40,096 nt of DNA from a bacterium. GTDB lineage: Bacteria; Verrucomicrobiota; Kiritimatiellia; RFP12; UBA1067. The notes under the pieces were generated by a model that did not search any database, was not told where the DNA came from, and was given only the letters and a program-made list of their open reading frames with translations. Shown here one piece after another: positions 1-40,096 of the stretch. A program made the translations under genes and the position numbers. The stretch covers positions 1-40,096 of the forward strand of contig JANYBJ010000315.1 in NCBI GenBank assembly GCA_025360845.1, in the 5' to 3' direction. The first letter of the stretch is position 1; every line of letters starts with the position of its first letter.

Positions 1-175
1 AGTTTCATCGGCACATTCGGAAGACGCAGTTTCATTCGTGACAGGAGAACGGCCAGCTCCTTTTCCGGTCTTGTTACGACACGGAGCTTGACGGTCTGCC
101 CTTGCCTGGTCGGCATGTGGATGTCCATGGAATGGATCTGCGTCTTCCGAATGTGCCGATGAAACTGGAAATGTA
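1..175 (-). mobile_element. Probable transposase 3'-end remnant (IS family uncertain) containing a 29-bp inverted duplication
   Basis: Minus-strand reading gives FHRHIRKTQIHSMDIHMPTRQGQTVKLRVVTRPEKELAVLLSRMKLRLPNVPMKL, open to the window edge. AGTTTCATCGGCACATTCGGAAGACGCAG (1-29) is perfectly inverted at 138-166. Confidence 0.4.
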
Positions 176-400
176 GTCAAGACTTTTGAGGTCGTTTTGT
201 TGATCTCCAACGACTTGCGACCTCAATTACCGCCCAACTGGCGAACTCGGGTTAGCAGGGTGGACTCAGGGCGGTCAAGGTGTGAAAGCCAAGTTGCCTC
301 CCCCGAAAGGAGTCCAACGCTCAACGCCCAACGTTCACCTCTGAAGTGAAACACTTGAACGTTGAAAGTTCATGTCCAGTTTGATTTAGGATTGACACCT

Positions 401-1597
401 TTACTTGGCAATCGCCTTCGCCATCCGTTCCCACGTCGACTTTCGTACCCCGCACGATCGCGCGAAAACCGGCCATTTGTTCACCGCATCGCGCACCTCG
501 TCCATGATCTTTCTGGCGTTCTTTGCGTCGAGGCCCGCACCCTCTGCCACACGAAGCAAGTGTTCCTGACCCGGCGAGCGTCCCTCACCGCAGACCGAGG
601 TCGTATGTTCGCCACCGGGTCCTTCCGCAAAGGTCAGATCAAAGCCCGGCGAAAGCAGCCAGCCCTTTCCCGGCTTGTAAAGAAAGGCGAAATTCTTAGC
701 ATGGTCATCGCGGTTGTGCGCCAGCACATTGAACACCATCAGCCGGAAGGTTTTGCGCACTTCAACCTGGCTTCCCGTCAGGAGGCGCGCCACCTTGTGG
801 ACATCCTGGTAGTCGAGACACGGCACGCGAAAATCCGCGCCGATCAGATTTCCCAGACTGTGCATGTGGATGCGGCGGCCCTCTTCACGGTCAAATCGCC
901 TGACCCCAAAAAAACGTCCCTCGCGGATCACGAACAGCCGGTGTTCGGGAAACTCGATTCCCGCAGCCTGCGCCATGCGGGCGTACGCTTCCTCGACCGC
1001 TCCCGTGTCCGGTGCATCGCTTTTTGCGAAGAATTTGACTAGCCACGGTTCGTATCCTTCGGGGTAGGGTTCCGGTCCGGTCACGAGACCATCGCCGCAA
1101 ACCCCGACCAAGACTTTCGGACGCGCCCCGCCAGGCGAACCTCCGGCTCGCAGCAGTTCCGGCAGAACAACGCCGGCTTCGCCTTCCAACACCGCCCGCG
1201 CATCCCGCGCCAAGCGTCCGAGGCTGAACCCGTCCACCGGAGTGTTCGCCGCTTGCGATGGCGGATGGAACGAGAGCGCTCCCATGGCCTGCTCCCCCAT
1301 CCACGCCAGCCGGTCCAACTCGGTGAACGCGGCAGGCGAGCCACCTCGCTGGCGTAGAAACCGGTCCATCAAAAGGCGTCCCCACCCGTCCGGCAGCGCG
1401 TCATCGAACACGCCCGGCAGCCGTTGGAAGGTCTGCAAGCCCGGCACCACCGGCAACTTGAACGGCGAGAGCGGAAATCCCTGCGCAATAAACGATTCGG
1501 CGAATTCGAAGAAGAAGCGCCCGCGGTCTTCCGCCAACTCGCCCACATCGAACGACTGCGCCGGCTCCGAGTGACACCGCACCCGCAGCCGTTTCAT
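401..1597 (-). CDS. hipA: HipA-like serine/threonine kinase toxin (type II TA)
   Basis: 398 aa; HipA features LPDGWGRLLMDRFL and FNVLAHNRDDHAKNFAFLY; 4-nt overlap with an upstream XRE gene. Confidence 0.9.
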   Translation of the reverse strand: MKRLRVRCHSEPAQSFDVGELAEDRGRFFFEFAESFIAQGFPLSPFKLPVVPGLQTFQRLPGVFDDALPDGWGRLLMDRFLRQRGGSPAAFTELDRLAWMGEQAMGALSFHPPSQAANTPVDGFSLGRLARDARAVLEGEAGVVLPELLRAGGSPGGARPKVLVGVCGDGLVTGPEPYPEGYEPWLVKFFAKSDAPDTGAVEEAYARMAQAAGIEFPEHRLFVIREGRFFGVRRFDREEGRRIHMHSLGNLIGADFRVPCLDYQDVHKVARLLTGSQVEVRKTFRLMVFNVLAHNRDDHAKNFAFLYKPGKGWLLSPGFDLTFAEGPGGEHTTSVCGEGRSPGQEHLLRVAEGAGLDAKNARKIMDEVRDAVNKWPVFARSCGVRKSTWERMAKAIAK

Positions 1598-1899
1598 CGC
1601 ACACCCCTCTTCGGCAGGGGACGGTTCAACTGCCGATCCAGTTCATCCATGCTCTGCGCCGGAGGCGGTTCCAGCAGACCTTCGAACTCTGCCAGTCGCC
1701 CCAGGGACAGCGCGACCCGCAAAACGAGTTCCAGCGAAGCCTGCCCCGTCTGCTCAAACCGTTTCAGCGACGCCTCGGTGACGCCGGCACGCTCTGCCAG
1801 CGTCGCCCGTTTCCACCCGGCGGACAACCGCCGCGCCTTGGCCTTGGCACCCAATTTCACGGCGCATTCTTCCGGCAAGACTTTGTCTAAATAATTCAT
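1594..1899 (-). CDS. hipB: HipB-like XRE-family antitoxin/regulator
   Basis: 101 aa with HTH (TLAERAGVTEASLKRFEQTGQASLELVLRVALSLGRL); lies directly upstream of hipA. Confidence 0.85.
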   Translation of the reverse strand: MNYLDKVLPEECAVKLGAKAKARRLSAGWKRATLAERAGVTEASLKRFEQTGQASLELVLRVALSLGRLAEFEGLLEPPPAQSMDELDRQLNRPLPKRGVR

Positions 1900-1982
1900 A
1901 TGGATAAAATATAGCCTTTAATTTGCATAATATCAATAGTAAAGGAAATATATTATCTTTTGTCTAAAAGCCACCCGCTGGT

Positions 1983-4082
1983 TCAGGAGCGGGCTTTGGC
2001 CCGATAGGGTTCGAGCACGGTGGGCTTGGTCTGCTCTTTGAGACGCGCCGCCTCGCAGGCCTGCCGGTAGAGTTCCCCCTGGCTGCGGAAAGGCGACTTG
2101 CCCTTCTCGACCCGTTCGTACGCGCCGTCGGGAAGCAGGCGGCTGGCCTTCTGATTGTCTTTGAAGTAGCATTTCAGGATCTTCAGCATCTGTCGCCGCG
2201 CCTCTTTGTCGAGGACCGGGATCATCAGCTCGATGCGGCGGTCGAGATTGCGCGGCATCCAGTCGGCGCTCGCCATGTAAACCTTTTCGCTGCCGCCGTT
2301 GTAGAAGGCGCAGATGCGGGAGTGCTCCAGATAGCGGTCGATGATGCTGATCACCGTGATGTTCTCGCTCAGCCCCTTCACGCCCGGACGCAGGCAGCAG
2401 ACGCCGCGCACATTGAGCTGAACCTTGACGCCCGCCTGTGACGCCTGATACAGGTGCTCGATCATCTCCGCGTCGGTCAGGGTGTTCACCTTGATCGTGA
2501 CCGCCGCTTTCTCGCCGGCTTTCGCGCGGGCGGTCTCGACATCGATCAGCTCCAGCAGGGTGCTGCGGAGGTTGAAGGGCGACATGCGCAAAAGGTGCAG
2601 CGTCTGCGGTTGCGAATAGCCTGCCACCGCGTTGAAGAACGCCGCCGCGTCGTGTCCGAGTTGCACATCGCTCGTGAAGTAGCCGAGATCGCTGTAGAGT
2701 TTCGCCGTCGTCTCGTTGTAGTTGCCGGTCGCGAAATGGATGTAGCGTACGATGCCCTGCGGTTCGCGCCGCACGATCAGGCAGACCTTGGCGTGTGTTT
2801 TCAGGTTGCGGACGCCATAGATCACCTCCACGCCCGCCTGTTCGAGACGGTGCGCCTGCGTGATGTTGCGGGCCTCGTCGAAGCGGGCCTTCAGTTCAAT
2901 CAGCACGGTCACATGCTTGCCGCGCTGCGCGGCGCGGATCAGCGCCTCCACGATGGCGCTGTCGCTGGCCGTCCGGTAAAGCACCTGCTTGATCGCGAGC
3001 ACGGCCGGATCGTCTGCGGCGTCCTCAACGAGCTTGATCACCGGATCGAAACTCTCGTACGGCAAGTGAAGTAGGAGGCCCTGCGCCGCGAGCTGCGGAA
3101 AAATACTCTCTTTCAGATCGATCAGCGGCGAGGGCTGCGGAGACCACGGCGGATCTTTCAGCGCCTCAAAGCCCTCGACGAAAGCCAGCTTCATGAAGGC
3201 GCGCAAGGCCAAAGGCCCGTCGATCGGATAGATGTCGTTGCGGTCCAACTCGAAGAGGCGCGTCAGGAAAGAGGTCAGTTGACGCGACGCCCGACGCCCG
3301 ATCTCCATCCGGAGACACGCCGTCTCCTTGCGCTCGTCGAGCAGTTCCTGCATGCCGGTCATCAGGTCGGGTGCGAGATCTTCGCGCAACTCGATATCGG
3401 CGTTGCGCGTGACCCGGAACGGCACGCACTCGAGCACCTCGCACCCGTCGAACCAGCGCCCGATCCACTCGGCGACCGCATCCTCCAACAAGACGACGGC
3501 GAGGCCTCCAGGCGAGGGCAGGCGGAGGAAGCGGTTCACATTCGGTCCCAGCGGAATCAGCGCAAAACGTTCCTCCTGTGAGCCGGACGCCGGCGCGAGC
3601 CGCACCGCCATGTGCAGGAGCAGGTTTGCCGGACGGTAGGGACGCCCCTCGACCAGCGACACCGGCGTCAGGATCGACAGGACGTCGTCCTCAAACGTTC
3701 GCAGCAGGATCTTGCGCTGCGCCTCGTTGACCGACGACACCGGCTGGATCTGGAACCCGTTGTCGAACAACTCCCCCCGCAGTTTCCGATAGAGGGCGGA
3801 TTGGTCGGCCGCCATCTTACGGATGCGGCGCGTGACCGCCTGAATCTGTTGCCGCACGGTCAAACCGGAGAGGTCGCGTGCCTTGTGCCCCTCGTTCATC
3901 AGCAGGTCCAGCCCGCCGACGCGCACCATGTAGAACTCGTCGAGGTTGGACGCCGTAATGGCCAGAAACTTCAGGCGCTCCAACAGCGGATTGTCCTGAT
4001 TCAGGCCCTCATCGAGCACGCGCTGGTTGAAGGCGAGCCAACTCAATTCGCGGTTGAAATAGCGGTCTGTAATGGGTTTCAT
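1983..4082 (-). CDS. ppk1: Polyphosphate kinase 1
   Basis: 699 aa; NRELSWLAFNQRVLDE N-terminus, FDEARNI, HAKVCLIVRRE and HFATGNYNE motifs. Confidence 0.97.
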   Translation of the reverse strand: MKPITDRYFNRELSWLAFNQRVLDEGLNQDNPLLERLKFLAITASNLDEFYMVRVGGLDLLMNEGHKARDLSGLTVRQQIQAVTRRIRKMAADQSALYRKLRGELFDNGFQIQPVSSVNEAQRKILLRTFEDDVLSILTPVSLVEGRPYRPANLLLHMAVRLAPASGSQEERFALIPLGPNVNRFLRLPSPGGLAVVLLEDAVAEWIGRWFDGCEVLECVPFRVTRNADIELREDLAPDLMTGMQELLDERKETACLRMEIGRRASRQLTSFLTRLFELDRNDIYPIDGPLALRAFMKLAFVEGFEALKDPPWSPQPSPLIDLKESIFPQLAAQGLLLHLPYESFDPVIKLVEDAADDPAVLAIKQVLYRTASDSAIVEALIRAAQRGKHVTVLIELKARFDEARNITQAHRLEQAGVEVIYGVRNLKTHAKVCLIVRREPQGIVRYIHFATGNYNETTAKLYSDLGYFTSDVQLGHDAAAFFNAVAGYSQPQTLHLLRMSPFNLRSTLLELIDVETARAKAGEKAAVTIKVNTLTDAEMIEHLYQASQAGVKVQLNVRGVCCLRPGVKGLSENITVISIIDRYLEHSRICAFYNGGSEKVYMASADWMPRNLDRRIELMIPVLDKEARRQMLKILKCYFKDNQKASRLLPDGAYERVEKGKSPFRSQGELYRQACEAARLKEQTKPTVLEPYRAKARS

Positions 4083-4100
4083 AGGAATTCTGAGCCCTCT

Positions 4101-5678
4101 TTAAGGATTGCGGATCAGGCACCGCCGCCCGTAGATCTGCTCGAACAGATCGCCTTTCTCGGCCAGCGCGAGCTGCTCCGCGCTGATGTCCACGGGCTGC
4201 GCCGGAATGCAGGTCAGAATCTCGTCCTGCAGGTCAAACCGGATCTCGCCGAGGCTCTGGTCATGCACGCGGTCGAACGCGTCGGCCACGCGCAGGAGCG
4301 CGGCCAGCTTGCAGACCACCAGACGGTCCTCGTGCGGAAGCGCCATATAATCCGGATGGGTCGGTTGCGGCGCGGCCTTGCGGTGGTAACGCGCCACCAG
4401 CGCGATGAGGTTGATGACGCGGGCGTTCAGCCCCGGAAACTCGGTGTGCTGGATGATGTACATCGAGTGCTTGTGGTGGCCGCGCGTGTTGATGAACACG
4501 CCGATGTCGTGCAGCCACGCCGCCACCTCAAGGATGAGGCGGTGCAGCGGCGTGCCGCGGTGTTCGGCCTGCACCAGGTCGAACAGGCGCGTGGAGAGCT
4601 TCGCCACTTGGCGCGCGTGGCGCACGTCGTGGCGGTATTTCAGCCCCGTCTCCGCCGCGATCCGCAAAATGTGGTGGCTCATGCGCGGGTCCCACGCCAA
4701 GCCCTCGACCGCTTCGATGACCAGCCCGTCGCAGAAGGACATGCCGCCGACATAGACCGTTATGAGCGAGAGCGCCTTCGCGATGCGCAGCGCGATCATC
4801 AGCGCCGGACCGAGCGTTTCCGCGTCCGGATAGGCAAGCTGCTCTCTCCGCGCCAACTCGTCGATCGGCTGCGCGATCACCTCTTGCACCAACTTGGCGA
4901 AGGTGGCCACCGGAATCGCCGCCAGCCTCTCCCCTTTCCACTTCGCGAGAATGCGCGAGGCGGCGAACCTCATCTCGCGCCCCAGCAACACCAGTTTGAG
5001 GGAGTCCAGGTTCCGAATGTTCTGCGACAGGTTCAGTTCCATCTCTTTGGCGCGGCCTTCGGCCATTTCGGTCATGCGCGTATCGGGAATGCCCGACTCC
5101 TGCAACTGGTGGCGGATGCGCAGCGAGCCGTTATTGTAGGTCTGCGCGAAGCGGATCTCGCGGTGATCCACGTAGAGCACCTCGGTGGTCAGGCCGCCGA
5201 TCTCCATGACGCAGTACGCGGCCGTGTCGGCCTTCTTGTCCTTGGCGAGGACCGGCTGGAGCGCGAGGTGGTGATAATAGCCGACCTCGCTGATATCCAG
5301 CACGTTCAGGCGAAGGCCGGTCGCAACCGAAAGCCGGTCGATGAACGCATCGCAGTTTTCCGCCTCGCGCACGGCTGCCGTCGCGGTGACCTGCACGGTC
5401 TCCAGCGGAACGCCATACTCGTTGAGCAGGTTCTGATAACTGCGCAGGATCGACACGCACTTTTCGATGGTGGCGTTGCTGATCCGTCTGGAGGCCACCA
5501 CCTCGCGTCCGATCGCCACCGACTGCACGACGCGCTCGAGAATCGTGAACGCGCCCTCGCCCTTGCCTTCCGCGATGGTCATACGGATGAAGGTCGAGCC
5601 GATGTCCATCACCCCCACCGGCGCATGGACCGGCAGGCTTTTCTTTTCATTTCTTTTCACCGTTGGTTCACCTCGCAT
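4101..5678 (-). CDS. Ppx/GppA family phosphatase with C-terminal HD-type domain
   Basis: 525 aa; VMDIGSTFIRMTIAEG ... MEIGGLTTEVLYV; HD-like AAWLHDIGVFIN...HHKHSMYII; directly upstream of ppk1. Confidence 0.9.
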   Translation of the reverse strand: MRGEPTVKRNEKKSLPVHAPVGVMDIGSTFIRMTIAEGKGEGAFTILERVVQSVAIGREVVASRRISNATIEKCVSILRSYQNLLNEYGVPLETVQVTATAAVREAENCDAFIDRLSVATGLRLNVLDISEVGYYHHLALQPVLAKDKKADTAAYCVMEIGGLTTEVLYVDHREIRFAQTYNNGSLRIRHQLQESGIPDTRMTEMAEGRAKEMELNLSQNIRNLDSLKLVLLGREMRFAASRILAKWKGERLAAIPVATFAKLVQEVIAQPIDELARREQLAYPDAETLGPALMIALRIAKALSLITVYVGGMSFCDGLVIEAVEGLAWDPRMSHHILRIAAETGLKYRHDVRHARQVAKLSTRLFDLVQAEHRGTPLHRLILEVAAWLHDIGVFINTRGHHKHSMYIIQHTEFPGLNARVINLIALVARYHRKAAPQPTHPDYMALPHEDRLVVCKLAALLRVADAFDRVHDQSLGEIRFDLQDEILTCIPAQPVDISAEQLALAEKGDLFEQIYGRRCLIRNP

Positions 5679-5802
5679 CGTCCGTCAACATACCTGCGGC
5701 GTGTTAGGAAACCATGAGCGCGCACGACAGCAAGAAACTCCTCACGGCGACGACTCATGCAAGAAATCGGGAGAGACTCCGTTTGTGTGCCCGTAAGGGC
5801 CT

Positions 5803-6960
5803 TCACTCCACGCCGTGGATTCCAAGGCAGGTGCCGACCCGCGCGGCGGCGTGCAGCCACTCGTGGCCCGCAGGCACGCGGCGCACAACCCCTGCCACCT
5901 CGTCGAGCGGCACCGGGACGCAGGCGTCGCCCTTGACCCCTACCATCACGTTGAAATGCCGGCTCGCGAGCAGCTCGCCCGCCGTGGTGCCGAGCCGGGT
6001 GCAGAGCAGGCGGTCCGTCGGCGTCGGCGTGCCGCCGCGCTGCACATGCCCCAGCGACGTGGTGCGAGCCTCAATGCCCGTAAGCTCCTGAAGTTCGCGT
6101 GCAAGACGGTTCACCTTGGGCTCCCTGATCATCAGGTGCCCGCCTTCCTCCCCGTTGGCACTTTCGGCCTTGGCCTGATTTTTCTTTTTCGCCGCTGCCG
6201 GCGCCCTGACGTCGGTTTTCGCGAGTGCGGCGGCCTCTTTGACCGAAAGCGCCCCTTCGGCCATGGCGATGATGGAAAAGCGCTTGCCGCTGTGACGGCG
6301 CGTCAGAATGAAGTCGACCACTTCGTGGATATCATAGGGAATCTCCGGGATCAGGATCACGTCCGCGCCGCCCGCGATGCCCGCGCCCAACGCCAGCCAG
6401 CCGGCCGCGTGGCCCATCAGTTCGCACACGATGATGCGGTGATGGCTCGTGGCCGTCGTGTGCAGGCGGTCGATCGCCTCGGTGGCGATGGAGAGCGCGG
6501 TGTCGAACCCGAAACTGATATCCGTCATGGCGACGTCGTTGTCGATGGTTTTCGGAAGGGTCAGCACGTCGAGCCCGGCGTTTTTATGGAGCTGCCACGC
6601 GTTTTTCTGCGTGCCGTTGCCGCCGAGACAAACCAGACACTCCAGTTGCAACCGCTTGGCGTTTGCGACCGCCACATTGGTCATGTCCATGACCTTGCCG
6701 CCCATGTTCATCTTGTGCGGCTTGTCGCGGCTGGTACCCAACAGGGTGCCTCCGTGCGTGAGGATGCCGCTGACCACCCGGTCCTCAAGCAACATGCTGC
6801 GGTTCTCGACCAGCCCGCGGAAGCCGTCCATGAAGCCAATCACCTGAATGCCGTGATGATGCGCCGACTTGGCCACCGCACGGATAGCCGCATTGAGCCC
6901 CGGGCAGTCACCGCCCGCCGTCAGAATTCCGATACACCGCTTCGTGGTTCTTGTCCTCAT
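5803..6960 (-). CDS. pfkA: 6-phosphofructokinase
   Basis: 385 aa; GILTAGGDCPGLNAAIRA, CLGGNGTQKNA, PKTIDNDV, LGHVQRGGTPTPTDR. Confidence 0.95.
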   Translation of the reverse strand: MRTRTTKRCIGILTAGGDCPGLNAAIRAVAKSAHHHGIQVIGFMDGFRGLVENRSMLLEDRVVSGILTHGGTLLGTSRDKPHKMNMGGKVMDMTNVAVANAKRLQLECLVCLGGNGTQKNAWQLHKNAGLDVLTLPKTIDNDVAMTDISFGFDTALSIATEAIDRLHTTATSHHRIIVCELMGHAAGWLALGAGIAGGADVILIPEIPYDIHEVVDFILTRRHSGKRFSIIAMAEGALSVKEAAALAKTDVRAPAAAKKKNQAKAESANGEEGGHLMIREPKVNRLARELQELTGIEARTTSLGHVQRGGTPTPTDRLLCTRLGTTAGELLASRHFNVMVGVKGDACVPVPLDEVAGVVRRVPAGHEWLHAAARVGTCLGIHGVE

Positions 6961-7114
6961 ATAGCCAAGAGTTTAACAGATACTCCCGTTTCGAACAAGA
7001 AGGGGCAGAATTCGCATACCCCACCGGATGCTGTTTTAATTGCCAAGCCCCATGTGCTTACCTATAATCTCGCGCCATTTCTTTTCACAGCTTAGGACTT
7101 CAGGAGACAACGCA

Positions 7115-8380
7115 ATGGCCTACGACAAGATCACGCTTCCCGCTTTCGGCGACAAGATCACCCTGCGCGCGGACGGAACCCTCAGCGTTCCCGCTCAGCC
7201 GGTCATCCCTTTCATCGAGGGCGACGGTACAGGACCCGACATCACCCGTGCGGCCATGATCGCCTGGGACGCCGCCGTCGAGGCCGCCTACGGCAGCAGC
7301 CGCAAGATCGCCTGGATGGAAGTCTACGCGGGCGAGAAGGCCAACGCCGTCTACGGCCCGAACACCTGGCTGCCGAAAGAGACCCTCGACGCCTGCCGCG
7401 ACTACCTGGTCTCCATCAAGGGCCCGCTCACGACCCCCGTCGGCGGCGGCATCCGCTCGCTCAACGTGGCCCTGCGCCAGGAGCTTGACCTCTATGTCTG
7501 CCTGCGCCCCGTGCGCTGGTTCAAGGGCGTGCCCTCGCCGGTCAAGCGTCCGGACCTCACCGATATGGTGATCTTCCGCGAGAACACCGAGGACATCTAC
7601 GCGGGCATCGAGTGGTTCGCCCAAACCGACGCCGCCAAGAAGGTCGTCGACTTCCTCCGCAACGAGATGGGCGTGAAGAAAATCCGCTTCCCAGAGACCT
7701 CCTCGATCGGCATCAAGCCGGTTTCGGCCGAAGGCTCCAAGCGCCTCGTCAAGGCCGCGATCGACTACGCCATCGCCAACGACCGCAAGAGCGTGACGCT
7801 CGTACACAAGGGCAACATCATGAAGTTCACCGAAGGCGGCTTCCGCGACTGGGGCTACGAGCTCGCCCGCGAGGCCTACGGCGCGCAGCCCATCGACGGC
7901 GGTCCCTGGTGTAAATTCAAGAACCCCAAGACCGGCCGCGAGATCGTGGTCAAGGACTGCATCGCCGACGCCTTCCTGCAGCAGATCCTCACCCGCCCGG
8001 CGGACTACGACGTGATCGCCACGCTCAACCTCAACGGCGACTACATCTCCGACGCCTTGGCGGCCTGCGTGGGCGGCATCGGCATCGCGCCCGGCGGCAA
8101 CATCAACTACACCACCGGCGTGGCCTGCTTCGAGGCGACCCACGGCACGGCTCCCAAATACGCGAACCTCGACAAGGTCAACCCCGGCTCGCTCATCCTC
8201 TCCGGCGAGATGATGCTGCGCTACATGGGCTGGACCGAAGCCGCCGACAAGCTGATCCAGGCGATGGACACCGTGATCGCGGCCAAAACCGTGACTTACG
8301 ATTTCGCCCGCCTGATGGAAGGCGCCGCCGAGGTCTCGTGCAGCGCCTTCGGCAAAGCCCTCGCCGCCGCCATGCGCTGA
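7115..8380 (+). CDS. icd: NADP-dependent isocitrate dehydrogenase
   Basis: [13 protein letters not shown]...; [37 protein letters not shown]; start set at the internal ATG after CAGGAGA. Confidence 0.96.
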
Positions 8381-8400
8381 ACTTATCAGCGCCAGCCTTG

Positions 8401-8438
8401 AACCCTCCCAGCAGAAGACGCAGGGAGGGTTCTTTCTT
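8401..8438 (+). terminator. Rho-independent terminator after icd
   Basis: AACCCTCCC (8401-8409) / GGGAGGGTT (8423-8431) followed by CTTTCTT. Confidence 0.85.
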
Positions 8439-8465
8439 CACACCATCGCAATATCGACCAACGGC

Positions 8466-8747
8466 CTATTGCCTTTTGATAAGGCGGTCATATTCCGCAT
8501 GAGCGCCAATCCAGAACCAGAGGATAACCAACCCTTCACCGATCACCTCAACGCCCAACGCTCGGTAGTGGAGGCCTGCCCGCACCGACCAGACGTTTCC
8601 GATTTTCTTGAGGTGCAACGATGGATGCTTGGGATTATCTTTCAGAAGTGTAAATTGCGTATCTGCCGCTTCTCGTACGTGGGATGGCAATCGGTGATAC
8701 AGTGCCCAATAGTCGGGACTGGCAAAATGGGTCAGATGCGTTTGCAT
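8466..8747 (-). CDS. RelE/ParE-fold toxin of a type II TA module
   Basis: ~93 aa MQTHLTHFASPDYWALYHRLPSHVREAADTQFTLLKDNPKHPSLHLKKIGNVWSVRAGLHYRALGV...FWIGAHAEYDRLI; overlaps the upstream small ORF by 16 nt. Confidence 0.75.
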   Translation of the reverse strand: MQTHLTHFASPDYWALYHRLPSHVREAADTQFTLLKDNPKHPSLHLKKIGNVWSVRAGLHYRALGVEVIGEGLVILWFWIGAHAEYDRLIKRQ

Positions 8748-8935
8748 GTGCCCGCCTTGTAATCGGCCCTGGCCTTCTCCATGAGCATTGACAACGGGTT
8801 CGCTGTCTCTTGGTCGTAATCGATCTGATGATCCCAACGCGCTTCCTCGTATGTGTCAAACCATGAGGAAAACGCCATAAACTCCGCCTCCGGGAGCGCG
8901 CTGACGGCTTTCTGAATATCGATTACGGTAGTCAT
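8732..8935 (-). CDS. Small acidic antitoxin partner
   Basis: 67 aa MTTVIDIQKAVSALPEAEFMAFSSWFDTYEEARWDHQIDYDQ...; GGAGGAGC Shine-Dalgarno upstream; overlaps toxin. Confidence 0.7.
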   Translation of the reverse strand: MTTVIDIQKAVSALPEAEFMAFSSWFDTYEEARWDHQIDYDQETANPLSMLMEKARADYKAGTCKRI

Positions 8936-9127
8936 GGTAATAGCTCCTCCAAATGTTTAATAGAATACCGTTTTATTTAGCACCGTGTCAAATTGGCAAC
9001 CGTCCGCAGAAGCCCATGGGGAAGGATTCAAAGTCTGCTTGCGTTTTCTCTGGCAAATATTCCAGACCCGCTATATGTTTTGAATGTGTTTGATCGACTG
9101 TGATCACGAACCGAGCCGGAGAAAACA

Positions 9128-10687
9128 ATGTCCTCGTTTGAATCGAAAGAAACGGATACGAACGCGCGGCTGAAGCTCGCGGCAAGAACCCTGTTTTGTT
9201 TCGCCGTGACCGGTCTACCTCTTGTCATTTTAAAGGGAGTTGCAAATCATTTAGAAAAGGAGGACGCGGGAGGGCTCCTTGTTCGGCTCTTTTTCATCTT
9301 ACCCTTAACTGTAACCTGCCTCCGGATGTTCCAGCTAATCTCGCTGAGACATCTTGCGCTGTCTCTAATTCCGTCAGCGCTTTCATTTGGCGTTATACAC
9401 GTGATGGGAAGAAACGACTTGGGCGTTGATGCTGTAATGCCGATTGCGACTATTGTTGCCGCTTTGTTTGTGATGGGCGGCCCTGGCATAGCGGTCGGTG
9501 GTCATCTTGCCCCGCGCGCAAAATCCTCCATGCGTCACAGAATCCTTTATCTCACCGTTATTGCCGCACTTTACGGCCTGATTATTGGGCCGTGGCTTTA
9601 TCGCTATGCCGTGGCAGGCATCACCTCGGCGAGGGCAGGGATAGCGGGCATCGCCCAGCTTAACGCGAACATCACCGATTTGAAACGGACTGTCATCGTG
9701 CCAACGCTCGACACTCCGTTGTCTGCCGGAACCAATATGATCTGGTGCGGAACGATGCAACTCGCATGGAACGAACTCTGCGCGCTTGTGGGCGAAGACG
9801 TACATATGGAGAATGAGGACCCCATCGTTGGGCAACTGAGCAAGCGGGATGTCTCGGCCAAGAACTTGGACGAGAATACGTACCTTCTGGCAGCATTGCC
9901 CGCTGACAGTTCAAGTTTGAGTGCCCTTCGGAAGCGCGTATCCACGAAGTTCAGTGGTGCGGTTTCCCCCGAATTGATTCCAGCAGCCGATACGCTTCCT
10001 CGTAATTCGATTATGCTTTATGCTGCCCTTTTTGTGAACATGCCTTTCGACTGGGCCTTCGACAGGCTGAAACACCCTCTTAAGTTTGGCGGGGGCGACG
10101 TCGCCGCATTCGGGATCGATGGCGATGGCGATTTGGGAGACCGGAGAAGAGTGCGTTCGGTCCGCTCGCAGGTCAAAGTGATCGATTTTAACGGCAATGA
10201 CGACTTCGTCATCGAACTGAAAACAAAGAAGTCGAATCACCAGTTGATCCTCTCCAAGTTACGGCCAGAACTGACGCTGGAAAGTACCGTCCGGTCGGTG
10301 CTCACGCGCATGACCGTAACTCAGCCCGAATCGTCCTTCTGGTTCAACCGCCTGATCGTTCCGGTTGCCGACTACGACCTCGCGCACTGTTATCCAGAAC
10401 TTGTCGGTCGTCCCCTTTGCGTCAAGACGCCCTTGTTCGACAAGATGCCGATCGTCGCCGCGAACCAGAACATCCGCTTTAAGCTGGACGAGCGTGGAGC
10501 CGTATTGAAATCGGAAGCGCTCATAGGGGTTAAAACCGCATCAAAATCCCCGAAGGGGCCGCCTGACCTGATCTTTGACAAGCCGTTCCTTGTCCTGCTG
10601 AAATGCACAACCAGCGATAAGCCCTACTTCGCGATGTGGGTCGATAACCCCGAGATCCTTGTGAAATTCGGGAAGGATGCAAAATAA
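9128..10687 (+). CDS. Multi-pass membrane protein with C-terminal serpin-like domain
   Basis: 519 aa; about 4-5 hydrophobic N-terminal helices; NMIWCGTMQLAWNELCALV and C-terminal IRFKLDERGAVLKSEA...DLIFDKPFLVLLKCTTSDKPYFAMWVDNPEILVKF resemble serpin N-region, hinge and breach/C-terminus. Confidence 0.6.
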   Translation: MSSFESKETDTNARLKLAARTLFCFAVTGLPLVILKGVANHLEKEDAGGLLVRLFFILPLTVTCLRMFQLISLRHLALSLIPSALSFGVIHVMGRNDLGVDAVMPIATIVAALFVMGGPGIAVGGHLAPRAKSSMRHRILYLTVIAALYGLIIGPWLYRYAVAGITSARAGIAGIAQLNANITDLKRTVIVPTLDTPLSAGTNMIWCGTMQLAWNELCALVGEDVHMENEDPIVGQLSKRDVSAKNLDENTYLLAALPADSSSLSALRKRVSTKFSGAVSPELIPAADTLPRNSIMLYAALFVNMPFDWAFDRLKHPLKFGGGDVAAFGIDGDGDLGDRRRVRSVRSQVKVIDFNGNDDFVIELKTKKSNHQLILSKLRPELTLESTVRSVLTRMTVTQPESSFWFNRLIVPVADYDLAHCYPELVGRPLCVKTPLFDKMPIVAANQNIRFKLDERGAVLKSEALIGVKTASKSPKGPPDLIFDKPFLVLLKCTTSDKPYFAMWVDNPEILVKFGKDAK

Positions 10688-10688
10688 G

Positions 10689-10826
10689 ATGCGATTGCTT
10701 CTGTCACTCCGCAGCGCCTTGGCGATGGTCCTGCTCTCTTCGGCCTTGACCGTCCCGGCCCTCGACATCAAGACGCTCGGCGGGCGCGAGTTCAAGAACG
10801 CGAAGGTCCTGCACCAAACGAGGTGA
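10689..10826 (+). pseudogene. Truncated signal-peptide protein (N-terminal remnant)
   Basis: ATG at 10689: MRLLLSLRSALAMVLLSSALTVPALDIKTLGGREFKNAKVLHQTR*; stops right after a 'L(D/G)GxxFKNAKV' motif. Confidence 0.5.
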
Positions 10827-10986
10827 AGCAGAACCGGCAACTGTCTGTCGTGGTTAGCGCAAACCAAGCGTCGGTTGTTATGGTCTTGGCCAAACAAGAT
10901 GGACAAAGGCGATACAACCCATCCTTTCGGTTGCGGACATCCGACGCTGTGGGGTATGATGACAACATCCTGTTTAGGAGCACACC

Positions 10987-11982
10987 ATGATTATTCGCAC
11001 GACTGCTTACCCGCGGGCGGCGCTCATCGGAAATCCGTCCGACGGCTATTTCGGCAAGACCATCGCCTTCACCTTTTCGAACTTTTCGGCGCGCGTCACG
11101 CTCTACGAGTCGCCCGAGCTGGAGATCGTTCCCAGCCGCCGTGACAGCTCCACGTTCGACAGCATCGCCGCCCTGTACGACGACGTGCGCCTGTTCGGCT
11201 ACTACGGCGGCATCCGGCTGCTCAAGTCGGCCATCAAATCCTTCTACGGCTACTGCCTTGATAACAAGATCGGGCTGCATGGCCATAACTTCACGATCCG
11301 CTACGACTCCGACATCCCCAACCTCGTCGGGCTGGCCGGCTCCAGCGCCATCATCACCGCCACGATGCGCGCGCTGCTCGCCTTCTACGGCGTCTCCATT
11401 CCCAAGCCCCAGCTCGCCAACCTGATCCGCGCCGTGGAGAACCGCGAGCTCGGCATCGCGGCAGGGCTTCAGGACCGCGTGGCCCAAGTCTATCAGGGCA
11501 TGGTGTACATGGACTTCGACAAGGGGCTCTTCGACAAGCAGGGCTTCGGCCACTACGAGCCGCTCCAGCCCGCCCAGTTGCCGCCGCTCTACATCGCCTA
11601 CCGCACCGACCTCTCGGAAGGCTCCGAGGTTTTCCACAACAACATCCGCGAGCGCTTCGACCGCGGCGAACCCCAGGTCGTCGACGCCATGAAGTACTGG
11701 GCCAACCTCACCGTGCAGGCCAAGGACGCGATCCAGCGCGGCGACTGGACGAAACTCTCCGAACTCATGGACGCAAACTTCGACAAGCGCAAAGAGATCT
11801 TCAAGCTCAGCCAAGGCAACTTGAGCATGGTGGCGACGGCCCGCGCGGCCGGCGCGGCCGCCAAGTTCACCGGCTCCGGCGGCGCGATCATCGGCGTCTA
11901 CACCGACGAGGCGATGTTCGCCAAACTGACCGAGGCCTTCGCCTCCCAGAACATCTGTGTCTTCAAACCCACCCTCGTCTGA
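10987..11982 (+). CDS. GHMP-family sugar kinase, glucuronokinase-like
   Basis: 331 aa; PRAALIGNPSDGYFGKTIAFTFSNFSA, VGLAGSSAIITA, FTGSGGAIIGVY. Confidence 0.8.
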   Translation: MIIRTTAYPRAALIGNPSDGYFGKTIAFTFSNFSARVTLYESPELEIVPSRRDSSTFDSIAALYDDVRLFGYYGGIRLLKSAIKSFYGYCLDNKIGLHGHNFTIRYDSDIPNLVGLAGSSAIITATMRALLAFYGVSIPKPQLANLIRAVENRELGIAAGLQDRVAQVYQGMVYMDFDKGLFDKQGFGHYEPLQPAQLPPLYIAYRTDLSEGSEVFHNNIRERFDRGEPQVVDAMKYWANLTVQAKDAIQRGDWTKLSELMDANFDKRKEIFKLSQGNLSMVATARAAGAAAKFTGSGGAIIGVYTDEAMFAKLTEAFASQNICVFKPTLV

Positions 11983-12036
11983 TCTCTTCATGAGTTCCTG
12001 ACAGCCTTCCGCCTAAACCGCAAAAGCCTCTTTCTT

Positions 12037-12924
12037 ATGATCACCAAAGCCGTCATCCCCGCCGCCGGTTTCGGCACGCGGTTCCTGCCCGCCACAAAAG
12101 CCTCGCCCAAGGAGATGCTGCCCATCGTGGACACCCCGGTGATCCAGTACGTGGTCGAAGAGGCCGTGGCCTCGGGCATCACCGACATCCTCATGGTCAT
12201 CGGCAAAGGCAAGCGCGCGCTGGAGGAGCACTTCGACCGCAGCTTCGAGCTTGAGCTTGAACTGGAAGCCAAGGGCAAGCTCAAGGAGCTCGAAAGCATC
12301 CGCGCCATCTCCGACCTCGCGAACATCCATTTCGTGTGGCAGCGCAAGATGCTCGGGCTGGGCGACGCGATCCGCTGCGCCCGCCACCACGTGGGCAGCG
12401 AACCCTTCGCGGTCCTGCTGGGCGACACGCTCATGCAGAGCCTGAGCGGCGTGCCCGCCACGCGGCAGCTCATCGACGTCTACGACCGCTTCGGCGGCTG
12501 CGTGGTGGCGCTGGAGGAGGTGCCGCTGGAGCGCGTCAGCCGCTACGGCGTGATCAGCGGCGAGCAGCTCGACGGGCGCACCTACCGCGTAAACGACATG
12601 GTCGAGAAGCCCTCGCCCAAGGAGGCCCCCTCCAACCTCGTGGTGGCCAGCCGCTACATTCTCACGCCGGACATCTTCGAGTACATCGACGCGGCCAAGC
12701 CCGGCAAAGGCGGCGAGATCCAGATCACCGACGCGCTGCGGGCACGCGTGGCCGCAGGCCAGCCCATGCACGGCTGCCGCGTGCAGGCCCGCCGCCACGA
12801 CGCGGGCAACACGCTGGACTTCATCAAGACCAATATCCTCTACGGCCTCGAACACAAGGACATCGCGCCCGCGCTCTCTGACTTCATCATCGCGAAGGCC
12901 GACGAGCTCCGCAGCAAACGCTGA
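12037..12924 (+). CDS. galU: UTP-glucose-1-phosphate uridylyltransferase
   Basis: 295 aa; KAVIPAAGFGTRFLPATKASPKEMLPIVDTPVIQYVVEEAVASGI; VNDMVEKPSPKEAPSNL. Confidence 0.95.
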   Translation: MITKAVIPAAGFGTRFLPATKASPKEMLPIVDTPVIQYVVEEAVASGITDILMVIGKGKRALEEHFDRSFELELELEAKGKLKELESIRAISDLANIHFVWQRKMLGLGDAIRCARHHVGSEPFAVLLGDTLMQSLSGVPATRQLIDVYDRFGGCVVALEEVPLERVSRYGVISGEQLDGRTYRVNDMVEKPSPKEAPSNLVVASRYILTPDIFEYIDAAKPGKGGEIQITDALRARVAAGQPMHGCRVQARRHDAGNTLDFIKTNILYGLEHKDIAPALSDFIIAKADELRSKR

Positions 12925-12964
12925 GCGGGAAAAGAATATTTCAGTCCTTCTCTGTCCGGCCAAT

Positions 12965-12996
12965 AAAAAAAGCCCCGCGTTTCCGCGAGGCCTTTT
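12965..12996. terminator. Bidirectional intrinsic terminator between convergent genes
   Basis: AAAAAAAGCCCCGCGTTTCCGCGAGGCCTTTTT hairpin with A-tract and T-tract, between galU (+) and the LsrF-like gene (-). Confidence 0.85.
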
Positions 12997-13012
12997 TGCT
13001 TGTCCCTGGGCG

Positions 13013-13034
13013 GGCGAACAGCCGTTCGCCTCTA
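13013..13034. repeat. REP-like palindrome, copy A, overlapping the LsrF-like gene's stop codon
   Basis: GGCGAAC-AGCC-GTTCGCC-TCTA; the TAG stop (13032-13034) is at the repeat edge, as in copy B. Confidence 0.65.
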
Positions 13035-13901
13035 CTTCAGGTCGTTGAACATCTGGAAGGCATCGGCCGGCTTCATGTTCTTGTGGACGACCGCCGAGAC
13101 CGCCTGGATCATCGCCGCGGGCTTATCGGACTGGAAGACGTTGCGTCCCATGTCCACGCCCGCCGCGCCGCTCTGGATCGCCATGTAGGCCAGCTCCAGC
13201 GCCTCCAGCTCGGGCAGCTTCTTGCCGCCCGCGATCACGATCGGCACCGGGCAGCACGCCACGACCTTCTCGAACCCTTCGGTGTAGTAGGTCTTGACGA
13301 TGTTCGCGCCGTTCTCCGCGCAGACGCGCGAGGCCAGCCCGAAGTAGCGCGCGTCGCGTGCCATATCCTTGCCCACCGCCGTCACGCCCATCACCGGGAT
13401 GCCGACTGCCAAGCCCGCGTCCACCGCGTTGTAGAGATTCGCCACGGTCTCCGCTTCCGTGCTCTGGTCGCCGATCGCCACCATCACCGCGATCGCCGAC
13501 GCGTTCAGCTTCACCGCGTCCTGGATGTCGATGACGACGTTGTGGTTCAGCTCGGTCAGGATCGTCGAGCCCGCGTCGGCCCGCAGGCAGACCGGCTTGC
13601 GGCTGGTCGGCGGCACCAGCGCGCGCAGCACGCCGCGGGCGCACATCAGGCAGTCCGCATACTCGATCAGCGGGGTGATGGTGAGGTCGATGCGCTCCAC
13701 GCCCGAGGTCGGCCCCATGATGAAACCGTGGTCGAACGCCAGCATCACGCTCTTACCCGTCGCGGGGTTGAAGATGCGGCTGAGGCGGTCCTTCATGCCC
13801 CAGTCGAGGTTGTTCGAGCCCTTCAGATAGAAGCCGTCGCTCGCCTGCGCCACGCCAACGCCGTAGCTTTTGCCTTCCCGAATGTCGTCTAAATCTGCCA
13901 T
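13032..13901 (-). CDS. Class I aldolase/thiolase family protein, LsrF-like
   Basis: 289 aa; MADLDDIREGKSYG, LDWGMKDRLSRIFNPATGKSVMLAFDHG, VPIVIAGGKKLPELEAL, GVDMGRNVFQSDKPAAMIQAVSAVVH. Confidence 0.9.
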   Translation of the reverse strand: MADLDDIREGKSYGVGVAQASDGFYLKGSNNLDWGMKDRLSRIFNPATGKSVMLAFDHGFIMGPTSGVERIDLTITPLIEYADCLMCARGVLRALVPPTSRKPVCLRADAGSTILTELNHNVVIDIQDAVKLNASAIAVMVAIGDQSTEAETVANLYNAVDAGLAVGIPVMGVTAVGKDMARDARYFGLASRVCAENGANIVKTYYTEGFEKVVACCPVPIVIAGGKKLPELEALELAYMAIQSGAAGVDMGRNVFQSDKPAAMIQAVSAVVHKNMKPADAFQMFNDLK

Positions 13902-13915
13902 GACCGTCTCCCTTT

Positions 13916-13950
13916 TCTCGATGGAATCGAAAGAATCGATTCTCTCGACA
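13916..13950. repeat. TCGATTC-type palindrome between dhaL and the LsrF-like gene
   Basis: Contains perfect 12-bp palindrome AGAATCGATTCT (13932-13943) within TCTCGATGGAATCGAAAGAATCGATTCTCTCGACA. Confidence 0.7.
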
Positions 13951-14565
13951 TTATTTAACCGTCTTCGCGAACGCGTTGAAGATGCAGGCCATCGACGCGG
14001 AACCCGCGTCGCGCGGACCGATCGAGCGCTCGCCGAGATTCTTCGCGCGGCCGAATTTGGCGCGCATCGCGCAGGTGGCCTCCGAGCCTTTCGCGGCCCC
14101 CGACGCGCCCTTCTGAAACATCGCGGCGACGCCCTCGGCCTGCGCGGCCACCAGCGCCTCAGTCGCCGGGATCAGCGCGTCCATCAGCGTCTTGTCGCCC
14201 ACGCGGGCCTTCGTCGTAAACCCGATCTCTTCGAGACCGCCGGCGAAGACCTTGGCCAGCGCGGCCGCATCGAGTTCCGCCGCGCCCTCCGGTGCCGCGT
14301 CGCTCATGCCTTGCAGCCAAGCGCCGTACAGCGTGCTGGTCGAACCGCACGCCTCGTTCTGCAGCGCGTCGGTCAGCGCCTTGAGATAGCCTTTGAAATC
14401 CGCGCCGTCCGCCTTCCGCATCGCGTTGAAGGCCGTCACGATCGCGGTCCCGTGGTCGCCGTCGCCGCCTGATGCGGCGTCCAGCTCGGAGAAGGTCTTC
14501 TCCTCCGCCCGGATATCCACACCGGCGGCCGCGACCATTTCTTTGAATTGTGAAAGCGTGAGCAT
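13951..14565 (-). CDS. dhaL: Dihydroxyacetone kinase-family L subunit
   Basis: 204 aa; FSELDAASGGDGDHGTAIVTAF, GSTSTLYGAWLQGM, RVGDKTLMDALIPATEAL. Confidence 0.88.
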   Translation of the reverse strand: MLTLSQFKEMVAAAGVDIRAEEKTFSELDAASGGDGDHGTAIVTAFNAMRKADGADFKGYLKALTDALQNEACGSTSTLYGAWLQGMSDAAPEGAAELDAAALAKVFAGGLEEIGFTTKARVGDKTLMDALIPATEALVAAQAEGVAAMFQKGASGAAKGSEATCAMRAKFGRAKNLGERSIGPRDAGSASMACIFNAFAKTVK

Positions 14566-14582
14566 GCCTGTTGGTCTCCCTT

Positions 14583-14643
14583 GTCGAAAGAATCGAGAAA
14601 ACCGAAGGAGTCGAATTCAATCGATTCCTTCGATTCCCTCGAC
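14583..14643. repeat. TCGATTC-rich palindromic element between dhaK and dhaL
   Basis: GTCGAAAGAATCGA (14583-14596) pairs 12/14 with TCGATTCCCTCGAC (14630-14643); inner GAAGGAGTCG / CGATTCCTTC pairs 9/10. Confidence 0.75.
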
Positions 14644-14656
14644 GCTGCCTTCTTCT

Positions 14657-15655
14657 TTACGCCGTCCAATACGGCGTGCGGGCGCAGGCCTTCAGATACG
14701 CCACGTGGTCCGGGTCCAATTTGCAGAGGATCATCTGGAAGCCGGCCATCTCCTGCACGGTCAGGTACTCGCCGCAGGCGCCGGGGGTCACATGGACGCC
14801 TTTCGAGGCCAAAATCTGTGCGGTCTTGCGGTAGACGATCAGCATCTCCATCAGGGTGGTCGCGCCCACGCCGTTGATGATCAGCAGAGCGGTGTCGCCC
14901 GCCTTCACGCCGGTCGCCTGGACGAGCGGCTCGATCATGCGCGCGGCGGTCTCGTCGGCGCTCAGGATCTTGGTGCGTCCGCCGCCGGCCTCGCCGTGCT
15001 GGCCCATGCCGATCTCCATCTCGTCGTCGGGGAGGACCGCGATCACGCCGCCGTTCTGCGGATGGGTGCAGCCGGTCATGGCCACGGCCAGCGTCGCCAT
15101 CTGCTTGTTGAAGCGCTCGCCGATGTCGACGATCTCTTCGAGGCTCTTGCCCGCTTCAGCCGCCGCGCCGACCACCTTGTAGAGCGGGATGCAGCCGGCC
15201 AGGCCGCGCTTATCGTCGATCGGGGTGTCCACGCCGGCCGAGATGTCCTCGTGCGTGACGATCTCGACGACCTTGATGCCTTCCTTCTGCGCGTCGCGCA
15301 GGGCCTTGCTCGCGCTCATGCGGTCGCCCGCGTGGTTCAGCGTCACCAGCAGGATGCCGGCTTCGCGCTTGAACAGGCGCAGCGCCTCCAGCACTTTCGG
15401 CGCGCCCGGCGCGGCGAAGATGTCGCCGACCACGCTGGCGTCGAGCATGCCTTCGCCCACGAACCCGCTCAGCGCCGGCTCATGGCCCGCGCCGCCGAGC
15501 GTGACGATGGCTACCTTGCTCTGATCCTTCGGCGTGGCACGCACCACGACCTTCTCGTTCACCAGCGTGACTTTACCGCTGTAGCACAGCGCCAGGCCTT
15601 CCAACAACTCTTTGGTCAGATTCGCGGGATCATTGACAAACTTTTTCATCGGCAT
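14657..15655 (-). CDS. dhaK: Dihydroxyacetone kinase-family K subunit
   Basis: 332 aa; MKKFVNDPANLTKELLEGLALCYSGKV, LGGAGHEPALSGFVGEGMLDASVVGDIFAAP, MGQHGEAGGGR. Confidence 0.92.
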   Translation of the reverse strand: MPMKKFVNDPANLTKELLEGLALCYSGKVTLVNEKVVVRATPKDQSKVAIVTLGGAGHEPALSGFVGEGMLDASVVGDIFAAPGAPKVLEALRLFKREAGILLVTLNHAGDRMSASKALRDAQKEGIKVVEIVTHEDISAGVDTPIDDKRGLAGCIPLYKVVGAAAEAGKSLEEIVDIGERFNKQMATLAVAMTGCTHPQNGGVIAVLPDDEMEIGMGQHGEAGGGRTKILSADETAARMIEPLVQATGVKAGDTALLIINGVGATTLMEMLIVYRKTAQILASKGVHVTPGACGEYLTVQEMAGFQMILCKLDPDHVAYLKACARTPYWTA

Positions 15656-15692
15656 GATAAGAATCCTTAGATAGCGGTTAACGGTTTATGGG

Positions 15693-16004
15693 TTAGCCCA
15701 ACTGCATCAGTTCGATCGGCATTCCCTGGTCGTAGATGAAGGCGATCTTCAATCCCGGCATCGGCTCGCAGACCGGCCACAGGATGCTCTTGCCGTTGAC
15801 GGCCTCGACGATGTTCTCGACGATGTAAGCCACATGCGTCTCGTCCTGGATCGCCGCGGCCATGGGGCTGTCCGGCTCGAAGTAGAGCCACTCGACCTTG
15901 TAAGTGCTCGCGCCCGCGTCGGTCACCCAAACCTTGAGCGGCTCGACAAACATCATTCCTTCCATCTTCTCGAAAACCGGAATGCCCGTGTGGTGATACG
16001 TCAT
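15693..16004 (-). CDS. Small VOC (glyoxalase)-fold-like protein
   Basis: 103 aa; DETHVAYIVENIVEAVNG...KIAFIYDQGMPIELMQLG resembles a VOC half-module C-terminus. Confidence 0.6.
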   Translation of the reverse strand: MTYHHTGIPVFEKMEGMMFVEPLKVWVTDAGASTYKVEWLYFEPDSPMAAAIQDETHVAYIVENIVEAVNGKSILWPVCEPMPGLKIAFIYDQGMPIELMQLG

Positions 16005-16075
16005 AACTTTCTCCTCTTGTGAACAGACGCGTCCGGCTCTGGTCCGGACGCTGTCGCGTGTTAAAAAACAGAGAC

Positions 16076-16810
16076 TTACAGCGAAACGCCCGGCACCGAG
16101 AAACGCAGGCCCGCGCCATCATGGAAGGTCGCGTACTCGCTCACGATCGCGCCGTCCTTGCCGCCCATCATGAAGTGCCACGTCTCAGGTCCGGGCAGCT
16201 TGCGCACCGAACCGTCGGCTTCCCATTTCTCGACATGGACACTCTTGAGATGCGGGATCTGAACCTTGGAGATCATCGCCTTGGCTTCCGGATACTTGTC
16301 CAGATTGGGCTCGCCAACCTCGCTGAAGCCGTACACATAACCATAGCGGACCTGCCAGCTCTCGATCTTGCAGCGGAGGTCTTTGCCGTCTTTATCCTTC
16401 GTCGCCAAATGCTTGTGCTCCGGGATGGCCTGGTTCGGCAACAGGTAGATCTCGTGACCGAAATACCCTTCGGCCTTCTCGTTGCACCAGAAGACGCCGG
16501 CCATGCCATACGAAAGGAAGTCTCCCTTACCGAAATCCGTCGCCCAGAAAAACCCGTCGTCCTTCTTCAGCGCGGCATAAATCGGCACGTTGAACTTGGT
16601 CATCAGATCGAAATAGGCCTGCTTGGCCTTCGCGCTGTCGAACTTGCCGGCCTTGTAAAAATCCGCATTCTTCATCTGAACCGTCCCCTTTTTCGCTTGG
16701 TGACACGCGTCCCCCGTTACACAACCCCCCGTGAATCCCATCAATCCTGCGCTCAGACCGGCGACCAGAGCACCGGCCAGCACATGAGAGGTAACACCCG
16801 TTTTTTTCAT
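16076..16810 (-). CDS. Exported cupin-fold protein, sugar-isomerase-like
   Basis: MKKTGVTSHVLAGALVAGLSAGLMGFTGGC signal/lipoprotein-like N-terminus; cupin metal motif HEIYLLPNQAIPEHKH and PGPETWHFMMGG. Confidence 0.6.
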   Translation of the reverse strand: MKKTGVTSHVLAGALVAGLSAGLMGFTGGCVTGDACHQAKKGTVQMKNADFYKAGKFDSAKAKQAYFDLMTKFNVPIYAALKKDDGFFWATDFGKGDFLSYGMAGVFWCNEKAEGYFGHEIYLLPNQAIPEHKHLATKDKDGKDLRCKIESWQVRYGYVYGFSEVGEPNLDKYPEAKAMISKVQIPHLKSVHVEKWEADGSVRKLPGPETWHFMMGGKDGAIVSEYATFHDGAGLRFSVPGVSL

Positions 16811-17137
16811 CTGAAGCATCCTTTCGCGTTAACGCACCTCTGTGAGGCGCAAAAAACCGTTTTTTACACTTATTGTAATTCCGGTAGTTTAGCCAAAGCG
16901 TGCCCATCCTGTAAATGCGGAACGCCAACTTTTTTCCCTTTTCCTTCCTCCAACTTATGAACCCGCTCCTTTGGCGGCCGCTTTTTAAAAATCTTTCAGG
17001 CGAATCTTGGTACACGTGGGGTCTAGGTGGTAAACTCTCTTCCGTCATACGCCGTCGTTGACAAACGACTTTCATGTGGCATAATCTACATTGGAACTGT
17101 GGACGATGGTTACGGGTTGGGAAAAATGAGGCATTGC

Positions 17138-20080
17138 ATGAAAGAAAAAGACCGAATATCAGTTCCCAGACAGTGGCTCTGGATTGCGGCCTTTGCCGTA
17201 TCCGCAGTATTGATAGCGATCATCGGCATCTCCCGCCAACGCATCACGGAGGACCATGTGTACGCCGAGCGGGCACGGGATCTTGCGGCCACCGGCATTC
17301 TCAAGGCAGGACAGGTCGCCGAGTGGCGTAAAGAGCGTCTCGCCGACGCGATCCGCTTTGCGCAAGGGCCCACCTTGACGCGGGCGATCGCGAAAACGGA
17401 TGACAGCGATTTGCACACCATGCTGGTCCTCAACCGCAAGGGCTCCTTTTACGAAGACGCGCTTCTTCTCTCCCAGACCGGTGCGATTGTACGGTCAGCC
17501 ACCGACGCACCCATCCCGACGACGCCGGCGACGCAGCGCGCGGTCGCCATTGCTCTTGCGACCCGTTCGCCCACCCTCTCGGACTTCTTTACGAGTGCCG
17601 ACGGCGGCGTTCACATCGACACCGCCGCACCGGTCTGCGAAGCCGACGGACGGCTGATCGGCGCGCTCATCCTGCGCAGCGACGCGGAAGATTTCCTTTA
17701 TCCGCTGATCCGTTCTTGGCCCGTGACCAGCCGAAGCGCGGAAACACTGCTCGTGCGGCGCGAAGGCAAGGACGTGGTCTATCTCAACACGCCGCGCCAC
17801 CCGATCGACAAGGCCATGAAACTGCGTGTGTCCCTCACAAAAACCGACGTGCCTGCCGTACAGGCGGTGCTCGGCAAGCAGGGGTTGTTTCTGGGCAGGG
17901 ACTACCGGGATGTTGAGGTGGTGTCCTTCCTTCACCCCATCGCCAACTCTGACTGGTTCTTGGTCGCCAAAGTGGACCGCAGCGAGCTTCTGTCGGAAGT
18001 CCACTACCGAACGGTCATGACCACGCGGCTCGTGATCCTCGGCATCCTCTTCGTTGCGGCCGTTGCAGCCTTCGGCTCACGGCTCCAGCAGGCCCACGTC
18101 TACCGCAACCTCTACCGCGTGGAGCGGGAGCAGCGGGCGGCCAACGAGAAGTTCCGCACCATTCTCTACAGCATCGGCGATGCGGTCATCACGTCCGACG
18201 ACAAGGGGCATGTGCTCCAGATGAACGCCGTCGCCGAGCAGTTGACCGGCTGGCCGGAGTCCGAGGCGTCCGGGCGTCCCATCGAAGATGTTTTCCACAT
18301 TGTCAGTGAAGATACCCGTGCCCCCGTCCAAAGCCCGGTCTGGCGCGTGTTGCATGGGGGTGAGACCGTGGAATTGGCGAATCCTTCGGTGCTCCTCGCC
18401 CGCGACGGAAAGGAGCATTTGATCTCTGACAGCGGCGCACCGATACGCGGCGAGAACGGCCAGTTGACCGGCGTGGTCATGGTCTTTCGCGACCAAACCG
18501 CAGAACACGCCTCACAGCAGGCGTTGCGGGAAAGCGAGCGCCGCCTGTCCACGCTCATGAACAACCTCCCCGGAATGGCTTACCGGTGCAATTACGACAC
18601 GTATTGGACCATGCATTTCGTGTCGGAGGGGTGCTTCGCCTTGACGGGTTACAGTCCGGCCGACCTGATCGACAATTCACGCCTCGCCTATGCAGACCTG
18701 ATCCATCCCGATGACCGCCAATACGTCTGGAATACGGTCACGCAGGCCCTCAGCACACGGCAACCCTTCACCATGGAATACCGCATCCGCACAGCCGACT
18801 GGGGCGAGAAGTGGGTCTGGGAACGCGGGTGTGCGATCATGGGGACAGACGGTTCGGTCCAGGCGCTGGAGGGTTTCATCACCGACATTTCCGAGCGCAA
18901 ACGCGCCTCCGTAGAACAGGCGAAGCTCGAGGAACAGCTCCACCAGTCGCAAAAGATCGAGGCGGTCGGGCGTCTCGCAGGTGGCGTCGCCCACGATTTC
19001 AACAACATGTTGTCCGTCATCATCGGGAACGCCGAACTGGCCATGGGGCGTCTCGGCAACGCCAATCCGGTCCATTCCGAACTCAGCGAGATCATGACCG
19101 CCAGCAGCCACTCGATCAAACTCGTCAAACAGCTTCTGGCCTTCGCCAGCAAACAGACCATCATGCCCCGCCACCTGAATCTCAACGACACCATCAGCGG
19201 CATGCTCGTGATGTTACGCAGACTCGCGGGAGAAGAGATCGTCGTGGAGTGGCATCCCGACACCGCTCTTTGGTCTGTCCTGCTGGATCCCGGACAGCTC
19301 GACCAGATCCTGGTCAACCTGATCGTCAATGCCCGCGATTCGATCACCGATGTCGGCCGGATCACCATCGAAACCCGCAACGTGCCGTGTTCGACGCTCG
19401 CCGCCGGCGCGCCGCCGGACGGCGCCGCTGCCGTCGACTACGTCTTGTTCTCGATCAGCGATTCCGGCTGCGGCATGGACGCCACCACGAAGTCCCGCAT
19501 CTTTGAGCCTTTCTTCACCACCAAGCAGAGCGGCGCGGGCTCCGGGCTCGGACTTCCCTCCGTATACGGCATCGTCAAACAGAATAAAGGGTTCATCGAG
19601 CTCGACAGCAAGCCGGGGAGCGGTTCGCGGTTCGCCATCTACTTGCCGCGGCAAGACGCGCCGGCATCGTTGCCGGACTCTCAGAAAGAGGTGTCGCTCG
19701 CGCCCCCTTCCGGAACGGAGACCATCCTGTTGGTCGAAGACGAGCCGGCCCTGCTCGCGCTGGCCCAAACCTTGCTCAACAAGCTGGGATACGCGGTATT
19801 GCCCGCCAGCAGTGCGGAAGAGGCGCTCGAACGGGTCAATGCCTTTACAGGAACCATCCATCTGCTGATGACCGACGTCGTCATGCCGGGGATGAGCGGA
19901 CGCGATTTGTGGAAGCAGCTCAGCCGGCAATACCCCGATCTCAAGGTCCTGTTCATGTCCGGCTATACCGCCGACATCATCGCCAATCGGGGGATGAGCG
20001 AAGGCGATTTCCAATTTATTCAGAAGCCCTTTACGCTGGGCAAGCTGGCCGCCAAATTGCGCACAACTCTCTCCTCCTGA
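17138..20080 (+). CDS. Hybrid sensor histidine kinase (periplasmic sensor, PAS-PAS, HisKA, HATPase, REC)
   Basis: Two TM segments flank the sensor; GDAVITSDDKGHVLQMNAVAEQLTG, GGVAHDFNNMLSVIIGNAEL, GSGLGLPSVYGIVKQ, VEDEPALLAL...LLMTDVVMPGMSG. Start inferred downstream of GAGG. Confidence 0.92.
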   Translation: MKEKDRISVPRQWLWIAAFAVSAVLIAIIGISRQRITEDHVYAERARDLAATGILKAGQVAEWRKERLADAIRFAQGPTLTRAIAKTDDSDLHTMLVLNRKGSFYEDALLLSQTGAIVRSATDAPIPTTPATQRAVAIALATRSPTLSDFFTSADGGVHIDTAAPVCEADGRLIGALILRSDAEDFLYPLIRSWPVTSRSAETLLVRREGKDVVYLNTPRHPIDKAMKLRVSLTKTDVPAVQAVLGKQGLFLGRDYRDVEVVSFLHPIANSDWFLVAKVDRSELLSEVHYRTVMTTRLVILGILFVAAVAAFGSRLQQAHVYRNLYRVEREQRAANEKFRTILYSIGDAVITSDDKGHVLQMNAVAEQLTGWPESEASGRPIEDVFHIVSEDTRAPVQSPVWRVLHGGETVELANPSVLLARDGKEHLISDSGAPIRGENGQLTGVVMVFRDQTAEHASQQALRESERRLSTLMNNLPGMAYRCNYDTYWTMHFVSEGCFALTGYSPADLIDNSRLAYADLIHPDDRQYVWNTVTQALSTRQPFTMEYRIRTADWGEKWVWERGCAIMGTDGSVQALEGFITDISERKRASVEQAKLEEQLHQSQKIEAVGRLAGGVAHDFNNMLSVIIGNAELAMGRLGNANPVHSELSEIMTASSHSIKLVKQLLAFASKQTIMPRHLNLNDTISGMLVMLRRLAGEEIVVEWHPDTALWSVLLDPGQLDQILVNLIVNARDSITDVGRITIETRNVPCSTLAAGAPPDGAAAVDYVLFSISDSGCGMDATTKSRIFEPFFTTKQSGAGSGLGLPSVYGIVKQNKGFIELDSKPGSGSRFAIYLPRQDAPASLPDSQKEVSLAPPSGTETILLVEDEPALLALAQTLLNKLGYAVLPASSAEEALERVNAFTGTIHLLMTDVVMPGMSGRDLWKQLSRQYPDLKVLFMSGYTADIIANRGMSEGDFQFIQKPFTLGKLAAKLRTTLSS

Positions 20081-20106
20081 CACAACCCTCAACGCACGGA
20101 CGTCCT

Positions 20107-21387
20107 ATGCAACGTATACTCGCCCTCGCCTTCCTCCTCGCCTGCATGAGTTCACTTCAAGCCCAGACCCCTTACAAGGCGGACTGGGAATCTCTCGACA
20201 AGCGCCCCATCCCGCAGTGGTGGCAAGAGGCGAAATTCGGTATTTTCATTCACTGGGGCGTCTACGCCGTACCCGCCTACGCGCCCACCGACGAGGCGAA
20301 CGTTTACGCGAAGTACTCCGAGCATTACGACAACCGGCTGCGCACGAAGACCCCGGCCTTCACCAATTACCATGCCCGCGTTTACGGCGACCGCGTCGCC
20401 TATGCCGACTTTGCCTCACAGTTCCGCGCCGAGCATTTCAACCCCGACCAATGGGCCGACCTCTTCAAAAAATCGGGTGCCAAATACGTGGTCCTCACCT
20501 CGAAACACCATGACGGCTACGCGCTCTGGCCCAGCGCCTACAGCCCGCGCTGGAACAGCCAGTTCCTCGGCTCCCACCGCGACCTGGCCGGCGACCTGAT
20601 CGAAGCGGTCCGCAAACAGGGCCTGCACATGGGTTACTACTACTCGCTGCTCGAATGGGGCAACCCGCTCTACTCCAAAGAGACCATCGGCCGCTGGTTC
20701 ACCGAGATGAACTTCCCGCAGATGAAGGAGCTCGTCACTCGCTACAAGCCCGACATCGTCTGGACCGACGGCGAGTGGGATTACTCGGACGAGGAGCTGC
20801 ACAGCGTCGACTTCCTCGCCTGGCTCTACAACGAGTCGCCCGTCAAAGACACCGTGGTGGTCAACGACCGCTGGGGCAACAAGACCCGCGGCCTGCACGG
20901 CGGCCACTACACCACCGAGTACGACCTCGTCCACACAGGCAGCGCCCTGGACACCCAGTTCGTTCACCCGTGGGAGGAGTGCCGCGGCATCGGCGGCTCC
21001 TTCGGGTTCAACCGCTTCGAGACCACCACCGACTACATGACCTCCGCGCAGTGCGTCGAAACCCTCGTCGAAAAAGTCAGCCGCGGCGGCAACCTGCTGC
21101 TCAATATCGGACCGCAGGCCGACGGCCTCATCCCTGTGATCATGCAGGAGCGCCTGCTCGACATGGGCAAGTGGCTGGAGGTCAACGGCGAGGCCATCTA
21201 CGGCACCACCGCGTGGGGGTTCCGCCCTAAAAACATGCGCGAAACGAAGGTCTACTTCTCCAAGAAGCCCGACGCGCTCTACATGATCTGCGCGCGCTGG
21301 CCGCAGGCGCCGCTGGTGATCGACCATGTCGCCAAGGCCGAGACCGTCACGCTGCTCGGCAGCAAGCTGCCCGTGACCTTCGCCTGA
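20107..21387 (+). CDS. GH29 alpha-L-fucosidase, signal peptide; C-terminus interrupted by in-frame TGA
   Basis: MQRILALAFLLACMSSLQAQ signal; WWQEAKFGIFIHWGVYAVPAY, YAKYSEHYDNRL, DIVWTDGEWDYS. Homologous-looking reading continues in frame to 21486. Confidence 0.93.
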   Translation: MQRILALAFLLACMSSLQAQTPYKADWESLDKRPIPQWWQEAKFGIFIHWGVYAVPAYAPTDEANVYAKYSEHYDNRLRTKTPAFTNYHARVYGDRVAYADFASQFRAEHFNPDQWADLFKKSGAKYVVLTSKHHDGYALWPSAYSPRWNSQFLGSHRDLAGDLIEAVRKQGLHMGYYYSLLEWGNPLYSKETIGRWFTEMNFPQMKELVTRYKPDIVWTDGEWDYSDEELHSVDFLAWLYNESPVKDTVVVNDRWGNKTRGLHGGHYTTEYDLVHTGSALDTQFVHPWEECRGIGGSFGFNRFETTTDYMTSAQCVETLVEKVSRGGNLLLNIGPQADGLIPVIMQERLLDMGKWLEVNGEAIYGTTAWGFRPKNMRETKVYFSKKPDALYMICARWPQAPLVIDHVAKAETVTLLGSKLPVTFA

Positions 21388-21476
21388 GCCGACGGCAAGC
21401 TCACGATCCAGCCGCCCGCGCTCAACCCCGGCAACCTGCCGTGCGATTTTGCCTGGACCCTCAAGATCGCCAAGCC

Positions 21477-22340
21477 TCAGGAGTGATCCGCGCGGCACGT
21501 CCCGAGCGCCAGCAGCGCGTAAAAGGTATGCTCGGCATCGCCGCGCAACGCGGCGGGCGAAGCGCCGAACAGGCCGTCGTCCAGCCAGCACGCCTCGATG
21601 AACGCGAGATCGTCACGCGTGCGGCTCGACAGCGTCTCGCCCTCCCTGCGCACCGAAGAAACCTTGGAGGGCGAGCGACCCCGCGAGCCGAAGCCGCAGG
21701 CGAATCGCGCCACCGCGGTAGCCAGCAGGTCCGCCTCTGCAACGTCAGCCGAGGCGAACCCGCCACCCGCCCGCCGCCTCGACTCCAACACGGGCAGGAG
21801 GCCCGTGCCACATTCACCTGCCAGCGTCGCCAATACCAGCCCGGCCGCCAGACGCGGCGTCGGCAAGCGTTCGGCTAATCCGGCGGCAACTGTTTTCCGC
21901 TGACTCCGCCACGCCCAGCGTGCCGCCCAGCGGGGGACCTCTCCGGTCGCGAGCGCCAGCAGAAACGCGCCGTAAACCGCGCGCGGCTCGCCCCGCAACA
22001 GGGCGCTCCCCAGCGCAAGCCACCCCGAGCGTCGCGAACGCCGTCCCTCGCACGCCAGCAGGATCGCGGCGCATTGCGCGTCAACCCCTTTTGCCCGGCG
22101 CGACTGCGTCTCGGCATAGGCGCACAGCCGCCCGCGATCAAACGGCTCGCCCAACGCCCGCAGACTCAGCCAGGCGAAAAACGAAAAGTACAGGTCCGGC
22201 CGGCCGTCCAGACCCGCGAAGCCGCCGTCTGCGGTCTGCAACGCACACACAGCCTGCGCCAGCGTCTCGCGGGCTTCCGCCGTCAGCCCCGCCGCACCGC
22301 GCGCGGTTGTATCTTCGAGCGTTTGGAACACGTTCGACAT
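21477..22340 (-). CDS. Prenyltransferase/squalene-cyclase-like alpha/alpha-toroid repeat protein
   Basis: 287 aa; LQTADGGFAGLDGRPDLYFSFFAWLSLRALG and LDDGLFGASPAALRGDAEHTFYALLALG repeats. Confidence 0.55.
   Translation of the reverse strand: MSNVFQTLEDTTARGAAGLTAEARETLAQAVCALQTADGGFAGLDGRPDLYFSFFAWLSLRALGEPFDRGRLCAYAETQSRRAKGVDAQCAAILLACEGRRSRRSGWLALGSALLRGEPRAVYGAFLLALATGEVPRWAARWAWRSQRKTVAAGLAERLPTPRLAAGLVLATLAGECGTGLLPVLESRRRAGGGFASADVAEADLLATAVARFACGFGSRGRSPSKVSSVRREGETLSSRTRDDLAFIEACWLDDGLFGASPAALRGDAEHTFYALLALGTCRADHS
21636..21675. repeat. Palindromic element embedded in coding sequence
   Basis: CTCGCCCTCC (21636-21645) / GGAGGGCGAG (21666-21675), perfect 10-bp arms; encodes ...GSRGRSPSKVSSVRREGETLSSR... 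on the minus strand. Confidence 0.65.
21789..21807. repeat. Short palindromic element embedded in coding sequence
   Basis: CACGGGC-AGGAG-GCCCGTG, perfect 7-bp arms; encodes GTGLLPV on the minus strand. Confidence 0.6.
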
Positions 22341-22440
22341 GCGTTACCTCACTCGATACATATGACAGTCCACACAGACAACACAGCCCCTCCCGGAGCA
22401 CCGGAAGAGGCCGCGTTTGTTTTCGGCTGAAAGGGCAGCT

Positions 22441-23205
22441 TTATTTGAACAGCTTCTTCAGGCTCTTGGCCGCGTCCTTCGCGCTTTTCGCGGCGTCTGT
22501 CGCGCCGCCGGCCGCACCTTTCAGCAGATCGTTGGCCGACCCTGCCAACCCGGAAATCATCTTTGTCAGTCCGCCGACAATGCCGTTGACGATCTCGGTG
22601 AGCGCGTCGGCGGCCGTGGCTCCGCCGGACGCCTTGCCGATATCGTGGAGCGTCAGCGACGGCAACGGCAGCGTCACCGGCTTGCCGAATGTGACGGATG
22701 AGGTATACGACACCTTCGCGCCGTTCAGCGTGAACTCCTCGATGATCATTTTCTTGGACGTCCGCTTCGCCTCCGGCTTCTTGGCATTCTGCTCCGCGGC
22801 GTTCTTCTTGGCGTTGGCCAGCATCGTGTCGAAATTGGACTTGCCGTCCTTGCTTTCGAACCCGATGGCGGGCGCCTCGATCCGAATTTCCTTTATCATG
22901 ATCGTGTCACTGAACAGAGAAGCGGTTTTCAGTCCGATCTCGACCTTCTCGACCGCAAAGGCCTCACCCTTGGAGTAGCCCTCCGGATTGCCGATCTTCA
23001 CCTGCGTAATCGTCAGAACACCCAGCAGCGGCCTGAGTTTGACGTCGCCCACCGACACGGGAACGCCCAGCGCGGCGGGGCCGCCGACCTTAGCGGCCGC
23101 CTTCACAACAGGACCGATGTAGAGCGGCAGCGACAGCGCGGCGACCAGGACCAACACGACCAGCGCGATAACGATGCCGGCCAGAATCTTGATTACTTTC
23201 TTCAT
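22441..23205 (-). CDS. AsmA/DUF748-like membrane-anchored protein
   Basis: MKKVIKILAGIVIALVVLVLVAALSLPLYIGPVVK... VSVGDVKLRPLLGVLTITQVKIGNPEGY; C-terminal Ala/Lys-rich helix. Confidence 0.65.
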   Translation of the reverse strand: MKKVIKILAGIVIALVVLVLVAALSLPLYIGPVVKAAAKVGGPAALGVPVSVGDVKLRPLLGVLTITQVKIGNPEGYSKGEAFAVEKVEIGLKTASLFSDTIMIKEIRIEAPAIGFESKDGKSNFDTMLANAKKNAAEQNAKKPEAKRTSKKMIIEEFTLNGAKVSYTSSVTFGKPVTLPLPSLTLHDIGKASGGATAADALTEIVNGIVGGLTKMISGLAGSANDLLKGAAGGATDAAKSAKDAAKSLKKLFK

Positions 23206-23285
23206 TGCATGTCTCCTTTTATCCAAAAAACGGAGCACCCGCAGAGGATTGCCCCGACTAATGCACTCACGCACTAAAGGACTTC

Positions 23286-24752
23286 TTACACGGTGTACGT
23301 CGAAGAGGCGGTGTTGCCTCCACTCTCCGTCCAGATATGATGATAGAACTCGCCGCGCGGCTTGTCAACACGCTCGAAGGTGTGCGCGCCGAAGTAGTCG
23401 CGCTGCGCCTGCAGGAGGTTGGCCGGCAGACGGGCGCTGCGGTAGGCGTCGTAGTAGTTGAGCGCCGTACCCATGGCCGGCACCGGGATGCCCAGGTCCA
23501 CCGCCGTCTTGATGACCGCGCGCCACGCGCTCTGCGCTTTGGCGATCACCTTCCTGAAATAGGGGTCGAGCAGCAGGTTGGCCAGCGCGGGATCGGCGTC
23601 GAACGCCTCCTTGATCTTGCCGAGGAAACGCGCGCGGATGATGCAGCCCTGACGCCAGACCAGCGCGATCTCGCCGTAGTGCAGGTCCCACTTGTACTCG
23701 GCCGCCGCCGCGCGCATGAGCTGGTAGCCCTGCGCATACGAACAGATCTTCGAGGCGTAGACCGCCTGCGCGAGCTGCCGGACAAAAAGTTTCTTATCCA
23801 CCTCTGTCCGGGTGGCGGGCCCCTTGAGCACCTTCGAGGCCGCGACGCGCTCCTCCTTGACCGCCGACAGGCAACGCGCGAACACCGCCTCCGCGATCTG
23901 CGGGATGGCCACGCCCAGGTCGAGCCCCGCCTGCGAGGTCCACTTGCCCGTGCCCTTCTGCCCGGCCGTGTCGAGGATCACGTCAACCATCGGCTTACCG
24001 GTCTCTTCGTCTTCCTGCGAGAGGATGTCCGCCGAGATCTCGATCAGGTAGCTGTCGAGGTCGCCCGCGTTCCACTTGGCGAAGACCTTCTGCATCTCCT
24101 TGGCGCTCAGGCCCAGCCCGCGCGCCAGCAGGTCGTACGCCTCGCAGACGAGCTGCATGTCGCCGTACTCGATGCCGTTGTGGACCATCTTCACGAAGTG
24201 GCCCGCGCCGTCGCCGCCGATCCACGCGCAGCAGGGCGTGCCGTCGTCGACCTTGGCCGAAATGTCCTGGAAGATCTCCTTCACATACGGCCACGCCTTG
24301 ACGTCGCCGCCGGGCATGATCGCCGGGCCCTTGAGCGCACCCTCCTCGCCGCCGGACACGCCTGTGCCGATGAAGCGCAGGCCCTTCTCGGCCAGAGCCC
24401 GCGTGCGCCGGACGGTGTCCGGAAAGTGGCTGTTGCCGCCGTCGATGATGATGTCGCCCTTTTCCAAAACGGGGAGGAGCGCCTCGATGGTCTGGTCCAC
24501 GGCCGAGCCGGCCTTGACCATCAGCATCACGCGGCGCGGCTTCTTGAGGCTCGCGGCCAGCTCTTCCAGCGTGTGGCAGCCGATGAGCCTCTTGCCCGCG
24601 CCGCGGCCGCTTATGAAGGCGTCGACCTTCTCCACCGTGCGGTTGAAGCACGCCACGGTGTAGCCCTTGCTCTCCATGTTCAGGACGAGGTTTTCGCCCA
24701 TCACCGCCAGCCCGATCAGCCCGATATCCGCTTTGCTTGTTTTCTTTGCCAT
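23286..24752 (-). CDS. gnd: 6-phosphogluconate dehydrogenase (decarboxylating)
   Basis: [77 protein letters not shown]. Confidence 0.96.
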
Positions 24753-24792
24753 GGTCTTCTCCTCTCCACTCCTAATTCCTAACGCCAACTTT

Positions 24793-24814
24793 GGGCGACC
24801 GCCGGTCGCCCCTA
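24793..24814. repeat. REP-like palindrome, copy B, overlapping the SDR stop codon
   Basis: GGGCGACC-GCC-GGTCGCCC-CTA; the TAG stop of the SDR (24812-24814) is at the repeat edge. Confidence 0.65.
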
Positions 24815-25669
24815 CACCCCGCTGTACGCCGAGAACCCGCCGTCCACCGGCACGACCACACCGGTCACGAAACCGGCCGCCTGGTCCGACACCAGCCACA
24901 GCAGGGCGCCGGTCAGGTCGGACGCCTCGCCGAAGTGCCCCATCGGGGTATGCGCCAAGATCTTCGCCGAACGCGGCGTCGGCGTGCCGTCCGGATGGGT
25001 CAGCAACGCGCGGTTCTGCTCCGTCACGAAAAAGCCCGGCGCGATCGCGTTGACGCGGATGCCCGCCTTCGCCATGTGTACCGCCAGCCACTGCGTGAAG
25101 TTGTTCACCGCGGCCTTGGCGGCGCTGTACGCGGGGATCTTGGTGAGCGGGCTAAACGCGCTCATCGACGAGATGTTGATGATCACGCCCGAGCGGTTCA
25201 GCGCCATCTTCCTGGTGAAGGCCTGCGTCGGCAGCAGCGTGCCCAGAAAGTTCAGGTCGAGCACAGACTCGATGCCCTTGGTGTCGAGATCGTAGAAAGT
25301 CGCAAAATCGCGTTTATCGTTGAGCAGGTCGTCGGGATTCAGGTCTTCCATCGCCGTGGCGCCCTTGGGATGGTTGCCTCCCGCGCCGTTGATAAGGATT
25401 GAGACCGGTCCCAACTCCCTTTCAACCGCCTCGTTCGCGGCGTCCAGGCTCGCCTTCTCTAAAACGTCACAGGCCACCGCCATGGCTTTGCCGCCCGCCG
25501 CCGTGATCTGATCCGCGATCAGCTGCGCCTTTTCCAGATTCCGGCCTGCCACGGCCACGGCCGCGCCGCACTCGGCCAGCGCGATGGCCATCGCGCTGCA
25601 CAACACGCCGCTGCCGCCGGTCACCACCGCAACCTTGCCGTTCAAATCAACCTTAAATGGAACTGACAT
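24812..25669 (-). CDS. SDR-family oxidoreductase, D-mannonate/gluconate-dehydrogenase-like
   Basis: [81 protein letters not shown]. Confidence 0.85.
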
Positions 25670-25689
25670 GAGAGATTCCTTTAGTTGCG

Positions 25690-26967
25690 TTACGGTTGAA
25701 ACCGTTCGCGTACGGCCCAGAGGCCGAGCGCCGGATTGCTGATATAGAAAATCTCCTCGCCGTCGGGCATCACGTTGACGCCGTCCGTCAGCGTATCCGG
25801 ATTGTAGCGTGCCAGCATCGCCTGCACGTCGGCGTACTTGAAGCCCGCGCCCTCGATCTCCTCGCGCGTGAGGCGCCCCGGCGCATAGGTGATGCCGAAG
25901 CGGCCCTCGGAGGAACCGTGGATCAGATGCGCCGCCGCGCCGAGGTTCTCGCGCAGCTCCGGGTTCGCCTTCACGGCCGCCAGCGTCCTCGGCGTGCCGC
26001 AATAGCCGTACTTGCGGATCAGCGCGTCGATCTGCGCGTCCTCGCCGAACTCCTGTACGCCGGGTGCGAGAATCAGCAGCTCGCCGCCGTCGGCCATCGC
26101 CATGCGCGTGCGGTAGATCGCCTTGTTGCCCAGCCAAGTGCTCTTGAACTCGGCGGGGTCCAGATAGACCACGCACTTCTTGAAAGGCTTCGGCACCCGC
26201 TCGAAATTCACCTCAAGCGACAGCGCCGCGGCGCGGTTGAACGCTTCGCTGTCCGGGCCCGCATAAAGTCCGCGCACGGCCAGCCCGCCGCCCGCCGCGC
26301 GGCCCACCACGGTCAGCACGTAGACCGTCTCGGGCAACAGATGGCCGAAATGCTCCGACCCGTAATTGAACAGTTTCCGCACCGGCGTGTCGGCCCGACC
26401 CATGATGCGCTCCATGCCGTACACCGCGCCCACGAAGTGGCTGCGGTTGATCGCCGTCGCGCCGCCCGTGCCCACGAACAGGTTCTTGTTGTAATTGGCC
26501 ATGCCGATCACCTCGTGCGGCACCACCTGGCCCAGCGAAAGGACGAGGTCGAAGCCGCCTTCGACCAGCAGCTTGTTGACCTGTACGGGCCAGTCGAAGT
26601 CCAGCTTACCTTCGGTGATCTCGCTCACATAGGCGGACGGCACCGTGCCCAGCGTCACCGCGTCGTTGCGCCAGTCGTGCGGCTTAAAGAGCGACAGCGG
26701 CATTTCGCCGAACATCTCGCGGATCTGGCCCGGCGTCATGGGCGAATGCGTTCCCAGCGCGGGCAGCACCGCCGCGAGACGCTCCCCGTAATACTCCCGG
26801 ACGTACCGGGTCAGGAGCCCCGCCTGAGAGTGGAGCCGGGTGAAGTCGGGCGGCAGCGCCAGCACTTTCGCGCGCGGCCCGAGCTTGTCCAGCGCCTCGA
26901 ACAGCCCCCGCTTCAACTGCGCGCGGTCAAGCACCTCGCTGACCGCACCACGTCCATAGTACAACAT
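25690..26967 (-). CDS. LarA-family nickel-pincer-dependent racemase/epimerase
   Basis: MLYYGRGAVSEVLDRAQ...; ALGTHSPMTPGQIREMFG; PHEVIGMANYNKNLFVGTGGATAINRSHFVG with H-x9-K-x15-H spacing as in LarA His174/Lys184/His200. Confidence 0.87.
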   Translation of the reverse strand: MLYYGRGAVSEVLDRAQLKRGLFEALDKLGPRAKVLALPPDFTRLHSQAGLLTRYVREYYGERLAAVLPALGTHSPMTPGQIREMFGEMPLSLFKPHDWRNDAVTLGTVPSAYVSEITEGKLDFDWPVQVNKLLVEGGFDLVLSLGQVVPHEVIGMANYNKNLFVGTGGATAINRSHFVGAVYGMERIMGRADTPVRKLFNYGSEHFGHLLPETVYVLTVVGRAAGGGLAVRGLYAGPDSEAFNRAAALSLEVNFERVPKPFKKCVVYLDPAEFKSTWLGNKAIYRTRMAMADGGELLILAPGVQEFGEDAQIDALIRKYGYCGTPRTLAAVKANPELRENLGAAAHLIHGSSEGRFGITYAPGRLTREEIEGAGFKYADVQAMLARYNPDTLTDGVNVMPDGEEIFYISNPALGLWAVRERFQP

Positions 26968-27093
26968 GAATAAACCTTCCGTTAAACGCGCATTCAAGTG
27001 TTGCACAATGCCCCCGCCAAATCAAGAGCGGGCGCATTCCCGAAAATGAGGGTTGTCGAAGCGGCGCGGCGTGCCGTATACTCTCCCCCGTTT

Positions 27094-28191
27094 ATGCGAA
27101 TCCTCACCCGATACGTGCTGCGCGAATTCCTGGTGCCGCTGTCCTACTGCCTGATCGGCTTCTTGGGCGTTTACGTGCTTTTCGAACTGTTCGGCTCGTT
27201 CAACCGGATCGTCGAAGCGAAGCCCGAGTTTCTGACGGTGCTCTCGTTTTTCGCGGGTTACCTCTCGCCCTATCTGGAATGGCTGATCCCCGCGGCTCTG
27301 CTGCTGGCCACGCTCTACACCATGTGGAACTTCTGCCGCCACAGCGAGATCACGGCCATGCGCGCCAGCGGGATCGGCTTCTTGGTCATCGTCCGTCCGC
27401 TGCTGGCGGTAGCCTGTCTCATGGCCGTCTTCGTCGCCTGCAACAACGAGTTTTACGCGCCCTGGGCCGCCGAGCAGGCCCGCGCGTACCGCGAAAACCG
27501 GTTCACCCTGGCGGACTCCTTGGTCCAGGAGAACACGCCCTATATCAACCAGCAGGCCGGGCGCGTCTGGCGCATCAACAAGATGACGCTCGACAACCCG
27601 CGCCTGCTCGAAGGCGTGCGCCTCTCGTTCGACCGTCCCGACGGCAGCCGCCAGCTTGACATCACCTGCCGCAAGGCCGAATATCTCGACGGCCAGTGGT
27701 GGTTCTTTTATCCGCAGTACCAGCACTTCGACGAGCTGAACAACCCCGTCGCAAATCCCACACCCGCCCTTGCGGGCCTCGTGATCCGCTCCTTCCCGGA
27801 GCTCACCGAGACCCCTCGCGACTTCCTGCTCATGAACAAGGCGTGGGAGTATTACACGATCCGCGACATGTTCCACTATCTCAAGACGCACCCCAATCTT
27901 GAGGCGAAAGAGGTCGCCTCCAAGACGTTCGACATTCACGCCCGCCTGGCTGCGCCGTTTTCCTGCCTGATCATCACCCTGTTCGCGATCCCCGCGGGTG
28001 TCGCCACCGGACGTCAGAGTGTCTTCAAGGGCGTGATCTACGCGGTCGCCATGTTCTTCGGGTTCTACGCCGCTTCGCTCGGCTGCATGGTGCTGACCAA
28101 GAACCAGTTTATCCCCGTCCTGCTTGGGGCCTGGCTCCCCAACGCGCTCTTCCTCGCCGCCGGCGGATACCTCTTCTCCCGCCAGCGTTAA
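27094..28191 (+). CDS. LptF/LptG (YjgP/YjgQ) family LPS export permease
   Basis: MRILTRYVLREFLVPLSYCLIGFLGVYVLFELF; ITAMRASGIGFLVIVRPLL. Confidence 0.88.
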   Translation: MRILTRYVLREFLVPLSYCLIGFLGVYVLFELFGSFNRIVEAKPEFLTVLSFFAGYLSPYLEWLIPAALLLATLYTMWNFCRHSEITAMRASGIGFLVIVRPLLAVACLMAVFVACNNEFYAPWAAEQARAYRENRFTLADSLVQENTPYINQQAGRVWRINKMTLDNPRLLEGVRLSFDRPDGSRQLDITCRKAEYLDGQWWFFYPQYQHFDELNNPVANPTPALAGLVIRSFPELTETPRDFLLMNKAWEYYTIRDMFHYLKTHPNLEAKEVASKTFDIHARLAAPFSCLIITLFAIPAGVATGRQSVFKGVIYAVAMFFGFYAASLGCMVLTKNQFIPVLLGAWLPNALFLAAGGYLFSRQR

Positions 28192-28227
28192 TCCTTCCTG
28201 CGGCAGGCCTGATGGAACAGTGAGGCC

Positions 28228-28735
28228 GCGCTACCGACGCGTCGCCCATACCCACACGACCACAATCGCAAGCGACGCGAGCGTAACGGGGATGCCGCAT
28301 CGCGCGTGCTTGCGGAAGGTCAACGTCACGCCGAACCCCCGCGCCTGCTCGATCACGATCAGGTTCGCGATGCTGCCGATGGTGTGATGAGGTTGCCGGC
28401 GAAGGTGCTCGCCAGCGCCAGCACGTACCACGCTCGGCGGGCGCCCCGCCGAGGAACCTCACCAGCAGCATCACCGCCGGCACGTTGCTCACCAGGTTGC
28501 TCAGCAGCGCGCCCACACCTGTCAACGCGTAAGGGCTCGCCACGGCCACGCCATGGCCCCCCAGCCACGCGAGCAGCCGCTCGGGTGCCCCGGTCGTCTC
28601 GATCCCCGCGATCACGACGAAGAGCCCGCAGTGAGCGCCGTGATCTCGCGCGGAACCCGCGTGAAGAAAAGGGCCATCACCGCGCCTGCGACCAGCTAAG
28701 AGGGTTCATTGTGGCCACCATCATACGTCATCACA
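28228..28735 (-). pseudogene. Degraded anion permease (ArsB/SLC13/citrate transporter-like) C-terminal fragment
   Basis: Homologous-looking segments in different minus frames: VAGAVMALFFTRVPREITAL / LFVVIAGIETTGA...GALLSNLVSNVPAVMLLVRFL / AWYVLALASTFAGNLIT / TIGSIANLIVIEQARGFGVTLTFRKHARCGIPVTLASLAIVVVWVW. Confidence 0.75.
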
Positions 28736-28781
28736 TCGGCAGCCGCAAAGCCGAGTTCACCTCGCCAGCCATTAGAGCCGG

Positions 28782-29330
28782 CTACTTCTTGGTCGGGTGT
28801 GGCTTCACGGGACTGGCGTTGCGCTTGGCGCCGGCGGGGCTGTTGGGCTTAGGCTTGTCGGTGGAACTGCGGGGCTTGGCCTCTTCGGCGGCCTCGGCGG
28901 AGCTGCCGCTGCCGGCGTCGCCGCGCTTGACGCTGACGCCCATCCGCTTGGCGCCGCAGCGCTTGGCGGCATCCATCGCCACGACCACCTTCTCGAAGGG
29001 CACGTCGCGGTCGGCGGCGATCACGACGGGCTGGTTTTCGGGGTCGGTCAGTTTGCTGTGGATGGCCTCGTAAACGCCGTCTTCGTCGACGGTCGTGCCG
29101 TCCACGCGGATAGCGCCGTCGCGCGTGACGTCGATCTGCACCAAACGGCGGGAATCCACCGGGTCATGGGCGGACTTGGTGGCGGGGAGGTTGATCTTGA
29201 TCTGCTCCTTCACGAGAAAGGGCGTCATGACCATGACGATGATGAGCAGCACCAGCGTGATGTCGATGAACGGGATCATGTTGATCTCCGCCACAAGCTG
29301 GTACTTATCGCTGGAAGAAGCTGTTTTCAC
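28782..29330 (-). CDS. exbD: ExbD/TolR biopolymer transport protein
   Basis: EINMIPFIDITLVLLIIVMVMTPFLVKEQIKINLP; VVIAADRDVPFEKVVVAMDAAKRCG. Confidence 0.92.
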   Translation of the reverse strand: MKTASSSDKYQLVAEINMIPFIDITLVLLIIVMVMTPFLVKEQIKINLPATKSAHDPVDSRRLVQIDVTRDGAIRVDGTTVDEDGVYEAIHSKLTDPENQPVVIAADRDVPFEKVVVAMDAAKRCGAKRMGVSVKRGDAGSGSSAEAAEEAKPRSSTDKPKPNSPAGAKRNASPVKPHPTKK

Positions 29331-29342
29331 AATGTGGCGGTT

Positions 29343-29999
29343 TCAGAAGCGCGGCACGGCACCTTGTGCCCCCGCGGGTGGTTGTGCCTGCTGCGCGTCA
29401 CGCTCCGACAACCAGGCCGCGAGTTCGTAGACGGCCAGCTCGGTCTCGCGGGCCAGGTTCTTGATCCGGTGGACACAGTAGTTGTAGGCGGCGACGGCCG
29501 GGATGGCGACCAGCAGGCCGCAGGCGGTTGTCACCAGCGCCTCGGCAATACCGGCTGAAACCACCTCGGTGCCGCCGGAATTCACGGCGATGCTGCCAAA
29601 CGCCTTAATGATGCCCACCACGGTACCGAACAGGCCGACGAACGGGGCGAGACTGGCAATGGTCCCCAGCGCCGCCACGCCCATCTCGATCTGGTGTACC
29701 TCCAACTCGATGGCGTGCGTCATGGCGGCTTCACGGTCGACGCGCGCGTCGAACACGGCCAAAGCGGCGCGGGCCACTGGAAAACTGTATTTGCCGCAGT
29801 AAGAACGGGCGGCGTCACGCCCGCGCTCCTCGGCAATGCGTATCACATGGCGCATGAACTTCAGGGCATCGCAACGGGTGCGCCGGAACGCCCGCCAACG
29901 GTCGATGAGCACGGCCGTGGAAAAGATCGACATCAAGAGCAGGACGGAAAGCACCGGCCAGCCTTGCTTGAACATCGAGAAGAGTGAGAAATCATGCAT
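29343..29999 (-). CDS. exbB: MotA/TolQ/ExbB proton channel protein
   Basis: [28 protein letters not shown]...[26 protein letters not shown]; upstream of exbD. Confidence 0.93.
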
Positions 30000-30185
30000 A
30001 ATAGGACATCTGGCGCGTACCGCGCCGCAACGAAATGAACGATTGAAAAATGGATTTAATTCTCTCACATGCGGCGGAGGAAGTCAAACCTGCGCCCCCG
30101 CGGAAAGGTCCGTTTTTTCTGTCGTTGACATCCGACAAATAATCTCCATTATATGGCTTTTACAGTGACAACAAAGGGGTCCGAG

Positions 30186-30845
30186 ATGTTGATTGAATTG
30201 TTCGAGATGACGGTGCGTTTCGTAGAGCAAACGGGATACCTGGGCGTTTTGATCATGATGACACTGGAAAGCACGTTCATCCCGTTGCCCAGCGAGTTGG
30301 TCATGCCGCAGGCGGGCTACCTTGCCGCCACGGGAAAGATGAACATCTGGATCGCCATCCTGATGGCCACGATCGGCAGCGTCCTGGGCGCACTGATCAA
30401 CTACGGGCTGGCCTACTGGCTGGGACGCCCGTTCTTCCTGAAATACGGCAAGTACGTATTGTGCCCCCCGCACAAATTCGCCAAGATGGAAACGTTCTTC
30501 CTGCGCCACGGCGAGGTGGGCACCTTCACCGGACGGCTGATCCTCGGCGTGCGGCACTTCATCTCTTTCCCGGCCGGTCTGGCACACATGAATCTCACGC
30601 GGTTCTGCCTGTATACGGGCGTGGGGGCCGGCCTCTGGGCGGCGGTTCTGGCCTGGATCGGCTATTTTGCGGGCAAGAACCAGGCGCTCCTGCACACGTA
30701 TTACCGCGAGGCGGCCCTGTCGTTGTGCGTGTTCTGTGTGCTGGTGCTGGCGGTTTACACCTTTTTCCACCGCCGCCGCCAGGCGCGGCTGGCACTCGCC
30801 GGCACAGCCGCCGAACCGGGGCCGTCGAGTGCCGCTAAACTCTGA
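30186..30845 (+). CDS. DedA-family membrane protein
   Basis: MLIELFEMTVRFVEQTGYLGVLIMMTLESTFIPLPSELVMPQAGYLAATG; GRLILGVRHFISFPAGLAHMN. Confidence 0.92.
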   Translation: MLIELFEMTVRFVEQTGYLGVLIMMTLESTFIPLPSELVMPQAGYLAATGKMNIWIAILMATIGSVLGALINYGLAYWLGRPFFLKYGKYVLCPPHKFAKMETFFLRHGEVGTFTGRLILGVRHFISFPAGLAHMNLTRFCLYTGVGAGLWAAVLAWIGYFAGKNQALLHTYYREAALSLCVFCVLVLAVYTFFHRRRQARLALAGTAAEPGPSSAAKL

Positions 30846-32799
30846 TCGGGAGCACGACGAAGGGTATGCCGCTCTGATAGAACTTCCGCTGGAGCGAAAA
30901 GACCGTGCCGTTGTGGAGCCAGCGGGTCCAGAGCGACTCCCTGGGGAACACCAGCTGCCCGCCGAAGATCACCGCATGCGGAAACCGCTGTGAAACAGCG
31001 GCAATGACCTTGTCGGCCTCCTCAAGGACGTCAACCCCCATATAGGCCAGTCCCTCGGAATAGTTCCCGTGACGCTGCATGAGTTCCACATAGCGCGCCA
31101 GATCTTTCTTGATCTGCGCGTCCAGATTGCTCACCTCGGACGCACCCTTGAAATTCCCCGCGTCGATCACGCCGATCTGGACAAAAATAAAGTTCTTAAA
31201 CTCCTTGCCGAAGAAGCGGGTGACATTGTACAGCGTGTGCAGCCCAAGGCCGTTGAACCCGTTCACCAGCACAACCGCCGTGCGGACCGCCGGATCGAAG
31301 ACGGGCACTTTCTCCATGACCTTCGGCTCTTTCGAGGCCATGTGAACCAGCGAGTTCAAGTGGCGGAGCATCTTGGCGACCTCGAGATAATGCCTTTTGA
31401 TGAGAACCGCCACAAAGATGAGAGAGCCCGTAACAAACAGGGTGATCCACCCGCCTTCATTGAATTTGAGGACCACCACTGAAACGAGGATCACCGTTGT
31501 CAGCATAAGGCCTGACCCGCTGACGAGGAGGCTGCGTTTCCACTTCTGATCCGACTCCTTGCGAAGGCTCCACCAATGCTTCGACATCCCAAGTTGGGAC
31601 AAGAAGAACGTGATGAAGACGTTGATGCTGTAGAAGATCACCAGGAGCTGGACCTTGCCGTGCGCAAGAACAACGGTCACCAGCGCGGCCGCACCCATGA
31701 TCAGAATGCCGTTCTGGGTCACCAGCCTGTCGCTCAGGTTTGCGAATTTGTTGGGGAACCAGCGGTCAAGCGCCATGTTCGCAATAACCCTTGGCCCCCC
31801 CAGAAAACCTGTCTGCGCGGCCACGAACAACAAAAGCGCTTCCGAAAGAAGGGTCGTGATCACAAAAACCGTTCCCCACCGGCCCCAGCCGCTTGTCATC
31901 GCCTCAAAAAGAACGGCATTGAGCGTTTTGCCCGGCTGAGGGCTCACCTTGAAAAGAAGATAAGCGACCATCAGCCCAAAAACGGTAAAGGCCAAAGACC
32001 AGACCATATAGGTCATGGTCCGCTTGCCTGTCTGAACCTTGGGTTCCCGCAGGATATTGAGCCCGTTGCTGACCGCTTCGATGCCCGTATACGTACCCGC
32101 ACCCAGGCTGTAGGAGCGGAAGATCAGCATGAGAACCCCCCACACGCCGATCTGGGCTGACGCGGCCCGGGCCTCCTTGGAGACATCGGCTACGATCTGC
32201 GGCACCTGCCCCGCATTCGTCAAGAAAGCATAAAGGATCACAAAGATGTGCGTCGCCACAAACACCAGGAAAATGGGAATCAGCGGCTCGACACTTTCCC
32301 GGGCGCCGCGCATGTTGAGGACGATCAAAACAACAATGACAACGACCGAGGCTTCGACCTTAAATACAAGCCATTCGTTGGGCAAAAAGCTGAACAGGGC
32401 CTCCACGCCGCTGGCCGCCGAAAGGGCGATGGTCAGAACATAGTCGATGAGCAGCGCGCAGCCCGAGACCATGCCCACGTTCGGGCTGAGCAGTTTGCTG
32501 GCGACCAGATAACCGCCGCCGCCGGTTGGAAAAAGCTCAATGATCTGTGAATAGCTCGCGCTGATGAGGAACACCGTGCCAACCGTCGCCAAAGCCACGA
32601 ACACGCTCAGATAGGTGTGTCCCTGCAACGCCACAAAAGCGGCTTCAGGACCATAACACGAGGAGGACAAGCCGTCCGCTCCCAGACCGATCCATGCCAG
32701 GAAAGCGATGAGCGATATCTTGTGGAACACATCGTGGTCAAACGGACTCTTGGCCCTGCCGATGAAAACGTGTTTAATCTGTCGGACAAAACTCTTCAT
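30835..32799 (-). CDS. APC-superfamily amino acid/cation permease
   Basis: MKSFVRQIKHVFIG...FLAWIGLGADGLSSSCYGPEAAFVAL; SYSQIIELFPTGGGGYLVASKLL; multiple TM segments. Confidence 0.88.
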   Translation of the reverse strand: MKSFVRQIKHVFIGRAKSPFDHDVFHKISLIAFLAWIGLGADGLSSSCYGPEAAFVALQGHTYLSVFVALATVGTVFLISASYSQIIELFPTGGGGYLVASKLLSPNVGMVSGCALLIDYVLTIALSAASGVEALFSFLPNEWLVFKVEASVVVIVVLIVLNMRGARESVEPLIPIFLVFVATHIFVILYAFLTNAGQVPQIVADVSKEARAASAQIGVWGVLMLIFRSYSLGAGTYTGIEAVSNGLNILREPKVQTGKRTMTYMVWSLAFTVFGLMVAYLLFKVSPQPGKTLNAVLFEAMTSGWGRWGTVFVITTLLSEALLLFVAAQTGFLGGPRVIANMALDRWFPNKFANLSDRLVTQNGILIMGAAALVTVVLAHGKVQLLVIFYSINVFITFFLSQLGMSKHWWSLRKESDQKWKRSLLVSGSGLMLTTVILVSVVVLKFNEGGWITLFVTGSLIFVAVLIKRHYLEVAKMLRHLNSLVHMASKEPKVMEKVPVFDPAVRTAVVLVNGFNGLGLHTLYNVTRFFGKEFKNFIFVQIGVIDAGNFKGASEVSNLDAQIKKDLARYVELMQRHGNYSEGLAYMGVDVLEEADKVIAAVSQRFPHAVIFGGQLVFPRESLWTRWLHNGTVFSLQRKFYQSGIPFVVLPIRV

Positions 32800-32887
32800 G
32801 AACAAACACCCGTACCCAGGCACGCGAAAAAACTGCGGGTGATTTTAAGCTCCCCCCTGCTCAAAAACCAGAAGAATCGTTGCTGTT

Positions 32888-34450
32888 TCACGGTTTCGCC
32901 GCAGCGACCCCCGGCTTCTGCGGCGCAGGTCCGCCGCCGAACGCGGCGTCGATCAGCGGCTGCGGCAGCGGGCGGGACAGCAAACTGACCAGCGGCACGA
33001 CCAGGAGGGGCAGGAACATCGTGATGGCCCCCGCGAGAGGCACGCCGTCTTGTCCCCACCGGGGAAAGAGGGTAAACGCGCTCGCCAGTCCGGCGGCGAT
33101 ACCCGCATAGACCCCCGCCAGCGAGGTCCGCCTCCAGAACAGGCCGTACAGGTACGGGGCGAGGAACACGCCGGCCAGCGTGCTCCACGACATGATCATC
33201 AGGTTCACGATGAAAACCGGCCGCTTCAGGGCGATGTAGAGCGAGCACCCCACAAACACGGCACACATGACGCGCAGCAAGACCATCGTCCGCTTGGAGT
33301 TGGCGTGCCGGTTCACGAACGCGCCGTAAAGGTCGATGGCAATGGCCGAACTGGACACCAGCACCAAGGACGACAGGCTGGACATGGAGGCCGAGAAAAC
33401 CATCAGCACGATCACCATGATGAGCACGGCGGGCAGGCCGGATGTCGTGATGAAATGCGGCATGATCTTATCCCAGATCGGCCCCTTCGGACTCATCAAC
33501 TCCGGCGGCAGTTTCGCGCCGTAGTAAAGGTGCGTCAGCGCGCCGCTGTAATAGGCGCCGAACGCCATGAAGAGCGCGAAAACACCGGCAATGACCATGG
33601 CCCGATTGACGTCGTCGCGACTGCGGATGGAGTAGAATTTTTGCACCATCTGGGGCAGCGCCCACGGCCCGAAGCTCGTGATCAGCACCAGCGACAACAG
33701 CGTGAGCCAGCCCGGCACGCTCACCGCCAGCCAGCTTCCGGCCCCCAGCGCCTTCACGCTTCCCAGTCCCGGCGCGAACGACGGGTTTGACAGCAGCTTG
33801 CCCGTGGCCTGAACGAAGCCGCCGATCTCCGGCCGGTGCGCCAGGAGATAGACCATAATCATCACGCCAACGAACTCAATGATCCCCCGGATGAAATCGC
33901 TGACGGCGACTGCAAAATAGCCTCCCATGACCAGATAGACGGCCGTCAGCGCGGTCAAGAAGTAAAGCGCGCTTTCGTAGGAGATGTGGAGGGTCATCTC
34001 GAAGAGGTAACTTAAGCCCATCAGCACCGACGCCGAATACGGAACGAGGAAAATGAACACGACCAGAGCAGCGACGACCTGAAGCGGCTTGTGGCCGTAA
34101 CGCGCGCAGAGAAACTCCGGCATGGTGATGGCGTTCAGGCGGACCGTCATGTCCCGCGTCCGGCCCGCCAGCAGCTTCCATGCAAGGATGGTGCCGATGA
34201 GCGTGTTGCCGAGCACGATCCACATCGTGTGGATGCCGAACCCCCACCCTAGTTTGCCGGCGTAGCCGATGAACAGAACAGCCGAAAAATACGTGGTTCC
34301 ATAGGCAAAGGCACTCATCCACGGGCCCAGCGTGCGCCCGCCCAGAAAGAAATCCCCGACCGACCGGGTCCGCCGCATGCACCAGTAACCGATCCCCAGC
34401 ATCGCCAAGACATAGCTCACAACCACGCCCATATAGATCCACGAACTCAT
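32888..34450 (-). CDS. Sodium:solute symporter (SSS family)
   Basis: SVGDFFLGGRTLGPWMSAFAYGTTYFSAVLFIGYAGKLGWGFG; about 13 TM segments; FSASMSSLSSLVLVSSSAIAIDLYG. Confidence 0.9.
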   Translation of the reverse strand: MSSWIYMGVVVSYVLAMLGIGYWCMRRTRSVGDFFLGGRTLGPWMSAFAYGTTYFSAVLFIGYAGKLGWGFGIHTMWIVLGNTLIGTILAWKLLAGRTRDMTVRLNAITMPEFLCARYGHKPLQVVAALVVFIFLVPYSASVLMGLSYLFEMTLHISYESALYFLTALTAVYLVMGGYFAVAVSDFIRGIIEFVGVMIMVYLLAHRPEIGGFVQATGKLLSNPSFAPGLGSVKALGAGSWLAVSVPGWLTLLSLVLITSFGPWALPQMVQKFYSIRSRDDVNRAMVIAGVFALFMAFGAYYSGALTHLYYGAKLPPELMSPKGPIWDKIMPHFITTSGLPAVLIMVIVLMVFSASMSSLSSLVLVSSSAIAIDLYGAFVNRHANSKRTMVLLRVMCAVFVGCSLYIALKRPVFIVNLMIMSWSTLAGVFLAPYLYGLFWRRTSLAGVYAGIAAGLASAFTLFPRWGQDGVPLAGAITMFLPLLVVPLVSLLSRPLPQPLIDAAFGGGPAPQKPGVAAAKP

Positions 34451-34700
34451 CGTCTTCTCCCTGCTGTCCGCCTAAAAGCAGACGCTTTTCAATTGCCTTC
34501 ACCCGCTTTGAAATTATCAGATACGCTTAGGTTATTTCAAGCCCTATCTCCAGGGAGGTTTCGAATCGGGTGCCGTCCTGTCGCACCTGAGGAACGGGGT
34601 TGCAAATCCGGCTCAAAAGGGGGAAACTATCGCCTCATGAATTGAACCTTTGTTTCGCGCCCGTGAAACAAGGTGTTTGACGGATGAGCGGGGGACAAAG

Positions 34701-36515
34701 ATGAATTCGGCGTTTTTGGTGATCGCGGCGGCGTTGATACTCGTTCTCGCCTACCGCTTTCTGGGCGCCTTCATGGCCGCGAAAGTGCTGGCGCTGGATC
34801 CGACGCGCCGGGTCCCGTCCGAAACGCATCAGGACGGGCGCGACTACATGCCCACGAACAAGTGGGTCCTCATGGGGCACCATTTCGCCGCGATTGCGGG
34901 GGCGGGACCGCTGATCGGGCCGGTGCTGGCCGCGCAGTTCGGCTGGCTCCCCGGGGCGTTGTGGATCCTGATCGGCGCGGTGCTGGCGGGGGCGGTTCAT
35001 GACTCGGTCGTCCTGCTGGCCTCGGTGCGGCACCAGGGGCGTTCGATCGCGGAGATCGCACGCGAGATCATCGGCCCGCGTATGGGGCTCGTCACCTCCA
35101 TCGCCGTCCTCCTCATCCTGGTCATCGCCATGGCCGGGCTCGGCATTCCGGTCGTCAACGCGCTGAAGGAATCGCCGTGGGGCACCTTCACTGTCGGCTT
35201 CACGATCCCGGTCGCCTTCTTTGTCGGGCTCTACCTGAAGTTCCTCAGGCCGGGGAAGATCGTCGAGGCGACGGTGATCGGCATGACCCTGATCCTGCTC
35301 GGTGTCGCCGCCGGTCCCTACGTGAAGGAGCTGGCGTGGGCGCACTACATTTCCTTGGATGAGAAAACGATGTCGGTGGTGCTGGCGGCGTACGGCTTTC
35401 TTGCGGCGGCGCTGCCGGTCTGGCTCCTGCTCCTGCCGCGCGATTACCTGAGCACCTACATGAAGCTCGGCGTCATCTTTGCCTTGGCCATCGGCATTCT
35501 CATCGTGCATCCGGAGATCAAAATGCCGGCGCTGACGAAATTTACGGCCGGCGGCGGGCCGGTGATTCCCGGCAAACTCTTTCCGTTCCTTTTCGTCACG
35601 ATCGCCTGCGGCGCGCTTTCCGGTTTCCACGCGCTGATCAGCTCCGGCACGACGCCGAAGCTGATCCGCAACGAGCGCGACATCCTGCCGATCGGCTACG
35701 GCGCGATGCTGCTGGAGGCGTTTGTCGCCCTCATGGCGCTGGTGTCCGCCACCGTGCTGCCGATGCCCGACTACTTCGCGATCAACGCCAGGCCCGAAGC
35801 CTTCGCGGCCCTCGGCATGGTGCCGGAACAGCTCGCCGACCTCTCGAAGCTGGCCGGAGAGGATCTTGCCGGACGCCCCGGCGGCGCCGTCACGCTGGCG
35901 GCAGGCATGACCTGGATCTTCCACAAGATCCCGCTGCTGAACCGGCTGATGGGGTTCTGGTACCACTTCTGCATCATGTTCGAGGCGCTGTTCATCCTCA
36001 CCACGATCGATGCCGGCACGCGCGTCGGCCGATATCTGCTTCAGGACTTCGCGGGGCACGTGTGGAAACCGCTCGGCGACAAGTCGCGGTGGGGAAACAT
36101 CATCGTTTTCTCCGCGCTGTTTTCCGCCGCCTGGGGCTGGCTGCTTTATACCGGCGACGTCAAGACGCTCTGGCCGCTGTTCGGTGTCGCCAACCAGATG
36201 CTGGGCATCATCGCCTTCGGCGTCGGCACCGCCTTCCTCATCCGCACCGGCAAGGCGAAGTATCTTTGGGTCACGCTGGTCCCGATGGCGTTCGTGCTGA
36301 CGACCACGCTGACGGCGGCCGTGCTCAACATCACCGGCAACTTCCTGCCGAAGAAAAACTATTTGCTCGCCGGGATCTCCGTGCTGCTGATCCTGCTGGT
36401 GGCCGCCGTCACTGTCGAGAGCATCGCCGCCTGGGTCCGCCTGCTGCGGCATCGGCGCACCCCTGAAACCGCGCCCGCTCCTGATCCGCTCCCTGATCTG
36501 GATGTTCCCGATTAG
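34701..36515 (+). CDS. cstA: Carbon starvation protein CstA family transporter
   Basis: MGHHFAAIAGAGPLIGPVLAAQFGWLPG; ACGALSGFHALISSGTTPKLI; WPLFGVANQMLG. Confidence 0.95.
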   Translation: MNSAFLVIAAALILVLAYRFLGAFMAAKVLALDPTRRVPSETHQDGRDYMPTNKWVLMGHHFAAIAGAGPLIGPVLAAQFGWLPGALWILIGAVLAGAVHDSVVLLASVRHQGRSIAEIAREIIGPRMGLVTSIAVLLILVIAMAGLGIPVVNALKESPWGTFTVGFTIPVAFFVGLYLKFLRPGKIVEATVIGMTLILLGVAAGPYVKELAWAHYISLDEKTMSVVLAAYGFLAAALPVWLLLLPRDYLSTYMKLGVIFALAIGILIVHPEIKMPALTKFTAGGGPVIPGKLFPFLFVTIACGALSGFHALISSGTTPKLIRNERDILPIGYGAMLLEAFVALMALVSATVLPMPDYFAINARPEAFAALGMVPEQLADLSKLAGEDLAGRPGGAVTLAAGMTWIFHKIPLLNRLMGFWYHFCIMFEALFILTTIDAGTRVGRYLLQDFAGHVWKPLGDKSRWGNIIVFSALFSAAWGWLLYTGDVKTLWPLFGVANQMLGIIAFGVGTAFLIRTGKAKYLWVTLVPMAFVLTTTLTAAVLNITGNFLPKKNYLLAGISVLLILLVAAVTVESIAAWVRLLRHRRTPETAPAPDPLPDLDVPD

Positions 36516-36592
36516 AGCGCCCGCTCCTGTTTAGCTTGTGTCTGTCAGGGCCAATGCGGTATAAATCACAACAACACAGAAAAGAGAATCCT

Positions 36593-37246
36593 ATGAGTGA
36601 CGAAATCGAAAAACACACCGGCTCCGCCTTCGGCAAGCACTTGCGAGCCAGGCTGGTGTCGGGTCTGCTGGTGCTGATCCCCTTGGCGGTGACCCTTTTT
36701 GTCCTGAACCTGCTCTTCACGTCGCTCACGTCCTTCGCTCGCCCCGTGATGCGGCCTTGGGTGGGCGAACTGCCGGAGTGGGCACTGACGCTGATCGCCT
36801 TCTTTGTCACGGTGCTGCTGCTCTATTTTGTGGGCCTCATCACGAACCACATCATCGGACGCCGCCTGATCCATTGGGGTGAAACCCTGCTCATGAAACT
36901 GCCGATCGTGAAGTCCGTCTACTCCGCCTCCAAACAGGTGGTCGAAACCTTCTCGTCCTCGACAAAGGCGGCCTTCAAGGCCGTGGTGCTCGTCGAGTTT
37001 CCGCGCAAAGGCTCGCTCGCCGTCGGTTTCATCACCGGCACGATCCTCAACCCCGACGGCAAGACGCTCTACAACGTGTTCGTCGCCACCACGCCCAACC
37101 CGACGACGGGGTTCCTCGTGATCTATCCCGAGGAAGAGGTCATCTTCACGGACATCTCGGTCGAGGACGGCATCAAAATGATCGTTTCGGGCGGCATGTT
37201 GTCTCCCACGTCCTATCAGAAAAAAGAGCCTTCGTTTCAAAGATAG
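36593..37246 (+). CDS. DUF502 family membrane protein
   Basis: LRARLVSGLLVLIPLAVTLFVLNLLF; KLPIVKSVYSASKQVVETF; FVATTPNPTTGFLVIYPEEEV. Confidence 0.9.
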   Translation: MSDEIEKHTGSAFGKHLRARLVSGLLVLIPLAVTLFVLNLLFTSLTSFARPVMRPWVGELPEWALTLIAFFVTVLLLYFVGLITNHIIGRRLIHWGETLLMKLPIVKSVYSASKQVVETFSSSTKAAFKAVVLVEFPRKGSLAVGFITGTILNPDGKTLYNVFVATTPNPTTGFLVIYPEEEVIFTDISVEDGIKMIVSGGMLSPTSYQKKEPSFQR

Positions 37247-37313
37247 GCTTGAACTCATACGTGCCGTCTGTCAAGCTATACGCAAATAATGATCCTTCAA
37301 AAGGAGCGACTGT

Positions 37314-37934
37314 ATGGCTACGACACGTAAAGAGGTGGAGATCACCCTCCACAGCATCCGTATTCCCGAAACGGCCTCCGGGCTCGATACCGAAACGACG
37401 CACCTGCTCAGCGCGGACCTGATCTGGCCGCGGATCGGCGTCGCGCAAAAGAGCGCCTCCCAAACCTGTGCGCTTAAGGAGGGACGCGCCGATTTCGAAA
37501 CCGTCAACTGGGGCCGGCGCATCCTGTTCAAGGAACCGGTCGAGGGCCGCTTCGCGCTGTCGCTCACCCTGACCGAGTCGCTGGACGACGAGGATCTCGA
37601 ACAGTTCTTCCGCTTCTGCGCGGGGGCCTTTCTTTCCATCGGCGCGGGCATGGTCGAAAGCACGGTCAAGCCGGTCGGGAAACTGGCTGCGGCCCCGCTG
37701 GATTACGCCGCGAAAAACATCGGCAAGTATCCCGGGCCGAAGCTCCTCGTCGAGGGGCTTGCGGAACTGGACAGCACCGACTTCCCTGAAAGCGGCGGCG
37801 AACGCCTGCTCACGCTCAGGATGACCGCCGCACGCCGTCTGGTGAGCCTCGTCCGGCCTCGCAAGTCCCCCAAGCTGCTGCTTGAGAAGGGCGAGCCCAA
37901 CGGCGAGGTCACGCTCGCCGTCCGCACCCTGTAG
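37314..37934 (+). CDS. Hypothetical protein
   Basis: 206-aa ORF with GGAG upstream of ATG; same strand as the preceding DUF502 gene; family not recognised. Confidence 0.65.
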   Translation: MATTRKEVEITLHSIRIPETASGLDTETTHLLSADLIWPRIGVAQKSASQTCALKEGRADFETVNWGRRILFKEPVEGRFALSLTLTESLDDEDLEQFFRFCAGAFLSIGAGMVESTVKPVGKLAAAPLDYAAKNIGKYPGPKLLVEGLAELDSTDFPESGGERLLTLRMTAARRLVSLVRPRKSPKLLLEKGEPNGEVTLAVRTL

Positions 37935-38049
37935 CCGGACTGGCGCTACGACAAGGAAAGCTCTCGTTCCTCATCGAATCTTACTCTTTATCTAACACGG
38001 TCATTTTGCATGCTAGTCACCTGATCAGGCAACAGGATATCATACAGTT

Positions 38050-39903
38050 ATGACGTTACTTGAACGACTTGAACAAGCGCCTTTGGTCGGTGACGGCGCG
38101 ATGGGAACTTATCTTCATGAGCTCGGGTTTGATTTGCGCGACGGCCCGGAGCAACTCAACATCACCCATCCTGATGCCATACGGCGCGTGCATGCCGCTT
38201 ACCTTGAAGCCGGAGCGGAACTCATACGCACCAACACCTTTTCTGCAAACCGCTTTGCCTTCGCAAACTATCAGGAGATTCTGCGTACTGGCGTTTCCTT
38301 GGCCAAGGAAGTTGCAGGTAACCGCGCGTACATCGCGGGTGCAATCGGTCCGGTTGCCCCCTCAGACGAGGAGGAAAAGAGCGACGAGCTTTCGAGGGAA
38401 ACCTATCAGGAACAAGTCGAGATCTTGCGGAGTGCGGGCGTCGATATGTTGCTTCTCGAAACCTTTGAATCCTTTGAACATGTCGCCCCTGCTGCCCAAG
38501 CCGCCCTTGCGGTTGCAAACAGCGAAATCCCTGTCTTTGTCAACATGGTCTTTTCAGACGGGTTTCTGGCTAGCGGAGAAGAGGCACCTGCCGTTTCAGA
38601 ACGCCTGTCGCGCTGGGGCGTGGCCGGCGTAGGCGTCAACTGCGGCCGTGGCATGCAAGCTGTACGCGCCGCCATTGACGGCCTCGTACTCGGCGCAGGA
38701 GATCGCGCCTTTATCTGCGTCTACCCCAACGCTGGCTATCCAGAACGCATCGGAGGCCGCACCGCCTATATTGACACGTCGCTCTATATTGCCCGTGAAG
38801 CGGTGAACTGGATACGCAAAGGCGCGCGCATTGTCGGCGGATGTTGCGGGACGACCCCGGATGCGATCCGAGCCATCCGTCACTCTGTCGCTGGCATGCG
38901 AAACGTGCCCGCTTCACGCGTGACCTGCAAAAAACCAGTTCACGCACACACACCTGCCATCACCCTGCACACACGCGAACACCATCCGGTAACCCCGACC
39001 ATACACGGCGGGTTTCTCGCGTCGGTCCAAACCAAGCAACTCCCCATCATCGCCGAGATCGATCCGCCACCTCATCTCGATATGAAACCTGTGTTCGCCG
39101 GAGCGAAGGCCTTGCTTGCAGCAGGCGCGGATGCCATCAGCCTTGCAGAAAACCCCCTGGCATCCGCACGCATGGAGAATTTTTTTGTCGCCAATCGCCT
39201 GCGTCAAGAGACAGGCAAGCAGGTGATCTGCCATATCACCGGACGTGACCGCAATGCACTTGCGACGCAATCTGCGCTCATGGCCGCGCATGTGGCCGGT
39301 CTTGAGGCCGTCCTCGCGATCACCGGCGATCCACCGCAAATCGGCGGACACCAAAAAGGAGTCGGCGTCTATGAGCACACCTCTGTCGGACTCGTCCGTC
39401 TGCTCAACACACTGAATAACGGCCGCACCCTGCGTGGCCGTGATCTCAAGGGCAAAACAAACTTCTCCATTGGCGTGGCCTTCAACTCGGCCGCCGCAAA
39501 CCTTGATGCGGAAATTTCGAAGCTTCGCCGAAAGGAAGCCGAAGGTGCGCAGTTTATCATGACGCAGCCCGTATTTGACACGGCCCAGGCGAAACGGGTC
39601 ATGGATGCGCTTTCCGCATTTCCACGCATGCGTGTTTTCCTTGGATTCCTGCCTCCGGTTTCTGAAAGATTGGCGCTCTACCTGCACAATGAAGTACCAG
39701 GAATTCGCCTTCCGGAAGCATTCCTCAACGACCTGTCTATGCTGGCGCCCGCAGACCAGGAACGCTATGCGGCAGAGGAGACGCTCACGCTTATTGACTC
39801 ACTGAAGAAGGAGCTGAAGGGCATCTACCTCATCACTCCCGGAGCAAAATGGCAGGTGCTTGAGAAGCTCATCCAAACCATCACGAACGACCTAAGAGGA
39901 TGA
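38050..39903 (+). CDS. Bifunctional homocysteine S-methyltransferase/methylenetetrahydrofolate reductase
   Basis: VGDGAMGTYLHELGFDL, GGCCGTTPDAIRAI (Zn cysteines) plus C-terminal MetF domain (ISLAENPLASARM, ITGDPPQIG, FIMTQPVFD). Confidence 0.93.
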   Translation: MTLLERLEQAPLVGDGAMGTYLHELGFDLRDGPEQLNITHPDAIRRVHAAYLEAGAELIRTNTFSANRFAFANYQEILRTGVSLAKEVAGNRAYIAGAIGPVAPSDEEEKSDELSRETYQEQVEILRSAGVDMLLLETFESFEHVAPAAQAALAVANSEIPVFVNMVFSDGFLASGEEAPAVSERLSRWGVAGVGVNCGRGMQAVRAAIDGLVLGAGDRAFICVYPNAGYPERIGGRTAYIDTSLYIAREAVNWIRKGARIVGGCCGTTPDAIRAIRHSVAGMRNVPASRVTCKKPVHAHTPAITLHTREHHPVTPTIHGGFLASVQTKQLPIIAEIDPPPHLDMKPVFAGAKALLAAGADAISLAENPLASARMENFFVANRLRQETGKQVICHITGRDRNALATQSALMAAHVAGLEAVLAITGDPPQIGGHQKGVGVYEHTSVGLVRLLNTLNNGRTLRGRDLKGKTNFSIGVAFNSAAANLDAEISKLRRKEAEGAQFIMTQPVFDTAQAKRVMDALSAFPRMRVFLGFLPPVSERLALYLHNEVPGIRLPEAFLNDLSMLAPADQERYAAEETLTLIDSLKKELKGIYLITPGAKWQVLEKLIQTITNDLRG

Positions 39904-39957
39904 CACCTCCATGAAAAGGGTTCACGCGTGAGCCGCGCTGAAACCTTACCCCTGTAA

Positions 39958-39997
39958 AAAAAGAGCGGCGCGCGTTCAACACGCGCGCCGCCTTTCG
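39958..39997. terminator. Bidirectional intrinsic terminator between convergent genes
   Basis: GCGGCGCGCGT (39965-39975) TTCAAC-type loop ACGCGCGCCGC (39981-39991), perfect 11-bp stem with A-tract upstream and CTTTC downstream. Confidence 0.85.
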
Positions 39998-40013
39998 AGT
40001 ATCGCCTCTCGCG

Positions 40014-40096
40014 TCACACGGGCTTGGACAACGCGAACGCGGGCCGGCGCCCGCGGTACCACGCCAGCATGATCGGCGTGGCGATACAGATGGAAG
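40014..40096 (-). CDS. C-terminal fragment of a membrane protein, possibly SecD/SecF-type translocase subunit
   Basis: Minus strand from the window edge: ...SICIATPIMLAWYRGRRPAFALSKPV*; resembles SecF C-termini but short. Confidence 0.45.
   Translation of the reverse strand, partial: SICIATPIMLAWYRGRRPAFALSKPV

Follow-up and report, generated by a model that had tools for sequence, protein, structure and literature searches.

A conserved five-gene operon that looks like an undescribed sugar pathway in Verrucomicrobiota

Gene content and protein families of the operon

The window analyzed here, a stretch of 40,096 nucleotides from a Verrucomicrobiota genome, contains five adjoining open reading frames on the minus strand (13032–16810) that encode a cupin, a VOC-superfamily protein, DhaK, DhaL, and an LsrF-type aldolase. 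The gaps between them are 71, 37, 91, and 49 bases. An earlier sequence-only reading of this DNA had described these five consecutive genes with short gaps, and the present analysis confirms them. The five genes form an operon. A stem-loop followed by a T-tract lies 3′ of lsrF (12968–12998, minus strand) and is a probable terminator between convergent genes. This strong structure (z = −3.7) is missing from the list of a simple scan.

The cupin (16076–16810) matches no Pfam or NCBIfam family. Comparison with D-lyxose isomerase structures gives E values of about 2e-7 with the single sequence and 5e-10 with a profile, and the HxH, Glu, and His metal ligands are all present in the alignment. The protein is a distant homolog of the D-lyxose/D-mannose cupin isomerases (PDB 2y0o and 7nzo), from which it differs by an export signal and a longer N-terminal part. 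Its predicted structure had a pLDDT of 40 and was left out of the analysis. Translation probably starts at 16810, as the sequence-only reading had implied, and not at 16819, because a Shine–Dalgarno-like AAAGGA lies upstream. The N-terminus (16721–16810, minus strand) carries a lipoprotein-type export signal, MKKTGVTSHVLAGALVAGLSAGLMGFTGG followed by C30, with G29 and C30 nearly invariant in relatives. Judging from the lipoprotein, Tat, or Sec signals carried by nearly all homologs, the cupin, and with it the isomerase step, is probably extracytoplasmic.

The VOC protein (15693–16004; 103 residues) is likewise unmatched in Pfam and NCBIfam families. Its fold is supported by a confident model (pLDDT 94.4), for which Foldseek returns glyoxalase I and methylmalonyl-CoA epimerase. 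Together with the invariant residues H5, E38/E43, H57, and E98, these results place it in the VOC superfamily with a His/Glu metal site, as a putative isomerase or epimerase. Homologs of the VOC protein alone occupy unrelated settings, for example a cluster with KDPG aldolase, aldehyde dehydrogenase, and a mandelate racemase-like protein, and the VOC protein is therefore insufficient by itself to define the pathway.

DhaK (14657–15655) and DhaL (13951–14565) match the Pfam families Dak1 (322 bits) and Dak2 (119 bits), respectively, and both fall below every NCBIfam equivalog cut-off (for DhaK, 290 versus 406 bits). DhaK belongs to a distinct subfamily: His56, Asp109, and His218 (E. coli numbering) are kept, Tyr106 is replaced by His, and Lys104 is Leu in all complete type-A members, so that the pocket is altered in each of them. 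As in DhaKLM and ATP-dependent dihydroxyacetone kinases, there are two subunits, a covalent His218 site in DhaK, and an Asp cluster (GDGDHG) in DhaL; unlike those systems, the set lacks DhaM, has lost Lys104, and is tied to a cupin and an aldolase. The sequence-only reading noted that no dhaM occurs in the window, and this extends to the whole genome: DhaM (TIGR02364) is absent from all 16 genomes tested, that of the window included, which leaves no distant dhaM. In the same 16 genomes the operon DhaK is the sole DhaK gene. An ordinary dihydroxyacetone kinase co-transcribed with an unrelated aldolase would agree with this sole copy and with the intact Dak1 and Dak2 domains, but the Leu at position 104, the missed DhaK equivalog cut-offs, the lack of dhaM, and the conserved partner genes make it very improbable.

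The last gene (13032–13901) encodes an LsrF-type class I aldolase/thiolase, with a DeoC/LacD match of 66 bits and a score of 446.9 bits against the NCBIfam LsrF equivalog NF006081 (P-HPD thiolase), well past the cut-off of 297. The equivalents of all published LsrF active-site residues, Lys203, Asp57, His58, Asp251, and Arg254 (PMC2728841), are kept, and are invariant in all ungapped type-A LsrF members. In a FastTree phylogeny, the protein falls in a clade separate from E. coli LsrF, represented by one sequence, with a support of 0.92. That LsrF acts as a thiolase is taken here from its NCBIfam name and from general knowledge. For the cleavage reaction of the LsrF-type enzyme, we lean only slightly toward a retro-aldol mechanism over thiolysis.

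Distribution and genomic neighborhood

With the VOC protein as query, the five genes were found in the same order in all 13 genome loci recovered, although lsrF is cut or lost at a contig end in three of them. The flanking genes vary, and are shared only with the closest of these loci. Since it recurs in 13 independent loci, the gene order is far beyond chance. The set spans several families and other classes of Verrucomicrobiota, many of its carriers being uncultured bacteria from gut, rumen, and sediment, and it is present with insertions, in largely the same order, in Parabacteroides and Aureibacter (both Bacteroidota). The grouping pointed out in the sequence-only reading is thus a recurrent one, across families and classes. 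A literature search, mostly outside subscription journals, found no paper describing it.

Some genomes have lsrF apart from dhaK. One member (L046) has no cupin, and two PF06439 (3-keto-disaccharide hydrolase) genes flank or interrupt its cluster; the first step of the pathway is therefore not constant. PF06439 was considered as a sole partner and rejected: it is common across the family of the window genome with or without the operon, and is therefore non-discriminating.

Loci L102 and L116 have an SSF symporter gene immediately upstream of the cluster. In L009 the symporter gene is separated from the cluster by one gene and adjoins a rhamnosidase-like gene as well as one for a XylR-like regulator. 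In Parabacteroides, MFS and GH130 genes follow the cluster and CcsA is also present. Acyl kinase genes flank the cluster in L105 and in Aureibacter. Transporters adjoin the cluster in a minority of loci only.

Dihaem c-type cytochromes of the HZS_alpha family, with two CXXCH motifs and export signals, are encoded in all 27 genomes with the operon DhaK among 390 sampled, compared with 72 of the 390 overall. Five records (L058, L104, and L128–L130) have these cytochrome genes within the cluster or close to it. The window genome has 35 copies, mostly solitary. Many genomes with HZS_alpha lack the operon, and the link may in part come from shared ancestry or a glycan-degrading lifestyle. The family has no known function outside anammox (PMC12758564). 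HZS_alpha, SSF or MFS transporters, and acyl kinases appear as partners in relatives, outside the view of the sequence-only reading.

A candidate route for sugar breakdown

The five genes look like a pathway not described before, one that begins with the isomerization of a sugar outside the cell membrane and continues inside, where a kinase and an aldolase would then split it. We consider it reasonably likely that the operon catabolizes a sugar, or an oxidized sugar, released outside the cytoplasmic membrane. What the analysis shows directly is the gene order and its conservation, the protein families, the export signals, the residues of the active sites, and the co-occurrence; all reactions, their sequence, and the substrate are inferred from these. 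The conserved order within variable flanks, the export of the cupin, the changed DhaK pocket, the intact LsrF residues, the single DhaK without dhaM, and the SSF/MFS and acyl-kinase neighbors all point this way, and have to be weighed against the distant homology of the cupin, the cupin-less L046, the separation of lsrF from dhaK, and the few adjacent transporters.

In the proposed route, the exported cupin would convert an aldose to a ketose, which would enter the cell through a symporter, of the SSF or MFS type in relatives. The CH2OH adjacent to the ketone would then be phosphorylated by DhaK/DhaL with ATP, rather than PEP, as the donor, the substrate being covalently bound at the conserved His218 of DhaK. 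The VOC protein may shift a carbonyl or invert a center, and the LsrF-type enzyme would use its Schiff-base lysine to cut between C3 and C4, giving DHAP and a short aldehyde or, by thiolysis, DHAP and an acyl-CoA. The isomerase–kinase–aldolase logic suggested by the sequence-only reading is, in this aldolase/thiolase form, the simplest interpretation and is partly supported: the co-occurrence of the genes and the absence of dhaM agree with it, whereas the isomerase is probably extracytoplasmic and the accompanying AI-2-like variant is disfavored.

Isomerase–kinase–aldolase routes are known for rhamnose, fucose, 5-deoxyribose, and apiose. The proposed route would share with them the three-step logic and DHAP at the end, but the enzyme families of the window all differ and its isomerase is predicted to be exported.

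Two specific versions of the general sugar-catabolic model can be distinguished. A plain rare-sugar pathway would take a D-lyxose- or D-mannose-like aldose through the ketose and ketose 1-phosphate to retro-aldol cleavage into DHAP and glycolaldehyde, glyceraldehyde, or lactaldehyde; the VOC protein would here serve as a mutarotase or an epimerase, and the link to the cytochromes would be incidental. The homology of the cupin with D-lyxose isomerase, the intact class I aldolase residues, and the GH, SSF, and sugar-type regulator genes near some loci are consistent with this version, which leaves the exported cupin and the CcsA, cytochromes, and acyl kinases of the extended clusters unexplained; we regard it as possible, if somewhat unlikely. 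In a thiolytic version, an exported dihaem HZS_alpha (or 3-keto-glycoside enzymes) would produce a 3-keto-aldose, the cupin a 2,3-diulose, DhaKL would phosphorylate C1, the VOC protein, in the role of LsrG, would form a 2,4-diulose 1-phosphate, and LsrF with CoA would release DHAP and an acyl-CoA from which an acyl kinase would yield ATP. The genomic and local association with HZS_alpha, the heme motifs and export signals of these proteins, CcsA in Parabacteroides, the acyl kinases beside two clusters, and the PF06439 genes of L046 would all find a place in it. Given the caveats on HZS_alpha and PF06439 described above, this version is to be taken as tentative and unlikely. About as unlikely is the broader idea that HZS_alpha cytochromes oxidize sugars or glycans outside the membrane and that the operon is the dedicated assimilation route for the keto-sugar product, so that Lsr chemistry (diulose phosphate isomerization and CoA thiolysis to DHAP and acyl-CoA) would serve bulk carbohydrate as well as quorum signals.

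The Lsr system of E. coli and Salmonella (LsrK–LsrG–LsrF) shares with the operon the LsrF active-site residues and a kinase, isomerase, and aldolase/thiolase logic. Its kinase is of the FGGY type whereas that of the window is DhaKL, and its isomerase is LsrG where the window has a VOC protein and, in addition, the exported cupin. Among the genes annotated in the window there is no LsrK, LsrG, or Lsr transporter, as the sequence-only reading stated, and no Lsr regulator. Consumption of AI-2 (DPD), with DhaKL replacing LsrK and the VOC protein replacing LsrG, would account for the score of LsrF above the P-HPD thiolase cut-off and for a related cluster type that joins lsrF and dhaKL with a weakly LsrG-like protein. 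However, neither the window genome nor any known operon carrier in its family has LuxS (PF02664), and lsrF is absent from the LuxS-positive family genomes whose lsrF status was tested (G173 and G185). Any AI-2 would therefore have to be foreign; users of AI-2 need not produce it. Because of this distribution, and because the exported cupin and the cytochrome association are left unexplained, AI-2 consumption is disfavored; the position of the window LsrF outside the E. coli branch also argues against it, and we judge it improbable.

If the sugar-catabolic reading is true, the operon would represent a new carbohydrate pathway with an extracytoplasmic isomerase, a role for DhaK/DhaL and LsrF homologs in bacteria without DhaM or LuxS, and a testable entry point to the function of HZS_alpha. 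Parabacteroides distasonis is cultivable and carries an extended cluster, which makes genetics feasible. Automatic annotation labels DhaK/DhaL and LsrF homologs of this kind as dihydroxyacetone or AI-2 enzymes.

Layout and conservation of the operon

All five genes proposed in an earlier sequence-only reading are present as minus-strand ORFs, encoding a cupin (16076-16810), a VOC protein (15693-16004), DhaK (14657-15655), DhaL (13951-14565), and an LsrF-type aldolase (13032-13901). They are separated by 71, 37, 91, and 49 bases, respectively, and a stable stem-loop with a T-tract lies 3′ of lsrF. Pfam and NCBIfam assign Dak1, Dak2, and the LsrF-class aldolase, which alone among the five proteins exceeds an NCBIfam equivalog cut-off. 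No family model from either database matched the cupin or the VOC protein; the cupin profile matches D-lyxose isomerases (E 5e-10), and the VOC structure model (pLDDT 94) has the fold of glyoxalase I and methylmalonyl-CoA epimerase. The dhaK–dhaL (14566-14656) and dhaL–lsrF (13902-13950) spacers have in common TCGA-based 9-nt repeats and inverted repeats with 24-nt arms, 92% complementary.

The VOC protein, used as query against 85,462 species, retrieved 13 loci, titled Verrucomicrobia or Kiritimatiellae save one Akkermansia muciniphila and one uncultured bacterium. The five families, whose co-occurrence the earlier reading had proposed checking, stand together in the order cupin-VOC-dhaK-dhaL-lsrF in 13/13 loci, lsrF being cut in L004 and L008 and past the contig end in L013. 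The window's flanking genes are retained in the closest of these loci only. The set also turns up, not always whole, in genomes from further families and classes of the phylum: it is complete in L058, L063, L053, and L105, has no recognisable cupin in L051, lacks the cupin in L046, where two PF06439 genes lie within or adjoin the operon, and has lsrF on a separate contig in genomes G085 and G282. The operon is real, widely conserved, and built from known enzyme families; it is apparently undescribed.

Around it lie plus-strand genes for a GHMP kinase with nucleotidyltransferase (10987-12924) and a hybrid PAS histidine kinase (17027-20080), both conserved within the same genus only, a plus-strand alpha-L-fucosidase (20107-21387), and a minus-strand SSF symporter (32888-34450). 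Adjacent polyphosphate kinase and Ppx/GppA genes occupy 1983-5678 (minus strand).

Kinase and aldolase

Set against DhaK of E. coli and L. lactis, all complete DhaKs of the operon retain His56, Asp109, and His218, but carry Leu for Lys104 and His for Tyr106. Their covalent-His motif reads Gln-His-Gly-Glu. DhaM is absent from 16/16 operon genomes tested, and the operon DhaK is their sole DhaK (16/16), so ATP is the likely phosphoryl donor for DhaKL.

All LsrF residues named in the structure paper (PMC2728841) are conserved in the aligned operon LsrFs, which form a FastTree clade (support 0.92) without E. coli LsrF. The earlier reading allowed an AI-2 variant with DhaKL replacing LsrK. LuxS is absent from the window genome and seven relatives (G102, G230, G259, G279, G085, G282, G327), and lsrF is absent from G173 and G185, the two of the five LuxS-positive genomes of the window's family that the lsrF search took in. 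The core of that reading, an isomerase-kinase-aldolase logic, is partly supported; its AI-2 variant is disfavoured.

LsrF may yield an acyl-CoA, the main hint being acyl-kinase neighbours: a 645-aa phosphotransacetylase/acetate-butyrate-kinase-like fusion immediately 3′ of lsrF in L105, and an Aureibacter butyrate kinase four genes from VOC with 36% identity to it.

Probable cupin export and the HZS_alpha association

Upstream extension of all cupin homologues revealed a lipobox in most; in the alignment, almost all keep G29-C30 behind a hydrophobic stretch. Tat-type RR motifs occur in the cupins of L105, L053, L108, and both Aureibacter copies, and Sec-like signals in those of L058 and L063. 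The extended L005 cupin has no export signal, possibly through an assembly error. The domains of VOC, DhaK, DhaL, and LsrF begin directly at the protein start. From these sequence signals we infer that the cupin is exported, which, like the link to HZS_alpha (PF18582, a dihaem c-type cytochrome family), is new relative to the sequence-only reading.

Among 390 phylum genomes, 27 carry operon-type DhaK (E <= 1e-80) and 27/27 of those carry PF18582, found in 72 overall. Hypergeometric p values, which treat units as independent, are 1e-22 counting genomes, 7e-12 counting genera, and ~4e-6 counting families (family total estimated at 75). In the window's family, 9/9 listed HZS_alpha-negative genomes lack the operon. 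Many HZS_alpha-positive genomes in the sample also lack it, so HZS_alpha is not sufficient. The proteins examined are large, with a signal peptide where the start is complete and two CXXCH motifs ~50 residues apart. HZS_alpha outside anammox has no known function, and hydrazine-synthase residues are reported as not conserved there (PMC12758564). HZS_alpha may have a part in the pathway. In the window genome HZS_alpha and PF06439 are unusually expanded, to 35 dihaem proteins and 19 genes, respectively.

Two Bacteroidota, Parabacteroides distasonis and Aureibacter tunicatorum, have extended versions of the operon on plasmid records. By domain annotation, the former reads IclR, beta-propeller/MauG-like dihaem protein, RidA/FkbO-like protein, cupin, FGE-HZS_alpha-NPCBM protein, CcsA, VOC, DhaK, DhaL, LsrF, beta-propeller, MFS, and GH130. 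The latter reads FGE-HZS_alpha protein, beta-propeller, cupin, RidA-like, c-type cytochrome, LsrF, DhaL, DhaK, VOC, and DUF1097, with the butyrate kinase farther along. On a second Aureibacter plasmid, cupin, RidA-like, cytochrome, and IclR genes adjoin an HZS_alpha gene without kinase and aldolase, indicating that the cupin can move with just the oxidative part.

Proposed reactions and related clusters

Conservation and localisation signals were computed; the reactions are putative. In the best-supported model, an exported enzyme would isomerise the substrate, which would then be imported, phosphorylated by ATP, rearranged by the VOC protein, and cleaved through a Schiff base to DHAP and a second fragment. 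A more specific version, with a diulose and thiolysis, would use every enzyme and the cytochromes; it is suggested by association alone. Neighbouring SSF, rhamnosidase-like, GH28, NAGLU, and GH130 genes point to glycans as the source of the substrate, though they differ from locus to locus.

A second cluster type (L095-L099, L113, L124) combines lsrF and dhaKL with a weak LsrG-like ABM protein, a bifunctional aldolase/SDR, and two IolE-like TIM-barrel proteins. Its DhaK has Asn or Gly for Lys104, and most of its LsrFs nest within the operon clade. In L117, L118, and L121, lsrF adjoins SDR genes related to the bifunctional protein; class II aldolase genes accompany them, joined in some loci by ribulose-phosphate epimerase or rhamnulokinase-like genes. 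In L109, lsrF is preceded by a dehydrogenase E1-beta-like protein and a D-lyxose/D-mannose isomerase-like cupin (NF051472, 272 against a cut-off of 350).
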